64,000 nucleotides of DNA from Chryseobacterium sp. SORGH_AS_0447 (lineage in GTDB: Bacteria > Bacteroidota > Bacteroidia > Flavobacteriales > Weeksellaceae). This document shows positions 1-64,000 of this stretch, one piece after another. The stretch spans positions 1,792,501 through 1,856,500 of the forward strand of contig NZ_JAUTAR010000001.1 of the NCBI RefSeq assembly GCF_030818695.1, written 5' to 3'. Under the pieces are notes generated by a model that saw only the letters and a program-made list of their open reading frames with translations, ran no database searches and was not told the DNA's origin. The position numbers were made by a program, and so were the translations under genes. The stretch's first letter is position 1, and each line of letters begins with the position of its first letter.

Positions 1-208
1 AATTTATAGTCTATTTTTATAATTAATTCAGCCCCTTTAGCTTAAAAACTTAATAAAAATCAATTTATTGATTTCTTAATTATAATTCAGTTTAACTAGC
101 TTAAATTTTTAATGTTAAATTTATGTGTAAACAGAGTTTATTCTAATTTAGAAACTAAAGAAAAAGCTATAAACTTTTATTTAGAAATTTTTAAACAGGC
201 TCTATAAA

Positions 209-889
209 TTAAGATTTTTCAAAAACAGCATTAATTCTATATGCATCTGAAGCTAATAATTTAATTCTATTCTTGTTCGTGGCTTCTTCACTTTGGCTCA
301 AGACTATTTCTGCCGATTTAAACCAAACATCAGGTATATTATCAATTTGTTTTTCTAACGTAAACCTAAAATCAAAATCACTTAAACGATGATCTCTATT
401 TTTAATCAAATCAATTACATTAGTTGCTAATTCATATAAAATAGAGACATCCGAACTTTCATATATATCTTTTATTAATTCTGGTGTAATAAATTTAATT
501 TCAGCTTCTTGTATCGCATCAATAAATTTTGAATGTGTATTTGGCGAATATATATTCCACCAAATATCTTTTACCCCAGGTTCGTAATCAACCCCTAGAA
601 ATCTATTTTTATCATTTTCATTGAGAAGAAAGCCTATCCTATTAAAAGATTCTTGCGGAATATCTCCCCAAATACAAGACCAACAGGTTGTTTTTGATAG
701 GTAAAGACTAGCAGTAAAAATATCCTTTTCATACCTTGAAGTTTCAAGACCAAGGGTAAGAAATAGATTAGGATTAATCTTTTTCACAAATAATGCTGTA
801 GCCCCTAAAAAACTATCTTTAAAATATATATAATCTTGTTCTTTTAAGCTGTTTTCAAATTCAGTTATTAATTTCCTTTTTAAACTCAT
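209..889 (-). CDS. Putative immunity protein for the upstream Rhs toxin
   Basis: This 226-residue soluble protein has no signal peptide or membrane segment. Its ATG lies one base after the stop of the Rhs toxin gene and it is the last gene of the operon. That is the classic position of a cognate immunity gene in polymorphic toxin systems. The N-terminal half is aromatic and acidic, with a tryptophan/cysteine patch (TTCWSCIWG, about residues 67-75), and is vaguely reminiscent of DUF4304-type proteins. I do not recognise the family with certainty. The immunity role is inferred from position, cytoplasmic nature and size. It would act in the cytoplasm by binding the C-terminal toxin domain. An unrelated hypothetical protein remains possible. 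Confidence 0.6.
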   Translation of the reverse strand: MSLKRKLITEFENSLKEQDYIYFKDSFLGATALFVKKINPNLFLTLGLETSRYEKDIFTASLYLSKTTCWSCIWGDIPQESFNRIGFLLNENDKNRFLGVDYEPGVKDIWWNIYSPNTHSKFIDAIQEAEIKFITPELIKDIYESSDVSILYELATNVIDLIKNRDHRLSDFDFRFTLEKQIDNIPDVWFKSAEIVLSQSEEATNKNRIKLLASDAYRINAVFEKS

Positions 890-890
890 T

Positions 891-3800
891 TTATCTTCTT
901 TTTGGTCCTATATATGTTGATGAACCAGGTAAATATTTAGGATCTTTTGGATCATAAAGGATTGTTTCAGAACGTTCACCATTATTATTTAATAAATTTT
1001 CTCTTCTTTTAGCAGATTTTATTCCTGATTTAGTATTGGGTTTAATAATTATATTTGTTCCATCTGGTCTAACGCCATCTTTTCTTACAACCTTACCATT
1101 TCGTAGAACTTTTGTTACTTCCGTACGTGCCCCTTCAGTCCTTAATACTTTCTGAATTTGACGATGTGCTTCTTGCCCAACTTTAGCAGACGACTGTAAT
1201 TTAGAAATTTGAGATTTAATTTCCTCCACACCCCTTAAAGCTGGAGCTTTTCCTCCCTGAGACATCAACATTCCTTCGGGTCCTCCGGCAGCAGCTAGCG
1301 CAATGGTTCCTAAGTCGAATGCTCCGTTTACAGCTTTCTCCTTAAGACTTTCTTTAGGAACTCCTGTAACAAGTGTTAAAGAACCATCGGTATCAACTAT
1401 ATACTTATTCCTCACCTTATCTCCGGAAACTAAATTATAGGCTCTTCCATAATTATTTGCGACAGCAGCACGAACACTGTTTATACCACCGGCAATCATT
1501 TCTCCAAACTCCCACGGATCGTCTGGTAAGCTTACTTCATTTACTTTTTTAGCTTCCAGTCCTTCCAGCTCTCTTGCATCAATAACCCTGTTTTCAGAAA
1601 AATTGTAATGTGACTGGTAAACATATTTCTCACTTAATGGATCGACATTAAAGAATCTGCCGACATCCGGCATATAGTTTCTCCATTTGTAAGCATAAAA
1701 TCCGGTTTCCTGCAACTCCTGCCCCTGCATTTTGAAGTTTTTGTAAGATCCTCCTCCAAAATATGCATTCCCAGTTTTCAGGTGATTCATCCCGAATGGG
1801 TAGTAATCATTGCTATCTACAATCTCAAGAACTCCTGCGCTGTTTCTTGCGTAAGAAAGCCTTACATTTCCCTGTAAATCTTTATACTGGTAAATATATT
1901 GATTTTTTACATAATCATAAAATCCTTCTGCTGTCGGGAAGAATTGTAAGTCGGGAGTCTTTATGGTAAGCAGTGTACTGGTACCTGTAGGATCAACCAA
2001 GCTAAAAGCCTGCGGCTCAAAAGCTCTTGAAGCCATCATCATTTCCGTACTTCCGCCACCGCCTGTATTTCCGCCTGTTGTACTGAAATACTGGAAACCG
2101 TCCAGATAATCTGTTGTTTCCTTAGTGATAGTCGTTCCTGTAATTCCTACCGAAGTTTTCGTAGTTTCTTTTCTTACCTTGCTTCCATCTGCACTATATT
2201 TTGTGGCAATGTCGGTGGTTAGCTGTCCCAGATTAATCGTTAACGAGTTAGGTAGATTCAGATAATTATAACCGATGGCTGTAATGCTTTTATCGATCAT
2301 ATTTTTCATGTTTCCGTTCACATCATACCCAATGGTATTTCCCGCTGTTCCTTCATATCCGGTAGAGTTTCCGCTGATGTCTTTAATTTTGGTTGCCCTG
2401 TTTCCGGTGTAGTCGTAGGTAAGGTTATCAATTACCGTCGCCGTACTGCTTCCGTTTTCCATCACCGAAGTCCTGTAAAGGCTGGAAATATTCCCATTCA
2501 GGTCATACACCAGAGATTCCATATTTTCCTTGCTGTAAGGATTCTGCGGATTCTGGTAAAACCCAGCCGTTAACCTGTCTAACCTGTCATACGCGTACCC
2601 GTATCTTTTCGGTGTTGTTGATGGATTTGCACCAATAGATTCTACGGCTCTCCAGTCTACTTCGGCAATATTTCCGTTGTATTTCGGAACTACATTTTTC
2701 CCGGGGAACTGTGAAGAATCCGGATTCTGGATTCCCTCACGATTGGTATATTTTATTTTGTAGGAAAATAATTTTCCGCCAAGATCGGCAGCTGCCATCT
2801 GGTTCTTATTGATATCGGTAAGCCAGCCACGGATATTGTAATTATAATCAATACTCTGTAGAGGCGCAGAACCCGAAGTAGAGCCTAATTTCTTATTTAC
2901 AATCTGCGAGAGGTCATTATAGGTATTTTCCGCAAGCAGTTCTTCCGGATTGCTGTCTACCTGATGAAAATGTTTCAGAAGCCTGTTCTGGTCATCATAT
3001 ACAAATCTTTCCATAACCGCTACTCCGGTTTCGCCCTGCTTTCTGAGGTGGAAGGTATTTGTTTTTAATGGAACACCTGTAAAATCCAGTTCTGTCTCCG
3101 TGTTGGTATATCCTCCGAGATGGTTGGTGCTTTTGGTGGCGATAACCCTGCCAAAAGAATCGTAATAGCTGTAGGTTTTCGTCCAGTTGTTGTCTTCAAT
3201 ATTTTTCACATAAGAAGCCGTGAGAACTCCGTTGGTAGAAGCATCATTATTGGCATCCAGTGTCTGGGGCAGGGTATACTGTCCTAAAATAGTCTGAGGA
3301 ACAGGAGGAGCTTCAGGCGGGTAAGTATCATAATAATTAACCGAAAGCAGGGTCATGCTTCCCGTTGGGAAAGCCTGTTTGCTGTAATACACATCCAGTC
3401 CCTGCAAATTGAAAGATGTAGTCGTTCTTTTTTCGTTATTATACGCATTCGCCGTCATATTGTTCAATGCGCTTTGCATTGCCTGCCTTGTAGCGGTGTT
3501 GGAGAAGAAACCGGTATAAACCACTCTTCCGGATTCATCATATTTGGTGAAAAGCCAGCCTTTGCTTCCGAAATTATTGGTGGTTGTTCTTAAAATACCA
3601 TCCTGAGCCAAGATGACCCTATCTTGCTTATCATAAACTAAAAATTCCCATTCTCTGCCCGGTAATCTTTTCTCCACGAGCCTATCTTTTCCGTCATAAC
3701 GATATTGGTAGCAGAGTTCGTTTAAAATCGCATCCGTAATGAGGTTATTATTATCTTCGATCTGTTTTACCGCCTTCGGTGTGATGATGAAAGCCTGCTG

Positions 3801-4532
3801 GTTATACTCATTAAAAACATAATAGGTATCGATGTTTTGCGAACCGTCGTTCTTACGGATCAAAACTATCTGTCCTCTTCCGTTCTGAAACTGAATAACA
3901 GAATTCCCGTCTTCATCGGTTACCGTATTTTTATACAGTGTTCCTGCCGGATAAAATCCCGAATTGGCAGAAGAAAGCGATACTGAAGAAACCGTATTGG
4001 AAATACCACTCACCGTATTGGTTGAAGTGTTTGTTACAAAAGCTTTAACTTCGTTTCCGGTATTGGTTTCATATTTATATTTCTTTGTTTTTCCCGAACT
4101 CATTTTCCATTCCTCTCCCGGATTCGCTTCCTGCAATACCCTGTCTAAAGGGGAGTTTTCAATTTCCTTCTCCGTAAAAGCATTGGAAACGCCGTAATAG
4201 GAATTGGCAGCGGTTTCATCGTTAATCCCGGTGTGGATAGAAGAGTTCTGGGTGGTGGCAGGAACGGGCAATATGTTTTTTGCCTGTCTTCCGAAGCCGT
4301 CATACGTTACCGGCATGACCAGATCTTTTCCGGTAGCAGTGGCTTTTACATTAATAATCTGTTTGGGTCTTCCCAGACCATCAAAATAGGTAATGGTTTC
4401 CGATTTTTTTGTACAATCCTGATTCAGACAGCCTATAGACTGTACATAATTTTCATTGGATTGTGCAAAAGACATCCCTGCGAGCAATATGCCTAACAAG
4501 GATAATCCTTTTAAGATTAAATATTTTTTCAT
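891..4532 (-). CDS. Rhs-family polymorphic toxin (DUF6443 N-terminus, Rhs core, nuclease-like C-terminus)
   Basis: A 1213-residue secreted protein. Residues 1-23 are a signal peptide ending in SFAQ. A DUF6443-like segment follows (YFDGLGRPKQ near residue 50), then many YD/Rhs repeats (for example YDDQNRLLKHF). The Rhs-associated core ends near residue 993 with GRFFNVDPLSEKY and ENRVIDARELEGLE, the Bacteroidota version of the core boundary. The last 220 residues differ in character. From about residue 1118 they show GQEAHRQIQ, then RPDGTNIIIKPNT and a basic tail, resembling the D...(I)xK core of restriction-endonuclease-fold toxins (Tox-REase type). A nuclease is therefore likely but unproven. 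It starts 8 bp after the upstream Rhs gene and ends 1 bp before the immunity candidate. Rhs shells are known to encapsulate the C-terminal toxin. Confidence 0.88.
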   Translation of the reverse strand: MKKYLILKGLSLLGILLAGMSFAQSNENYVQSIGCLNQDCTKKSETITYFDGLGRPKQIINVKATATGKDLVMPVTYDGFGRQAKNILPVPATTQNSSIHTGINDETAANSYYGVSNAFTEKEIENSPLDRVLQEANPGEEWKMSSGKTKKYKYETNTGNEVKAFVTNTSTNTVSGISNTVSSVSLSSANSGFYPAGTLYKNTVTDEDGNSVIQFQNGRGQIVLIRKNDGSQNIDTYYVFNEYNQQAFIITPKAVKQIEDNNNLITDAILNELCYQYRYDGKDRLVEKRLPGREWEFLVYDKQDRVILAQDGILRTTTNNFGSKGWLFTKYDESGRVVYTGFFSNTATRQAMQSALNNMTANAYNNEKRTTTSFNLQGLDVYYSKQAFPTGSMTLLSVNYYDTYPPEAPPVPQTILGQYTLPQTLDANNDASTNGVLTASYVKNIEDNNWTKTYSYYDSFGRVIATKSTNHLGGYTNTETELDFTGVPLKTNTFHLRKQGETGVAVMERFVYDDQNRLLKHFHQVDSNPEELLAENTYNDLSQIVNKKLGSTSGSAPLQSIDYNYNIRGWLTDINKNQMAAADLGGKLFSYKIKYTNREGIQNPDSSQFPGKNVVPKYNGNIAEVDWRAVESIGANPSTTPKRYGYAYDRLDRLTAGFYQNPQNPYSKENMESLVYDLNGNISSLYRTSVMENGSSTATVIDNLTYDYTGNRATKIKDISGNSTGYEGTAGNTIGYDVNGNMKNMIDKSITAIGYNYLNLPNSLTINLGQLTTDIATKYSADGSKVRKETTKTSVGITGTTITKETTDYLDGFQYFSTTGGNTGGGGSTEMMMASRAFEPQAFSLVDPTGTSTLLTIKTPDLQFFPTAEGFYDYVKNQYIYQYKDLQGNVRLSYARNSAGVLEIVDSNDYYPFGMNHLKTGNAYFGGGSYKNFKMQGQELQETGFYAYKWRNYMPDVGRFFNVDPLSEKYVYQSHYNFSENRVIDARELEGLEAKKVNEVSLPDDPWEFGEMIAGGINSVRAAVANNYGRAYNLVSGDKVRNKYIVDTDGSLTLVTGVPKESLKEKAVNGAFDLGTIALAAAGGPEGMLMSQGGKAPALRGVEEIKSQISKLQSSAKVGQEAHRQIQKVLRTEGARTEVTKVLRNGKVVRKDGVRPDGTNIIIKPNTKSGIKSAKRRENLLNNNGERSETILYDPKDPKYLPGSSTYIGPKRR

Positions 4533-4540
4533 TTCTGTGA

Positions 4541-7500
4541 TTATTGTTTGTAATGATAATTATTCTTTTTGAGCGTCTTTATAAGTTCAGCTCCTGAAGC
4601 ATTTTTCCCTTTGATATTTCCTTCCTTCAGCCTTCCTGCTGCATCATATACATATATTTCCCTGATACCTGAAACGGGCGTAATGCTGGTTACCCCGATC
4701 AGCGGATCATATGTATAGGTTGTTATTTTCTTTCCTGAAAGAGCCGATAATTTTCTGAAATCATTCAGCGCATTTAAAAGAAGACCTTCCTTGTTTGGAT
4801 CAGAAGCATCATCATTGGAAGCAGAAACAATGGCGTTGGTTGAAACGGTAGCCGTAAGCTGGTCATAGGTGATTCCTTCAATAGTGGCGATTGCTTCGGT
4901 CTGATTATAACCCCATATAATAGTTACAGGAGTTCCATCTTTTTCGGTATACTGAACGATATTTCCCTTATCATCATATTTATCATAGGTTACATCCGTG
5001 GACATCGTGTTATTCAGTTTATCATACGACTTCTCAGACAATGGCAATACCAGATTTCCGGTCTGTGGTGTAGAAAGAGCTGTCGGATACACCGTTTCTG
5101 TTTTGCCCAAAGTTTTGGTAACCCCGCCAACGGTTTGGATCGTCGTGGTTTCCAATGGAATGCCGATCATGTTTTTAGAGATCATCAGCTGGTTGTTTTT
5201 TTCGTGGGCGTAGGAGTAAGTGGTATTTTGAATAATCCCTTCCGGGGTACTGTTTTTAGATCCAATGATATTAATAACAGGACTTAAAGAGAGGTCTTGC
5301 GTAAATGTATTTGTTGTTTTTGATACAAGAGCAGAACTTCCAACATAATCAGTACGTTCCACTTCATAATTTTGAACATCAGCTGATTCTCCGAAAAAGA
5401 TTTCTGGAGAAATGGAGTAAACAAATTGTTGAGGACCGTTACTAGGATTTATTAATAAATTTTTTCTGATTTCTAAATTCGCTCCAAAAAAAGCAACTTC
5501 AGGGTTGAGACCCGATGTATTGAATCCAAAATTATTATTTTTCCGCGTATCAAAATTATATTTGTTTTTTACCTGCTGCAGAAGATTGCTGTTATTATCA
5601 AAAATTTTCTTGCCAAGTAATAATCCATTTTTCCAGCTATTGTAAATATCAGGAAGATCTGTTTGAATAAATGAATAATTACCTTCAAAAGTATTTGAAA
5701 ATTCATATTCTATACTTCCTTTTCCATTCTGCGTTTCTTTTACATAGGTATATCCCACAATATTGTCCGCTCCGAAGAAGTTTTTTACATTTCCGTTATT
5801 GCTTATCTGGTAGTAAAAGTAAGGAAAGACAGGAGGATTGTAGATGTTAGAGTTATTGGATAAGAAGTCCAGATTAAAGATAATCTTTTTTAAATATTGC
5901 ACAGGACTTTCCAATATCCCTGAACTGATTGTTGTATTTGTTAACGGATCATTTTTCTCATATTTATAATCAATTTTCTTAATCAGGTTATTATTCTCAT
6001 CCCTGTCCTCTATAGATGCAATACGAAGTCCGCCGACTTTTGCCTCTTCAATAGAAGTATTTTTCTTATCATAGGTATAGGTAACTGCAAAAGAACAGCT
6101 GCAATCTCCTAGTCTGTTAAGCTTTAATGTAATAGGCATGCCCGGCATGTTAGGAAGAGTCTTGGTAGTATGGTAAGATGTTGACAATGGGGATTCGGGA
6201 CTATTGTATGTTGCGGTACCCGTGCAGGAATTTTCTGTTATCACATCATGATCCTGAGGGACGTTATTAAGGCATGTATTTCCATAGGTTAATTTAAACT
6301 TTAAATTACTGAAATTATATACAGGATCATTAGCAGGAGGTAAATTAACTGTTGTCTGCATGTATCCTAATGGTGAAACAGATGGATTATTTTCGTAAAT
6401 AAAAATGTCTTCCTGCCTGTTTTCTATTTCCTCCCTAACTGTTTGGATGGAGTTATTTTGATAAGTAAATGTCTTTTTCCCTCCGGTTGGGTATTTTATG
6501 GATTTTAAAACTCCTATTTTAGCATATTCGTTAGAATTTTTGTCTCTTCCATACGGATAGTTATAGGTCTTTGTCCCGTCTATATTGATTAAAACATTTT
6601 CAGGCAAAGCGTTTCCGGAAGAAAGATCATCGCTTTTAAGACTGTTTGGCAGATTTCTGATATTACTCTCATTCAACAAAGAATTGATATATCCCCAGTG
6701 GTCATCTGACGAACTTCCTCTGATTGGAAACGGAATCGTTTCGTCATATTCAAATGCATACGAATTAGCCTGTAATACATTTTGAACCCCGGTCAGCTTT
6801 AATCTGTATTTTTCAGGAATTTCATCAGGATAATTAGAAACAAAATAAGAATAATCAAACTGATATTTCTCAATATCTCTTCCCGCTTTGTTTTTAATAT
6901 TAATTTCTCTTAATGCAATTCCGTTAACAATATCTTTCCTATAGAGTGCTCCGCCAATAGAATATCCCGCATCGTCATTATAGATAAAATTAACCTCTCC
7001 CTCCGGAAATTTAATTTTGGTAATAAGCTTATCAATATGATTTGTAGTATATATTTCCTTTTTATAAGGTGGAACTTCTACCTGTGGGACAGCGCCGCTT
7101 GCTGAAGCCTGTATATATGTTTTAAAATAATCCGATTCAACAATATTCTGTTCTGAATAATTGTAGTTTTTATTGTATTCAAAATTTACTTCCTGCCCAT
7201 CAGTATTAACTATTTTTATCACATAATAGCTGTTAATTCCAGAGGAAGGCAATCCGTCAGGAGAGTTTGTCAGGGTTGCAGAAAAACTTTTGAAATAATA
7301 TTGCACCCCTTTATCATCAGTGATCAGGAAATTTGAAGCATCAAGTTTCTGAATTTTATTCCTGTCATTTGGAATAGGAATCCCCATATTATTTTTAATA
7401 ATAAATGATCCGCTGAAATCAGCCAGTGAATATTTATAAATGTCAGGTTTACTGTCTATTCTTCCATCTAAAATTCCCTGAATCAAATCATTATTCTGAA

Positions 7501-7945
7501 GTGTACTTTCAGGTGTATAACCCGTATAATTACTAATGTTTAATGTGCTTATATTTTGTAATTCACTAAAATTTTTAAAGTATATCGGAAAATTATCATC
7601 TTCCAGACCTTTCACACTTTTAAATATGTTCCCCGGAATATTCAGACTCCATCCAAGCCCGATTGTTCCTGCTTGTTCATTGAGTTTTATTCCCCCTGTA
7701 TTATAGGAAATATTTATAGGAATGTTGACACTGCCAAGTCCTATTGAATAAATAGGCAAAGAGACATTTGCTTTACCTCTGTATAAATCCATAGGAATAT
7801 CAGCAACTTTACTCAACTGATATGCATTCGCAGAAACGGGAGGCAAAATATTTGTGTTTCTTTGAGGTGTTGCAGTATACTGCCCATAAATAAAATGGCT
7901 ATTAATAATCGCTAATAGCGCGATACTAACTTTTATTCTCTTCAT
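4541..7945 (-). CDS. SpvB/Rhs-like secreted shell protein
   Basis: An 1134-residue protein with a signal peptide (residues 1-22, ending FIYGQ). The N-terminal region (about residues 35-105) carries IPMDLYRGKANVSLPIYSI and a GIKLNEQAGTIGLGWSLN stretch, typical of the SpvB-like start of flavobacterial Rhs proteins. The C-terminal third has YD-type repeats (YDDKGNIVQY, YVYDAAGRLKEG) and stops without a toxin domain. It sits 5 bp after the T9SS gene and 8 bp before the toxin-bearing Rhs gene. By analogy with TcB/TcC of ABC toxins, this protein and its downstream neighbour could together form the hollow Rhs shell; that is inference. It could also be an independent surface protein. Confidence 0.8.
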   Translation of the reverse strand: MKRIKVSIALLAIINSHFIYGQYTATPQRNTNILPPVSANAYQLSKVADIPMDLYRGKANVSLPIYSIGLGSVNIPINISYNTGGIKLNEQAGTIGLGWSLNIPGNIFKSVKGLEDDNFPIYFKNFSELQNISTLNISNYTGYTPESTLQNNDLIQGILDGRIDSKPDIYKYSLADFSGSFIIKNNMGIPIPNDRNKIQKLDASNFLITDDKGVQYYFKSFSATLTNSPDGLPSSGINSYYVIKIVNTDGQEVNFEYNKNYNYSEQNIVESDYFKTYIQASASGAVPQVEVPPYKKEIYTTNHIDKLITKIKFPEGEVNFIYNDDAGYSIGGALYRKDIVNGIALREINIKNKAGRDIEKYQFDYSYFVSNYPDEIPEKYRLKLTGVQNVLQANSYAFEYDETIPFPIRGSSSDDHWGYINSLLNESNIRNLPNSLKSDDLSSGNALPENVLINIDGTKTYNYPYGRDKNSNEYAKIGVLKSIKYPTGGKKTFTYQNNSIQTVREEIENRQEDIFIYENNPSVSPLGYMQTTVNLPPANDPVYNFSNLKFKLTYGNTCLNNVPQDHDVITENSCTGTATYNSPESPLSTSYHTTKTLPNMPGMPITLKLNRLGDCSCSFAVTYTYDKKNTSIEEAKVGGLRIASIEDRDENNNLIKKIDYKYEKNDPLTNTTISSGILESPVQYLKKIIFNLDFLSNNSNIYNPPVFPYFYYQISNNGNVKNFFGADNIVGYTYVKETQNGKGSIEYEFSNTFEGNYSFIQTDLPDIYNSWKNGLLLGKKIFDNNSNLLQQVKNKYNFDTRKNNNFGFNTSGLNPEVAFFGANLEIRKNLLINPSNGPQQFVYSISPEIFFGESADVQNYEVERTDYVGSSALVSKTTNTFTQDLSLSPVINIIGSKNSTPEGIIQNTTYSYAHEKNNQLMISKNMIGIPLETTTIQTVGGVTKTLGKTETVYPTALSTPQTGNLVLPLSEKSYDKLNNTMSTDVTYDKYDDKGNIVQYTEKDGTPVTIIWGYNQTEAIATIEGITYDQLTATVSTNAIVSASNDDASDPNKEGLLLNALNDFRKLSALSGKKITTYTYDPLIGVTSITPVSGIREIYVYDAAGRLKEGNIKGKNASGAELIKTLKKNNYHYKQ

Positions 7946-7950
7946 TTGTC

Positions 7951-9609
7951 TTATTTTTTAATCAATTTGGCATTCGCCGTTTTATCATTAGTCTTCACCA
8001 CCACCAGATACGCCCCCTGAATCAAAGGCTGGGTATTGATCTTGGTGATCTTGTTTTTCGTTTTTACCGTTTCAAGCTTTCTTCCGCCCATATCGTATAC
8101 CGCGATCTCAGCTTCAAATGCTCCTTCTCTCAAGCCCTCAAACCCAAGCTCCACATATACATAATCCGTTACCGGGTTCGGGTAGATCTTAATATCCTGT
8201 TTTTCGATCAGCTGGTCAACCTGTCTGTCGCCCAGCTTCACGATCTTCCAGTTTTCTTTTCCCAGTTCCTCTGCGCTTGTTCCTGCGAGTATGATTGATC
8301 CGTCACGGTTCAGCTTAATATCAGATAACCGTTCCTCTTTTTTTCGGGATTCTCCCTTTACGTGCTTTCTCCACTGCTCATTTCCGTTCTGGTCGAGATA
8401 CAGCATCCAGAAAGTCTCGTCATCATTTTCAATCCTTCCTTCCGCCTGTGTGTAACCGCCCAATAGAATTCCTTTAGACTTCCCATCTCCATCTTCCTGC
8501 TTCCCGGCAATAACGCTCATCCCCATCAGAACATCCCTGTTTTTGAAGTTATAAGATTTCTGCCACTGCTCATTTCCGTTTAAATCAATAGCCACCAACC
8601 ATAAATCGGTTCCTTTTTCAATACCAACGGACTTATTTCCCGATCTTTCCGATCTGGATTCCCCACCGATCAGGTAGCCTGTTGAAGTCAGTGCCAGTGT
8701 TCTTAGATGATCGTCGCCTTTTCCTCCGAAATTCTTTTCCCATTCCACTTTTCCGTCTTTCGAAAGTTTCACGATCCAGTAATCGCCTTCGCCAAAATTG
8801 TTGCTTGTTTTTGGCTGATAGTTGATGGTTTTACTACTTCCAGCCTCTGCCTTCCCGCTTCCTGCCAAAGCCCCGCTTCTGGAATAGATCCCTAATAAGG
8901 CACCTCCATCTTTAGTGGGAATCATTTTTTCCACTTCGTCTACCCCTTTGCCTCCAAATACCAATTGGGATAATTCCTTCCCGTTTTTATCTAACCGTAC
9001 CACCAGAACATCTTTCGAGCCGTAGCCTTTCGGTGAGTTCTGCACATTGCCAACGACAAAGAACCCCATATCGGTGGTCTGGATCACCGCCCGCGCTTCT
9101 TCATCCGCGGCACTGCCTATGGTTTTCTGCCATAGTTCATCGCCAAATTCGTTGATGCGGATCAGCCAGAAATCCGATCCGCCTTTGGAATCGTCTTTTT
9201 TATCCAGTCCTTTTCCGCTATAGGAAATTCCGGCAAGAAGAAATCCTCCTTCCTGAGTGTTAACCGTTGCTGAAAGAAAATCATGGTTTTTCCCTGAGAA
9301 ATATTTTTCCCAGACCTCTTCGCCCTGCTGGTTCAGCTTAACCAGATGGAAATCGTAGCCGTTGTTCTGCTGCGAGGAGGCAGAAGGCAGACCGGAGGTT
9401 GTAGGAGAGCTGCCGCCTGTGATCTTTTGGCTGTTACCCCGAATGCTGCTTCCGGTAATTAAATACTGCTGATCGATGGTCGTGGTGACCTGTGAGAGAA
9501 AGTCCTGCGTAGAAGACCGGATGTCTTTCTGCCAGACTACTTCCTGAGCGGAAGAAAAACCACCCAAGAGTACGCATAGTAGAAATGCGCCTACATAATT
9601 TTTTTTCAT
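7951..9609 (-). CDS. T9SS type A sorting domain protein with propeller-like repeats
   Basis: The ATG at 9607-9609 (MKKNYVGAFLL) is preferred over an upstream TTG because it begins a clean signal peptide ending in SSAQ. The body, about residues 25-460, is built of repeats of roughly 60 residues of the form DxWLVKLDxxGxxxWxKxxGG, suggesting a beta-propeller-like fold. The last 80 residues are a type IX secretion sorting domain: IKIYPNPVTDYVYVEL, then YDMGGRKL, and a final GAYLVVVKT...KLIKK. The protein should be exported by Sec, carried across the outer membrane by T9SS and attached or released there. It is the first gene of the Rhs operon (5-bp gap to the next), so it may be the surface partner of the Rhs proteins; this link is inferred. 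Confidence 0.85.
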   Translation of the reverse strand: MKKNYVGAFLLCVLLGGFSSAQEVVWQKDIRSSTQDFLSQVTTTIDQQYLITGSSIRGNSQKITGGSSPTTSGLPSASSQQNNGYDFHLVKLNQQGEEVWEKYFSGKNHDFLSATVNTQEGGFLLAGISYSGKGLDKKDDSKGGSDFWLIRINEFGDELWQKTIGSAADEEARAVIQTTDMGFFVVGNVQNSPKGYGSKDVLVVRLDKNGKELSQLVFGGKGVDEVEKMIPTKDGGALLGIYSRSGALAGSGKAEAGSSKTINYQPKTSNNFGEGDYWIVKLSKDGKVEWEKNFGGKGDDHLRTLALTSTGYLIGGESRSERSGNKSVGIEKGTDLWLVAIDLNGNEQWQKSYNFKNRDVLMGMSVIAGKQEDGDGKSKGILLGGYTQAEGRIENDDETFWMLYLDQNGNEQWRKHVKGESRKKEERLSDIKLNRDGSIILAGTSAEELGKENWKIVKLGDRQVDQLIEKQDIKIYPNPVTDYVYVELGFEGLREGAFEAEIAVYDMGGRKLETVKTKNKITKINTQPLIQGAYLVVVKTNDKTANAKLIKK

Positions 9610-9888
9610 TGTAAATATCAAATTTTAAGTTACTAATATATTTTTAATTGTGAGTTGTTCGCAATCCGTAAAAACCCCATATTTTGAGTATGGATTTAGC
9701 CAAATTATTCTAGCTTGATCGATTGTTTATTTCCATTTTGCTTGTTTTAAATATTATTTTTTTGTTCCTGGCAGCAAAAATAAATTCGCAGAACGACAGA
9801 AGGTGTCGTATTTTATTGAAATGTATTTCAACTGCAAAAAAATCTTTAGGTGTAATAATAAAGAAAGGCGCAGAGTTGAAGCCAATCA

Positions 9889-10028
9889 GTAACAGAGGCA
9901 CTCGGATGCCCTACAACCAGATGTGACTTACAACCCGCGCCATATAGATGCACGGGCGTAAGCCTATCATTTTCAGGTTGTATAGAAGATTCCGAGTTTT
10001 CTGTTACCTTAATGATAGAAACTTACGC
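9889..10028. other. Structured element with interleaved inverted repeats (possible ncRNA or mobile-element remnant)
   Basis: Fold A: gtaacaga (9889-9896) pairs with tctgttac (10000-10007), ctcgga (9901-9906) with tccgag (9991-9996), tacaacc (9912-9918) with ggttgta (9976-9982), and cttac (9927-9931) with gtaag (9958-9962), with cccg/cggg inside. Fold B: gcgtaag (9956-9962) pairs with cttacgc (10022-10028), and ctatcatt (9964-9971) with aatgatag (10011-10018). The two folds interleave, giving either a pseudoknot or two alternative structures. The region is more GC-rich than its surroundings. I cannot assign it to a known RNA family, and no reverse transcriptase or transposase gene is adjacent. 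Confidence 0.5.
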
Positions 10029-10492
10029 TTGTTTCGTTAAAATTATGTTTCAAATGTAAGTAATATTTCTTAAAATGAAATCACCGTATTTTTACGGTAA
10101 TTTTTGGTTTTAAGTTTAGCCAAACCAATAAAAGTCAAAATAATATTTAAAATTTATATTTGTGATAGTAATATTACTTAAATCTAAAATCAAGCTAGTG
10201 ATTTGGAAAAAATAAATGGCTTTTTAATATTTTTTTATTATAAAATTCTGCGAAATTAGGCATAATTACTCCTTAAATTGACCTCTAGAATTTCAAAAAT
10301 GATTTCATAATAAAAAAAGAAGTTTTGAAGATCAAACTTATAATAGTACAATATCCGTATATTTTATAGGAAAACTATTCTCAGTGTAGGTTCTAAGAAT
10401 ATTTTGAGAATAAGAAATTAAAAATAATATTTTTATGCTAACTGATTTTTTATTTGGCAATAAAGAATAATAGTAAATTATATGAAATTAAC

Positions 10493-10500
10493 TATTTTTG
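10493..10500 (+). promoter_or_regulatory. Candidate -7 element for hsdRMS
   Basis: TATTTTTG fits the Bacteroidota -7 consensus TAnnTTTG and lies 41 bp before the hsdR ATG. No good -33 TTG is seen at the usual spacing, so this is a weak call. Confidence 0.3.
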
Positions 10501-10541
10501 TACATAACTTCCGATAATATAAATTATATAGAAGTAAATAA

Positions 10542-14684
<4,143 letters not shown>

Positions 14685-14685
<1 letters not shown>

Positions 14686-16160
14686 TGGATACGAAGAAAT
14701 TAAGACAAAAAATCCTCGATTTAGCGATACGTGGAAAATTAGTTCCTCAGGACCCAAATGATGAACCTGCTTCTGTACTTATTGAAAAAATACGCGCAGA
14801 AAAAGAACAGTTAATCAAAGAAAAAAAGATTAAGCGAGATAAGAACGAATCATACATTTACTGTTCCGATAAATCATATTACGAGAAGTTCGCAGACGGA
14901 ACCGTGAAATGCATTGATGACCATATACCGTTTGAGATACCGGAGAGTTGGGAGTGGTGTAGGTTGGGAAGTGTAGTTTCTTTAATTTCTGGACAAGATT
15001 TTCCACCAGATAAATACAATTCTAATGAAGACGGAATACCTTATATAATTGGTGCAAGCAATATTTTTGACGGTAAATTACAAATCAATCGTTGGACTAC
15101 AACCCCAAGTGTTTTTGCAGGTAAAGGTGATTTACTGTTAGTATGTAAAGGTGCAGGTGTGGGAAAAATGTGTTTATGTGATTTACCAAAAGCACATATT
15201 GCAAGGCAAATTCAATCTATTAGAGTATATAATAATCACATAAGCATAGAATATATTAAACAAGTTCTTGATTGTAGGATCGAAGATATAACATCTAAAG
15301 CAAATGGTCTAATACCTGGATTAAATAGAGAATTAATTCTTAATTTTTTTATACCAATTCCTCCTGTCGATGAACAAAAAAAAATAAATCAAAATATTAT
15401 ATCGTCTTTTGAGTTGATTAATAGTATCAACAGAAATAAACTTGATTTGTCTAAAATCATTAATCAAGCCAAATCAAAAATCCTAGACCTTGCCATCCGT
15501 GGCAAACTCGTCCCGCAAGACCCAAACGATGAGCCAGCTTCCGTACTGCTTGAGCGTATAAAAGCAGAGCATCCTGAAAGCAAAAAGAAGGCTAAATACA
15601 CAAGGGATAACTCACATTATCCCTTTGAGATCCCAAAATCTTGGGAATGGTCAACCATTGGAGAGATATCACAACATAACACAGGTAAAACTCTGCATAA
15701 AGGTCGGAATTCTGGTACTCCATATCAATACATTACTACTTCAAATCTTTATTGGGATTCTTTTGTATTAGACAATCTGAAAGAAATGCCTTTTGAAGAG
15801 AGAGAGTTAGATAAATTTTCTGCGATTAAAGGAGATCTCTTAATTTGCGAAGGTGGAGATGGTGGACGTTCTGCTATATGGACTGAAGAGTACGCTATTT
15901 GTTTTCAAAATCATATTCATAGAGTTAGACCATTTTGTGATATAAAATCAAAGTATATCTATTTTTTTATGCTTTATTCTTCATTAAAAGGAAGTATTAA
16001 TGATTACAAAAAAGGAATAGGAATTCAAAGCCTATCAAGTAGCTCATTAGCTTCTATTAGGTTGTCATTACCTCCAATAGAAGAACAAAAACGAATCGTT
16101 AAAAAAATTGAAGACATTTTCGCTTCACTTAATGAAATAGCAAATTCAATTAAAGCGTAA
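14685..16160 (+). CDS. hsdS: Type I specificity subunit, expressed copy of a shuffling locus
   Basis: A 491-residue DNA recognition subunit with two target recognition domains. TRD1 spans about residues 85-235 and TRD2 about 310-475. Each is followed by a helical conserved region (PPVDEQKKI, PPIEEQKRI). Each TRD is preceded by a copy of KILDLAIRGKLVPQDPNDEP (near residues 9 and 265), the internal repeat of the HsdS half-subunits. It starts inside the hsdM stop. Two stretches, 14869-14962 and 15567-15620, recur in perfect inverted form in the silent copy at 17577-18961. The TRDs now here can therefore be exchanged by inversion, which would change the methylated sequence. The stop lies in the stem of a hairpin. 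Confidence 0.95.
14869..14962 (+). repeat. Inverted repeat 1, left arm (5' of TRD1)
   Basis: These 94 bp, starting ataaatcat and ending ggtgtag, are identical to the reverse complement of 18868-18961. They encode SYYEKFADG through ESWEWCR in the expressed hsdS, just before TRD1 diverges. A perfect repeat of this length in coding DNA is consistent with ongoing recombination. Confidence 0.93.
15283..15339 (+). repeat. Inverted repeat 3, left arm (inside TRD1)
   Basis: 26 identical bases (15283-15308) and 21 identical bases (15319-15339) match the reverse complement of 18491-18516 and 18460-18480. The ten bases between them differ completely but are equal in length. In the expressed gene this block is in frame (TSKANGLIPGLNRELI). 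Confidence 0.85.
15567..15620 (+). repeat. Inverted repeat 2, left arm (5' of TRD2)
   Basis: 54 bp, from gagcatcctg to ctcacattat, identical to the reverse complement of 18129-18182. It encodes EHPESKKKAKYTRDNSHY in the central conserved region. Flanking similarity (with a further perfect 32-bp block) extends the homologous region upstream to about 15475. Confidence 0.92.
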
Positions 16161-16176
16161 GCCTAAAAACTTACGC
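16155..16176 (+). terminator. Hairpin at the 3' end of hsdS
   Basis: gcgtaag (16155-16161) and cttacgc (16170-16176) form a 7-bp stem with an 8-base loop, followed by an AT-rich tract with a TTTTATT stretch. The hsdS stop codon lies in the left stem. The same two 10-mers (gcgtaagcct and aaacttacgc) occur at 9956-10028. Confidence 0.5.
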
Positions 16177-16190
16177 CTTAAATTTTATTG

Positions 16191-16994
16191 TTACCAATTC
16201 ACAATTTTGTCAACAATGGCTTGTTGTTCACTTGCGGTACGGCGAAGATAAATTCTGGTCGTTTCTATGCTTTCGTGTCCCATAAGGTCAGCAAGCAGTG
16301 CTATGTCATTAAATCTATCTAAAAAGTTTTTGGCAAATCGATGGCGAAAAGAATGTGGATATACTACATTTACATTCAAACCATATTTTGAAGCAAAATG
16401 TTTCAACTGTTGAGATATTCCACGGGTTGTAATTCTTTCTCCAAAACGATTGAGAAATATATATCCGGATTTTATACTTTTTGTTTCTAACCATTTGATA
16501 GCTTCTGCACGAAGATTTTTAGGTATATATAAACGTCGGATTTTCCCTCCTTTTGTGTACATATCAAGATGTCCTATTTGAACGTGTTCTGCTTTTATCT
16601 GCAACAATTCACTGACCCGAGCTCCGGTTGCAGTTAAAAACCAAACAACAAAATACCACTCAATGTTTCCATCAGCTTTTAACTTTGTTTTGAAAAACTT
16701 GTAATCTGCATCACTAATGACGTTTTCGAGAAAATTTTTCTGTTGAACCTTAACAAATTTGAGCTTCAACCTATCTTTTTTGATAAATTCTAAATACTTG
16801 TTCATTGCTTGCAAACGCAGATTCACTGTTTGTGGTTTAAAATGTTCGATTAGAAATCCTTTGTAAGCCAAAAGGTTTTCTTTGTTTACTGCCCCATATT
16901 GGGTAAGAAAGTGATTTACCGTCCATACGTACGACGTAATTGTGTTTTCTGCCAAGTCATTTTTACTTAGTGATTTTTTAAAGTCTGTTACCAT
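16191..16994 (-). CDS. Tyrosine recombinase, probable hsdS invertase
   Basis: A 267-residue phage-integrase family protein. The N-terminal SAM-like core-binding domain spans about 1-90 and the catalytic domain 95-267. The catalytic set is complete: R126 (GARVSELL), a lysine in TKGGKIRR (about 148-151), H214xxR217 (HSFRHRF), H240 (MGHESIETT) and nucleophile Y249 (RIYL). It is a compact XerC/D-like enzyme without an arm-binding extension, as in recombinases that invert hsdS cassettes in other bacteria. It lies between the expressed hsdS and the silent cassettes, transcribed towards hsdS. Its location inside the inverted repeats means its own orientation would flip with inversion. The role as invertase is inferred from context. 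Confidence 0.93.
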   Translation of the reverse strand: MVTDFKKSLSKNDLAENTITSYVWTVNHFLTQYGAVNKENLLAYKGFLIEHFKPQTVNLRLQAMNKYLEFIKKDRLKLKFVKVQQKNFLENVISDADYKFFKTKLKADGNIEWYFVVWFLTATGARVSELLQIKAEHVQIGHLDMYTKGGKIRRLYIPKNLRAEAIKWLETKSIKSGYIFLNRFGERITTRGISQQLKHFASKYGLNVNVVYPHSFRHRFAKNFLDRFNDIALLADLMGHESIETTRIYLRRTASEQQAIVDKIVNW

Positions 16995-17041
16995 TATTCT
17001 ATTAATTTTTTAAAATAAGACAACAAATTTATCTTGGCTAT

Positions 17042-17062
17042 CTCACATTATCAGAACTTGCC
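17042..17062 (+). repeat. Short inverted repeat at the start of the silent TRD2 cassettes
   Basis: 21 bp starting ctcacattatcag are identical to the reverse complement of 18118-18138. The first 10 bases are shared with 15611-15620 of the expressed hsdS. Homology between cassettes stops at its end, so it marks the left edge of the TRD2 module and may contain the recombinase crossover site. Confidence 0.75.
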
Positions 17063-17582
17063 TCAAGGATGGACAGAATGCACATTAGAAAGTATCGGCT
17101 CTTGGTCTTCTGGAGCAACTCCAAATCGCTCAAATAAAATGTATTATAAAAACGGAACGATTAGTTGGTTGAAAACTGGCGACCTAAATGATAGCTATAT
17201 TGATTATATACCAGAGAAGATAACCGACTTAGCCCTTAAAGAATGCTCAGTTAGGTTAAATCCAAAAAATAGCGTATTGATTGCAATGTATGGCGCAACT
17301 ATTGGGAAGATTGGTATTCTAAATATACCAGCTGCTACAAATCAAGCTTGTTGTACCTGCATGACATATTCAGGTATTTATAATAAATTTCTTTTTTATC
17401 TTTTGATGGCTAAGAAGAAAATTTTGCAAATGAAGGCAGAAGGCGGGGCACAACCCAATATTTCAAAGGAGAAAATTACTAATTTTCCTATTCTATTACC
17501 TCCAAGTCAAGAACAAATTCGAATAGTCCAAGCCATTGAAAACTTATTTCAACGATTAGATAACATAGCAGCAGAATTATAA
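17042..17582 (+). pseudogene. Silent hsdS TRD2 cassette (plus strand)
   Basis: This encodes a single target recognition domain (SHYQNLPQGWTECTLESIG to IENLFQRLDNIAAEL, about 180 residues) with the conserved C-terminal helix (PPSQEQIRIV). The frame opens with a TTG at 17034, in the leader of the divergent recombinase, so there is no convincing start and it is probably not translated on its own. It begins at the 21-bp repeat shared with 18118-18138 and joins the opposite silent copy at a perfect 46-bp palindrome. It is best read as a donor of an alternative TRD2 for hsdS. It differs from the expressed TRD2 throughout. Confidence 0.85.
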
Positions 17583-17602
17583 TTCTGCTGCTATGTTATC
17601 TA
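17557..17602. repeat. Perfect 46-bp palindrome joining two silent cassettes
   Basis: The sequence is its own reverse complement, centred between 17579 and 17580, with 23-bp arms. Each arm encodes the same C-terminal peptide (LDNIAAEL) for the cassette on its strand, so the two silent genes end tail to tail with overlapping stops. It could terminate transcription in both directions and could act as a recombination arm. Confidence 0.9.
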
Positions 17603-18117
17603 GTACCTCAAAAAGTTGATCAATCTTTGAAACAATTTCATTCTGTTCTTTTAAAGAACAGATAGGAACATAGGTATTACGAATATTTTCTAAATGTAAA
17701 TTTGGAACACCTATACCTTTAAGGTTTGCTTTGAATTGTTCTTGAACAAATAAAGATGACATAATATGTCGCAAATAGTATGGGTTGATTTTATTTTGGA
17801 AAGTACGAAGTAATGCCAAACTCACATATATGTCAAAAATATAATCACAATCAACAACTGCTGAAAAACCTGTTGTCCCATTTTTAGCAAGTAGGATATC
17901 GCCTTTCTGAGGAGCCAATCGTGCATATAATTGTTTGTGAAGAAACTCTGGAATGTACATTACATTTTCCCAATCAATTTTACCTGAGGTTACATTTTTT
18001 GATGATAGAAAAATATAACCTTCATCAGAATACGTTGGTGTTTGATGTGTCCCATCTGTTATGATGGAACAAATATCTACTAACTTGCACCAACTCCAAT
18101 TTTCAGGTATCTCAAAG

Positions 18118-18138
18118 GGCAAGTTCTGATAATGTGAG
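18118..18138 (-). repeat. Inverted partner of the 21-bp TRD2-edge repeat
   Basis: Reverse complement of 17042-17062, overlapping the end of inverted repeat 2. Inversion between this site and 17042-17062 would swap the positions of the two silent TRD2 cassettes around the central palindrome. Confidence 0.75.
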
Positions 18139-18182
18139 TTATCCCTTGTGTATTTAGCCTTCTTTTTGCTTTCAGGATGCTC
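18129..18182 (-). repeat. Inverted repeat 2, right arm
   Basis: Perfect 54-bp inverted partner of 15567-15620, located just 5' of the TRD2 of the silent minus-strand copy. Recombination here would exchange TRD2 and invert about 2.6 kb. Confidence 0.92.
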
Positions 18183-18459
18183 CGATTTTATGCGTTCAAG
18201 CAGTACGGAAGCTGGCTCATCGTTTGGATCCTGAGGAACAAGTTTGCCACGAATGGCAAGGTCGAGGATTTTGGATTTTGTTTTTTGTATATAAGAAGAT
18301 AAATGACTCTCATCATTCACAATGCCATCAACAATCAAAAATAATTTTGATATACTTGAGAGAATTTTAGATATTTCTTCTAGGGGTGGAAGTGCAATAA
18401 GATAATCTCCTATAATATCTTTTCCGACACGTTGCTGTCCTACGGCTCCAGAAAAATTT

Positions 18460-18516
18460 GAATTAATTCTCTATTTAATCTTCAATTTGCACCATTTGCT
18501 TTAGATGTTATATCTT
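18460..18516 (-). repeat. Inverted repeat 3, right arm, out of frame
   Basis: Partner of 15283-15339, with a 10-bp replaced centre at 18481-18490. In the silent copy this block is read one frame off and introduces a TAA at 18501-18503, so the silent TRD1 looks like a mosaic of unrelated TRD pieces. Confidence 0.8.
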
Positions 18517-18867
18517 ATCCCATTTGAAATAAAGTTTTCCGTCTTTGATACGTATAAGGCATATTCTGAAATAATAGGAAAAATAATGGGGCGAAATATG
18601 TGTAATTCTGTAGTTCCTGCACCATAATTATTATACAAGTTTTTAAATACTACAGATTTTCTATTTTCAAAACAAGGTGTAATTTTAGCTATACCCAGAT
18701 CATTGTTTTGAAAATGTGTAAATCCTAATCTTATGTCTCTCCATTGTCGTCTATCAAATTTAACTTCATTTGCATATCCATCCTTTATATAGGCCATAGG
18801 AACAAAAGAAACTTCAACATCTTCTTCTATTGTGTTTTTGGGATTAATTTGGAAAAGATTTCTCCAT

Positions 18868-18961
18868 CTACACCACTCCCAACTCTCCGGTATCTCAAAC
18901 GGTATATGGTCATCAATGCATTTCACGGTTCCGTCTGCGAACTTCTCGTAATATGATTTAT
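18868..18961 (-). repeat. Inverted repeat 1, right arm
   Basis: Perfect 94-bp inverted partner of 14869-14962. Homology stops abruptly at 18961, where the silent copy begins without the hsdS N-terminus or a start codon. Inversion between the arms would flip about 4.1 kb including the recombinase gene. Confidence 0.93.
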
Positions 18962-19733
18962 GGATTGTAATCTTAAAATATAAGTAATTGATTTAGAGGA
19001 ATTTAATATTGTTTCACTTTTTAATAATTAAAAATATTTAAATGCTGGATAATTATATAAATATCATTATAGCAAAAAATATTAAATTTATAAAGTGACT
19101 TAAAAAGTAATCAAATGTTACAATACTTAGTACGTACTCTTTTATGTACTTCTTTTGTACACCTTAATCTTTATAATACCTTCTAAATAAAGTTGTTTCT
19201 ACTTTCTGCATCGGCAAGTAGTTTCGCAAACTAAAATTAATCAAAATAAATCATGTAATATCATTGATTATTAGGGTGTTATAATATAACATAGCAGTGG
19301 CAATTGCATGTAGTTTGATCTATTTTGTCATTATTTATCCCTCAAAGTTGTAATATTTTATTTTTTGTAACGTGCCGGGAAAACTTTTATTCTATAACAA
19401 AGGGTATCGAGGTTCAGTATTTATTCCTTTTAATTACCAATAACATCGATTAGACTTGATTATTGCTTTAAATTATTGGCTTTGTTATAAATTTCGCTGT
19501 TACTCTCCTTAAGGAAATTTAAATAAGTAGTTTACTCTTATATATATTATTGTTCAGAATTTTAAAAACTTTTTATGGTCTGTCAAAGCAATTTTATCAA
19601 GCTTACTTTATCCAGAGGGTGAATTTATTTGAAGATAACCCTGATCTCTGAAACGAAGACGTGATCTTCGTAAAAAAATTATAGTATCCGTCATGATAAA
19701 TCCTTAAGTTTATGATGATAAATTACATGACAC
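18962..19733. other. AT-rich region after the restriction island
   Basis: About 770 bp with many stops in all frames; no gene, repeat or structured RNA was recognised. The hsdS-related sequence ends sharply at 18961. Confidence 0.6.
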
Positions 19734-20207
19734 ATGACTGTAAAAATCAAATTTAAAAAATCTGAGATTTTGGCAAACATCCTGTTAAACCTTGCCGGGC
19801 TTTGTATAGGCGGTATTATTATATTTCATAACAATACTTTAATATCCGGAAAGAATTTGATTATTAAAATCATTGTATTTGCAGGAATCACGGCACTTAT
19901 TTTTAATCTCTGGATATACGTTCATCGTTATGTAAAAAGTTTAAACAATGTATCTGCATTTGAAATTGATGAGCTTGGAATCTACAATAATATATCCAAG
20001 CATACCTTTATAAACTGGAATGAAATCTCATGTTGTAGAATGAAAACAGTTCAAATGTCAAGTGGGAGACATTCTAAAATCCTGATCCATACTTACAATC
20101 CGTCACTTTCCATGACCATCAATACTGACTTATTGGATATTGATAAGAATAAATTACTGGATATCCTTAATCAAAAAAATGACCTCAATAAATCATTTTA
20201 TTCTTAA
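19734..20207 (+). CDS. Small membrane protein with PH-like tail (STM3941-like)
   Basis: A 157-residue protein with two transmembrane helices (about residues 13-32 and 42-62), followed by a cytosolic tail with the pattern AFEIDELGIYNNISKHTFINWNEI. That layout, two helices plus a short PH-like beta domain, is seen in STM3941 and YcxB-type proteins of unknown function. The minus-strand gene at 20833-21357 has the same layout and a related tail. The start is the only ATG near the beginning of the frame. I cannot assign a function; the family guess is moderate. Confidence 0.65.
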   Translation: MTVKIKFKKSEILANILLNLAGLCIGGIIIFHNNTLISGKNLIIKIIVFAGITALIFNLWIYVHRYVKSLNNVSAFEIDELGIYNNISKHTFINWNEISCCRMKTVQMSSGRHSKILIHTYNPSLSMTINTDLLDIDKNKLLDILNQKNDLNKSFYS

Positions 20208-20239
20208 CATCAATTTCAAATGAGAAATCCCTGATTACA

Positions 20240-20800
20240 TTGAAAGCCCTTTGCCATATTTTACCTGCTTTTATATTGAGCTGTTTCCTAAGCTGCAAGG
20301 AAGATCATGCTCAAAATCTTAGGAGCAGAACAAGTTTTCCGGAAATTAAGGAAATCAGAGTAAATCAGGGCCAGATATTTCTCACCTTTTTAGATTCTCT
20401 GGTGAAACTTTCTGACACAGCATTTAATGAAACAGGTATTAAGTCTGTAAATAAGAAATATGTAAATCAATTGCCGTTGGTAATGTATGATCCGATCAGA
20501 GAGGAAAACAGGCAGGATATCATCATGCAGTATTACAAAAATAATGAGACATCTTCTGAAGTGGAATCGGGAATTGTAATACTCATTCCCCCAAAAATTA
20601 CAGATTCTTTGGTAATTGCAGATTTTACACATTATTTTGGGGATCTTACAGATGAAAAACCCCTTATAGGAATTACGGAACAGCCTCTTCCCGTACGTAT
20701 AAAGATTTCTTCAGACAGAGAAATTAAGTTAACCTTTAAAAATAATGCCAACAGAGACGGGGCAGGCGTTACCAGGGTTGAGATCTTAAATTACCGATAA
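20240..20800 (+). CDS. Putative lipoprotein of unknown function
   Basis: The frame opens with TTG at 20240 and no ATG fits, because the ATG at 20223 meets a stop after four codons. The encoded 186 residues begin with a lipoprotein signal: ILPAFILSCFLSCK gives a lipobox with the cysteine near residue 19. The mature part has no recognised domain. It is probably anchored in a membrane and periplasmic. It follows the membrane protein gene by 32 bp and may be cotranscribed. The uncertain start lowers confidence in the exact 5' end. Confidence 0.6.
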   Translation: MKALCHILPAFILSCFLSCKEDHAQNLRSRTSFPEIKEIRVNQGQIFLTFLDSLVKLSDTAFNETGIKSVNKKYVNQLPLVMYDPIREENRQDIIMQYYKNNETSSEVESGIVILIPPKITDSLVIADFTHYFGDLTDEKPLIGITEQPLPVRIKISSDREIKLTFKNNANRDGAGVTRVEILNYR

Positions 20801-20832
20801 TTAATTCTGAATTATGGAAGATCTACACCATA

Positions 20833-21357
20833 TTAAAAATGTTTCTTATTAACGTTCTGTTTATTTGCAATTATCAGGGCATTGTCGATAATTTTTTTCA
20901 GACTCCCATACTGATCAATATGAGAAATATGCAGTTCTAAAAATGGCATCTCCATATTGTACATTTTATAATCTTTCATGTAAATTTTCATCCGCTCTGA
21001 GCTGTATTTGCCTATATGGCGATAGAATTCAAAATACTGAATATGACGAAAGTAAATAAATCCGAATTCAGCTGTCCATATTCCATTTTTAGAAATTCTC
21101 AACGCCAGTTTCCTCTTTTTTAAACTGTTATATAAGAAGGATAAACTTATAATCATGATAAAGATTCCATAAAATATATAGGCATTAAATATAAAATAGA
21201 GAGCAAGCAAAAAAAGTAAAGATCCAAGAACAGCTAAACCAACGGGCTTGCTTGTATAAAAATCATGATGAAATTCTTCCTGGTAAATTGCTAATTTCTT
21301 TGAAATTTTGCCTTCGTAATTACGTCTGAAAACCATATATTTTTTATTTTTTATCAT
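20833..21357 (-). CDS. Small membrane protein with PH-like tail, related to 19734-20207
   Basis: Start chosen at the ATG 21355-21357 (MIKNKKYMVFRRN); the open frame extends to a GTG at 21399. Two adjacent transmembrane helices (about residues 41-60 and 63-80 of this start) precede a beta-rich tail with LRISKNGIWTAEFGFIYFRHI. The layout matches the gene at 19734-20207: a helix pair, then a G(I)(W/Y) strand and an I-like strand near the middle. No catalytic motif is visible. Two such proteins around a lipoprotein gene in a small region suggest a local family expansion; function unknown. Confidence 0.6.
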   Translation of the reverse strand: MIKNKKYMVFRRNYEGKISKKLAIYQEEFHHDFYTSKPVGLAVLGSLLFLLALYFIFNAYIFYGIFIMIISLSFLYNSLKKRKLALRISKNGIWTAEFGFIYFRHIQYFEFYRHIGKYSSERMKIYMKDYKMYNMEMPFLELHISHIDQYGSLKKIIDNALIIANKQNVNKKHF

Positions 21358-21422
21358 TTCTTTATTTTTTAAGTGCTGATAGGGATACTGATCATTCACT
21401 ACAGATTATGATGCAGACGTTT

Positions 21423-21680
21423 TTAGGAAGTCAAGCTTGTTATGCTTAAAGTCTTTATTTTCAGGTGTTTTACCTGTGCAATGACAGAATCTCTCTTTAC
21501 TTTTTTCAGACTGATGTATGTCGATTCATTTTTATTGATAAGCAACCCCTCAATTCGGTTTCGTTTTTCTCTAAATGTAGGGAGTCGGGTTAAAGTATAT
21601 TCATAGGTGAAAAAATACTTTTGGCTAAAACAAAACAGTGGAATTAAAACAGTTCCGATAAGTGTAATTTTTCTGATCAT
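21423..21680 (-). CDS. Short secreted protein, possibly a GLPGLI-family remnant
   Basis: 85 residues with a signal peptide (MIRKITLIGTVLIPLFCFSQ) followed by KYFFTYEYTLTR, which recalls the start of GLPGLI-family proteins of Bacteroidota. Those are normally about 250 residues, so this may be a truncated copy. No continuation was found in the other frames downstream. It sits 65 bp upstream of the membrane-protein start at 21357 on the same strand. Weak call. Confidence 0.45.
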   Translation of the reverse strand: MIRKITLIGTVLIPLFCFSQKYFFTYEYTLTRLPTFREKRNRIEGLLINKNESTYISLKKVKRDSVIAQVKHLKIKTLSITSLTS

Positions 21681-22338
21681 TTTACATGGATATTTAATTT
21701 AAAAAGATACAAACTTAGAAGAAAACATGCTGTCAAAATTTCTCATTCATTTCAAAACGCAGTTCAGGCATCTAATCTATAAGCTGAGCCATTGGAAATC
21801 ATTTAAGCTATTAAACAACCGTTGGATAGTATGAATGAAAAAGAATAAGATCACCTTTCTGAATGATAATTAATATATGGTTTTAATAAACAATATATAT
21901 AATGATCGGCCTGATAGCGAATTACAAAAAAATCCAGGATTTTTGAGGCTGATACATTAAATTTCAGTGGGATTATAATGTTTCGGTAAGCTGCTGCTTG
22001 AGCTTATTCTTTTCGTCTGAGAAAAATCAGATCAAGGTGCATGAAGAGGGGAAATTTATTTGCTATTTTATGTAACTATACTGCCATTAAAATTGTCATT
22101 AAAAGAATAAACCATTAAATAATTTGTCTGAATAAGCCAATAGAAGGGTATCGTTGTTCTTGAACGTAGCCCTTCAAAAGAAAAGTTTGATGCAGTGAAC
22201 TTTTCCATTGTATTATCTCACAAAGCAAAGAGGAATTGGTATGATGTTGCAAAAATAGATCAGATAATGGTAAATAAAATATCAATAACTTTATGACTGC
22301 AGGAAATAGCTTGTCGCACACTGAAACCTTAAATTAAA
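21681..22338. other. Intergenic region, no gene recognised
   Basis: About 660 bp between a minus-strand secreted protein gene and the serine hydrolase gene. A plus-strand frame at about 22149-22304 is open for some 50 codons but lacks a start and resembles nothing I recognise. No terminator or repeat was seen. Confidence 0.5.
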
Positions 22339-23535
22339 ATGAAATCAATTTTTAAATTAACTTTAATCATCTTAACGGCAACTTTATTTGGCAACAACGT
22401 TTTTGCCCAATCCGATCATAAGGTAACGGGAAAATCAACAATTGACAGCCTGATCGGGAATAAAATGAAAACAACAGGCATCGTCGGTCTGTCAGCCTCC
22501 ATCATTGTCGATAAGAAAGTGGTCTGGACAAACGGTTACGGGTATGCAGACCGGGAAAACCATATACCTTTTACGCCGTCAACGGTTATGAATATTGCTT
22601 CAATAAGTAAAACCTTTACCGGATTCTGCATCATGAAGGCGGTGGAACAGGGAAGAGTTTCACTTGATGAAGATATCAACCGCTATCTGCCCTTTAAGGT
22701 GGTGAATCCCAATTTTCCGGATGAAAAAATAACCCTGAGACAACTGGCTACCCATACTTCAAGCTTGGCAGACAGATATCCGTTCTACACAGACAGCACG
22801 TATTATAAACCCGGGCATAAAGCAGAGCCATTGGGCGAATTTCTGAGAAACTACTTTGTACCTGGCGGTAAACATTACTCCATGGACAATTTTTTAAAGG
22901 TGAAGCCGGGAACGCATCGTGATTATTCTAACATCGCCTCCGGTCTGGCAGGATATATCGTCGAACTAAGAACCGGCATGAAACTAAATAATTATGCAAA
23001 AAAGTATATTTTCAACCCATTAAACATGGAAAATACCGGCTGGGCGCTGAGTGAGGTTGATGTGAGGAAGCATGCTAAATTATATGAGAAAAAAGAGGGG
23101 AGTATCGTCCAAATTCCTTTATATGAAGGAATAACGTATCCTGACGGTGGTGTGAGGACCTCTGTCCGGGAACTGTCTAAATTTTTTATAACCTTGTTAA
23201 ACGACGGCTCCTATGGAAAGAAGAGGATTCTGAAAAAGGAATTGGCGGAAGAAATGCTCCGGTTTCAATACACGGAAAAGAATAAACCGGATAATGTCAA
23301 TATCAGTAAGCTCAACTCCGGAATTTTTTGGGCGACCAAACTGGGCGGAACAAGAATTGGGCACAACGGTTCGGATCCCGGCGTCAGAACGTTTATGCTT
23401 TCGGATGTAAATAAAGAAGTAGGGGTGATTGTATTTTTCAATACCTCTTTAGAGGAAAAGGATGAAGATCAGTTTTTTGAAATATATGAAGCGCTTTATA
23501 AATACGGATTAGAATTAAAGAAAAACTCCAATTAA
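22339..23535 (+). CDS. Periplasmic serine hydrolase of the class C beta-lactamase/PBP fold
   Basis: A 398-residue protein with a signal peptide ending VFAQ (residue 24). The three motifs of the beta-lactamase-related family are present: SxxK (S88-I-S-K91), YxN (Y196-S-N198 in HRDYSN) and HNG in GHNGSDPG near 343. These proteins are esterases, D-amino-acid peptidases or beta-lactamases; the sequence does not decide between them. No membrane segment follows the signal, so it should be periplasmic or exported. It is monocistronic, with the minus-strand LytTR system downstream and convergent. Confidence 0.88.
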   Translation: MKSIFKLTLIILTATLFGNNVFAQSDHKVTGKSTIDSLIGNKMKTTGIVGLSASIIVDKKVVWTNGYGYADRENHIPFTPSTVMNIASISKTFTGFCIMKAVEQGRVSLDEDINRYLPFKVVNPNFPDEKITLRQLATHTSSLADRYPFYTDSTYYKPGHKAEPLGEFLRNYFVPGGKHYSMDNFLKVKPGTHRDYSNIASGLAGYIVELRTGMKLNNYAKKYIFNPLNMENTGWALSEVDVRKHAKLYEKKEGSIVQIPLYEGITYPDGGVRTSVRELSKFFITLLNDGSYGKKRILKKELAEEMLRFQYTEKNKPDNVNISKLNSGIFWATKLGGTRIGHNGSDPGVRTFMLSDVNKEVGVIVFFNTSLEEKDEDQFFEIYEALYKYGLELKKNSN

Positions 23536-23607
23536 AATATTTGCAATCCGTATTTGAAGGTTACCTTACTGTGCATGAGGATAAATAGAATACCTTAAGT
23601 GCTGGTC

Positions 23608-24375
23608 CTATTGCTCCACCCATTCCCGGAAAGCAGCCGTAGTGTTCTGGCTGGTTTTAAGATAAATTTTATGTCCTGTTACCTTTACCGCCAGTATATT
23701 TTTGTTGTAACGCTGTATACTTTCAATACAGATCTTCTGAACAATTTCACTTCGGTTGATCCGGAAAAAATCTTTCGGTTTTAGCTGACTTTCCAATTCC
23801 TTCAGCGTAGATACTGATAAAAGATGTCTTTTTCCTGTTTTATCGTGGGCGAAAACTGTACCTTCCTCAGCCTCAAAAAATGCAATATTTACGGTTTCCA
23901 GAAAATAGATCCCCTGAATGCTGCTGATGCTGAAGCGTTTTTTATATGGTTCGCCGGATAAATTCTGTCTGATCAGCTCTGCCAGGTCATCCAGTGAAGT
24001 CTGTTCTTTGGGACGGGATTTCGTAAGCAGGAGATACTTATCCCAGGCTTTCCGGAAATGTTCTTTGGAAAAGGGTTTCAGCAAATAAGCAATTCCGTTG
24101 CTGTCGAAGGCATCCATCCAGAACTGGTCATAGGCGGTGGTAAAAATGATGGGACAGCTCACGGGAACCTCGTTATATATTTCAAAGGCATTTCCGTCCA
24201 GCAGCTCGATATCTGAGAAAATGAGGTCAGGCTGATGAGCTTTCAGAAATGTTATGGCAGACTGCACGGTATCTAATTCCGCGATAATTTCCGTATCGAG
24301 ATTCAATCCGTCAATAAACCGTTTCAGTTTTTTCCTCGCCGGAATTTCATCTTCTATAATGACGATCTTTATCAT
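23608..24375 (-). CDS. LytTR-family response regulator
   Basis: 255 residues: a receiver domain (1-120) with the phosphorylation site D55 in LIFSDIELLDG and acidic residues near 8-10, then a LytTR DNA-binding domain (about 145-250) with KDFFRINRSEIVQ. The start overlaps the kinase stop by 4 bp (24372-24375), so the two are coupled. LytTR regulators of this type in Bacteroidota bind direct-repeat sites and control nearby or distant operons. No target is evident here, although the serine hydrolase gene is convergent next door. Confidence 0.93.
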   Translation of the reverse strand: MIKIVIIEDEIPARKKLKRFIDGLNLDTEIIAELDTVQSAITFLKAHQPDLIFSDIELLDGNAFEIYNEVPVSCPIIFTTAYDQFWMDAFDSNGIAYLLKPFSKEHFRKAWDKYLLLTKSRPKEQTSLDDLAELIRQNLSGEPYKKRFSISSIQGIYFLETVNIAFFEAEEGTVFAHDKTGKRHLLSVSTLKELESQLKPKDFFRINRSEIVQKICIESIQRYNKNILAVKVTGHKIYLKTSQNTTAAFREWVEQ

Positions 24376-25403
24376 ATGCTAAGTGAATGGATTATGGGAA
24401 TTCGTATAGAGAACCTATCGGCTGAACGGTTGACTTCGAGAGGCTTCTGCGTCAAAATCCGGTACTGTTCCTCCAGGTTTTTCAGCGCCCGGCCCGATAC
24501 CGGTTTGGCATTCCTTTTTAAACGGATATTGTTAAAGGCCTGAATAGATTCATCAATTCGGATGGTGATTTCCACAGGATCGTCTTCCGTACCCAGATTG
24601 TGCTGTATTGCATTTTCGATCAGGAGCTGCAGGGTCAAAGGAACAATAAAACCATTGCTGTCTTTTACATCAAGGTTGAGCCGATAGGCTTTTCCGTAAC
24701 GGTATTGGAACAGGTTAAAATACTGCCTGGCAAAAGCGGCTTCTTCATTCAGGCTTACCAGTTCTTTTTCGGAAACCTTTAAGACATAGCGATAGATTTC
24801 TGCAAATTCGTTCAGGAAGTCAGATGCTTTTTCTTTATCCTCTTCAATAAACTGATCCAGGATATTAAGGTTATTAAAAAGGAAATGCGGGTTCAGCTGG
24901 TTCTTTAACTGGTTAATTTTGCTTTTGGCCAGTGCATCATTATAAATCATCAACTTTTCATACTGTTTCCTGCTGTGATGATGATAATAATACGCAAGGA
25001 AAAAACCTCCGTAAATTATACCGTCCAGCAAATCAGAAAACAGCGAATAAGTAAAAGCGTCCTTGTTGAAATTTCTTTCTACAGTATCGAAAATAAGAGC
25101 CAACAGCAAGCCTATGATTTTCATGGATATCATATATGTCAGGAGGGATGCTATAAATATTTTCAGCAGTATCATGGTGTTTAATACGTTCGAAACCTGC
25201 CATTTTTTAATGAAGTAAAGAATTACCCAAAACAGGAGACCTGCATTCAGCAGTGTAGCGAGAGCAGCTTCCGGCGTAAAAATGTAAGCATCGATTTCCC
25301 TCCGGACTATCATGCGGATGTATATCGACTGTACATAAGCAAAGACCAGAATAAACAACAGAAAATATCTGTTTTGATATGCTTTTTTGAGAATACTAAT
25401 CAT
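24372..25403 (-). CDS. LytS-type sensor histidine kinase
   Basis: 343 residues with about four N-terminal transmembrane helices (residues 13-30, 47-64, 76-106, 119-140) and no extracellular sensor domain of size. The His_kinase (PF06580-type) domain has QLNPHFLFNNLN with phospho-acceptor H173, then the N-box LQLLIENAIQHNL near 265. The G-rich ATP lid typical of the HATPase is short, as in this family. It feeds the overlapping LytTR regulator. The signal sensed is unknown. Confidence 0.92.
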   Translation of the reverse strand: MISILKKAYQNRYFLLFILVFAYVQSIYIRMIVRREIDAYIFTPEAALATLLNAGLLFWVILYFIKKWQVSNVLNTMILLKIFIASLLTYMISMKIIGLLLALIFDTVERNFNKDAFTYSLFSDLLDGIIYGGFFLAYYYHHHSRKQYEKLMIYNDALAKSKINQLKNQLNPHFLFNNLNILDQFIEEDKEKASDFLNEFAEIYRYVLKVSEKELVSLNEEAAFARQYFNLFQYRYGKAYRLNLDVKDSNGFIVPLTLQLLIENAIQHNLGTEDDPVEITIRIDESIQAFNNIRLKRNAKPVSGRALKNLEEQYRILTQKPLEVNRSADRFSIRIPIIHSLSI

Positions 25404-25463
25404 TTTTTCAAGACTACAATTTACAAAAAATAGCCCTGTGTATTTGCAGGACCATTTTCAATT

Positions 25464-26207
25464 TTATCTCTTCTCAGGAAATGAGGCTACAACTTTACCG
25501 CTGTCATCATAAAAATCCAGTTTTGCCTGATTGTTTTTATCGACGTAGAACATGGCTTTCGGCGCTCCTTTATCATCAAACAGGAAAAGTCCGTTGTTCA
25601 GGCTTCTCGATTTTCCCAGCATTACGCGGGGAACTCCTCCGATCAGGCCTTTGGCCTCATACTCCTGGTACTTGCGCTTTGCTGCTGAAGGATTTTTTTT
25701 GCCGATCTCCTCCAGTTCTTTCATGATTTCCATGGTTTTTACCTGAGATTCCTTGGCCGGACGGTCATTGAAAGCCAGCGTGCTGCCGACAAACCGGTCG
25801 TCTCCTTTCCCGACATCCTGAGTCAGCAATTGCATCACCTGGTCGCCGTCGTATTGGTCATACGTCAGCGAAAGTCCTGATTCGTGGCCGTTTTTTGTTT
25901 TCTTTCCATCATAGATAAAACCTCCGCACTCGATGCCCTCTTCATTAAAGAACAGCATGCCCGAGCGTTTTTTCCGGTCTTCATTTACAGGAAGCCCGTT
26001 GATTTTACTTTTGCCGTTCGGGAACCGGTCCACATTGGTAATGACCATTTTTACAGTGCCGTCTTTCTCTACAATATTGATCCTTTCCACATCAATTTCA
26101 CTGAATTTCTGATGTCCGTCCGGTGTAAAGGCTGACGAGAAAATAAAGATTATCCCAAATGCAGACAGGGCTGCAAAAGTTCTTAAAAATACCAGTTCTC
26201 TATTCAT
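25464..26207 (-). CDS. Secreted or anchored protein of unknown family
   Basis: 247 residues with an N-terminal hydrophobic segment (about 7-26, signal peptide or anchor). The mature part contains VERINIVEKDGTVKMVITN and ends with LDFYDDSGKVVASFPEKR. Similar short patterns (FFNEEGIECGGFIYDG, LFLFDDKGAPKAMFYVDK) recur, so it may be built of beta-hairpin repeats. The family is not recognised. A good -7 element (TACCTTTG) lies upstream. Confidence 0.7.
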   Translation of the reverse strand: MNRELVFLRTFAALSAFGIIFIFSSAFTPDGHQKFSEIDVERINIVEKDGTVKMVITNVDRFPNGKSKINGLPVNEDRKKRSGMLFFNEEGIECGGFIYDGKKTKNGHESGLSLTYDQYDGDQVMQLLTQDVGKGDDRFVGSTLAFNDRPAKESQVKTMEIMKELEEIGKKNPSAAKRKYQEYEAKGLIGGVPRVMLGKSRSLNNGLFLFDDKGAPKAMFYVDKNNQAKLDFYDDSGKVVASFPEKR

Positions 26208-26235
26208 TGTCTTTTGATTTTAAAGTTTAATGAAG

Positions 26236-26243
26236 CAAAGGTA
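26236..26243 (-). promoter_or_regulatory. Candidate -7 element for the 25464-26207 gene
   Basis: On the minus strand TACCTTTG matches TAnnTTTG, 28 bp before the ATG. An upstream TTG lies at a slightly long spacing of about 26 bp. Confidence 0.4.
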
Positions 26244-26335
26244 TTTTGCGAATAAGGTTCCGGGAAGAACAAATCTTTAAACTCGGGAATAATTCAAACG
26301 AATGCAGGAAAATAACAGTTTACTATTTTCTGCAG

Positions 26336-27742
26336 CTAAGCCATTTTAAGTCCACCCGCTTTCAGCATCAACTGGTGAAGATCTGTATTTTTGATGAAGG
26401 GTGAAAGGAATTCTCTTCCGGGACCATAGGCAGTAACTTCCACATAATCTCCCGAATGGTCCATGCTGATCCAGCCGACATTATTGTGTTTCTGCTGGAT
26501 TTCCGAATACGCTTTATAAGGTAACTTTTTGTAGTTATACAATCCGGATTCCTGTTTCTCCAGTCCCATATAAAAGTTGAGGAGATGCTTGCCTTCTTCA
26601 TCAGTCAGCCGGATCTTATTGGTCTCATAAATCCAGTCTTTGATCTGTTGCAGATTAAAATCGGGCTTAACGGCATTCAAAATATACTCATTAGAATATG
26701 TATAGTTGGAAATGCTGTTGAACCTGGCAGTGGCATCGGCTCCGTAGATCGTTCCCGGATTGGCATTGCCGTGATCGGTGGTAATGATAACAAGGGTTTT
26801 CTGATCTTTTTCGGCGAAATCGATCGCCACTTTCACCGCTTCATCAAACGCCAGCTGATCGTGGATGATGGCTGCAACATCATTGGCGTGGGCAGCCCAA
26901 TCTACTTTGCCGCCTTCGATCTGTAGCACAAACCCTTCAGGATGATCTTTCATCTGGTTGATGGCTGTTTTAGCCATATCCGCAAGGGCAGGGCTGTTCT
27001 GCAAATCGGGGAGATTCTTCCGGTCAATTGTATAAGGCAATGCGCCCGTAGTGAAAACACCTAAAATCTTGCCGGATTTTTTGACATTTTTTAAATCATT
27101 CTTCGTTTTAAGGATCTGATAGCCTTTCTGCCGGTAAGCTTCATACACATCTTTGCGATCCGATCTTTTATCGGGATTAAAAAATTCATCGCCTCCGCCC
27201 ATCAGTACGTCCAGTCCGAGCTGGTGATACATTTCTGCAATTTCGGGCTCAGCGTTTCTGCTGTCGGAGTTGACACAGAAACCCGCCGGGGTAGCATGGG
27301 TAATGGTTACCGTTGTTACACAGCCTGCTTTTTTTCCTGATTTCTTAAACTTCTGCCATATCGGGACATAGCGTTCTCCGTCTGCACCGACGTTGAGAAC
27401 CCCGTTCTTAACCCGCACCCCGCCGCCGAAGGCAGAGCTCGCAGCGGCTGAATCCGTTACGATCGAACTGGCAGAGGCCGTATCCATTAAGGCACGGCTT
27501 ACCTGTCCTGTATGATAAAGATCCATCCAGTGGCTGGTTGTACCGAGGATATTCCTGGAATAAAGATCCGCCATCGTTAAGGTTCCCAGGCTCATCCCGT
27601 CACTCACCATAAAGATGATGTTTTTAGCTTTTTTTGGATCTGAAGAAACCATTACCGGATTTCCGGCAAAAAGATCGGCAGGGCTTACAGCGAGAGCTCC
27701 GGTTAAAAGTGTAGAACCTTTTAAAAATGTACGTCTGTCCAT
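26336..27742 (-). CDS. Alkaline phosphatase, Tat-exported
   Basis: 468 residues in the PhoA superfamily; it hydrolyses phosphate monoesters outside the cytoplasm. The N-terminus MDRRTFLKGSTLL carries a Tat-type twin-arginine signal (RRTFLK) with cleavage near residue 26. D48 (VSDGMS) would bind zinc. The nucleophile is S98 in SSIVTDSAAAS. Metal ligands follow in HATPAGF (about 150), the EGGKVDWAAH segment (about 275) and TTDHGN (about 325). All core motifs are intact. No Pho-box was identified. It is monocistronic on the minus strand. Confidence 0.94.
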   Translation of the reverse strand: MDRRTFLKGSTLLTGALAVSPADLFAGNPVMVSSDPKKAKNIIFMVSDGMSLGTLTMADLYSRNILGTTSHWMDLYHTGQVSRALMDTASASSIVTDSAAASSAFGGGVRVKNGVLNVGADGERYVPIWQKFKKSGKKAGCVTTVTITHATPAGFCVNSDSRNAEPEIAEMYHQLGLDVLMGGGDEFFNPDKRSDRKDVYEAYRQKGYQILKTKNDLKNVKKSGKILGVFTTGALPYTIDRKNLPDLQNSPALADMAKTAINQMKDHPEGFVLQIEGGKVDWAAHANDVAAIIHDQLAFDEAVKVAIDFAEKDQKTLVIITTDHGNANPGTIYGADATARFNSISNYTYSNEYILNAVKPDFNLQQIKDWIYETNKIRLTDEEGKHLLNFYMGLEKQESGLYNYKKLPYKAYSEIQQKHNNVGWISMDHSGDYVEVTAYGPGREFLSPFIKNTDLHQLMLKAGGLKMA

Positions 27743-27823
27743 AGCGAAATCATATTCGGTAAAGGTATAATGAATATATTTTTATCGAAACAATGTTGCG
27801 TTAATTAATTGTGAATTTTAAGC

Positions 27824-29026
27824 CTAAATATTTTGTGGGAAAGGATCTTTAAAATATCTTTTTTCTTGCACCCATTTCGATTCAAATCTATTGACGAGAC
27901 AGGCCTCCAAATCTTTTTGTATTTGGTCTTGGTTGAGGTTTTGTCCTATAAAAACCAGTTCATTGATCCGGTCTCCCCAGTCTTTATCCCATCTTTCTTC
28001 AATGAAATCCTGATTTTCCAGGAATGCGGAATACTGCACCCGGTAATGAAGCGGCATACTGGACCACCATACGCCGGCTTTTTCCAACCGGAACGAACCG
28101 CCGGCCTGTGAAAAGTTGAGTGCGTCGTCCGGCCTGGAGGCCAGCCAGAATAACCCTTTCGCCCTTAATGCTCCCTGAGGATAATGGGCATTGAGATATT
28201 CCCACAGCCGTAGCGGGTGAAAAGGCCTGCGGTCCCTGAACACAAATGAGCCGATCCCATATTCTTCAGTCTCCGGAGTATGACTGTCAGCCGCCAATTC
28301 TTTCTGCCATCCCGCGGAATGCTGCGCTTTCTCAAAATCAAATAATCTGGTATTTACAAGTTCACCGGGATTCACTTTGCTGAATTCCGACTGAATAATC
28401 TTTGCTTCGGGATTCAGCTTTTTTAACGCTGCTTTCAGAAATCCTACGGTGTCGGCATCAACGAGGTCGGTCTTATTGAGGATGATGACGTTGGCAAACT
28501 CGATCTGATCGATCAGAAGATTGACTATTGTTCTTTGATCCCCTTTTATATCGGTTAATTCCCGGTCGGTAAGCAATTCATTCGTTCCGAAATCCTTTTC
28601 AAAATTATAACAGTCTACTACCGTAACCATGGTGTCGATATAGCTGAACCTTGATAAATCGATCCCGCTTTCTTCATCAATATAGGAAAACGTCTGTGCA
28701 ACGGGAACCGGTTCGCTGATCCCGCTGCTTTCGATGAGCAGATAATCAAAACGTTTTTCATTTGCCAGGCGTTCCACCTCAACCATCAGATCTTCTCTCA
28801 GCGTACAGCAGATACAGCCGTTGCTCATCTCCACAAGCTTCTCTTCGGTTCTGGATAATGTGTTTTCATTGGCTACGAGTCTTGCATCGACGTTCACTTC
28901 ACTCATATCATTGACGATCAAAGCTACTTTTAGCCCTTCTTTATTATGAAGAATATGGTTAAGCAGTGTGGTTTTTCCGGCCCCTAAAAAGCCGCTCAGA
29001 ACGGTTACGGGTAGTTTGTGGTTCAT
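27824..29026 (-). CDS. CobW/COG0523-family GTPase, putative zinc metallochaperone
   Basis: Start set at ATG 29024-29026 ([13 protein letters not shown]) because an upstream non-ATG start would run into the MerC-like gene. About 400 residues: Walker [10 protein letters not shown] (12-20), the metal-binding CxCC motif C71-I-C-C74 in [14 protein letters not shown] for guanine specificity near 185, and a CobW C-terminal domain. COG0523 proteins of this type (YjiA, ZigA) deliver zinc under starvation. It follows the MerC-like gene by 10 bp in an operon whose promoter carries a Fur/Zur-like palindrome, which supports a zinc role. The precise client protein is unknown. Confidence 0.92.
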
Positions 29027-29036
29027 AATGTTGGGA

Positions 29037-29375
29037 TTAATGTTTATGGTTATTGAAGTTGATAAGGTGCGCGGCAATCAGACCCGCCGCACCGAAGTAA
29101 ATAAGCGGTAAGTGGATTTCAAAAATCATATCCGAAAAAACGGAAATTGAGATCAGCATGATGGACAGGGCAAATAATACTTTCAGCCATTGGTTAGCCG
29201 TTTTTTTTGAGATCCGGTAAACCACAACAGCACCAATCAGCAGGAATGCCAGATCTACGAACGGATTATGCGAAATTCCCAGGGGAACAATCAGTAATAA
29301 CGGAAATACAACACAGTGAATCAAACAAAGTACAGCGGCTGATATTCCGACAGCATCTAAAATTTTTGATTTCAT
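29037..29375 (-). CDS. MerC-domain membrane protein
   Basis: 112 residues from ATG 29373-29375, preferred to an upstream TTG. Four hydrophobic helices (about 8-30, 35-50, 60-78, 82-100) and the MerC-like start [17 protein letters not shown] with paired cysteines C17 and C21. MerC transports mercuric ion in mer operons, but in Bacteroidota such small proteins often sit with CobW and Fur-family genes. Here no other mer gene is present, so zinc or another divalent metal is more likely than mercury. First gene of the operon with the CobW GTPase. Confidence 0.85.
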
Positions 29376-29410
29376 AAAATACAATTTAAGTTCTTAGGAT
29401 AACTCTGCTG

Positions 29411-29441
29411 CAAAAGTAGAAATAACATTTTATTAATGCAA
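29411..29441 (-). promoter_or_regulatory. Promoter of the MerC/CobW operon
   Basis: On the minus strand, TTG (29439-29441) is followed by 20 bp and TACTTTTG (29411-29418), a near-perfect Bacteroidota sigma factor promoter 35 bp before the start codon. Confidence 0.6.
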
Positions 29442-29459
29442 CTTAATTGCATTAATAAA
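29429..29459. promoter_or_regulatory. Palindromic operator, Fur/Zur-like
   Basis: Arms tttattaatgcaa (29429-29441) and ttgcattaataaa (29447-29459) are exact inverted repeats around a 5-bp centre. The palindrome covers the -33 TTG of the MerC/CobW promoter, so a bound repressor would block transcription. The geometry suits a Fur-family dimer, and zinc-responsive Zur is the obvious candidate given the CobW gene. The identity of the regulator is inferred. Confidence 0.6.
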
Positions 29460-29608
29460 TAAAACAAATCAGAATCCCGATGGATTTAAATTGATTCCCA
29501 ATACCATATCTGGCATATTATTAGATTGTGAATTTAAATCTTTAGGAGTTGTAGTTGATTCATACAATTCATTTAGATGAAGGATGACATCAACTATAAA
29601 TAAATCAT

Positions 29609-30727
29609 ATGAAACACAACATTTTTAAATGGACGCTTGCCATGAGCACTTTAGTCCTGACTTTTTCATGCTCCAAGAAGAGCGATGCCAAAGAATCCCA
29701 AAACATGACTACCGGTGATTCAGCAAAAACAACCGCGATCAAGCCTACGGGCACGGCGCCGGAATGGGGTAAAACCATGAAGCCTGAAATGCTCGCGGTT
29801 ATCGAAAAACTGGGCAGTTACGGAGATAAACCTATTGAAACCCTGACGGCTCAGGAGGCCCGTAAAAATCACACACCTACTGATGCGGTGATGGATTTGG
29901 TAAAAGAGAACAACATTACCGTTCCGGCACCCAAAGTAGATACTACCGGTACCAATATTGACGTAACCGGCGGAAAAATTCATCTGCGGATGTACACTCC
30001 GAAAACAGGAAACGGACCTTTTCCGGTGATTGTTTATTACCACGGTGGTGGATTTGTAATTGCTGATCTTGACGTTTACAATGCGTCTGCACAAGGGTTA
30101 GCAGAACAAACCGGAGCTATCGTCGTTTCTGTTGCTTATCGTCAGGCACCGGAACATAAATTCCCGACCGCTCACAACGATGCTTTTGCCGCTTACGAGT
30201 GGGTGGTGAAAAATGCAGCCGGCTTCAAGGGTGATCCTAAGAAAATCGCGGTTGCCGGAGAAAGTGCCGGAGGGAATTTGGCCGCTAATGTTTCTATCAT
30301 GGCCCGTGATAAAAAGATCATGCTGCCATTGCATCAGATTTTAGTGTATCCGATCGCGCAATCAGATATGAACACCGAGTCTTACGTAAAATATGCCAAT
30401 GCAAAACCTTTGAATAAAGCAATGATGGCATGGTTTACAAAAAATTACGTAAATAGCATGGATGAAGCAAAAGATCCCAGAATTTCTCTGGTGAATGCCA
30501 ATCTTAAAGGCCTGCTGCCTCCGACAACGATTATTACTGCAGAAATCGACCCGCTGAATCAGGACGGAAAAATGCTTGCTGAAAAGCTTTCCGCTGCCGG
30601 TGTTACAGTAGACAGTAAAGACTATACGGGGGTGACCCACGAATTTTTCGGGATGGCGATCATCGTTCCTGAAGCTAAGCAGGCACAGGCCTATGCCGTT
30701 GAAAAATTAAAAGCCGCTTTTAAATAG
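29609..30727 (+). CDS. Lipoprotein alpha/beta hydrolase, HSL family
   Basis: 372 residues. A lipoprotein signal ends in LTFSC with the lipid-bearing cysteine at 21, so it is membrane-anchored on the periplasmic or outer face. The hydrolase domain (about 110-370) has the oxyanion motif H145GGG148 (YYHGGGF), the nucleophile S219 in GESAGG, an aspartate in TAEIDPLNQDG (about 310) and the histidine in VTHEFFGM (about 345). This is the hormone-sensitive-lipase-type esterase set. The substrate is unknown. A strong terminator follows the stop codon. Confidence 0.92.
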   Translation: MKHNIFKWTLAMSTLVLTFSCSKKSDAKESQNMTTGDSAKTTAIKPTGTAPEWGKTMKPEMLAVIEKLGSYGDKPIETLTAQEARKNHTPTDAVMDLVKENNITVPAPKVDTTGTNIDVTGGKIHLRMYTPKTGNGPFPVIVYYHGGGFVIADLDVYNASAQGLAEQTGAIVVSVAYRQAPEHKFPTAHNDAFAAYEWVVKNAAGFKGDPKKIAVAGESAGGNLAANVSIMARDKKIMLPLHQILVYPIAQSDMNTESYVKYANAKPLNKAMMAWFTKNYVNSMDEAKDPRISLVNANLKGLLPPTTIITAEIDPLNQDGKMLAEKLSAAGVTVDSKDYTGVTHEFFGMAIIVPEAKQAQAYAVEKLKAAFK

Positions 30728-30748
30728 AAATATAATTCATAGCTTTTT

Positions 30749-30787
30749 AATCTCCCGTAAGGTACATCTTTCGGGAGATTTATTTTG
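30749..30787 (+). terminator. Rho-independent terminator
   Basis: aatctcccg (30749-30757) and cgggagatt (30772-30780) form a 9-bp stem followed by a short T-rich run, 22 bp after the hydrolase stop. Confidence 0.8.
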
Positions 30788-31718
30788 CATAAAACTGTAC
30801 CGGATTTTTGATGAAAAATTACAAAAAAAAAATTTCCATTTCTCATAGCCTATACTTGTTTTGAGTTTAATTACTCATTTGTTTATGATAAAATACAATA
30901 GTTTGATTCGTTTTGAAATTCAATCAGGAGAGGTGTATTATGATAATTTACTTGATTCTTTTGTATTTTATTGGTCAGTAAACAGATTATTCAGACTAAA
31001 ATTTTGCCGTTAAACTGTTTAATAAAAATAATCGGATCCCACCCAACATACGCTGGTTTAACAAAAATAAGTCAGCATTCATCAATATTATTTAATTAAT
31101 TTGAAACCAAATTATTTTTTAAATATTTATGTTTATTGTTGTTTTTTTTAATATAATATGCGTAATTTTATTGCTGTTCTAATGCCTTTGTAGATATAAA
31201 TCTACAGGATAATTTATTGTTTTAATAATATAGTATCTAAATTTGTAAATATATTTTAACAATAAAAATCTTTTTTATTCCTACTTGTTTTTCATATGTA
31301 ATGCAAATAAATATTCAATGGAATTTTTCTCAATTAGTTTTGAAGAGTTCCATAGGATTGTAAGATTTAAATATGGTAAAGGTAATGCTGAAGTAAGAGA
31401 AAAAATGAAGCGGAAACTTTTACATTTTATAAAATTACTCCTTTAATCAGGGATTCCCAGGTAGGAATTACTTTGTTTTTGGATGGCTGTGCAGTTTTAT
31501 AGATGGGAAATGTGATGAATAACCTTTGAAAATCATGTCAATATGTAATGGAAAGATTTGTTGTACCATATAATCGGGGAAAATTTTATTTTTATCAAAG
31601 GGCTTGGCAATCTCAGTTTAAACACAATGAAGGCATTGTTATAAATAAGAGGTTTGAGCATTTGAAATATCCGGAAATAGAGGTAAACCGAAGCACTTTA
31701 AAATTAGATAAAAACACA
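30788..31718. other. AT-rich region with one possible small ORF
   Basis: About 930 bp with low coding signal. A 42-codon plus-strand frame at 31318-31446 (MEFFSISFEEFHRIVRF...) has an ATG and a charged composition but no recognised family. The frame of the next gene is open back to an ATG at 31548, but that extension is AT-rich and looks non-coding. Confidence 0.45.
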
Positions 31719-32147
31719 ATGATAACAAATTTTAAAAAAATACATATCGGAAAAATGATCCGGCGCCGCGTGTGGGAAAAAGAAATGGAATCATCACGTA
31801 TCTGCCGGTTATTCGGCTGTACGGAAGAAGAAATCATGGAAATGTACGAAGCAGAAAACCTTTATCCAGATGTCATCATGAAATGGTGTAAGCTTCTGGA
31901 CTATGATTTTTTCAGAATCTACACCCAGCATCTTATCCTGTATGCTCCTATGGTGAGGGAGAAATATGGAAAACCTAACGGCAGCCCTTCGGTTCCATGT
32001 TTTAGGAAGAATATCTACACCCGGGAAATCATCGATTTTATTCTGGATCTTCTTGAAAAGGAAAAGAAAACGAAACAACAGATTATGGATGAATACAATA
32101 TTCCGAAAACCACGCTGTATAAATGGATACAGAAATATAACAATTGA
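31719..32147 (+). CDS. Conserved small protein with C-terminal HTH
   Basis: Start chosen at ATG 31719 (MITNFKKIHIGKMI); an in-frame ATG at 31548 would add 57 AT-rich codons. The 142-residue product has an N-terminal region with two possible small helical units (SSRICRLFGCTEEEIMEMY) and a C-terminal helix-turn-helix (KTKQQIMDEYNIPKTTLYKWIQKY) like those of IS3-type OrfA or Trp-repressor-like proteins. I recall proteins of this kind as common in Chryseobacterium. It may be a domesticated transposase-like regulator. No inverted repeats typical of an insertion sequence were found around it. Confidence 0.6.
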   Translation: MITNFKKIHIGKMIRRRVWEKEMESSRICRLFGCTEEEIMEMYEAENLYPDVIMKWCKLLDYDFFRIYTQHLILYAPMVREKYGKPNGSPSVPCFRKNIYTREIIDFILDLLEKEKKTKQQIMDEYNIPKTTLYKWIQKYNN

Positions 32148-32248
32148 AATTATAAGAATAAAGGGTAAAATCCGCAATTGTACAGAACACTATAATTACA
32201 TCAATATACACCAAATCACATCATTTATTTTTTTATTGACTATTACTT

Positions 32249-32587
32249 ATGAGCCGCCCAAATTATAAAAAGATTTATACGGATATTATTACCATGAAGT
32301 ATCCCGACAAGATGGAGGACTGTCGCAGTATACTTTCCAAATCTACCCTGAGCACGATGGATATTATTAATCTACAAAAGACGCTTTTCGGTTCGGAGAA
32401 TATTTCTGCCGGCCAGCTCAACCAACTTCACAAATCATATGACCGGCCTACGATTTTAAGTATTCTGAAATATCAGAAAGAGCACAGGCTGAACAATAGC
32501 CAGGTAGCTGAACATTTCGATCTGAGCAGGAACACTGTGGCCAAATGGAAAAAAATGTTTGACAAAGACGAAAGATCCGAACTCTAG
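32249..32587 (+). CDS. Small helix-turn-helix protein
   Basis: 112 residues ending in a clear HTH (LNNSQVAEHFDLSRNTVAKWKKMF, about 82-105), the same type as in the gene 100 bp upstream. The first 70 residues are helical and charged without a known domain. It is probably DNA-binding. The pair (31719 and 32249) may be cotranscribed. A transposase-derived regulator is possible; no catalytic DDE domain is present. Confidence 0.65.
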   Translation: MSRPNYKKIYTDIITMKYPDKMEDCRSILSKSTLSTMDIINLQKTLFGSENISAGQLNQLHKSYDRPTILSILKYQKEHRLNNSQVAEHFDLSRNTVAKWKKMFDKDERSEL

Positions 32588-32710
32588 AATCAATAGGATG
32601 GTTCACAATATGAAGTCTTTGCCTGAATCTTCAACGGTGTACTCTTTCTAATTTAGTTTTCTCACTACTTAAAAATTACTTTTCAGATTTTATTGTGCTG
32701 ACACTATGGG

Positions 32711-33067
32711 TCAATAGCTTTCAATAAGAGTCTTATACCGGTCATATGCTACATTTCCCATTTTTTCTCTAATATAGTCCGTCTCAGTGATGTTTCTTTT
32801 CTTCTGAATGAACCGGATAAATGAAAACGTCTTTTGGCATTCTTCAAAGCCTTTCAGCTGCATCGTATTTCTTGCATGATCATCCGTCATTTCATTCAGC
32901 CATTCTTCGTAGTGGTCCGTTGAAACATTTAATTGAAGATCATAATACAGGTAAACAGCATTACTGTAAGAAATCCGTAGGGTATGGTATTCTTTATTTT
33001 CTTCAGAAAGATATTTTATAAAAAATTCCTGTTGTGTATGGTGTAAAGGGTGTTTTGGATTGATCAT
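32711..33067 (-). CDS. Hypothetical small soluble protein
   Basis: 118 residues, mostly alpha-helical by composition, rich in aromatic and charged residues (HPLHHTQQEFFIKYLSEENKE near the start, NITETDYIREKMG near the end). No signal peptide, membrane segment or known motif is seen. It is convergent with the HTH gene. It codes in a well-balanced way without in-frame rare features, so it is probably a real gene, but nothing can be said of function. Confidence 0.6.
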   Translation of the reverse strand: MINPKHPLHHTQQEFFIKYLSEENKEYHTLRISYSNAVYLYYDLQLNVSTDHYEEWLNEMTDDHARNTMQLKGFEECQKTFSFIRFIQKKRNITETDYIREKMGNVAYDRYKTLIESY

Positions 33068-33574
33068 GGTAGTTTAGTTTTTACTTGTTTATTATGTATT
33101 TGATTTATTTCTTACTTCATGAGTAAAGTTTTGCGAAAATATTGATTCTATAAATGAAAACTGACTAATATTAATAGATAAAATTATATACCGTAATTAT
33201 TTAATTCTAATAGATAAAACGACACAAATGATCATTTAACTCTAATATTATGATATGCTTTTTCACATTAAAATATAAGAAGACTCGATTGTGGAATCTA
33301 TCTTTGTAAATAGTACGATTAATTTAGGGTCGGATCATTAAAAGAGCAACTTTGTTCTATGTTTTAAAAAGGATTAAAAATTTGCTGATTTTTCACTTCT
33401 TCTCCGGTGGATAACAAATGATAAACTCCTAGTAGCCATACATTATTCATGCCGAATGTCGTTTTTAGATCCAGATCCCTAATATTTCAATAAAATATCA
33501 TGAAACTTATTATTTAATTTGAAATCATAATACAGTAAAATTAGTGTAGATTTATCGTAAACTTTAATCAGGAA
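33068..33574. other. Intergenic region, nothing recognised
   Basis: About 510 bp of AT-rich divergent intergenic DNA between the minus-strand hypothetical gene and the AraC regulator. No clear promoter, repeat or small gene. Confidence 0.5.
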
Positions 33575-34390
33575 ATGATACAGCTGCCGAAGGGACAATT
33601 TTACGGTGAAACCAATTTTAAAAGAAACGTGAATTCGCTAACGCTTACGGATACCGTCTATATCCATGATTTTGTAGACTGGCACTATCATGAGACGCCT
33701 TATTTTACTTTTCTGTTAGAGGGTGGTCTGATCGAAGGCTATAAAAAGGACAGGAAGAATTTCACGGCAGGGAATATTTTATTCCATAACTGGGATGAGT
33801 GCCATTATAACCATAAGCCTACTAAAACCGCCAGGGGATTTCATCTTGAAATAGAACCGGAATTTTTAAAAAATTATAAGGTCTCTCTACTTAACCGTCA
33901 GGGAAATCACACGCTGCAGAATCCATTGCTGACGATTTTATTTTACCGGTTGTTAACCGAAAGTAAATCCAAAGACCCGCTGAGCGAAATGGTTATTGAA
34001 TCTTCGGTACTCGAAATTGTATCGGTTTTAAATAATGAAACGGTGCTTGACGAAAAGCATATACCGCGATGGGTAAACCAGGTAAAGGAAATCCTGCATG
34101 AAAATGACAGTGCTGCATTAAATCTCAAAGAGATTGCCAATATTCTGACCATTCACCCAGTTCATTTGTCCAGGAGTTTCAAAAAATACTTTCACTGTAC
34201 TTTGGGAGAATATATAAGGAGAATAAAAATCGAGAAGGCAGCACTCGGTGTCCTCAACAGCGATCAGTCGTTGACTGCCATTGCCCATGAATGCGGGTTT
34301 GCCGACCAAAGTCATTTTATCAAAATGTTTAAAAACTATCTGCGGATGAATCCGTCTCTTTTTAAGAAAATACAAAAAGCTAAATGTTAA
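33575..34390 (+). CDS. AraC-family transcriptional regulator
   Basis: 271 residues. The N-terminal cupin-like half contains VDWHYHETPYFTFLLEGG (about 34-51), the usual AraC sensor fold. The C-terminal HTH_18 domain (about 170-268) has two helix-turn-helix units: LKEIANILTIHPVHLSRSFKK and LTAIAHECGFADQSHFIKMF. It is followed after 62 bp by a secreted serine hydrolase gene on the same strand, which is a plausible target or operon partner. The inducing ligand is unknown. Confidence 0.93.
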   Translation: MIQLPKGQFYGETNFKRNVNSLTLTDTVYIHDFVDWHYHETPYFTFLLEGGLIEGYKKDRKNFTAGNILFHNWDECHYNHKPTKTARGFHLEIEPEFLKNYKVSLLNRQGNHTLQNPLLTILFYRLLTESKSKDPLSEMVIESSVLEIVSVLNNETVLDEKHIPRWVNQVKEILHENDSAALNLKEIANILTIHPVHLSRSFKKYFHCTLGEYIRRIKIEKAALGVLNSDQSLTAIAHECGFADQSHFIKMFKNYLRMNPSLFKKIQKAKC

Positions 34391-34452
34391 TCTGATCCTA
34401 TTTTTTCTGAAAGGTTTACAGGAACTTTGTCCGGTCTATAAATTAATTTCTT

Positions 34453-36093
34453 GTGAAAAATATAATCCTGATTGCCTGCTTATCGTTTATCTCTATTCTG
34501 AATGCGCACAGCCGAAATCTTTCATTAAAACAGGATTCGGATAGCCTGTATGCTGCAAATGTTGGAAAGATTCTGTTTCTTCCGTCTTTTAAAAATCTCA
34601 ATCAGATCACAAAGAATGATGTTATAAGCCGGTATACTTTTACTCCCAAAAGTGATCTTTCTTTTATTGCATTTTTTGAGAAGCCGCTTACAGCGTACAC
34701 TTCCTCGCTAAGTCTTGATGTAAAAAGGGATTCTCTGTTTAAGATCTCAAATTATCAGTTTGCTGTATGGGTGGACGATAAAGAAATATACCGAAGCAAT
34801 CTTCTACCAGGAGCACCTCAGCGGAAGGTACAGGATACGGCACTGATTCTTAACAGGCCGTTGATTGACAATAAAAACGGGCAGGGTTCCTGGAGCGAAT
34901 CCTTCTGGAACCGGTTTATGAATAACGGCGGGGAAAATGCACTGCAGGACGGCCTTCATCATCTGCGTCTGGAAATCCGTCCGTATGTAAACAGGCAGAA
35001 TCAGATAAAAACCGGTCCGGTGATGGCAAGCGGCGAACTGATCTTACAGGTATCCCGGCATCCTGTAATCGATATCCGTCACATTGCATTGAATGCGCCC
35101 AAGCCTTACGACGGATTCCCGGTGTCTTCAAAAAAGTTTGACACAGCAAAAATAAAACAGCTGAAAGGGCTGATCGATGAGGGAATATTCAAACGGATCA
35201 ACAGTATTGTGGTTATTAACGGAGGGAAACTTCAGATTGAAGAATATTTTAACGGCGAAGACCGAAATACCCTCCATGATCCCAGATCAGTTGGAAAATC
35301 TTTTGTTTCTACCCTGATGGGAATAGCTATCGGGAACAAAATCATTGAAAACGAAGATCAGAAGCTCAGCACTTTTTACGATTTTAAAAACAATCAGTAT
35401 GCTAATGACAAGGGTGAGGCGACAATTAAAGAACTTTTAACGATGTCCTCCGGATTTAACGGCAACGACGATGATCCTGAATCTCCCGGAAATGAGGAAA
35501 AAATGTATCCGATAAATAACTGGACGGAATTTGTACTGAACCTGCCATACGATCCTGCTTTAAAGAACAGATGGCATTATTTTACGGCTGGTACGGTCCT
35601 GCTCGGTGATCTCCTGAACCGGTCAGTTCCCGGAGGATTGGAAAAGTTTGCAGATGAAAAACTCTTCAGTTCGTTAAATATTAAAAATTACCGCTGGGAA
35701 TATACCCCGCAACAGGTTCCCAACACGGCCGGCGGAATCCGGATGAACGCGCTGGATTTTGCAAAATACGGGCAGCTCTACAAAAACAACGGCCTTTGGA
35801 ATAAAAAACGGATCATTCCCGAATCCTGGGTTAAAAAAACGCTGACCCGGCAGGTAATGATTCCGGAGAGAAAAGAGGAATACTACAGCTACCTTTTCTG
35901 GAATAAAAAATTTAACGCAAAGGGTAGGGGAGTGGAAGCTTTTTACTGTGCAGGAAACGGAGGCAATTATATCATCATCCTTAAAGATCTTCCTGTTGTC
36001 GTGGTTATCACAGCAAGCGCATACGGCCAGACCTATGCCCATACCCAGGTTACAGAAATCATAGAAAACTATATTCTCCCAGCTATTCTTTAA
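34453..36093 (+). CDS. Two-domain secreted serine hydrolase
   Basis: 546 residues; the frame starts with GTG at 34453 and gives a signal peptide (KNIILIACLSFISILNA). Residues 30-210 form an N-terminal beta-rich domain I do not recognise. Residues 235-546 are a beta-lactamase-related serine hydrolase with SxxK (S279-V-G-K282) and a late AGNGGNY motif (about 507). The second motif reads HYFTAGTVLLG, so the usual YxN is YFT. That is unusual but is known to vary in the family. It lies 62 bp after the AraC gene. Esterase or peptidase activity on cell-wall or secondary substrates is possible. Confidence 0.85.
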   Translation: MKNIILIACLSFISILNAHSRNLSLKQDSDSLYAANVGKILFLPSFKNLNQITKNDVISRYTFTPKSDLSFIAFFEKPLTAYTSSLSLDVKRDSLFKISNYQFAVWVDDKEIYRSNLLPGAPQRKVQDTALILNRPLIDNKNGQGSWSESFWNRFMNNGGENALQDGLHHLRLEIRPYVNRQNQIKTGPVMASGELILQVSRHPVIDIRHIALNAPKPYDGFPVSSKKFDTAKIKQLKGLIDEGIFKRINSIVVINGGKLQIEEYFNGEDRNTLHDPRSVGKSFVSTLMGIAIGNKIIENEDQKLSTFYDFKNNQYANDKGEATIKELLTMSSGFNGNDDDPESPGNEEKMYPINNWTEFVLNLPYDPALKNRWHYFTAGTVLLGDLLNRSVPGGLEKFADEKLFSSLNIKNYRWEYTPQQVPNTAGGIRMNALDFAKYGQLYKNNGLWNKKRIIPESWVKKTLTRQVMIPERKEEYYSYLFWNKKFNAKGRGVEAFYCAGNGGNYIIILKDLPVVVVITASAYGQTYAHTQVTEIIENYILPAIL

Positions 36094-36581
36094 TAGAAAA
36101 GTTTTCAAACTATGGCATCGCAGAATCAACACAAATAAGAAATTCATTCTATCATTCTGCGATATTTTACCTTGAGGAAATTTAACTTGCAGTGCTTATT
36201 TTATTGATCCTTTCACAGTGTTTGATAAGTTTCTATTAGATTTAAATTCACGAATAAATACAATAGCAAAATTAAAAATAACATTGGATTAAAATACACC
36301 TGTTAAAACATGTGCTCTAAGCAAAGTAGAGAATAAGTAATCACCTTAAAACACAAAAATAAAATTTTCTTTTTTTCACTATTATTTCTTTAAATATCTT
36401 TTATCAGGGAGGAACTGAAACTTTCCTTCGCAGAGTACTTTTGATATTGGGAAATGTTAGGAAATTTTAACAAATTATATTAAAAATGAAAGGAGAAAAG
36501 ACTATAATACTCTACTGACGGGGAAATTTTCACTGCTGTAACCCATTGAAAATATAAATTTTATAAAAATATTTTTTTCCA

Positions 36582-36599
36582 ATATGATTATAATCATAT
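36582..36599. promoter_or_regulatory. Perfect 18-bp palindrome upstream of the paralogue pair
   Basis: atatgattataatcatat is its own reverse complement. It ends 14 bp before the -7 element, so it covers the expected -33 position, which lacks a TTG. This is the place of an activator site or an operator. Confidence 0.5.
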
Positions 36600-36613
36600 C
36601 TGTTATTTTTTTA

Positions 36614-36621
36614 TATATTTG
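36614..36621 (+). promoter_or_regulatory. -7 element of the paralogue pair
   Basis: TATATTTG matches TAnnTTTG exactly and lies 34 bp before the ATG at 36656. Confidence 0.5.
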
Positions 36622-36655
36622 TTAAAACATAATCACATTAATTAAAAAAAATTAA

Positions 36656-37555
36656 ATGAAAAAAGTTCTATTGTTTCCATTATTGGGATGTATTTTCATC
36701 GTAAAGTCCCAAGTAGGGATAAATACAAATACGCCCTCAAGTACACTGGATTTCGGAGGATCATTGGAAGGAAACTACCGTGAAATCACTGCCAATACTT
36801 CTTTATCCGCGACAGATTACCATGTATCATTTGGAGGAACTTCCGCAACGACCTTAAATTTACCTCAAATGTCTACTGCAGACGGCTCTGCATCGGATTT
36901 CCGGGGCCGGAAATATTTCGTAAAGAACAACAGCTCTGCTTCCAATCTTACGTTAGCGGCTGCTTCCGGTCAGACTATACGGATCGGGGGAAATAATGCA
37001 ACTAACAATTCGTATATTTTATCTCCCGGTGTACTGGGTATCTTTACCGCCAATGCGACCAACGGCTGGGATCTTGATCTTGCGGTAAATACCATTCCCG
37101 ATACAAGCTGGAAGATTACAGACAATGCTTTCAACGGTACCTTAAATTCAGCACAGGCGATCGCCGGTAATAATTATCAGGTTATCACGGGAAGCAGTGT
37201 AACGGTTACTGTACCCGGCGGGTATAACGAATCTATTGTTACACTCAATTTTGACGGGTGGGGCCATACTTTCTATTCAGGAGTATCGATGGGTTCACTG
37301 AGATTTCAGATCGCTCAGAGCGGTACCTCTTCCAATGTGTATACTTCAACCACAATGACTTCCTGGACAGCACCGGTTAATTCAGGGGGCTATTACAGAT
37401 TTACTTTTCCGGCAGCCTATTCTATTTCTAATTTAGTTCCGGGGACATATACTTTCAATTTGCAGGTTATTAGAGAAGGCGAAGTAGGGGCCGCACCAAA
37501 TGAAGTTGTTGTTTGGGGAATCCAGAGCAGAGCGGAAGTATACAGTAAGAATTAA
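36656..37555 (+). CDS. Secreted protein, tandem paralogue 1
   Basis: 299 residues with a signal peptide (MKKVLLFPLLGCIFIVKSQ). The mature start VGINTNTPSSTLDF is a common lead-in of flavobacterial surface proteins. The first half (about 20-150), with the segment DFRGRKYFVKNNSS and a WDLDLAVNTIPDTSW boundary, is almost identical to the next gene; the second half (160-299) is beta-rich and more divergent. No enzyme motif is seen and no T9SS sorting domain is present. A tandem duplication is evident. Function unknown, probably extracellular or outer-surface. Confidence 0.82.
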   Translation: MKKVLLFPLLGCIFIVKSQVGINTNTPSSTLDFGGSLEGNYREITANTSLSATDYHVSFGGTSATTLNLPQMSTADGSASDFRGRKYFVKNNSSASNLTLAAASGQTIRIGGNNATNNSYILSPGVLGIFTANATNGWDLDLAVNTIPDTSWKITDNAFNGTLNSAQAIAGNNYQVITGSSVTVTVPGGYNESIVTLNFDGWGHTFYSGVSMGSLRFQIAQSGTSSNVYTSTTMTSWTAPVNSGGYYRFTFPAAYSISNLVPGTYTFNLQVIREGEVGAAPNEVVVWGIQSRAEVYSKN

Positions 37556-37626
37556 TTCATATTATCCAATAGAGTCAATTGCATACATGAACTGAATTAC
37601 AAATCCAATTATTAAAATATATCTAA

Positions 37627-38529
37627 ATGAGAAAAAAAATACTTTTATTGCCAATTTTAGGGATTATTTGCACAGCCAATGCGCAAGTCGGAATAAATAC
37701 CAATACCCCTTCAAGCACACTTGATTTCAGAGGGTCTTTGGAGGGAAATTATCGTGAAGTTACCGCTGATGCTACTTTATCGGCTACAGATTACCATGTA
37801 TCGTTTGCAGGAACTGCCACAGCAACCCTGGGCTTACCTCAGATGTCTACGGCAGATGGCTCTTCATCGGATTTCCGGGGCCGGAAATATTTTGTAAAGA
37901 ACAACAGTTCTACCTCCAATCTTACTTTAGCGGCTGCTTCCGGACAGACCATGCGGATCGGAGGAAGTAATACGGCCAACAATACCTATATTTTATCTCC
38001 CGGCGTACTGGGAATCTTTACCGCCAATGCAACCAACGGCTGGGATCTTGATCTGGCGGTAAATACCATTCCGGATACAAGCTGGAAGATTACCAACAAC
38101 GCTTTTAACGGCACTCTCAATTCAGTACAAGCTATATCTACCGGCAATACGTATCAGACAGTGGATGGGACCAGCTTAACGGTTACTGTTCCTACAGGGT
38201 ATAATCAATCCATTGTCATGCTTAATTTTAACGGATGGGGAGATGTTGATCCGGGAGGCGTATCGATGGGGTCGCTGAGATTTCAGATTGCTCAGACCGG
38301 AACAGCCACCGCAACGTATACCTCTACTACAATGACATCATGGTCGTTTCCTGTGACCGGAGCAAGGACAAGATATACTTTTCCTGCGGCTTACTCTATT
38401 TCTAATTTAGCCCCGGGAACGTATACCTTCAATTTGCAGGTTGTAAGAGAAGGGGAAACGGGCACCGCTCCCAACGCAGTGAATGTGTGGGGCGTTCAGA
38501 GTACAGCGAAGGTGTATAATAGAAATTAA
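37627..38529 (+). CDS. Secreted protein, tandem paralogue 2
   Basis: 300 residues, closely similar to the preceding protein over the whole length: signal peptide to NAQVGINT, the same DFRGRKYFVKNNSS and PDTSWKITNNAFNGTLNS segments, and a matching C-terminal half (SMGSLRFQIAQTGT). It follows by 71 bp without an obvious promoter and is followed by a strong terminator, so the two form one transcription unit. Differences cluster in the C-terminal half (about 155-260), where ligand contact might lie. Confidence 0.82.
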   Translation: MRKKILLLPILGIICTANAQVGINTNTPSSTLDFRGSLEGNYREVTADATLSATDYHVSFAGTATATLGLPQMSTADGSSSDFRGRKYFVKNNSSTSNLTLAAASGQTMRIGGSNTANNTYILSPGVLGIFTANATNGWDLDLAVNTIPDTSWKITNNAFNGTLNSVQAISTGNTYQTVDGTSLTVTVPTGYNQSIVMLNFNGWGDVDPGGVSMGSLRFQIAQTGTATATYTSTTMTSWSFPVTGARTRYTFPAAYSISNLAPGTYTFNLQVVREGETGTAPNAVNVWGVQSTAKVYNRN

Positions 38530-38583
38530 GGTAAGTTTCAGTTTTGTAGTGTATGTTTATACGAAAAGCAGAACAGTATATTG

Positions 38584-38617
38584 AGGCCGTTTAACCAATC
38601 GTTGAAACGGCCTTTTT
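38584..38617 (+). terminator. Rho-independent terminator of the paralogue operon
   Basis: aggccgttt (38584-38592) and aaacggcct (38605-38613) form a 9-bp stem with a 12-base loop, followed by TTTT. Confidence 0.85.
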
Positions 38618-38720
38618 ATTATATTTAATTATGATAATCGAATAAATATTCAGTTCCGATAAACGGAAAGACTTTGTGAGATCGTCATCATCTCTCATTT
38701 GTAATATGCCCTATTTAAAT

Positions 38721-39092
38721 TTAAATGGAAGAATTTGCTTTCATCCCGGAAATAATCCGTTTTCTGTGGGTAATTCCCCATTCTGCTATGGTGTTGGTAA
38801 GCTGTTTTAGCGTTTCTCCGTATTCCGTGATCTGATATTCTACAGCGACAGGAGCGGTATTTAAAACAGTACGCGTAATCAGCTCGTTTATTTCGAGGTC
38901 TTTCAGTTCACGGCTCAGCATTTTGCCGGAAATACCTTTCACATCTCTCAGAAGTTCGGAATAGCGCATGGGCTGATAACATAAACATGCAATAATGGAC
39001 ATTTTCCATTTTCCGTTTAAAATTTCCATCGTATCGTGAATGGCCAGTAATTTCTGGCTGCAGTCTTTTATTAAATCAAATTCTTGTTTCAT
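38721..39092 (-). CDS. HxlR-family regulator
   Basis: 123 residues with the HxlR winged-helix pattern: LNGKWKMSIIACL (about 25-37), RYSELLRDVKGISGKMLSRELKDLE (about 43-67) and the wing VEYQITEYGE (about 83-92). Cysteines at 11, 37 and 39 could sense thiol-reactive or quinone-like compounds, as in known HxlR regulators, but that is inference. It is divergent from a nitroreductase gene, the usual arrangement in which HxlR represses its neighbour. Direct repeats in the shared intergenic region are candidate operators. Confidence 0.92.
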   Translation of the reverse strand: MKQEFDLIKDCSQKLLAIHDTMEILNGKWKMSIIACLCYQPMRYSELLRDVKGISGKMLSRELKDLEINELITRTVLNTAPVAVEYQITEYGETLKQLTNTIAEWGITHRKRIISGMKANSSI

Positions 39093-39099
39093 CGTATTT

Positions 39100-39145
39100 C
39101 ACTTGGTTACTCTAATGTCACTATAACTTTTTGTCACCAGGTTAC
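39100..39145. promoter_or_regulatory. Direct repeats, candidate HxlR operator
   Basis: cacttggttac (39100-39110) and caccaggttac (39135-39145) share CACNNGGTTAC, 35 bp apart, between the divergent HxlR and nitroreductase genes. The second copy lies at the -33 region of the nitroreductase promoter. Confidence 0.4.
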
Positions 39146-39165
39146 AAAAGTACACATTGAAACTT

Positions 39166-39173
39166 TAACTTTG
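39166..39173 (+). promoter_or_regulatory. -7 element of the nitroreductase gene
   Basis: TAACTTTG fits TAnnTTTG and lies 27 bp before the ATG. Confidence 0.45.
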
Positions 39174-39200
39174 CCAATTCAATAGGTAAATAATCAAAAA

Positions 39201-39830
39201 ATGGAATTAATCAAGAATCTAAACTGGCGTTATGCCGTTAAGAAATACACGGATGAACTGGTAAGTGAAGAGAAAATAGACCGTATTATCGAAGCGGTTA
39301 ACCTCACTGCTTCATCATGTGGAATACAGCCTTATCGGATTTATGTAATATCAAATCCGGAGATCAGGGAAAAGTTGGGAGAAGGATCCTTCAATACACA
39401 GATACGATCTTCTTCCCACCTGTTGGTTTTTGCAGGATTCAATGAGATCACCGCGGATTATATCGCAGATTATATTGCAATGGTTGAGCAGGAGCGAAAT
39501 TTGGAAAAAGGGTCTTTAAACATGCTGAGAGACACGATCACAGAATATTTTTCACCGCAGAGCAGAGAGCAGAATATCATTTGGTCGGATAAACAAGCGT
39601 ACATCGGCCTGGGCACTGCCCTGATCGCCGCTGCAGAGCTTAAAGTGGACGCCACCCCTATGGAAGGCTTTGATCCGAAATTATTCGATGAAGTTCTAGG
39701 GCTGTCTGAAAAGAATCTGCATGCTTCCGTAATTGTTTCTTTAGGCTACAGGGATATTGCTAACGATTATCTTGCGATGGCACCGAAAGTCCGCCTGCCG
39801 ATTGATGAATTTTCTACGAGAATAAATTAG
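39201..39830 (+). CDS. NAD(P)H-dependent nitroreductase family protein
   Basis: 209 residues of the FMN-dependent nitroreductase fold. The start MELIKNLNWRYAVKKYT is the usual RxSxRxY-like FMN phosphate contact region in NfsB-type enzymes. Further family features are SSCGIQPYRIYVI (about 38-50), QAYIGLGTALIAAAEL (about 132-147) and the GYRD near 190. It likely reduces nitro, quinone or related compounds with FMN. Divergent from HxlR, which probably controls it. A strong terminator follows. Confidence 0.9.
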   Translation: MELIKNLNWRYAVKKYTDELVSEEKIDRIIEAVNLTASSCGIQPYRIYVISNPEIREKLGEGSFNTQIRSSSHLLVFAGFNEITADYIADYIAMVEQERNLEKGSLNMLRDTITEYFSPQSREQNIIWSDKQAYIGLGTALIAAAELKVDATPMEGFDPKLFDEVLGLSEKNLHASVIVSLGYRDIANDYLAMAPKVRLPIDEFSTRIN

Positions 39831-39877
39831 AAGATCAGACATAAGCTCTTTGCTTAACTTGTTGTTAGATAGAAATA

Positions 39878-39910
39878 AAAAAGATACGGATCTTAGATCC
39901 GTATCTTTTT
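39878..39910 (+). terminator. Rho-independent terminator of the nitroreductase gene
   Basis: aagatacggatc and gatccgtatctt form a 12-bp stem with a 3-base loop, extended by the A and T runs, ending in five Ts. The A-run on the other side makes it usable in both directions. Confidence 0.85.
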
Positions 39911-40148
39911 AGCATTTAATAAATAAGACCATAATCACAATGGTGTCTTTCCAAAAAATTATTTCTTTTTTTTAAAACCGATCTTCCTTTGGAATAGATT
40001 TATCGAGCCTGATTAGATATGGACTTTTCAAAAGAAGCAGGATTGAAACTTTTCTATCATTGTTTATTCTGATATCCCAGTTATCAGGAAAGAAAACTCA
40101 TAACGGAGTCTCTTTCTCGGCATGCTTTCAATGTAGGTTCCGTTTTAC

Positions 40149-42521
40149 TTAAAACTTTAAAGCAATACTGGCCAGATATCGTATCGGAGCTTGTGGTGTC
40201 AATCTTATCGACCATGCTCTTTCGCTGGTGATATTGTCAATCTTCAGACCAAGCCTGTATTTCGGACGGTCGTAGAAAATGCTGGCATCAAACATTTTGT
40301 ATGAAGGGATAATTACTTTTGCCGTCTGGGTATTCGTCTGGTAGGACATGCTTCCGATATTTCCTCCGAAACCAGCCGCAAGACCACTTAATTTTCCTTT
40401 TACAAATGCATAGCTTACCCAGAAGTTGTACATATTCTGAGGTCCTGAAGCGGCAGGGCGCAGGTTTAAAACCGAAGCATCGGCTTCCGTAAACTTACTG
40501 TCGTTGTATGCATAACCTACAATAATACTAAGGCCCGCCACAGGATTGGCTGTGATGTCCACTTCAACCCCTTTGCTGTACTGCGAACCGTCCTGGATTG
40601 AGAAATTGGCATCATCAGGATCCGTTCTCAGAACATGGTCTACATTGATGTCATAGTAACTTACCGTTCCGACAAGCCTGTGACTGAACAGGTCTGCTTT
40701 AGCCCCGAACTCCAGTTGATTTCCTCTCTGAGGAACAAAATTATTTCCGTTCTTGTCAACACCGCTGATGTTGAAGAATCCGTTCATATAATTCCCGAAA
40801 AGCGATACCTTATCCTTTACGATTTCATAAACCAGTCCTGATTTGTGAGACAACGCTGTCTGTGTATATGGCCCGGCCTGTAGCCCGCTGACACTGAGCC
40901 CACCGGTGGTCTGGCCTGTCAGGATGTTGTAAACCCCGTTGTAATGGAAGTTATCGACTCTCAAGCTTCCCATTACTTTCAAACGGTCGGTAATATCGAA
41001 TACATCGGAAATGTAGGCTGCATAGGTGTTATCGCTGCTTTTTTCTTTTCGCGGTGTGCCGGTATTGGTAAGGTTATCCAGCATATCCCGTGTCACTCTG
41101 TACGTGCTTGGCGTATTCACAAAATCAACTACCGGTGCGTTGACGGTGGTTCTGTCGAAACTGTTGAAATTGTTGTAATAATCCAGGCCGAAAACCATTC
41201 TGTTTCTGAATTTTCCGATATAAAAATCCCCGATAAAATTCTGCTGAAGATTTGTTGCAATAAAATTGGTATTTCCTACAATCACACTTGGCTGTAAAGT
41301 AGTATCCGAACGTCCGTTCAGAGCGGTAATGTAGCCATTGATGGTTGATTTCGCTCTTGAAAATATGGTTTGAGAAGTCCAGTCGGATGAGATCTTATAA
41401 TTCAGTTGCCCGAAAATGTTCATCATTTGGGTAGAATAGGTGATGTCATCTCCCAGAAACGTTCTGTTGTAAGGAAAATTCATGTCGGCAATAGACTTGA
41501 TTTTATTGCTTTTCGTATAAGGATTAAACCGTACGACCGAAGTTCCTTTGGCAAGCCCGAATTCAACATCCAATAATAAAGATAACCGGTCGTTGATCTG
41601 ATAGGAGAAGCTTGGGGCAAGTGCTAAACTGTTTGTAAAACCCGTATCCTGGAAGCTTTTTTCGAATGTTGTCGCTCCGTTCAGCCTGAACAAAGCCGTT
41701 TTGTCTGCATTGATCGGGGTATTGGCATCAAAAGTAAGCCGGTTGAAATTCCAGCTTCCTCCCGTATAGCTTACCTCGCCTCCTTTCCCGTTATACGGTT
41801 TTTTGGTAACCCTGTTGTATAACCCGCCATAGCTGCTTGAAACCTGGGTTCCGAAAAGGGTAGTGGAAGGACCTTTAATCGCTTCGATTCTTTCTAAATT
41901 GGTATTATCTAAAAATGAAAATGCAGCTCCGGCAACCCCGTTTCTTGCATTGGGCTCGGTATCGAAACCGCGGGAACGGAATGTTACCCTTCCCTGGTTG
42001 GCAATCATCGGAATTCCGGCTCCGGGAATATTTTTCGAAACACTTCCCAAGTCCACTGCCATCTGCTGAGTGATCAGCTCTTTGGGAACCTTATTGTAGA
42101 CCTGTGGGTTTTCAAGATACTTTATCGGCAGTTTTGCAACGTACGGACTTTCTTTTCTTGTGATCTTTGGCGTGCTCCCGACGATTCTTACCTCCTGTAA
42201 AACCTGAATATTTTCTTTGGAAAGCTGATAATTAACCGGGGTATCTTCATCCTGCTTTACTTCCACGGGAATCTGTTGCTCCTTAAGACCGAGCATCTGG
42301 ATTTTAACGGTGTAACTGCCCGGGGCGATCTGTGAAAATTTGAAATTACCGTGAATATCGGTAGTGGTTATTTTATCCTGCCCCAGCAATGAAACCGAAA
42401 CAAGCTCGACGGGTTCGTTATCGATAGAGGTAATGGTTCCCGAGATAGAACCGGTATTGGTCTGTGCAATAAAAAGGGAAAAGCACAAAACAGAAAGTAA
42501 AAAGAATAAACGTTTCAGCAT
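40149..42521 (-). CDS. TonB-dependent siderophore receptor
   Basis: 790 residues. Signal peptide to FIAQ (about 20), then a carboxypeptidase-regulatory-like beta domain (about 23-105, GSISGTITSIDNEPVELVSV) usual in Bacteroidota receptors. The plug domain (about 125-240) contains RGFDTEPNARNGV and IEAIKGPSTTLFGTQ, and a 22-strand barrel ends with a C-terminal aromatic (ASIALKF). The plug and barrel features are those of the siderophore receptor subgroup (FhuE/FecA-like). It imports a ferric chelate through the outer membrane with TonB energy. No adjacent periplasmic transport genes are in the window. The ligand cannot be named. Confidence 0.93.
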   Translation of the reverse strand: MLKRLFFLLSVLCFSLFIAQTNTGSISGTITSIDNEPVELVSVSLLGQDKITTTDIHGNFKFSQIAPGSYTVKIQMLGLKEQQIPVEVKQDEDTPVNYQLSKENIQVLQEVRIVGSTPKITRKESPYVAKLPIKYLENPQVYNKVPKELITQQMAVDLGSVSKNIPGAGIPMIANQGRVTFRSRGFDTEPNARNGVAGAAFSFLDNTNLERIEAIKGPSTTLFGTQVSSSYGGLYNRVTKKPYNGKGGEVSYTGGSWNFNRLTFDANTPINADKTALFRLNGATTFEKSFQDTGFTNSLALAPSFSYQINDRLSLLLDVEFGLAKGTSVVRFNPYTKSNKIKSIADMNFPYNRTFLGDDITYSTQMMNIFGQLNYKISSDWTSQTIFSRAKSTINGYITALNGRSDTTLQPSVIVGNTNFIATNLQQNFIGDFYIGKFRNRMVFGLDYYNNFNSFDRTTVNAPVVDFVNTPSTYRVTRDMLDNLTNTGTPRKEKSSDNTYAAYISDVFDITDRLKVMGSLRVDNFHYNGVYNILTGQTTGGLSVSGLQAGPYTQTALSHKSGLVYEIVKDKVSLFGNYMNGFFNISGVDKNGNNFVPQRGNQLEFGAKADLFSHRLVGTVSYYDINVDHVLRTDPDDANFSIQDGSQYSKGVEVDITANPVAGLSIIVGYAYNDSKFTEADASVLNLRPAASGPQNMYNFWVSYAFVKGKLSGLAAGFGGNIGSMSYQTNTQTAKVIIPSYKMFDASIFYDRPKYRLGLKIDNITSERAWSIRLTPQAPIRYLASIALKF

Positions 42522-43021
42522 GATTTATAATTATAGGCTCCTTCTTCTGCATGATCAGGAAGGAGAGATGAGACTTCGCTAAGATTCCGGGAATATTTTG
42601 TGACGGTAATTATCCTTAAGTAGAATTGTAATTTTTGTTGGATTTAATAATTACCTTTTTCATTAAACTTATTTAGACCAAATATTAATAAGGTGCAAAT
42701 GTAATTAAAAAACTATTTTAATGATCAATATTTTTGAAAAAACGGAAATAAAATTTCAGAGATAAAAAACGGTGAGCCTTAACTTTAAAGAAGGAAATGC
42801 TTTCTGAAATATTTTTTCTATCATTGACTAAAGTTGAGCAGGTAAGGAAAGCGGGTATTGGAGCGGGTATTTGATTGATTACCTTATCCGCGATGAATAA
42901 TAATCTGTTCCGAGGCTTAGATTTTTAGCTTACTGCTGTTTCTGGATGTTCATTCCTAAAAAAGAAAAATACGGCTGACGTTACTGTGAAAATAGATAAA
43001 TCCTCAAAGATACTTGGATCA
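42522..43021. other. Leader region of the receptor gene; no gene
   Basis: About 500 bp, AT-rich. It must contain the receptor promoter, probably iron-regulated, but I could not identify a convincing Fur box or -7 element. The far part also follows the 2H-protein stop codon. Confidence 0.45.
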
Positions 43022-43714
43022 TTATAAGGTAAAACGGTGAAGCGTCTTCACAATTATGTTTTTTTGGTACCAGTCATTATAGACCAGCTCCAGCGATGCT
43101 GCCTGCATTTCGCCAAAGTCGGTTTCCCGGTACTTTTGCAGTGCGGCTGCAAATTTATCGGCAGATTTTAGTGCTTTCCTGAAGCGGATTGAAGTAAGGT
43201 GAGCAGTGGAAAGTTTATATCTCAAATCGATGCTCTGCTGGAGATTAGTAAAGCCAAAATTCTTTCTTATCCGGTCTCTCAACGTTTCAAGACCGTTATC
43301 CACTGGAAATCCCTGGATCATTATCGCTTCCTGAGTGGCTGTTATCCCATGAAAATGTAGCCTCATCTCCGGAATGTCCTTCATACTTTCCGAAATCACC
43401 TGTACATAATCCGGTATGGATACGTCCTCAAGATTAAAACCGTCGTAACAGGAAATTATAGAGAGCGCTGTGATATGCAGATCCGCAGCAGGCTGGTAAT
43501 ACTGTTCTTCATCAATGCTTTTCATTTCCTGCTGAAACCGGCTGATTTTATCTTTAATTTCATCATTCGGCCTTATCAGCAGGGTCAGTCCGCGACGGTT
43601 GTCTCCTGGATGATCAATCATCTGGTCCGGCAGGAGATCGCCCCTGCCGATTTTACCGATCGATTGGTGAAACAGACGATCATACAGCTGTGATAACGCA
43701 TTATGCTTGTTCAT
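43022..43714 (-). CDS. 2H phosphoesterase-like protein
   Basis: 230 residues without signal or membrane segments. Two HxT motifs separated by about 90 residues, H80-I-T82 in DLHITALSI and a second in STAHLTSIRF, are the signature of the 2H phosphoesterase superfamily (2'-5' RNA ligase and cyclic phosphodiesterase types). The N-terminal part (1-70) is longer than in minimal members. The substrate, RNA or a cyclic nucleotide phosphate, is unknown. Monocistronic, with a TACATTTG -7 element upstream. Confidence 0.78.
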   Translation of the reverse strand: MNKHNALSQLYDRLFHQSIGKIGRGDLLPDQMIDHPGDNRRGLTLLIRPNDEIKDKISRFQQEMKSIDEEQYYQPAADLHITALSIISCYDGFNLEDVSIPDYVQVISESMKDIPEMRLHFHGITATQEAIMIQGFPVDNGLETLRDRIRKNFGFTNLQQSIDLRYKLSTAHLTSIRFRKALKSADKFAAALQKYRETDFGEMQAASLELVYNDWYQKNIIVKTLHRFTL

Positions 43715-43743
43715 GGAGAAATGACAGTCTTTGTTTACCCTTA

Positions 43744-43751
43744 CAAATGTA
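43744..43751 (-). promoter_or_regulatory. -7 element of the 2H gene
   Basis: TACATTTG on the minus strand fits TAnnTTTG and lies 30 bp before the start; a TTG lies 15 bp further upstream, a little closer than usual. Confidence 0.4.
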
Positions 43752-44038
43752 CGTTCTTATTGTTTTCAAGGGAAAAAATTCAAGGAATATTTACAAAGGC
43801 AGCATAGACAAAGATTTATGAATTTTGATTCCGGCTGATCCAATTTGTCATTCTAAAAATATTTAAACTTCTATAAATTTATTTTTCAAAATTAAATTGT
43901 GCGATCATCGTTTTAATTAAATAAATTGCCGATGTTAAAACAGCGGCTAACGTTTATACTAAATTTAAAAGAGACAGCCTTTGCTGGATTTTTAAAATAA
44001 CAACAATAAAATAAATTAGAAATACTTCCTGACCTCCT
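43752..44038. other. Divergent intergenic DNA before the beta-lactamase pseudogene
   Basis: About 290 bp, AT-rich, no clear promoter for the pseudogene and no RNA gene seen. Confidence 0.45.
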
Positions 44039-44850
44039 ATGAAATCGGCAAAAATTATTCTCTTATCCGTTGTTATGCTTCTTCCGTTTATGGCTTTCCG
44101 GTCTGTTTCCAAAACTGTCATCCGGGATGATTTTAAAAAGTTTTATGATCAATATGGCGTTGAAGGATCATTTATCATGTACGATCAAAAGAATGACCGA
44201 TATACCATTTACAATCAGGAGCAGATGAATACCCCGTTTACCCCGGCTTCTACATTTAAAATAGGGAATTCTCTGGTCGCACTGGAAACCGGAGTTGTAA
44301 AAGATGAAAATGTTGTCTTCAAATGGGACGGAGAAAAGCGGCCGCTTGACGTGTGGAATAAAGATACGGACATGAAAGATGCCTTCAAAAACTCAACCGT
44401 CTGGTATTATCAGGAGCTGGCGAGACGTATCGGTGAAGACCGGATGAAAAAATGGCTGAAAAAAGCCCGTTACGGCAATGCTGACATTACGGGAGGGATT
44501 GATGCTTTCTGGCTGTCGGGAAATCTCCGGATTACACCGCGTGAACAGATTGATTTCCTGCGCAGGCTCCATGATAACCAGCTTCCTTTTTCAGAACGTT
44601 CGATGAATATCGTAAAAGAGATCATGATCGTAAGCGATACACTGAACACAGTAACCCGGGCAAAACCCGGTGCCGGAAAACAGGGACAGCAATATGTGGG
44701 TTGGTATGTATGATATATCACCACCCCCGACAATGTATATTATTTTTCCAATTGTATCCAGACTGTCGAAAAAAGCAGGATTTCGGAAAAGCTAGGTTTG
44801 AAATACTGAATAATATTCTTGATGAATTGAAAGTCTGTAAAAAGAAATAA
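44039..44850 (+). pseudogene. Decayed class D beta-lactamase
   Basis: The frame 44039-44713 encodes a signal peptide and a class D (OXA-type) core: STFK (S71-K74), S119-T-V121 and Y145-G-N147. It then stops at TGA 44711-44713 inside GWYV, where relatives have G and continue. The same frame continues after the stop with YITTPDNVYYFSNCIQT. A second lesion follows at the A-run near 44770 (one base missing): reading shifted gives DFGKARFEILNNILDELK and the natural stop at 44850. In addition the KTG motif reads K209-P-G211. So the gene has at least two inactivating lesions plus a changed active-site motif. It is probably a dead resistance gene unless these are sequencing errors. Confidence 0.85.
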
Positions 44851-44859
44851 TAATTCCGA

Positions 44860-45819
44860 TTAATACGCTGACATGCTGTTTTTTGCCCTAAACTGAGTGG
44901 GCGACAGATGCATCTGTTTTTTGAAAAATGAACTGAAGTGGGAAGGTCCTTCAAATCCAAGACTGTAAGCAATCTCTGAAATGGACCAGGAGCTGTGCCG
45001 GAGCATAATTTTGGACTCTTTTAAGATTCTTTCGCTGATCAGTTGTGAAGTTGTTTTAAACAGGGTCTCCTTTACCGATTTGTTCAGGTGATTAACGTGT
45101 ACAGACATTTGGTCGGCAAAATCCGATGCAGACCGCAGCCTGATTCCTTCAATCGTATTTCTTATAGGGAACTGTTTTTCCAGCAGTTCCATAAATAATG
45201 AGGCAATTCTGCCGGGAGCATTTGCCTTTTCTGCCAAGATATGGGTAGAAGGCCTCAGCTTTAAAGCGGTAAAGATAAGCTGAAAGATGAGGTTTTTCAG
45301 TACATCATGCTTAAAACTGAAGTCTGAGGAAAGTTCTTGCTGCATTTGCAGGAATATACCTTCGAGCAGTACTTTCTCATCTTTGTTCAATTCAAAAACA
45401 GGATAGCCTTCTAGCTGGAAGAACGGGTATTTTTTGATGTTGCCGGAGCCTTCGGTATAGGATTCTGTAAAAATACAGCTGTATCCCGTCTGTTGATCGG
45501 AAAGGGTTTCCCAGTTATAAGGAATAAAAGGGTTGGCAAAAAGAAGCCCGTGTTCCTTTATCTCAAAGCTTTTGTCGGCATAATGTATTTTGCTTTGGCC
45601 GGAGACAAGGCAGATCTTGAAATAATTCTTTCGCCCGAAAGCAACAACATCAGGGTTTTCCGAAAGATTCCGCTTTCCGATAGGCATTACATTGAAATGC
45701 TCTTTCTCATCCAGCAGATCGGAAGTTTTCAGATAAGGGTGTCTGGCATAAAATTCTTCAAGGGTTTCAGGCATTGTCATGGAAAAATCTTTCAAGAGAT
45801 CATCTAAATTTTTAAGCAT
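44860..45819 (-). CDS. AraC-family transcriptional regulator
   Basis: 319 residues, with an N-terminal AraC-like sensor and a C-terminal HTH domain (about 215-315: SEIAYSLGFEGPSHFSSFFKK is the second HTH). The first ATG is at 45819, but a TACATTTG element (45822-45829) lies only three bases upstream. The real start may therefore be the ATG at 45780 (MTMPETLEEF), or the mRNA may be leaderless. It ends 9 bp from the pseudogene end, tail to tail. Its target is unknown. Confidence 0.88.
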   Translation of the reverse strand: MLKNLDDLLKDFSMTMPETLEEFYARHPYLKTSDLLDEKEHFNVMPIGKRNLSENPDVVAFGRKNYFKICLVSGQSKIHYADKSFEIKEHGLLFANPFIPYNWETLSDQQTGYSCIFTESYTEGSGNIKKYPFFQLEGYPVFELNKDEKVLLEGIFLQMQQELSSDFSFKHDVLKNLIFQLIFTALKLRPSTHILAEKANAPGRIASLFMELLEKQFPIRNTIEGIRLRSASDFADQMSVHVNHLNKSVKETLFKTTSQLISERILKESKIMLRHSSWSISEIAYSLGFEGPSHFSSFFKKQMHLSPTQFRAKNSMSAY

Positions 45820-45864
45820 AACAAATGTACTATAAATGAATGGTATACGCTAAATGATAAGAAA

Positions 45865-45900
45865 AAAACAGCTATCATCCATAAGGATCATAGCTGTTTT
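45865..45900 (-). terminator. Terminator of the NTF2-like gene
   Basis: aaaacagctatcatcc (45865-45880) pairs with ggatcatagctgtttt (45885-45900) with one mismatch; read on the minus strand it is followed by a T-run. It separates the NTF2-like gene from the AraC gene. Confidence 0.8.
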
Positions 45901-45904
45901 CAAA

Positions 45905-46348
45905 TTAATTATTTACAAAATTGCTCAAAGGTGCATTAATAGCTTCCATAGCAACAAGCGGATTCCAGAAGTCGACATATTTTAAAATTTTGCCTTCGTC
46001 ATCGGTCGTCACCACCGAGATGTAGCGCTGATTGTAAGGTTTCCCCGTATGTACCGCTTTACCCTGGCTCGAAAATTCGGCGATAACCAGGTTCGGATTC
46101 TCGGTAGCATGGAAATAGAGGTTTTCAAACACCACTTTAAAATGTTTCGGGAAATTCTGCATGTATTCAAAAAGCGCTGTCTTTCCTTCGATCATTTTAG
46201 GAAAATCTGCCGGGCCGTAAGGAAATTCTAGAATACCGTTTTCTGTAAAGAGGTCAACCCATTTTTCAATCTGTCCGGATGAAAGAAGTTCCAGGTGGTC
46301 TTTAAATGTTTTTTGAGCTGCATTTCGGATTCTTTCAATTGTACTCAT
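45905..46348 (-). CDS. NTF2-like (SnoaL/PhzA-type) protein
   Basis: 147 residues of the NTF2-like superfamily: an N-terminal helix (IERIRNAAQKTFKDHLELL), the WVDLFTENGILEFPYGP segment, and strands FEYMQNFPKHFKVVFENLYFHA and VIAEFSSQGKAVHTGKPYNQRY. Closest in pattern to SnoaL/PhzA-like small-molecule isomerases or binding proteins. Its substrate is not evident. Own promoter: TACTTTTG at 46389-46396. A terminator follows, so it is a single-gene unit. Confidence 0.85.
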   Translation of the reverse strand: MSTIERIRNAAQKTFKDHLELLSSGQIEKWVDLFTENGILEFPYGPADFPKMIEGKTALFEYMQNFPKHFKVVFENLYFHATENPNLVIAEFSSQGKAVHTGKPYNQRYISVVTTDDEGKILKYVDFWNPLVAMEAINAPLSNFVNN

Positions 46349-46388
46349 AATTTTAAAAATGATTTAATGTTTACTTTAATATTCAATA

Positions 46389-46396
46389 CAAAAGTA
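46389..46396 (-). promoter_or_regulatory. -7 element of the NTF2-like gene
   Basis: TACTTTTG fits TAnnTTTG exactly, 40 bp before the ATG on the minus strand. Confidence 0.45.
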
Positions 46397-46786
46397 TTCA
46401 TGCAGACAGCCTCAGCAGTATAAAAAATCAAACGGTATTTGTCAAAAATCAATCAATCGGTAAACGATAGAATAGTGATTACTTTAAATAAAATAAGGTT
46501 AGATGGTGGCAAGATTAAATAGGGCTTGTCAAAAACTTTGAATCTTGCAATATTTTTAAATTATTCCTATTTATCAAAGAGGAGTTATCTATGATACGTT
46601 TGCAATTTTGATTGAGGTAAAATCCTTCAGGATTATTCCCGTCTTTTTAATAATATATTCGTAATGACCCATCATTAAAGCAATTTTATATGCCGATCTG
46701 CAATTTTATGGTACGCTTTTCAACAAAGTAGGGGCGTGATCTATTTCCTATTTTTGTATTTTCGTGAATTGAAATTAACAGTGAGA
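46397..46786. other. Divergent intergenic DNA, no gene
   Basis: About 390 bp; contains the upstream part of both divergent promoters. An in-frame GTG at 46736 before the kinase was rejected as start in favour of ATG 46787. Confidence 0.5.
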
Positions 46787-49288
46787 ATGAAGGACCAAGT
46801 ACCACCCTTGAATTTTGAACAGATGATCGGCGTACTTTCTTTTATCAACACCGCTACGGCAGTGCATGTTGGTGAAGATGCCAGGATTGAATTTGCAAAT
46901 CAGGCCATGCTAACCGTTTGGGGCCGCGGGCCGGAAGTAATCGGAAAAAGTCTGGAAGAGGCTATGCCCGAGCTTTCCGGACAGCCTTTTATCGAAATGT
47001 TTGCAAAGGTATGGCGGGAAGGCATTACCATTTCGGGAAGCGATACTCCTGCTGAAATTCTTGTTAACGGAGTACTGGATACCTATTATTTTGATTTTGA
47101 ATACCGCGCCGTAAAGGATGAAAGCGGCCGGGTAATCGCCATACTGCATACCGCGACCGATGTTACGGAGCGTTACCTCAACAGGCGCGAACTGCAGGAG
47201 GCCGGCGAGAATAAAGCATTGCTTTTGCGCGAGCAATCACTCAACGAGCAGCTTGCCGTCGTAAATGAAGAATTAAGTGCAACCAATGAGGAGCTTCATA
47301 CAAGCCGGGAAGAGCTTTCCCGGATGAATGTCGAGCTGGAAGTGATGGTGGAAGACCGTGTAAAGGCCCTGATCGAAAGTGAAGAGCGTTTCAGGTCTAT
47401 GGCCGATAACACCGATGTACTGATCGCCGTACGCGACGAGACCGGGCAGCTGATTTATTTTAATAAAGCGTGGTCACAACTCACCGGAAGGACGGCAGAG
47501 CAACTACTCAGCAAAGGATGGTATGATCTGCTTCATCCCGCTGACAAAGAGCAATTCATCCATACCCACCAGCAGGCCTTTGCTCAGAGGATTTCCTACA
47601 GCGCCGAAATGCGGATGCTTGGATCCGACGGGTCTTATCATTGGCTGCTGAAAAAGGGGACCCCGAGATTTCTTTCCGACGGAAACTTTGCCGGATACAT
47701 TAGCTCCTGTGTAGACATTACCCAGCAAAAACTAAGTGAGCAGCAGCTGAAGTCTATCAATGAAGAGTTAGCGGCTTCCAATGAAGAGCTGGCTGCTCTT
47801 AATGAGGAACTTGCAGCGACCAATGAAGAACTGGCAGAATCCAATGATGAGCTGTTGTTGAGTGAAGCACGTTTCCGAAACCTGATCAGACAGGCGCCGG
47901 TTGCGATATGCGTGATCCGTGCCGAAGATCTTATCGTTACGGAGGTTAACGACGGATATTTAAAATTGGTGGGAAAATCCCGGGAGCAGCTGGAAAAGCG
48001 TTTCATCTGGGAAGGAGTGGCCGAAGCAGCCGAAGCATATTCACCGGTGATGCATCAGGTGATTACTTCCGGAACCGCCTTTCACGGAATAGAGCACGAG
48101 CTCATTTTGAACCGCAATGGCAGGGATGAAATCATGTTTATCGATTTTGTTTACGAACCGGTAACCGATTTGAAGGGGACTGTTACTTCCATCATGGTCG
48201 TAGGCAACGACGTGACCGATAAAGTGATGGCAAGAAGACAGATCGAAGATATCGAGGAACGTAACCGTCTGGCCATTGAGGCAGCGGAGATCGGAACTTA
48301 TGAACTGAATTACGAAAGCCATTTGGTCATCGGTTCCAAACGTTTTGATCAGATCTTCGGTATTACCAGCCCGGCTTCAAGAGCGGAAATCCTTGCTACT
48401 TATCACCCTTTGGACGCCCATCTTAGCGATCAGGCGCACAGTATCGCCCGAAAAACCGGAAAGCTTTTTTATGAAACCCGTATTCTGAACGCAGACGGTT
48501 CTGTAAAATGGATCCGCCTACAGGGAAATGTTCATTACGACAGCGAAGGCAACCTGAAAAAGCTGTTGGGAACCGTGATGGACATTACCGCTTTGAAACA
48601 GCTTCAGCAACAGAAAGACGATTTTATTTCCATTGCCAGCCACGAGCTTAAAACACCGCTTACCAGCCTGAAAGCCTCTTTACAGCTTTTGGATCGGATG
48701 AAAGCAAGCCCGACGCCTTTGCTGCCGCGGTTAATTGAGCAGTGCAACAGAAGTATGGACCGGATTTCTGAGCTTGTTGAAGAACTGCTTAATGTTACCC
48801 GAATCAATGAAGGCAAGGTTATTTTAAACAAAAAAACGTTTAATCTGGCTCATATGGTAGACGAGTGCTGTGCCCATGTTCTGCAGTTAGGAACCCATGA
48901 TCTGGTGGTAGAAGGAGAAAGAAATCTGGAAATCACAGCAGATGAGAACCGGATACAGCAGGTGGTTACAAACTTCATTAATAATGCCATCAAATACGCG
49001 CCTCAAAGCAAACAGATATTCCTAAAGATCGAACATGCTGCTGATTCCGTGAAGGTTTCCGTCCGGGATACCGGTCCGGGCATTCCGGCTGATAAGCTGC
49101 CACACCTGTTTGAACGTTATTACAGGGTAGATCCGAGAGGCATACAGGTTTCAGGACTGGGGTTAGGACTGTACATCAGTGCGGATATTATTGAGCGTCA
49201 TGGCGGCAAGATCGGTGTGGAAAGTACGGAAGGTGTGGGAAGCACATTCTGGTTTACGTTGCCTGATCAGGCTGAACACGCTAAATAG
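46787..49288 (+). CDS. Soluble multi-PAS histidine kinase
   Basis: 833 residues from ATG 46787. No transmembrane segment, so cytosolic. Order: PAS (about 10-135), coiled coil with NEELSATNEELHTSREEL heptads (about 150-200), PAS (205-325), a second coiled coil (NEELAASNEELAALNEELAA, about 335-365), PAS (370-490), PAS (495-610), HisKA with the H-box in SHELKTPLTSLKASLQLL (about 625), and HATPase with NAIKYAPQSK, DTGPGIPADKLP and GLGLYISADI. No receiver domain is fused and no response regulator is adjacent, so it is an orphan kinase. The PAS domains likely sense a small molecule or redox state. Confidence 0.93.
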   Translation: MKDQVPPLNFEQMIGVLSFINTATAVHVGEDARIEFANQAMLTVWGRGPEVIGKSLEEAMPELSGQPFIEMFAKVWREGITISGSDTPAEILVNGVLDTYYFDFEYRAVKDESGRVIAILHTATDVTERYLNRRELQEAGENKALLLREQSLNEQLAVVNEELSATNEELHTSREELSRMNVELEVMVEDRVKALIESEERFRSMADNTDVLIAVRDETGQLIYFNKAWSQLTGRTAEQLLSKGWYDLLHPADKEQFIHTHQQAFAQRISYSAEMRMLGSDGSYHWLLKKGTPRFLSDGNFAGYISSCVDITQQKLSEQQLKSINEELAASNEELAALNEELAATNEELAESNDELLLSEARFRNLIRQAPVAICVIRAEDLIVTEVNDGYLKLVGKSREQLEKRFIWEGVAEAAEAYSPVMHQVITSGTAFHGIEHELILNRNGRDEIMFIDFVYEPVTDLKGTVTSIMVVGNDVTDKVMARRQIEDIEERNRLAIEAAEIGTYELNYESHLVIGSKRFDQIFGITSPASRAEILATYHPLDAHLSDQAHSIARKTGKLFYETRILNADGSVKWIRLQGNVHYDSEGNLKKLLGTVMDITALKQLQQQKDDFISIASHELKTPLTSLKASLQLLDRMKASPTPLLPRLIEQCNRSMDRISELVEELLNVTRINEGKVILNKKTFNLAHMVDECCAHVLQLGTHDLVVEGERNLEITADENRIQQVVTNFINNAIKYAPQSKQIFLKIEHAADSVKVSVRDTGPGIPADKLPHLFERYYRVDPRGIQVSGLGLGLYISADIIERHGGKIGVESTEGVGSTFWFTLPDQAEHAK

Positions 49289-49486
49289 CCGTTTTAGTAT
49301 TTCAAAAACTTTAAATATAGAAATTTAAAAAAGGAGATGGCTTATTAAATTATAAGCCTATCCGCCGTAGTAAATGGAAGTTTCTGAAGATTTCTGTCAG
49401 AGGACGGAATATGTATTTATTTAAATTTATGCATTTAAAGCGAAACCTCAGCCGATTTAAAACATTTGAAGCAAAAAAAAGAGAAA

Positions 49487-50686
49487 TCATTTCGGCAGCT
49501 GAAGGAAAAAGGTGCTTCCTTTTCCTCTGCCCTCGCTTTCCGCCCAGACCCTTCCGTTGTGCATTTCTGCCAGTATTTTAACCGAATACAGACCAAATCC
49601 GTGCGAACGTTCATTGGCGGTGGGTACAGAGGAAAGATTGGAAAATTTTGTAAACAGGAGATCGATTTCGGATCGAAGAATTCCCTGTCCTTTATCTTTT
49701 ACACTGAAAATCACTGAATCTCCATACTCTCTGCATGCCACACTGATCTCTGAACCGGAAGGTGAATATTTCGATGCATTGCTTACGTAATTGGTCAGGA
49801 TATCGATCAACCGGTGCCGGTCAGCTTTAATGCTGCTAATTGTAGAAACATCAACAGTAATATGCTGCTGCTTATTGCTCAGGATCTGTCCCAGATTCGT
49901 GCATATCTCATGTATAACTTCCTTAGGGTTGATGGAGGTGATCTCAAGCTCAATATATTTTTCTTCCGATGCCGCACTGCTCAGCATTTTGCTCAGGTTC
50001 TGTTCGGTAGATCTCGTATTCTCTACAATGGTATTGGCAAGCCGGTAGATGAGGTCTCCTTCCGTAGTTTTTCTCTGGATCTGCTGTGCCGAGATCACAA
50101 TAGAGGTAAGCGGATTGAGAATGTTGTGAACCATGTGGTGCAAACGGTCATTCGCTATTTTGGCGATCCTGCGTTTTGCTTTCATCGATTCCAGTTTATC
50201 CAGAACCACATCGGCAAGTTTTTGCAGTACGGAACGCTGTAATTCGGACACTTCTTCCCTCGGTTTGCTGTCGATAACGCAGACCGTTCCGATATTGTAT
50301 CCGTCTTCAGTCCTTATCGGGGCACTGGCGTAGAAGCGGATGCCTCCATCACATGAAATATAAGGATTCTGCCTGAGATCATCATAGAGATGGGTATCGT
50401 TAATGATTGATAATTCATTCTCATGGATGGCAATTGAGCAGAGGCTGTCTTCACGCAGCACCTGGTTGGTGGGGAAACTGCTCAGATTCGATTTAAAGAA
50501 AACCCTGTCGGAATCCACAAAGTTCACAAAAGCTCCCGGTGCATCAAAAAGTTCTGCGGCAATGGAAGTAATATTGTCAAACGTTCCGTCGGTGCTTGTA
50601 TCTACAATACAATACTGATGAAGCCTTTCAATCCTTTCCTGTTCATTTTCGGGAATAAGCGATGGTTTTGAAAAGTATTTTTTCAT
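49487..50686 (-). CDS. GAF-domain histidine kinase
   Basis: 399 residues, soluble. GAF-type sensor (about 20-165, with YIS and TEDGYNIGTVCVID), a short helix, a dimerisation/phospho-acceptor region with H in HHMVHNILNPLTS (about 185), and HATPase motifs NYVSNASKYSP, DKGQGI and GFGLYSVK. All catalytic pieces are present. It is convergent with the PAS kinase gene, and neither has a regulator next to it. A -7 element TACTTTTG (50703-50710) lies 16 bp upstream of the start. Confidence 0.92.
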   Translation of the reverse strand: MKKYFSKPSLIPENEQERIERLHQYCIVDTSTDGTFDNITSIAAELFDAPGAFVNFVDSDRVFFKSNLSSFPTNQVLREDSLCSIAIHENELSIINDTHLYDDLRQNPYISCDGGIRFYASAPIRTEDGYNIGTVCVIDSKPREEVSELQRSVLQKLADVVLDKLESMKAKRRIAKIANDRLHHMVHNILNPLTSIVISAQQIQRKTTEGDLIYRLANTIVENTRSTEQNLSKMLSSAASEEKYIELEITSINPKEVIHEICTNLGQILSNKQQHITVDVSTISSIKADRHRLIDILTNYVSNASKYSPSGSEISVACREYGDSVIFSVKDKGQGILRSEIDLLFTKFSNLSSVPTANERSHGFGLYSVKILAEMHNGRVWAESEGRGKGSTFFLQLPK

Positions 50687-50702
50687 TATTTATGGATTTC
50701 TT

Positions 50703-50710
50703 CAAAAGTA
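50703..50710 (-). promoter_or_regulatory. -7 element of the GAF kinase gene
   Basis: TACTTTTG on the minus strand, 16 bp before the ATG, fits TAnnTTTG. No clear -33 TTG. Confidence 0.35.
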
Positions 50711-51081
50711 TTAAATTTTATAATATAATTCAGAGATAAAATAAAATAATTTGTACCATGAAGGGATTATTAGAAGTCTTGTAACAATGATAAAGGATTA
50801 TCAGTAAATTATCATGATTCTTATTAACAGTAGAAGGCTGAACGATTGATCTTTCAGGGATTCAATGAAAGCAGGCCACTATTTGCAAAACATCAATAGG
50901 ATCCGCCAAAATATTAAGAGGAGGGATGGCAACCATGATGGCTCTGTCAACTTTTAAGTAGCTGAATTATAAATCCTGTATTAGTAAAAAAATCTAAAAT
51001 ATAATGATCCGGGCGATTTATTTAATTAAATAGAAAGCACGGATCATTTACGATTTATTTAAAAGCAGTTTATAAGAACCG
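50711..51081. other. Intergenic region, nothing recognised
   Basis: About 370 bp between minus-strand genes; no gene, terminator or repeat seen. Confidence 0.45.
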
Positions 51082-51603
51082 CTAGAATAAGGCATTCAGA
51101 ACTTTTCTGCTCTGTTCCATTCCCACACCGAAAACCACATGGGAGCCGAATTCCCAGACCCACCAAGAAGCGGGCATTTCAGAAACTTTTGCCTGCAGGC
51201 CAAGCATCGGCACGGTAGAACCGTGGGTCAATGCCCAGACCGCCACTCCTGCCGCAACACCTTCTCCCATTTTAAAACGTCTGTTTCTGCTCACTAGAAG
51301 CACATAGCTGATACCGATCACTGTGCCTAACGCATAATGAATAATTTTCATACTTAGCAATGTATCATCTTCCGATAGTACTTTATGGGTCGTATTGTAA
51401 TAAACCTCTTTAGACAAAACGGCAGGAGGCATATTCTGCGGATGACCTGTAACATCTGCACCCCGTAAGCGCAGCTGATAAGGTTCCGGCGGAAACAGTT
51501 TTTCACCCAGCTTCTGCAATGGCGGTTCGGCAATCGATTTAATGAGAGAGGCAATAAGGCCTACGGCAATTCCTTTTAAAATATTTTGCGTTAAAGTATT
51601 CAT
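51082..51603 (-). CDS. YagU-type inner membrane protein
   Basis: 173 residues. Hydrophobic segments at about 5-25, 85-105, 115-135 and 148-165. The motifs EPPLQKLGEKLFPPE near the start and HYALGTVIGISYVLL with VWEFGSHVVFGVGMEQ near the end are those of the YagU/DUF1440 family, implicated in acid resistance in Escherichia coli. It follows the amylase-like gene by 48 bp on the same strand and may be in one unit with it. Confidence 0.8.
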   Translation of the reverse strand: MNTLTQNILKGIAVGLIASLIKSIAEPPLQKLGEKLFPPEPYQLRLRGADVTGHPQNMPPAVLSKEVYYNTTHKVLSEDDTLLSMKIIHYALGTVIGISYVLLVSRNRRFKMGEGVAAGVAVWALTHGSTVPMLGLQAKVSEMPASWWVWEFGSHVVFGVGMEQSRKVLNALF

Positions 51604-51651
51604 AAGCTGAAAATATAATGATGATATTGGTGTTTAAATTATTGTTGTGAT

Positions 51652-52977
51652 TTACTGCTCGTGATGCAGAATGACGTATTTCCAAGGATCCATCGTCAGG
51701 ATCATAGTTTCCGGAACTTTCTGCTGATCTCCGGTAAAAAGGTTGGTATAGATTCCCGTATCGAAAGAAGTATCGAACTGTACGGTTACCGGCTTGTTGC
51801 TGAGGTTCATAAAGGCAAGCACTTTATCCCCTTCTTTTTCCCGTACAAAAGAAATGACCTGATCCATCCTGTCATTCACGATTCTTACCATTTCGCCGCC
51901 ATACTTGCCATTCCAAAGCGCCTTGTTTTTATGTTTAAGACTGAAAAGAGTAGTGTACAGCGCTTCGTTTTCAGAATACTTCCAGTCGATAGGGTCTTTT
52001 TCAAAAAATTCCAGGGAGCGGTCCAGGCCTGCTTCCTGACCACTGTAAACAAGCGGCATTCCATCCATCATTACTGTGAAAACCGTCGCGATATTCAGCG
52101 CATCTCTGAAATTAGTATACTGATCGCCCTCCCAGGAATTTTTATCATGGTTGTCGATAAAGTTCAGGCGGATTCCTTCTTTCGGAAAAATAGATACATG
52201 CTCGGCAATATAGGCTTCCGTAAGGATTTTTACACTTCTTTCATTCAGGGCGAGCTGATGGAGGATATTCCATAAGGTCCAGTTGTAGGTAGCGTCGAAT
52301 GCTTTCCGGTGGAGTTCACGGTCCTCAGCTTCGGCAAGCATAAAAACCGGTTTGATGGCGTCGAGCTCTTCCCTTGCATTTTCCCAGAAATCGATTGGGA
52401 CAAAGCTGGCAATATCACAGCGGTATCCGTCGATATCATATTCCCGGATCCAGAATTTCAGGGCCTCCGTCATGTATTTACGCAATTCGGAATGGCTGTA
52501 GTCCAGTTCGATAATATCGTCATAATCTCTCCATCGTGTTGACTGAAAAGTATCTTTCCTTGATTTACGGTACCATTCGGGATGATCTTCGACTATCGTG
52601 TTGTCCCAACTTGTATGGTTGGCTACCCAATCGATGATTACATACATCCCCGCTTCATGGATCGCCTGTATGAGGTTTCGGAAATCTTCTTCGGTGCCGA
52701 ATTCAGGATTAATTCCGAAATAATCCTTTACAGAATAATAACTCCCGAGGTATCCTTTCCGGTGAAGCTTACCGATAGGATGCACCGGCATCAGCCAGAT
52801 AATATCGATTCCCATCTTTTTCAGTCTCGGAAGTTCTCTTTCAACAGCTCTGAATGAACCCTCCTCTGAAAACTGCCGGATATTAAGTTCATAAACTGTT
52901 GCATTCTTTGCCCATTCGGGAAGGATAATTTCTACATACTGTTCCGGCTGGTACCGGGAGTCGGTGTGCTGTTCCAT
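51652..52977 (-). CDS. GH13 alpha-amylase family enzyme
   Basis: 441 residues, no signal peptide, so intracellular. The (beta/alpha)8 motifs are intact: DWVANHTS (about 116-123), DGYRCDIA with nucleophile D188, LAEAEDR with acid/base E216, and FIDNHDK with D278. A C-terminal beta domain follows (about 350-441). The enzyme cleaves or transfers alpha-glucans; the subfamily cannot be fixed by eye. It is upstream of the YagU gene on the same strand, and divergent from a GT32 glycosyltransferase. Confidence 0.93.
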   Translation of the reverse strand: MEQHTDSRYQPEQYVEIILPEWAKNATVYELNIRQFSEEGSFRAVERELPRLKKMGIDIIWLMPVHPIGKLHRKGYLGSYYSVKDYFGINPEFGTEEDFRNLIQAIHEAGMYVIIDWVANHTSWDNTIVEDHPEWYRKSRKDTFQSTRWRDYDDIIELDYSHSELRKYMTEALKFWIREYDIDGYRCDIASFVPIDFWENAREELDAIKPVFMLAEAEDRELHRKAFDATYNWTLWNILHQLALNERSVKILTEAYIAEHVSIFPKEGIRLNFIDNHDKNSWEGDQYTNFRDALNIATVFTVMMDGMPLVYSGQEAGLDRSLEFFEKDPIDWKYSENEALYTTLFSLKHKNKALWNGKYGGEMVRIVNDRMDQVISFVREKEGDKVLAFMNLSNKPVTVQFDTSFDTGIYTNLFTGDQQKVPETMILTMDPWKYVILHHEQ

Positions 52978-53211
52978 AATTATATTGATAAAGAAGCTTG
53001 TGTGATATCATATTTGAAAGAAATAAACGTACCATAGTGAAAGGCCTGGCTGTTTAATTCTCTAAATCATAATCATTTCAAAGTTTATTTTTGGTAAAAA
53101 CTAAAGATGGGGTATATAAATATTCTCCATTTTTACACTAAGGTTTAATTTTTGTAAATGATAAAGAGCGGCATTTTGCCGCTTGACATCAAAATCACTA
53201 AAAAATAATAT

Positions 53212-54024
53212 ATGATACCAAAAAAAATACATTATTGCTGGTTTGGAGGCCACGCAAAACACGAGCTTGCAGAACACTGTATCGAATCCTGGAAGAAGAT
53301 CCATCCCGATTATGAACTGGTTGAATGGAACGAGAGCAATGCGCCCCTGGAAGATAACAATTATGTAAAAGAAGCATTCGAACAGAAAAAATGGGCTTTC
53401 GTATCAGATTATGTAAGATCCAAAGTAATGTTTGAGCACGGCGGAATTTATATGGATACCGATATGGAGCTGAAACTTCCGCTGGATGAATTTCTTAATG
53501 AAAAGGCGGTTTGCGGTTTTGAAGTTAAAGGTGTTCCTTATTCTGCATTCTGGATGGCTGAACCGAAGCATAAGCTTGCAGAGGATTTCGTAGCTTATTA
53601 TGATGCTCAGGACGGCTTCGAGGAACGGATCAATACCGATATCTTTTCCGAAATGCTTGAGAAGGAGTATGGAGCAGACCGTTACAGCGATACCATCCAG
53701 AAACTGAAGCATGACGTAACGCTTTACCCGTCCGTTTATTTCTCACAGGATCTGCCGAAAAATTATGTGAGCCATCATTTCAACGGTTCCTGGTTCGGGG
53801 GTGACGAAGAAAATACGCACAAAAAAATGGTAAATACTTACGGGCTTCTGGAACGGCTGATCAATCAGCCGGATGCGGCAAAATCCATAGAGAGTATCAT
53901 CAATAAACATAAAATTATTGATATCAATAAAGTACTTGACCTCTTCCCTGAAGAAAGCATCCGTGAATATCTTGAAGCGGCTGAAACCAATGATGCGGGA
54001 ACACAGCAGTACGGAAGTATCTAA
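53212..54024 (+). CDS. GT32-like glycosyltransferase
   Basis: 270 residues. IPKKIHYCWFGG at the start and the DXD motif D82-T-D84 in GGIYMDTDMELK are the signature of TcdA/TcdB-like (GT32) glycosyltransferases, here with HPDYELVEWN (about 31-40) and SDYVRSKVMFEHGG. It uses a sugar nucleotide to modify a glycan or lipid. No membrane segment. A terminator follows, so it is a single-gene unit. The acceptor is unknown; the surrounding polysaccharide genes suggest a cell-surface glycan. Confidence 0.9.
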   Translation: MIPKKIHYCWFGGHAKHELAEHCIESWKKIHPDYELVEWNESNAPLEDNNYVKEAFEQKKWAFVSDYVRSKVMFEHGGIYMDTDMELKLPLDEFLNEKAVCGFEVKGVPYSAFWMAEPKHKLAEDFVAYYDAQDGFEERINTDIFSEMLEKEYGADRYSDTIQKLKHDVTLYPSVYFSQDLPKNYVSHHFNGSWFGGDEENTHKKMVNTYGLLERLINQPDAAKSIESIINKHKIIDINKVLDLFPEESIREYLEAAETNDAGTQQYGSI

Positions 54025-54052
54025 ATTAACAATTAAATACTTAAATTAAAAA

Positions 54053-54083
54053 AAACTCCGGAGCAGAAAGCTTCGGAGTTTTG
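54053..54083 (+). terminator. Rho-independent terminator of the GT32 gene
   Basis: aaactccg (54053-54060) and cggagttt (54074-54081) form the stem, with an A-run before and T-run after. Confidence 0.8.
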
Positions 54084-54116
54084 TATATAAGGACTTCCTG
54101 TTAAATAGTTATCAGT

Positions 54117-55331
54117 TCACATCATAATAATATCTGTAACCACAGAAATATTTTTCGGCGATTCCAGAGCTGACAGTTCCTGCCTAAATTCATTCAATGC
54201 TTCGAGGCTTTCATTGTGGATTTCCCGTTCGAGGTTTTCCGGATCCGGGATGTCCCACAACCCGCTGTGATGCCAGATCCCGGGAAAATCCCAGTCAGGA
54301 CGGTCAAGAATCGGGTAAATGCAGCAGCCGTATAAGGGAATCCCATTTTTGATCATGGAGATACATTCCTCGCCAATCATTTTCAGCCAGGTATATCGTT
54401 TGTCTTCCGGGATGCTGGTTTCAGCAATAATAATGGGTCTTCCGTAGCGGATATAAACCTCATCAACCAAGGTGTTCAGACTTTTCCATAAAGGATTAGG
54501 CGGATCTGCATCCCATCACGGAATAGACTGTTGATCATGGATCGTCCACTGATTGTTGGAATAAAAATTCACCCCGATCATATCCAGGTATTCCGGTTTT
54601 CCCCGAAGTTCAGGACATAGGACTCCGGTTAATATATCCAGTACCTGAAACTGCTCCTGATGTTTTTGATGGGCTTTCAGTACTAAAACAGGATCCGAAA
54701 GATCTGCAGCCGAAATATGAATCAGCGGTTCTGTCGGTAAAATCTGTACGGTAGGGTCCACGGCTTTCATCATTTCAATTCCTTCAATATAAGCTTTCAT
54801 CAGCATATACTTTACTTCCCAACCCTGTCCTACAGTATACGGACTCGTTCCTTTCACTTCTCCGCCCAGCCAGGACAGGAAGCTCACTTCATTAATTGGG
54901 GTCACGATAAGTGCACCGTCCGGAACCAGACTCCGGTATTTAATTACAAAAGCACGGCACAGATGGGCAAAACGTCTGGCAAACATAGGGTGGAGCGGTG
55001 TCAGGTCATCCGGAAACCCGAAATGGCAGATGTCCCAGACCACCTGGATCTGATGCCTTTCTGCTTGCATGATGATATCTTCCACCTGCCGCCAGTCGTA
55101 TTCAAAGGGCTTTTTTTCAACGTTACTCCAGCGAATCCCTTCTCTTACGGTTGTGATCTCTATTTCGCGCAGGTTTTCGTAATCTTCGCTGATCAGCTGG
55201 TCATGACCTGTCAGTTCAATAAGGTCGACTCTTTCCCCGAATGCATTCTGATGGTCTGCACATTCAAAACCTGCCATCAGAAAGCTTTGGAAAGGATTAC
55301 CGGGATCAAACGGACTGAACCTGTATTTCAT
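54117..55331 (-). pseudogene. GH1-like glycoside hydrolase interrupted by an in-frame TGA
   Basis: The frame from ATG 55331 is open to TGA at 54516-54518 and then continues in the same frame to the stop at 54117 (404 codons in all). The first part contains the GH1/GH-A pattern TTVREGIRWSNVEKKP, DICHFGFPDD and the acid/base VTPINEVSF. The second part contains the nucleophile IIIAETSIPEDKR. A single base change, for example CGA to TGA, would give the break, so the protein is split before its nucleophile. It overlaps the glf stop by 26 bp and is the last gene of the glycosyltransferase-glf operon. It could be a sequencing error or a genuine nonsense mutation. Confidence 0.8.
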
Positions 55332-56433
55332 GCTCGCTTTCTTTTAAAATTTTACGGAATAATGCCAGGGACTGGGCAACCACCTGATCCATATTATAGT
55401 ATTTATATGTTCCCAGACGCCCGGTAAAATAAACATCAGGCATTTCATCTGCCAGCTTCTTATACTGGTTGTAGATTTCCTGATTTTCTTTTCTCGGAAT
55501 AGGGTAATAGGGATCACCCTCACCGGTCGGATACTCATACACAATGGTGGTCTTGCGATGCACCTGTCCTGTAAGGTGCTTAAATTCTGTAATTCTTGTA
55601 TAAAGATTAGAGGTCGGATAATTTACGGTGCCTGTGTCCTGGTACTGATTCTGGTCTAATGTCTCAAACCGGAAATCGATGGAACGGTACGGCAGTTTCC
55701 CGAACCTGAAATCAAAATAACTGTCGATCGGTCCTGTATAGATCAACTTTTTATGCGGAATCATCCCTACAATATCCCTGAAATTGGTGTTCAGCATAAT
55801 ATGGATATTCGGATGGGAAAGCATTTTTTTAAACATCTCCGTGTATCCGTTCTTGGGCATCGCCTGAAAAGTATCGGTAAAATACCGGTCGTCACTGTTG
55901 GTCCGTGTCGGTACCCTTGCCGTTACCGAAGCGTCCAGTTCCGAAGGATCAAGATCCCATTGTTTTCTGGTGTAGCCACGGAAAAACTTTTCGTACAATT
56001 CTTTTCCTACTGCATTGATGACCACATCTTCAGAAGTGAGAACCGGTTTCCGAACTTCCGCTTTTGAAGCCAGAAAATCCATCACTTCCGATGAAGTGAG
56101 GTTTTTCCCGTATAGCTTATTGATGGTCGTCAGGTTGATCGGAATCGGGACCAGCTGTCCGTCTACACTTCCTAAAACCCGGTGTTCATAGGGTCTCCAG
56201 TCGGTAAATCGTGAAAGGTACCGGAATACTTCTTCGGAATTGGTATGAAAGATGTGCGGACCATATTGATGGATCAATATGCCTTCTTCGTTGTAATAAT
56301 CATAAGCATTTCCGCCAATATGATCGCGTTTGTCGACAATAAGTACCTTTTTCCCCTGGCTGGCCAGGCGTTCGGCGAGTACGGATCCGGCAAATCCGCA
56401 GCCGGTGATCAGATAATCATACATAAATTCCAT
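55306..56433 (-). CDS. glf: UDP-galactopyranose mutase
   Basis: About 375 residues. The FAD-binding start ITGCGFAGSVLAERLA and IVDKRDHIGGNAYDYYNE, FHTNSEEVFRYL, the active-site region TRKQWDLDPSELDASVTARVPTR (R and D for substrate) and YPTGEGDPYYPIPRKEN are those of Glf. It makes UDP-galactofuranose for surface glycans. Start set at ATG 56433 (MEFMYDYLI), which overlaps the upstream glycosyltransferase by 17 bp; the ATG at 56424 is an alternative. The stop overlaps the GH1-like gene start. Confidence 0.95.
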   Translation of the reverse strand: MEFMYDYLITGCGFAGSVLAERLASQGKKVLIVDKRDHIGGNAYDYYNEEGILIHQYGPHIFHTNSEEVFRYLSRFTDWRPYEHRVLGSVDGQLVPIPINLTTINKLYGKNLTSSEVMDFLASKAEVRKPVLTSEDVVINAVGKELYEKFFRGYTRKQWDLDPSELDASVTARVPTRTNSDDRYFTDTFQAMPKNGYTEMFKKMLSHPNIHIMLNTNFRDIVGMIPHKKLIYTGPIDSYFDFRFGKLPYRSIDFRFETLDQNQYQDTGTVNYPTSNLYTRITEFKHLTGQVHRKTTIVYEYPTGEGDPYYPIPRKENQEIYNQYKKLADEMPDVYFTGRLGTYKYYNMDQVVAQSLALFRKILKESEHEIQVQSV

Positions 56434-57514
56434 TGGTTTTTTTAACGGTATCAATTAAGAGGCTCATTTTTCGGAAAGTGTTGTCCCAGGAGTCATCCGC
56501 TAGAAATTCATCTACTTTCATTAGCCATTGCTTACGGGAATCTTTCTGAAGCTCTTCTTCTCCGAAAGCAATAAAGGTATCGGCGTTATCTGCGATATAC
56601 ACCAGGTTCTCATCACCGTATGGCCTTACCACATCCTTGATCGGTGTAGAAATCACCGGGATCCCTGCCGAAAGATATTCCGGCGTCTTGGTAGGGCTGA
56701 TGAATTCCGTTGATTCATTGATGGCAAACAAAACCAGGGCAATATCCCAATGACTGATGTACTGGGGAAGCTCGTCGTATTTTTTAGGACCCAGATAATG
56801 GATATTTTCCGCCTTTGGAAGTTCCGCCGGATCAATCTTCACCACCGGTCCGATAATTACAAAATGCCAGTCGGGTTTTCGGGAAGAAACTTCCTTCAGG
56901 AGTTCAATATCAAACCTTTCGTCAATTACTCCGAAAAAACCGAACCTCGGATGAGGAATATGGCTCTGATCGGGACTGTCGTCTGTTTTTCTCCGGGCTT
57001 TTCCAAAATGAACTTTATCGATGCTGCTCGGGAAAGGGTGGATGTTGTGATGTCTGTCTTTTTTAGCCTGATAAAGCGTATGTCCTCCGGTAAACACCAC
57101 ATCTGCTTTTTTGAAGAGTGCTTCTTCATAAGCCAGCAGCTGCGGAGGGGCAAAACGGAAGGCCGACAGCTCATCCATAGAATCGTAAATGGTAACTTTA
57201 GGAGTAAGGTGTGCGGTATACTCCAGAGCCATTGGTGTATAATACCAGCACAGGTAATCCTGGATATGCTGATCTTTAAGAAATTTGTTGATGATCCTGG
57301 TCATTCGTCCTTTATAATCATCCTGATGATTTTCGATATGAATACTGACGATGGAAATGCCGTCCTGCTCTGTAATCTCGTAGGAATCGGGTCCGGTGTG
57401 AGGTTCTTCAAAATAAAAGACATTATAGTTTCTGGCAAACCGGGTCAATAAATGTTGAGGGCGCTGGAATACAAAATTCCACCGCAGATGGCTGAAGCAT
57501 AAAATATTTTGCAT
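56417..57514 (-). CDS. Glycosyltransferase, GT-B fold
   Basis: 365 residues. WNFVFQRPQHLLTRFARNYNVFYFEEP (about 13-39) and the late ATES segment (IALVLFAINESTEFISPTKTPEYLSAG) give the glycosyltransferase 1-like GT-B fold, with the ESTEF...TPEYLSAGIP motif for the donor nucleotide-sugar. It precedes glf with a short overlap, so it is probably a galactofuranosyl or related transferase that uses the Glf product; this partnership is inferred. First gene of the operon GT-glf-GH1. Confidence 0.9.
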   Translation of the reverse strand: MQNILCFSHLRWNFVFQRPQHLLTRFARNYNVFYFEEPHTGPDSYEITEQDGISIVSIHIENHQDDYKGRMTRIINKFLKDQHIQDYLCWYYTPMALEYTAHLTPKVTIYDSMDELSAFRFAPPQLLAYEEALFKKADVVFTGGHTLYQAKKDRHHNIHPFPSSIDKVHFGKARRKTDDSPDQSHIPHPRFGFFGVIDERFDIELLKEVSSRKPDWHFVIIGPVVKIDPAELPKAENIHYLGPKKYDELPQYISHWDIALVLFAINESTEFISPTKTPEYLSAGIPVISTPIKDVVRPYGDENLVYIADNADTFIAFGEEELQKDSRKQWLMKVDEFLADDSWDNTFRKMSLLIDTVKKTNGIYV

Positions 57515-57874
57515 AAGGTATTTATATTACTATTCATAAAGCTAGTGCTTAAAGAACAGGAAGATCATGACTGCCGTCATAAACTTTGAGGCATAATTCT
57601 TTTATCTATAAGAGCCCTGTGGTATTTATTTCTTCTGAAAAGCTGTTTGATGTACTAATAAAATAACAATAAAAATGTTCTCCGGCGCTGATCGGTGTCA
57701 TAAGATCTTTTCCCATTATTTTTTAAGTTTGAAAAAACGGGGGTTCCACAGGTATTACGGCAGAACCGGTAACGCGGAAATATTTTAAACTTATATTTAA
57801 AAATTTCCAAAACTTATTTGCTGTGACCCCTTATTAAGAAAGCAAGAATTAAAAAAATCACAAAATATATTATT
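57515..57874. other. Divergent intergenic DNA, no gene
   Basis: About 360 bp, with the promoters of the glycosyltransferase operon and the LLM oxidoreductase gene expected but no strong -7 match. No repeat was seen. Confidence 0.45.
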
Positions 57875-58837
57875 ATGAAACCATTAATCGGATACCACTG
57901 TTCCCTGGAAAGATTTACGCCGCAGGAACATCTTAACAATGCTAAAACGGCGTTGGAGCATGGCTTTAAGGGCATTACCTGTTCAGATCATTTTTATCCG
58001 TGGAGTGAAAGGCAGGGGGCTTCCATTGCCTCCTGGCCTTGGCTCGGAAGTGCCATGAATGCGGTAGAGCTGCCGTTTGGTGTGGTGACTTCGCCTACAG
58101 ATCGATGTAATCCCGTACTTATTGCCCAATACATTGCCACATTGGCCTCGATGTATCCCGGCAGGTTTTGGGCAGCTTTCGGAAGCGGACAGCTGCTGAA
58201 TGAGCACATCAGCAATCATCATTGGCCGGTAAAAAGCGAGAGAAACAAAAGGCTGAAGGAAGCCATTACCATTATCAGAAGCCTGCTGAAAGGTGAAACG
58301 GTAACGTTTGAAGGCAAGTTTTTCCAGGTGTACAATACTAAATTATATACTTTACCGTCCGTTCAGCCCAAAATCCTGGTTGCCGCGTTATCCAATGAAT
58401 CGGCTCATGAACTCGCCGGATGCGCGGACGGCATCATCACTGTAATAAAACCCGTGGAAGATCAGAAGGAATTTATTTATGCCTATGAGCAGGGCGGGGG
58501 AGACCGGAATGAAATGCATTTGCAGGCCATTATGTCCTATCATCCGGATCAGCAGCAGGCGGAATATGAAGCCTGGTACAACTGGCGCCACGCCGTTCTC
58601 GGCGGAAACCTGCAGTCTGAAATAAGAACTCCCGAAGACTTCGACAGTGCGGTAGAAAGTATTACGGTAGAGCAGACCAATAAGATCATCCGCGCATCTT
58701 CGGATCCGAAAGAACATCTGGAATGGCTGAAAGAAGACATGAGCCACGGCTTTTCGCAGATCTATATCCAGGATGTATCTAATGATCAGGCTGAAACCAT
58801 CAAAATGTATGGGAAATTGCTGACCCAGCTTTCATGA
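57875..58837 (+). CDS. LLM-class flavin-dependent oxidoreductase
   Basis: 320 residues of the luciferase-like monooxygenase superfamily: GITCSDHFYPWSERQG, WLGSAMNAVELPFGVVTSPTDRCNPVLIAQ and the GSGQLLNEH segment. Most like the TIGR03885 subgroup of non-F420 flavin enzymes. The reaction is unknown; proteins of this group are probable FMN-dependent oxidoreductases. Monocistronic, convergent with the GT14-like gene downstream by 16 bp. Confidence 0.9.
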   Translation: MKPLIGYHCSLERFTPQEHLNNAKTALEHGFKGITCSDHFYPWSERQGASIASWPWLGSAMNAVELPFGVVTSPTDRCNPVLIAQYIATLASMYPGRFWAAFGSGQLLNEHISNHHWPVKSERNKRLKEAITIIRSLLKGETVTFEGKFFQVYNTKLYTLPSVQPKILVAALSNESAHELAGCADGIITVIKPVEDQKEFIYAYEQGGGDRNEMHLQAIMSYHPDQQQAEYEAWYNWRHAVLGGNLQSEIRTPEDFDSAVESITVEQTNKIIRASSDPKEHLEWLKEDMSHGFSQIYIQDVSNDQAETIKMYGKLLTQLS

Positions 58838-58852
58838 TTTTGAGATAAGAAA

Positions 58853-59800
58853 TCAGTTATTGTCCCGGTCGGTTCTCTTCAGTTCCCTTTCCACCTCATC
58901 AATTTCTGGCAGGGGCAGATCGTAGTGTTCGTCTATGTACTGAAGGATAATGCCATCCGTTTTGCTGTTTACCTTTCGGATGAAAAGATGATTGCCGGCG
59001 ACAAGGGATTTAATGAAATCATTTGTGTAGCGGGCATTTTTGAAAAAGCTTTTTTCGATATTTGCCCGTTTGTCGTCGTTTACAATAATGTCTTTAAACT
59101 CTGTGTTCATGAGGACCGTCTGGAAAAAAGATTCTGCAGGCAAAAGGGTGTGGAGGTAATAGTCTTCGAAATCCATTACCCTTTTGTTATTAGTAAGGAA
59201 AATACAGGTATCCCGGGTGAGAATGAACCATTTTTCTCCAATGTACGGGGTAACACCCTCCATGAAATCCCTCTTGTACACCATGGAAGAAATTTTATGG
59301 GTAAGCTCGGTAAAATGGTTCTGGATCCGCTGCATGGTATCGGGCCTGTAAAATTTCTGGTCGTAATAGAAAAGGTAGTTTCTTCCGTTGTTGACGGTGA
59401 GGAACCGGCGGATGATATTCTGAGATCTTAGCGGATAGTCTTCGCCGCTTAAATTGACGAAATAATCCCAGTCTGGGCTTACGTTCAGCAGATATTCCAT
59501 CGCATTGAGCTCAGCCTGGATGATGCTAAAACCTCCGGGAACTATATTCATGCTCTCCAGAAGGTATGCATTGGGAAACTGTACGAGGTACAGCTGGATT
59601 TCTTCGGTAAACGAAGCCTTGGCTTTCCGGTCTATATGGATCAGGTAAAATTGGTCGCGCGTATAAATCTTCTCAAACATGGCCTTAAAAACATTAGGCT
59701 TGTGGTGTATCATAATGAAGTAAGCGATCCGTATCTGTTGGGAAGGAGAAGTTTTTGCAGGCTGAGCCTGCGTCTGCGGAGCAGTGGAGTGAGTTTGCAT
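58853..59800 (-). CDS. GT14-like beta-1,6-N-acetylglucosaminyltransferase
   Basis: Start set at ATG 59798-59800 (MQTHSTAPQTQAQP); an upstream TTG was not used. 315 residues with the core-2/I-branching enzyme pattern: AYFIMIHHKPNVFKAMFEKIY, HIDRKAK and FVNLSGEDYPLRSQNIIRRFL, then ...WFILTRDTCIFL and a late PAESFFQTVLMN. Transfers N-acetylglucosamine or a similar sugar, probably onto a surface glycan. No transmembrane segment. Confidence in the acceptor is low. Confidence 0.85.
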   Translation of the reverse strand: MQTHSTAPQTQAQPAKTSPSQQIRIAYFIMIHHKPNVFKAMFEKIYTRDQFYLIHIDRKAKASFTEEIQLYLVQFPNAYLLESMNIVPGGFSIIQAELNAMEYLLNVSPDWDYFVNLSGEDYPLRSQNIIRRFLTVNNGRNYLFYYDQKFYRPDTMQRIQNHFTELTHKISSMVYKRDFMEGVTPYIGEKWFILTRDTCIFLTNNKRVMDFEDYYLHTLLPAESFFQTVLMNTEFKDIIVNDDKRANIEKSFFKNARYTNDFIKSLVAGNHLFIRKVNSKTDGIILQYIDEHYDLPLPEIDEVERELKRTDRDNN

Positions 59801-60237
59801 AAGCTGAAATTTAAAATTATCCGCAGTTTGCAAACAATTTGGTTTATGTGCGTAAGCTACGAATAAATTTTTGAAAATCAGTGAATTATATTTGCCGCTT
59901 TCCGGATTTTTTCGTGTACATTTGCAGGGTATTCATAAAACAGGTTCCTGCCTTCGCTGTACTGATTTAATTTAAATTACATTTTTATCCTTCAGTTTTG
60001 CTTTTTCAGCTGCCCGATTATTAATCTGACTTCGATTATAAGAGCCGGTATAGCATCCCTTTTATTTTAGAAATGAAATGTTATTGCAGTCTATTCAGTA
60101 TCCTTATTTAAAATTATTGAAGAAACCAGGCAAATAAAATGGTAAACGGATAAAGCATCTTTATTTATCAACCCTACGATACCTATTCAGATTCCGGAAA
60201 CGGGTTTGTTTACAAAATACCGGGCAACCGGCCGATT
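59801..60237. other. Divergent intergenic DNA, no gene
   Basis: About 440 bp with no gene; a possible promoter for the DEAD-box gene lies here but was not identified. Confidence 0.4.
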
Positions 60238-60906
60238 ATGATCAGTTTCAAAAACTTACATTTAATCAATCCGATTATCCGTGCGGTTACGGAAGCGGGA
60301 TATTCAAAGCCTACTGAATTACAGAGTTTTGCAGTCCCCCATATTCTGGCAGGCCATGATGTAGTGGCATGTTCGGATTCCGGCACCGGAAAAACAGGCG
60401 CTTTTGTAATGCCTATTCTTCAGCTGTTGCAGAAGAACCCACAGGAACACAGGAAAATAAGGGTATTGATCCTTAGCCCGGAAAGAGAACATGTAATACA
60501 GGTTGAGGATAACTTAAGCATATACAGTAAATACCTTCCGCTTTCCCAGCTTTCCGTTTTTGGCGGAACTTCTACCGGAGGCCATCTTTCTGCTTTAAGA
60601 AAAAGAGTGGATCTGCTGGTGGCAACCCCAGAAAGGCTATTGGAACTTGCTGTACAGCGGTATATCGACCTTTCTAAAATTGAAATACTGGTACTGGATG
60701 AAGCCGACCGGATTTTTGAAATGGGAGGGGCCGATGAAGTGAAAAAAATTCTGAAACTGATTCCCCACAAAAGACAGACGCTGTTTTTTTCAGCGGCAAT
60801 GCCCGAAAGTGTAAGGAAATTTGCAGAAACGGTTCTCCGCAAACCGGTAGAAGTTACGGTAGGTCATTATCAGGAGGAAAAAACAGACCGACGGTATGTT
60901 TCTTAG
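60238..60906 (+). CDS. Half-length DEAD-box protein
   Basis: 222 residues consisting only of the N-terminal RecA-like domain of a DEAD-box RNA helicase: Q-motif (GYSKPTELQS, Q29), Walker A SGTGKT (48-53), VATPERL, DEAD 154-157 and SAA at 185-187 (normally SAT). The second domain with motifs IV-VI is absent, and the frame ends cleanly after EKTDRRYVS. It precedes a cold-shock protein gene by 81 bp. A half helicase alone should not unwind RNA on its own; it may work with a partner or be a regulatory protein. Not obviously a frameshift, as no continuation was seen. Confidence 0.8.
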   Translation: MISFKNLHLINPIIRAVTEAGYSKPTELQSFAVPHILAGHDVVACSDSGTGKTGAFVMPILQLLQKNPQEHRKIRVLILSPEREHVIQVEDNLSIYSKYLPLSQLSVFGGTSTGGHLSALRKRVDLLVATPERLLELAVQRYIDLSKIEILVLDEADRIFEMGGADEVKKILKLIPHKRQTLFFSAAMPESVRKFAETVLRKPVEVTVGHYQEEKTDRRYVS

Positions 60907-60987
60907 AAACAGGATCCCGGAAAATAAGATCAACAGATCTCTAAAGTGTAGAGATCACGATAATATATAATTTTAACAATCATTACC

Positions 60988-61182
60988 ATGCAACAAGGCA
61001 CAGTAAAATTTTTCAACGAAGCAAAGGGCTTCGGATTCATTGCTCCGGCAGACGGAAGCAAAGATATATTTGTACATTCTTCAGGACTGAATACAAACTC
61101 AATCCGTGAAAACGACCAAGTCGTTTTTGATATACAAAAAGGAGACAGAGGCTTAAACGCAATCAACGTAAAGCTGGCATAA
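60988..61182 (+). CDS. Cold-shock protein
   Basis: 64 residues of the CspA family: RNP1-like KGFGFI (13-18), RNP2-like DIFVHSS (26-32), and the typical QGTVKFFNEAKGFGF start. Binds single-stranded nucleic acid and acts as an RNA chaperone. Linked to the half DEAD-box gene upstream, as cold-shock helicases and Csp proteins work together elsewhere. A terminator follows at 61325-61351. A long leader (60907-60987) could hold a cold-responsive UTR. Confidence 0.93.
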   Translation: MQQGTVKFFNEAKGFGFIAPADGSKDIFVHSSGLNTNSIRENDQVVFDIQKGDRGLNAINVKLA

Positions 61183-61324
61183 GCCGGTCTTATGATAAAA
61201 CTTACATAACGTTCCGTGTAATATCAGCTGAATCTCATACTAATTCATATAATTTCAGTTGGCTGAATATATTGCCGGAAAATAGGATGTAAGCAATTAC
61301 TTATTATTTTGTTATGTTCATCTG

Positions 61325-61351
61325 CCTCTCGCGTTTTGCGGGAGGTTTTTT
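61325..61351 (+). terminator. Rho-independent terminator of the Csp gene
   Basis: cctctcgc (61325-61332) pairs with gcgggagg (61338-61345, one G-U pair) with a 5-base loop, followed by six Ts. Confidence 0.85.
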
Positions 61352-61390
61352 ATCGGTATAAGGAATTAAATAGAATTATGTTCTTATGTA

Positions 61391-61882
61391 ATGAATAATA
61401 ATGATAAATTCGTTAAAAAAATAGAAATGGTTATTATCAATAATTTTGATGAATATAAACAGCTGGAAGGGCAGATGGTCGGAACCTCTTCATGGCACGT
61501 TATCGATCAGGAGCAGATCAACCGATTTGCCGATGCTACCCTCGATCACCAGTGGATTCATGTAGATGAAAAAAGAGCGGAACAGGAAGGGCCTTATCAT
61601 TCTACCATCGCGCACGGCTATTTAACGCTGTCTCTGATTCCTTACCTGTGGAAGCAGATTGCCGAAGTAAGAAATGTAAAAATGGAAATCAATTACGGAA
61701 TTGAAAACTTCAGGTTTGGTGTTCCGGTAATGGTAAATGATAAAGTCTGCTTACAGGCCACCATAAAATCCGTTAATAATCTCAGAGGAACTGTCAAAGT
61801 AATTGTTGAAGCCAAACTTCTGATACAGGATCAGTCTAAGCCGGCTTATACGGGTGACGTCATTTTTCTCTATCATTTCTAA
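61391..61882 (+). CDS. MaoC-family (R)-hydratase
   Basis: 163 residues (or about 151 from the second ATG at 61427) with the hot-dog MaoC pattern: ADATLDHQWIHVDEKRAEQEGPYHSTIAHGYLTLSLIP. The D-x(4)-H pair (DHQWIH) and the AHG segment carry the catalytic Asp and His. Hydrates enoyl-CoA or a related thioester in fatty-acid or polyketide metabolism. It is followed by chaA after 68 bp; no shared pathway is obvious. Start choice uncertain. Confidence 0.9.
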   Translation: MNNNDKFVKKIEMVIINNFDEYKQLEGQMVGTSSWHVIDQEQINRFADATLDHQWIHVDEKRAEQEGPYHSTIAHGYLTLSLIPYLWKQIAEVRNVKMEINYGIENFRFGVPVMVNDKVCLQATIKSVNNLRGTVKVIVEAKLLIQDQSKPAYTGDVIFLYHF

Positions 61883-61950
61883 AAAACGAAATACGGGAAA
61901 CCCGGTCGTATGAGGAGATCCGGAAATTAATTTAAAACACGACTTTCTTT

Positions 61951-63048
61951 ATGAATGAAAAAAAATATATACGGCTGTGGACGGTATTAGTTCCGGTATC
62001 GGCCTGGCTCTTTTATTCGGGAAGTGCTGTCTTTTCATCAGGTTATTATTCCGCTATTCTTGCGATACTGCTTCTGGGAAGCGTTCTGGCTGCTGTTTAT
62101 CACTCGGAAGTTATTGCCGAGCGATTGGGCGAACCGTTCGGGACTCTGCTTCTGGCATTTGCCATTACGGTAATAGAAGTCGGGCTTGTGATTTCAATCA
62201 TGATGGGAGCAAAAGGTCTTGAAACCATTACCCTCGCCCGCGATACGGTTTTTGCCGCTGTAATGCTTATCCTTACCGGGATTGTCGGAAGCTGCATCAT
62301 CATCGGATCGCTGCGTTACAGGGAGCAGGTTTTTACTCTGCAGGGCGTAAGTACCGCTTTGATCACTCTTACCGCAGTGGTGGTTTTTGTTCTTATTCTT
62401 CCCAATTTTACGGTAAGCCACAGCGGAGGCGAATACACTTCGTTTCAGCTGCTTTTTATCGCCCTGATTTCTTTATCGCTTTATCTGGGTTTCACAATGG
62501 TTCAGACGATCAGGCACCGCAGTTTTTTTATCTCCCCACAAAATAAGCTTTTAGCGGATGAACAGCCGCAGGAGCATACCGGAAAAACTTCAGCCGGACA
62601 GATGTATCTCAGTATTTTCATGCTGGTTCTATGTCTGGGTATTGTCGTATTACTGGCCAAACTGCTTTCAAAAGATGTGGAACATATAGTCCTCGCAGCA
62701 GGAGCTCCGAAATCGATCGTCGGGGTTATCATTGCAGGGATTGTTCTTCTTCCTGAAGGCCTGGCTGCTTTCAGGGCGGCCAGAAACGATCAGATCCAGA
62801 CCTCACTAAATCTTGCTTTCGGCTCAGCGCTGGCAAGTATCGGACTGAGTATTCCCGCTATTGCCATTATATCCGTGATTACCGGGATAAGGATGACCTT
62901 GGGAATCGATGTGAAGTCTACCATCCTTTTGGGGCTTTCGCTTTTCATCATTACGGTGTCTCTTGCGACAGGTAAAACGAATATTATGCAGGGAGTCGTG
63001 CTTATAGGAATATTCTTAATTTATCTTTTTATTACCATCGTACCATAA
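61951..63048 (+). CDS. chaA: Calcium/proton antiporter, ChaA-like
   Basis: 365 residues with ten or so hydrophobic helices and the two CaCA repeats: GEPFGTLLLAFAITVIEVGLV (about 54-74) and the later GSALASIGLSIPAI segment (about 291-304). Catalytic acid and polar residues lie in each alpha repeat. Similar to ChaA, which exchanges Na+, Ca2+ or K+ for protons at high pH. Inner-membrane. It lies 68 bp after the MaoC gene and 77 bp before the GNAT gene, probably in one unit or close together. Confidence 0.88.
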   Translation: MNEKKYIRLWTVLVPVSAWLFYSGSAVFSSGYYSAILAILLLGSVLAAVYHSEVIAERLGEPFGTLLLAFAITVIEVGLVISIMMGAKGLETITLARDTVFAAVMLILTGIVGSCIIIGSLRYREQVFTLQGVSTALITLTAVVVFVLILPNFTVSHSGGEYTSFQLLFIALISLSLYLGFTMVQTIRHRSFFISPQNKLLADEQPQEHTGKTSAGQMYLSIFMLVLCLGIVVLLAKLLSKDVEHIVLAAGAPKSIVGVIIAGIVLLPEGLAAFRAARNDQIQTSLNLAFGSALASIGLSIPAIAIISVITGIRMTLGIDVKSTILLGLSLFIITVSLATGKTNIMQGVVLIGIFLIYLFITIVP

Positions 63049-63125
63049 AAAGGGTTGTATTTGTTATTAATTGCCGATATTTAAAAACAGAAATTTAAAC
63101 CAGGCAGTTTCATCAGACCAACCTT

Positions 63126-64000
63126 ATGATCACAACGGCTATTTTTACGGAAAGGCTTCGGCTGAAAATACTTACGGGTAATGACCATTTATTTATTCTC
63201 GAACTTGTTAATACACCCGGCTGGCTCCAGTTTATCGGAGACCGGAATATCAAAACGGAGGAACAGTCGAAGGCCTACATTCAGAAGGTTACCGAAAGTC
63301 CTCAGATCCATTACTGGACGGTTACTCCCGCACAGGAGAACAGGGCAATCGGCATTATCACTTTGGTAAAAAGGGAATATCTGGAACATTTCGACATCGG
63401 TTTTGCTTTTTTGCCGGATTTTGAAGGGAAAGGTTATGCCGCTGAAGCAACCCGGGCCGTGATGTACTCGGTTCCGGAAATTTCGAAGGATGATAAGATC
63501 CTGGCGATTACCACTGAAGAAAATAGTCGGTCTGTAAAGCTGTTGGAAAAACTGAAGTTCTGCTTCGAAAGTGTAATAGAGGCAGGTGGTAAAACCTTAT
63601 GGCAATATGCTCTGAGCAAGGATCATCTGCTGATCGGAAAATCTGTCCATGACTTTTACCGGATATTTTCAAATACTATTCAACAGCCGGAATTTGACCG
63701 GATCTATGAGCTCTGTTCACCATTCGCAAGCATTATCAAAAAGTCCGGTGACAGTGCGGAAATCTATGACCTGAAATCATTTATCGGTCCAAGGAAAAAG
63801 AATTTAACCGACGGGACGTTAACGGAATTCAGCGAATGGGAAACTGCCGAAGAAACGAGGGTAGTGGGCAATATCGCCCAGCGCTATTCAACATACCGGA
63901 AAAAAGGGATGCTTCAAGGGAAATACTTTGAGGCGTCCGGCCATAAAATGTTTCAGCTGATGAAAGAAAACGGAAGCTGGAAAATCGTGCATGTGATCTG
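63126..64000 (+). CDS. GNAT acetyltransferase fused to an NTF2-like domain (partial at window end)
   Basis: Starts at ATG 63126 (MITTAIFTERLRLKIL) and is open to the window edge, about 291 codons. Residues 1-165 are a GNAT domain with the acetyl-CoA motif A pattern FEGKGYAAEATRAVM and TERLRL at the start, as in ribosomal-protein or RimJ-type acetyltransferases. From about 175 a second module begins (YRIFSNTIQQPEFDRIYELC...), whose end WETAEETRVVGNIAQRYSTYRKKGM...MKENGSWKIVHV is typical of NTF2/SnoaL-like domains. The fusion suggests one polypeptide that modifies and binds a small molecule, but this is inference. The stop codon lies outside the window. Confidence 0.8.
   Translation, partial: MITTAIFTERLRLKILTGNDHLFILELVNTPGWLQFIGDRNIKTEEQSKAYIQKVTESPQIHYWTVTPAQENRAIGIITLVKREYLEHFDIGFAFLPDFEGKGYAAEATRAVMYSVPEISKDDKILAITTEENSRSVKLLEKLKFCFESVIEAGGKTLWQYALSKDHLLIGKSVHDFYRIFSNTIQQPEFDRIYELCSPFASIIKKSGDSAEIYDLKSFIGPRKKNLTDGTLTEFSEWETAEETRVVGNIAQRYSTYRKKGMLQGKYFEASGHKMFQLMKENGSWKIVHVI

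Follow-up and report, generated by a model that had tools for sequence, protein, structure and literature searches.

The window, the 64-kb stretch of Chryseobacterium sp. SORGH_AS_0447 (NZ_JAUTAR010000001.1) in which all coordinates here are counted, carries a locus that is best explained, with high confidence, as an inverting type I R-M system worked by one PsrA-family tyrosine recombinase; less certainly, the same enzyme may also bind a site where the hsdRMS transcript would begin. Judged by sequence, the locus is of a known kind, PsrA-type inverting hsdS, and what is new here is a 7-bp-spaced copy of the recombinase site at the putative hsdR promoter.

The gene set of an inverting type I locus is present: hsdR, hsdM and hsdS, with silent hsdS sequences related to hsdS through inverted repeats before and between the TRDs (Table 1). 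hsdM lies directly upstream of hsdS, and from the position of hsdS behind hsdRM we infer that it is expressed. The recombinase gene sits between hsdS and the silent cassettes, which, as the sequence-only reading had noted, number two and lie on opposite strands; they end tail to tail. Searches of 59 genomes per flank found no clean empty site; the left flank belongs to a multi-copy gene family, and the right flank gave partial matches in six other genomes, the best covering 535/1811 bp at 68%.

Table 1 Features of the inverting locus, positions counted within the window
Feature	Positions	Strand
Promoter-like TATTTTTG of hsdRMS (Bacteroidota -7 consensus TAnnTTTG)	10493..10500	+	
Operator-like copy of recombinase site, 7-bp spacing, ACTTCCGATAA-TATAAAT-TATATAGAAGT	10507..10535	+	
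hsdR, 897 aa, restriction subunit of the type I system	10542..13235	+
hsdM, N6-adenine methyltransferase subunit, 478 aa	13249..14685	+
hsdS at expression position, 491 aa, TRD1a and TRD2a	14685..16160	+	
Crossover site S1, TRD1 class, spacer ATCATA (14873-14878)	14862..14889	+	
Crossover site S2, TRD2 class, spacer CTCACA (15611-15616)	15600..15627	+	
PsrA-family tyrosine recombinase, 267 aa, within both invertible segments	16191..16994	-	
Promoter-like TAAATTTG of recombinase, abuts site C	17024..17031	-	
Crossover site C, TRD2 class, spacer CTCACA (17042-17047), degenerate left arm	17031..17058	+	
Silent TRD2c half-cassette	17034..17582	+	
Perfect palindrome, 46 bp; tail-to-tail cassette ends, overlapping stop codons	17557..17602	.	
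Silent hsdS 3' half with TRD2b	17577..18338	-	
Crossover site S2', TRD2 class, spacer CTCACA (18133-18138)	18122..18149	-	
Silent TRD1b, broken	18339..18961	-	
Insert, 57 bp, similar to a portion of TRD1a; its two in-frame stops disrupt TRD1b	about 18460..18516	-	
Crossover site S1', TRD1 class, spacer ATCATA (18952-18957), left arm outside hsdS frame	18941..18968	-	

The catalytic residues of the recombinase recognised in the sequence-only reading (R126, H214, R217, H240 and Y249) are all in place, together with K148/K151, and the protein matches Pfam Phage_integrase at 8e-24. Along residues 2-267 it shares 65.4% identity with a protein that carries the PsrA annotation; PsrA-family membership is assigned on the complete catalytic set and this full-length similarity, and the identity marks the locus as a known kind, inverting type I R-M. 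PADLOC assigned no family to the recombinase. The TAnnTTTG motif occurs at -60 to -10 of the recombinase in 10 of 78 loci, compared with 4% of shuffles. An auto-regulatory site at the recombinase promoter was considered and rejected, as only 8/75 upstream regions scored at least 15, with mixed spacings and without a common pattern.

The perfect 94-bp inverted repeat claimed earlier is present at 14869-14962/18868-18961; the second, claimed as 54 bp, is equally perfect and measures 55 bp (15567-15621/18128-18182). A further exact inverted repeat of 21 bp (17042-17062/18118-18138), absent from the earlier reading, joins both silent TRD2 cassettes. Within a few kb, perfect repeats as long as 94 and 55 bp are far beyond chance, and by a rough estimate a chance origin of the 21-bp repeat is very unlikely. 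Every TRD cassette in the window is preceded by a 28-bp site with 11-bp arms near ACTTCnGATAA and a 6-bp spacer; partner sites share their spacer, and the TRD1 and TRD2 spacers are mismatched with each other. The left arm of site C, ATCTTGGCTAT, is poor, so the route to TRD2c may be slow, and since S2 and C stand in direct orientation, loss of the recombinase gene by excision is possible. No further copy of the S2/S2' core (up to one mismatch) or of the S1/S1' core (up to two mismatches) was found in the strain's own genome.

Arms of this type with 7-bp spacing occur once, just before hsdR (ATG 10542), a site absent from the earlier reading. The site is palindromic and fills most of the gap between the hsdR start codon and the promoter-like element, whose consensus the available text of PMC3090145 names for B. 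fragilis. It is identical at 29/29 positions in C. arachidis and, despite diverged upstream DNA there, at 28/29 in locus L006. Sites of this form precede 32 of 45 hsdR genes linked to the recombinase, in several phyla, versus 0/9 unlinked ones, although the 32 regions are not 32 independent events because some linked loci are close relatives. In this count, ties between spacings were assigned to 7; one is known (L028, 4 versus 7). Shuffling of 46 regions gave an expectation of 0.075 at spacing 7, and the hsdM upstream regions used as a control held the site in 1/46. Outside cassettes, 12 two-arm matches had spacing 7 versus eight with any of the remaining spacings between 2 and 13, and inside cassettes 44 had spacing 6, one had 7 and five had others. 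The arm composition is partly circular, its sites having been selected by score.

For the counts of linked and unlinked hsdR genes, linkage was re-assigned afterwards from contig coordinates: two entries of the control set, L119 and L120, are the hsdR genes linked in L077 and L083, and L110, L111 and L116 are not the linked hsdR genes. Before re-assignment the site was found in 18/27 base, 12/19 later and 2/8 control regions, and an earlier count with a different start estimate gave 14/26. L135 was counted as linked via its crossover sites only, since its contig ends first. Upstream regions with a cut-off 5' end were left out, and five scanned loci gave no hsdR upstream region (L137, with no hsd match; L138, L139, L142 and L088, with no usable hsdR start). 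The site fell below threshold in 13 of the 45 linked regions (L037, L039, L047, L050, L052, L053, L061, L062, L063, L105, L106, L136 and L143). In the last of these, from E. faecalis, a 29-bp variant into which one base is inserted precedes an apparent HTH gene ahead of hsdR; it was not counted as a match. An exact-pattern scan of 395 genomes of the class gave matches in four genomes, at four distinct places, and the backwards control pattern matched in two; genes were read at three of the four places, and none lay beside hsdR. A sigma-70 promoter scan was uninformative (25 found, 25.1 expected).

Going by arm similarity alone, the R-M promoter may be a further binding place of the recombinase. 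With its altered spacing and a spacer that has no match, the site should not allow crossover and so would be an operator; it would hold down or time the R-M operon when recombinase is abundant, and would possibly soften self-restriction following a switch. On balance we favour, with some reserve, a PsrA-family invertase that is also a transcription regulator of its own R-M operon, a 6-bp spacing denoting crossover and a 7-bp spacing a bound, non-recombining operator. The most serious competitor, which we consider unlikely yet well worth weighing, is that another regulator binds the site or that it acts as a hairpin in the 5' leader RNA. The palindrome does cover nearly all of the promoter-to-ATG stretch, and an HTH gene adjoins the site in a few loci (L140, annotated; L143, judged by eye from the DNA). 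However, its arms are the ones found in the crossover sites, its occurrence follows linkage to the recombinase, and no separate regulator gene was recognised by eye among ORFs of at least 70 aa at the window locus. The hairpin was rejected, as variable arm positions showed no excess pairing (43/124 versus 51.7 for shuffled arms; 31 distinct operators of 32).

As for switching itself, we propose that the recombinase pairs two inverted sites with the same spacer and flips the intervening DNA. Inversion at S2/S2' would replace TRD2a with TRD2b, whereas TRD2c would be brought in by two successive inversions, C/S2' and then S2/S2'; the earlier claim of at least three TRD2 choices is thus supported. 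Its claim of two TRD1 choices fails on the 57-bp insert. Because the insert carries two stops, inversion should give three full-length HsdS proteins and one truncated: S1/S1' inversion would bring in the broken TRD1b and is predicted to yield a 214-aa HsdS in 4/8 arrangements. In all there would be eight arrangements, which between them give three specificities of full length and one OFF-like state, the truncated product being probably OFF. The spacer mismatch should bar TRD1 pieces from TRD2 places.

The broken TRD1b hints at little recent use of the TRD1 flip and, with the degenerate arm of site C, lends something to the idea that the locus is a locked relic that formerly switched and no longer does. 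We regard this as improbable, given that the recombinase is intact, with the same amino-acid sequence as its C. arachidis counterpart, and that the partner repeats are letter-perfect over their full lengths, as expected after recent exchange.

A comparison of 80 loci with a relative of the recombinase located the dif-like 28-bp site (11-bp arms, 6-bp spacer) at TRD starts. Within one locus the TRD1 and TRD2 spacers differ in 49/50 loci. Spacer letters of partner pairs are identical at 190/192 places for TRD1 (32 pairs) and 178/180 for TRD2 (30 pairs), versus.46 identity between classes, figures that leave out seven pairs involving five matches judged spurious (L017, L020, L025, L040 and L062) by spacers differing at four or more of six places, an omission that favours identity; with every pair kept, spacers are identical in 31/36 TRD1, 29/33 TRD2 and 1/129 between-class pairs. 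In 18 diverged partner pairs flank identity is.25-.37 and identity is confined to the site. The first spacer base is the same in the two classes in 1/50 loci versus 5.8 expected (P 0.0027), or, among the 31 distinct combinations only, in 1 versus 3.5 (P 0.08), while whole spacers are not more different than permuted ones (3.16 versus 3.41 mismatches); selection for different TRD1 and TRD2 spacers is suggestive only.

Alternative arrangements were found between species, in the comparison with related genomes that the sequence-only reading had suggested: four locus pairs are natural recombinants, with crossover intervals of 13-40 bp that fall at the site and have site positions 12-22, spacer included, in common. 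Of the 47 loci in which HsdM was matched, 26 have hsdM to the right of the recombinase and 21 to its left, and hsdM always points at the cassettes. Together with the PsrA family assignment and the mapped 28-bp sites, these observations strongly support the recombinase-driven hsdS inversion put forward earlier.

That the inversions come from ordinary homologous (RecA) or some other recombination acting on long repeats, with the recombinase incidental, is very unlikely. The window repeats are long (94 and 55 bp), pneumococcal IR2/IR3 inversions persisted without psrA in a 2016 study (PMC4948785, as far as its available text goes), and the title of a 2019 paper says that spnIII recombination does not depend on any known pneumococcal site-specific recombinase (PMC6620402). 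Yet partner repeats share exact stretches as short as 20-27 bp in L006, L012, L014 and L021, and both the identity of diverged pairs and the crossover intervals coincide with the site; furthermore, in the available parts of PMC7096588, PsrA acts in vitro to invert IR1, IR2 and IR3 DNA, and psrA mutants are said to have far less IR2/IR3 inversion, a reaction also described as dependent on IR1-like sequences. That the shared arms merely reflect conserved HsdS protein sequence ('DNSHYE'), as the position of the site in coding DNA at each TRD start might suggest, is hardly credible, since the left arms in front of silent cassettes lie beyond the hsdS frame and still have T at -3 in 86% and A at -2 in 89% (66 sites, 46 loci), a DNA-level constraint, and the arms reappear ahead of hsdR, away from any hsdS sequence.

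Among known systems the closest likeness is to Spn556II/SpnD39III (cod) of Streptococcus pneumoniae, with hsdR, hsdM, hsdS, silent hsdS copies and a PsrA-family recombinase. In the text available to us, a PsrA DNase I footprint protects 551835-551808 (28 nt) (PMC7096588), and the literature is divided on PsrA as the driver of every pneumococcal inversion (PMC4948785, PMC6620402, PMC7096588). Unlike cod, the Chryseobacterium locus has two letter-level spacer classes and one broken TRD1; its 7-bp-spaced copy at the putative hsdR promoter may be a further difference. The hsdS shufflon BB of Bacteroides fragilis NCTC 9343, described in part of PMC3090145, is likewise a Bacteroidota type I locus with an adjoining tyrosine integrase, and can form eight specificities. 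Its 38-bp repeat, as given there, had no match in the window with up to three mismatches, and the best match at 10-20 kb was no better than shuffles. SpnIV/tvr, with TvrR, is another case of recombinase-driven hsdS shuffling; according to the available part of PMC6265443, it proceeds through DNA excision followed by reintegration at direct repeats, and tvrAT and an attenuator limit it. By contrast, the long repeats here are inverted (S2 and C being in direct orientation), and among ORFs of at least 70 aa no gene pair was found at the locus besides the recombinase and cassettes. RptR islands have a repressor site at a type I R-M promoter, comparable to the candidate operator here, but the sections of PMC12255303 at hand describe a small helical protein dedicated to repression, with TAGCTA as its sites, and neither an invertase nor an invertase site.

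The 6-bp spacer rule offers a way in which one enzyme could shuffle two TRD positions unmixed, and it predicts recombination-competent sites from sequence. A change of R-M specificity risks cleavage of the cell's own unmethylated DNA, and to our knowledge there is no answer to how inverting type I systems escape such self-cutting. If the operator reading is true, the invertase would damp the operon while switching its specificity, and specificity switching would be coupled to restriction expression in R-M loci of several phyla.

The hsdS locus lies in a complete genome of 4.37 Mb, whose four Methylase_S matches all fall within it. The genes at 10.5-19 kb run hsdR-hsdM-hsdS, after which come a tyrosine recombinase in convergent orientation and two silent elements, a TRD2c cassette (+) and an hsdS (-) that lacks its 5' end and holds TRD1b and TRD2b; exact inverted repeats of 94, 55 and 21 bp are present. 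The homologous block extends from ∼10483 to 18975, and since its edges adjoin DNA without alignment in two related loci, L005 (C. arachidis) and L006, we suggest that it travels as a unit. The left neighbor (7951-9621) encodes a large protein belonging to a multi-copy family, and positions 8600-10480 have nine matches in the genome, own copy included. The silent cassettes meet tail to tail at a perfect 46-bp palindrome (17557-17602), where their stop codons overlap; as an RNA hairpin it scores -36.6 kcal/mol (z -9.4) and is perhaps a two-way terminator.

Among solved structures, the recombinase best matches a XerC-like recombinase (PDB ID: 4a8e, E 1.6e-19), and among plasmid proteins it shares 65.4% identity (residues 2-267) with annotated PsrA (WP_000651186.1). 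PsrA is the pneumococcal hsdS invertase (PMC4948785, PMC7096588), so the comparison with SpnIII drawn in the sequence-only reading is appropriate. Published studies disagree on the extent of its role: in a 2016 study, strains without psrA lose IR1 inversion only (PMC4948785); in a 2020 study, PsrA inverts IR1, IR2 and IR3 DNA in vitro (PMC7096588); and a 2019 title announces recombination independent of all known pneumococcal site-specific recombinases (PMC6620402). This disagreement favors an alternative in which ordinary homologous (RecA) or other recombination between long repeats drives the inversions and the recombinase is incidental, which we consider very improbable.

Own genome included, the recombinase occurs in 2/173 genomes of the genus (E up to 1e-30); with a cutoff of 1e-60 it occurs in 5/320 genomes of the family and 2/395 sampled from the order. 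The comparison set comprised 80 loci with recombinase relatives, the best 80 of 124, mostly from Bacteroidota, with Treponema, Fibrobacter and Clostridia also represented. Counting the window, 67/81 loci have an HsdS-like match near the recombinase; seven of the other 14 are cut by contig ends. Four Bacteroides loci (L018, L022, L029, L034) carry a close relative of the recombinase with no HsdS-like match found within 4-5.5 kb. In the ORF list of L018, the recombinase relative adjoins unrelated genes.

The inverted repeats of related loci share a core in which a 6-bp spacer separates 11-bp arms near ACTTCnGATAA; a loose form of this core occurs 314 times near recombinases vs 143 in shuffles. 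Sites followed by a 380-520-codon frame were classed as TRD1 and those followed by 155-215 codons as TRD2, and 50/81 loci contain both. Spacer letters are identical between partner sites at 190/192 (TRD1) and 178/180 (TRD2), counts that leave out seven pairs with five hits judged spurious by spacer mismatch, which favors identity; across 18 diverged partner pairs, spacer identity is 98% and that of the flanks only.25-.37. Within a locus, the TRD1 sites resemble the TRD2 sites in their arms (GATAA.82, TTAT.90), whereas spacer identity is.46 and the first spacer base agrees in 1%. The exception among the 50 loci is L036, where both classes have the spacer CCCACA and TRD positions could mix. Silent-cassette left arms, located using the spacer and next four bases alone, retain T at -3 (86%) and A at -2 (89%) across 66 sites in 46 loci. 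These arms lie outside the hsdS frame, so the DNA itself is under constraint in addition to the protein. A near-perfect palindromic 28-bp site (ACTTCTGATAA-TAGGCA-TTATAAGAAGT, L055:8873-8900) lies ∼70 nt past the stop codon of a recombinase that has no hsdS, and the search of that locus gave no further copy.

Natural recombinants are present among the loci. The TRD2c of the window is found in C. arachidis at the TRD2-class site S2' (98% over 460 bp) with the left arm of that position, while position C, the third TRD2-class site, keeps its own left arm beside a different TRD. A clean reciprocal inversion between S2' and C separates L020 from L030 and L035 from L037, and a one-sided swap separates L033 from L037; all four recombinant pairs have the spacer inside the crossover interval, with site positions 12-22 as the common stretch. 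In L006, TRD1b occupies the expression position (81.7% over 322 bp, 93.5% over 92 bp); in the window and C. arachidis it is silent. Of the 47 loci where HsdM was matched, 26 have hsdM to the right of the recombinase and 21 to the left, always oriented toward the cassettes. Such a pattern is expected if the segment that bears the recombinase inverts repeatedly. All eight of the most distant HsdM matches (31-34% identity) belong to the left-hand group.

Simulated inversion of the locus gave eight arrangements and four HsdS products: predicted full-length proteins of 491, 495 and 488 aa, each with TRD1a, and a truncated protein of 214 aa in four arrangements. The truncated subunit would probably turn the system off. 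A 57-bp insert in TRD1b is similar to part of TRD1a and contains two in-frame stops; the C. arachidis TRD1b has no such insert. TRD2c reaches the expression position after two simulated inversions.

A copy of the site with a 7-bp spacer precedes hsdR; C. arachidis matches it at 29/29 positions and L006 at 28/29, and identity over the 100 nt upstream is 64% and 56%, respectively.

Spacing-7 sites upstream of hsdR in the window and on two plasmids
Locus	Site	Position of site	hsdR	Linkage
The window	ACTTCCGATAA-TATAAAT-TATATAGAAGT	10507-10535	directly after site	
L140, Segatella plasmid		1374-1402	1402	recombinase-linked
L141, Ruminococcus albus plasmid		3976-4004	4030	recombinase-linked

A two-arm scan of the loci, at a stricter threshold that the window's own site falls below, returned 44 hits at spacing 6, one at 7 and five others inside cassettes, vs 12 at spacing 7 and eight at the remaining spacings in the range 2-13 outside them; shuffled loci (3.13 Mb) gave one hit at spacing 7 among 27. 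Upstream of hsdR (score ≥15 of 20), the site was found in 18/27 regions of a first set and 12/19 fetched later, and at that score no region had another best spacing, ties being assigned to 7 (one known, L028). Shuffles of these 46 regions gave 0.075 at spacing 7. The control, upstream of hsdM, gave 1/46. With linkage settled by coordinates after the scan, 32/45 recombinase-linked hsdR regions have the site vs 0/9 unlinked hsdR-like genes; L135 is linked through crossover sites only, because its contig ends ahead of any recombinase. The HsdR proteins of the two plasmids are distant (27%). In 15/32, the site is preceded by a TAnnTTTG element that ends at most 32 nt before it, and in L141 a TATAAT box stands immediately upstream. 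Pattern scanning also located a 7-spaced site that forms a perfect palindrome, in an unrelated genome (L131, G737), near ORFs that by eye resemble an HTH gene and a nuclease.

Tyrosine recombinases are impaired in strand exchange when the spacer changes in length. Given the recombinase arms, the one extra bp between them and the position where transcription of the R-M operon probably starts, the site is best read as a putative operator for the recombinase, which would bind there and repress the operon; the site may have a part in avoiding self-restriction. No mention of such a promoter site was found in the available parts of PMC7096588, PMC11709252, PMC12255303 and PMC6265443, or in titles and abstract openings from a literature search, and as this literature was covered in part its novelty is provisional. 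The locus itself is a known type of system, with a local defect in TRD1b; what seems new is the proposed use of the recombinase site in two spacings, and this is the part worth following up.
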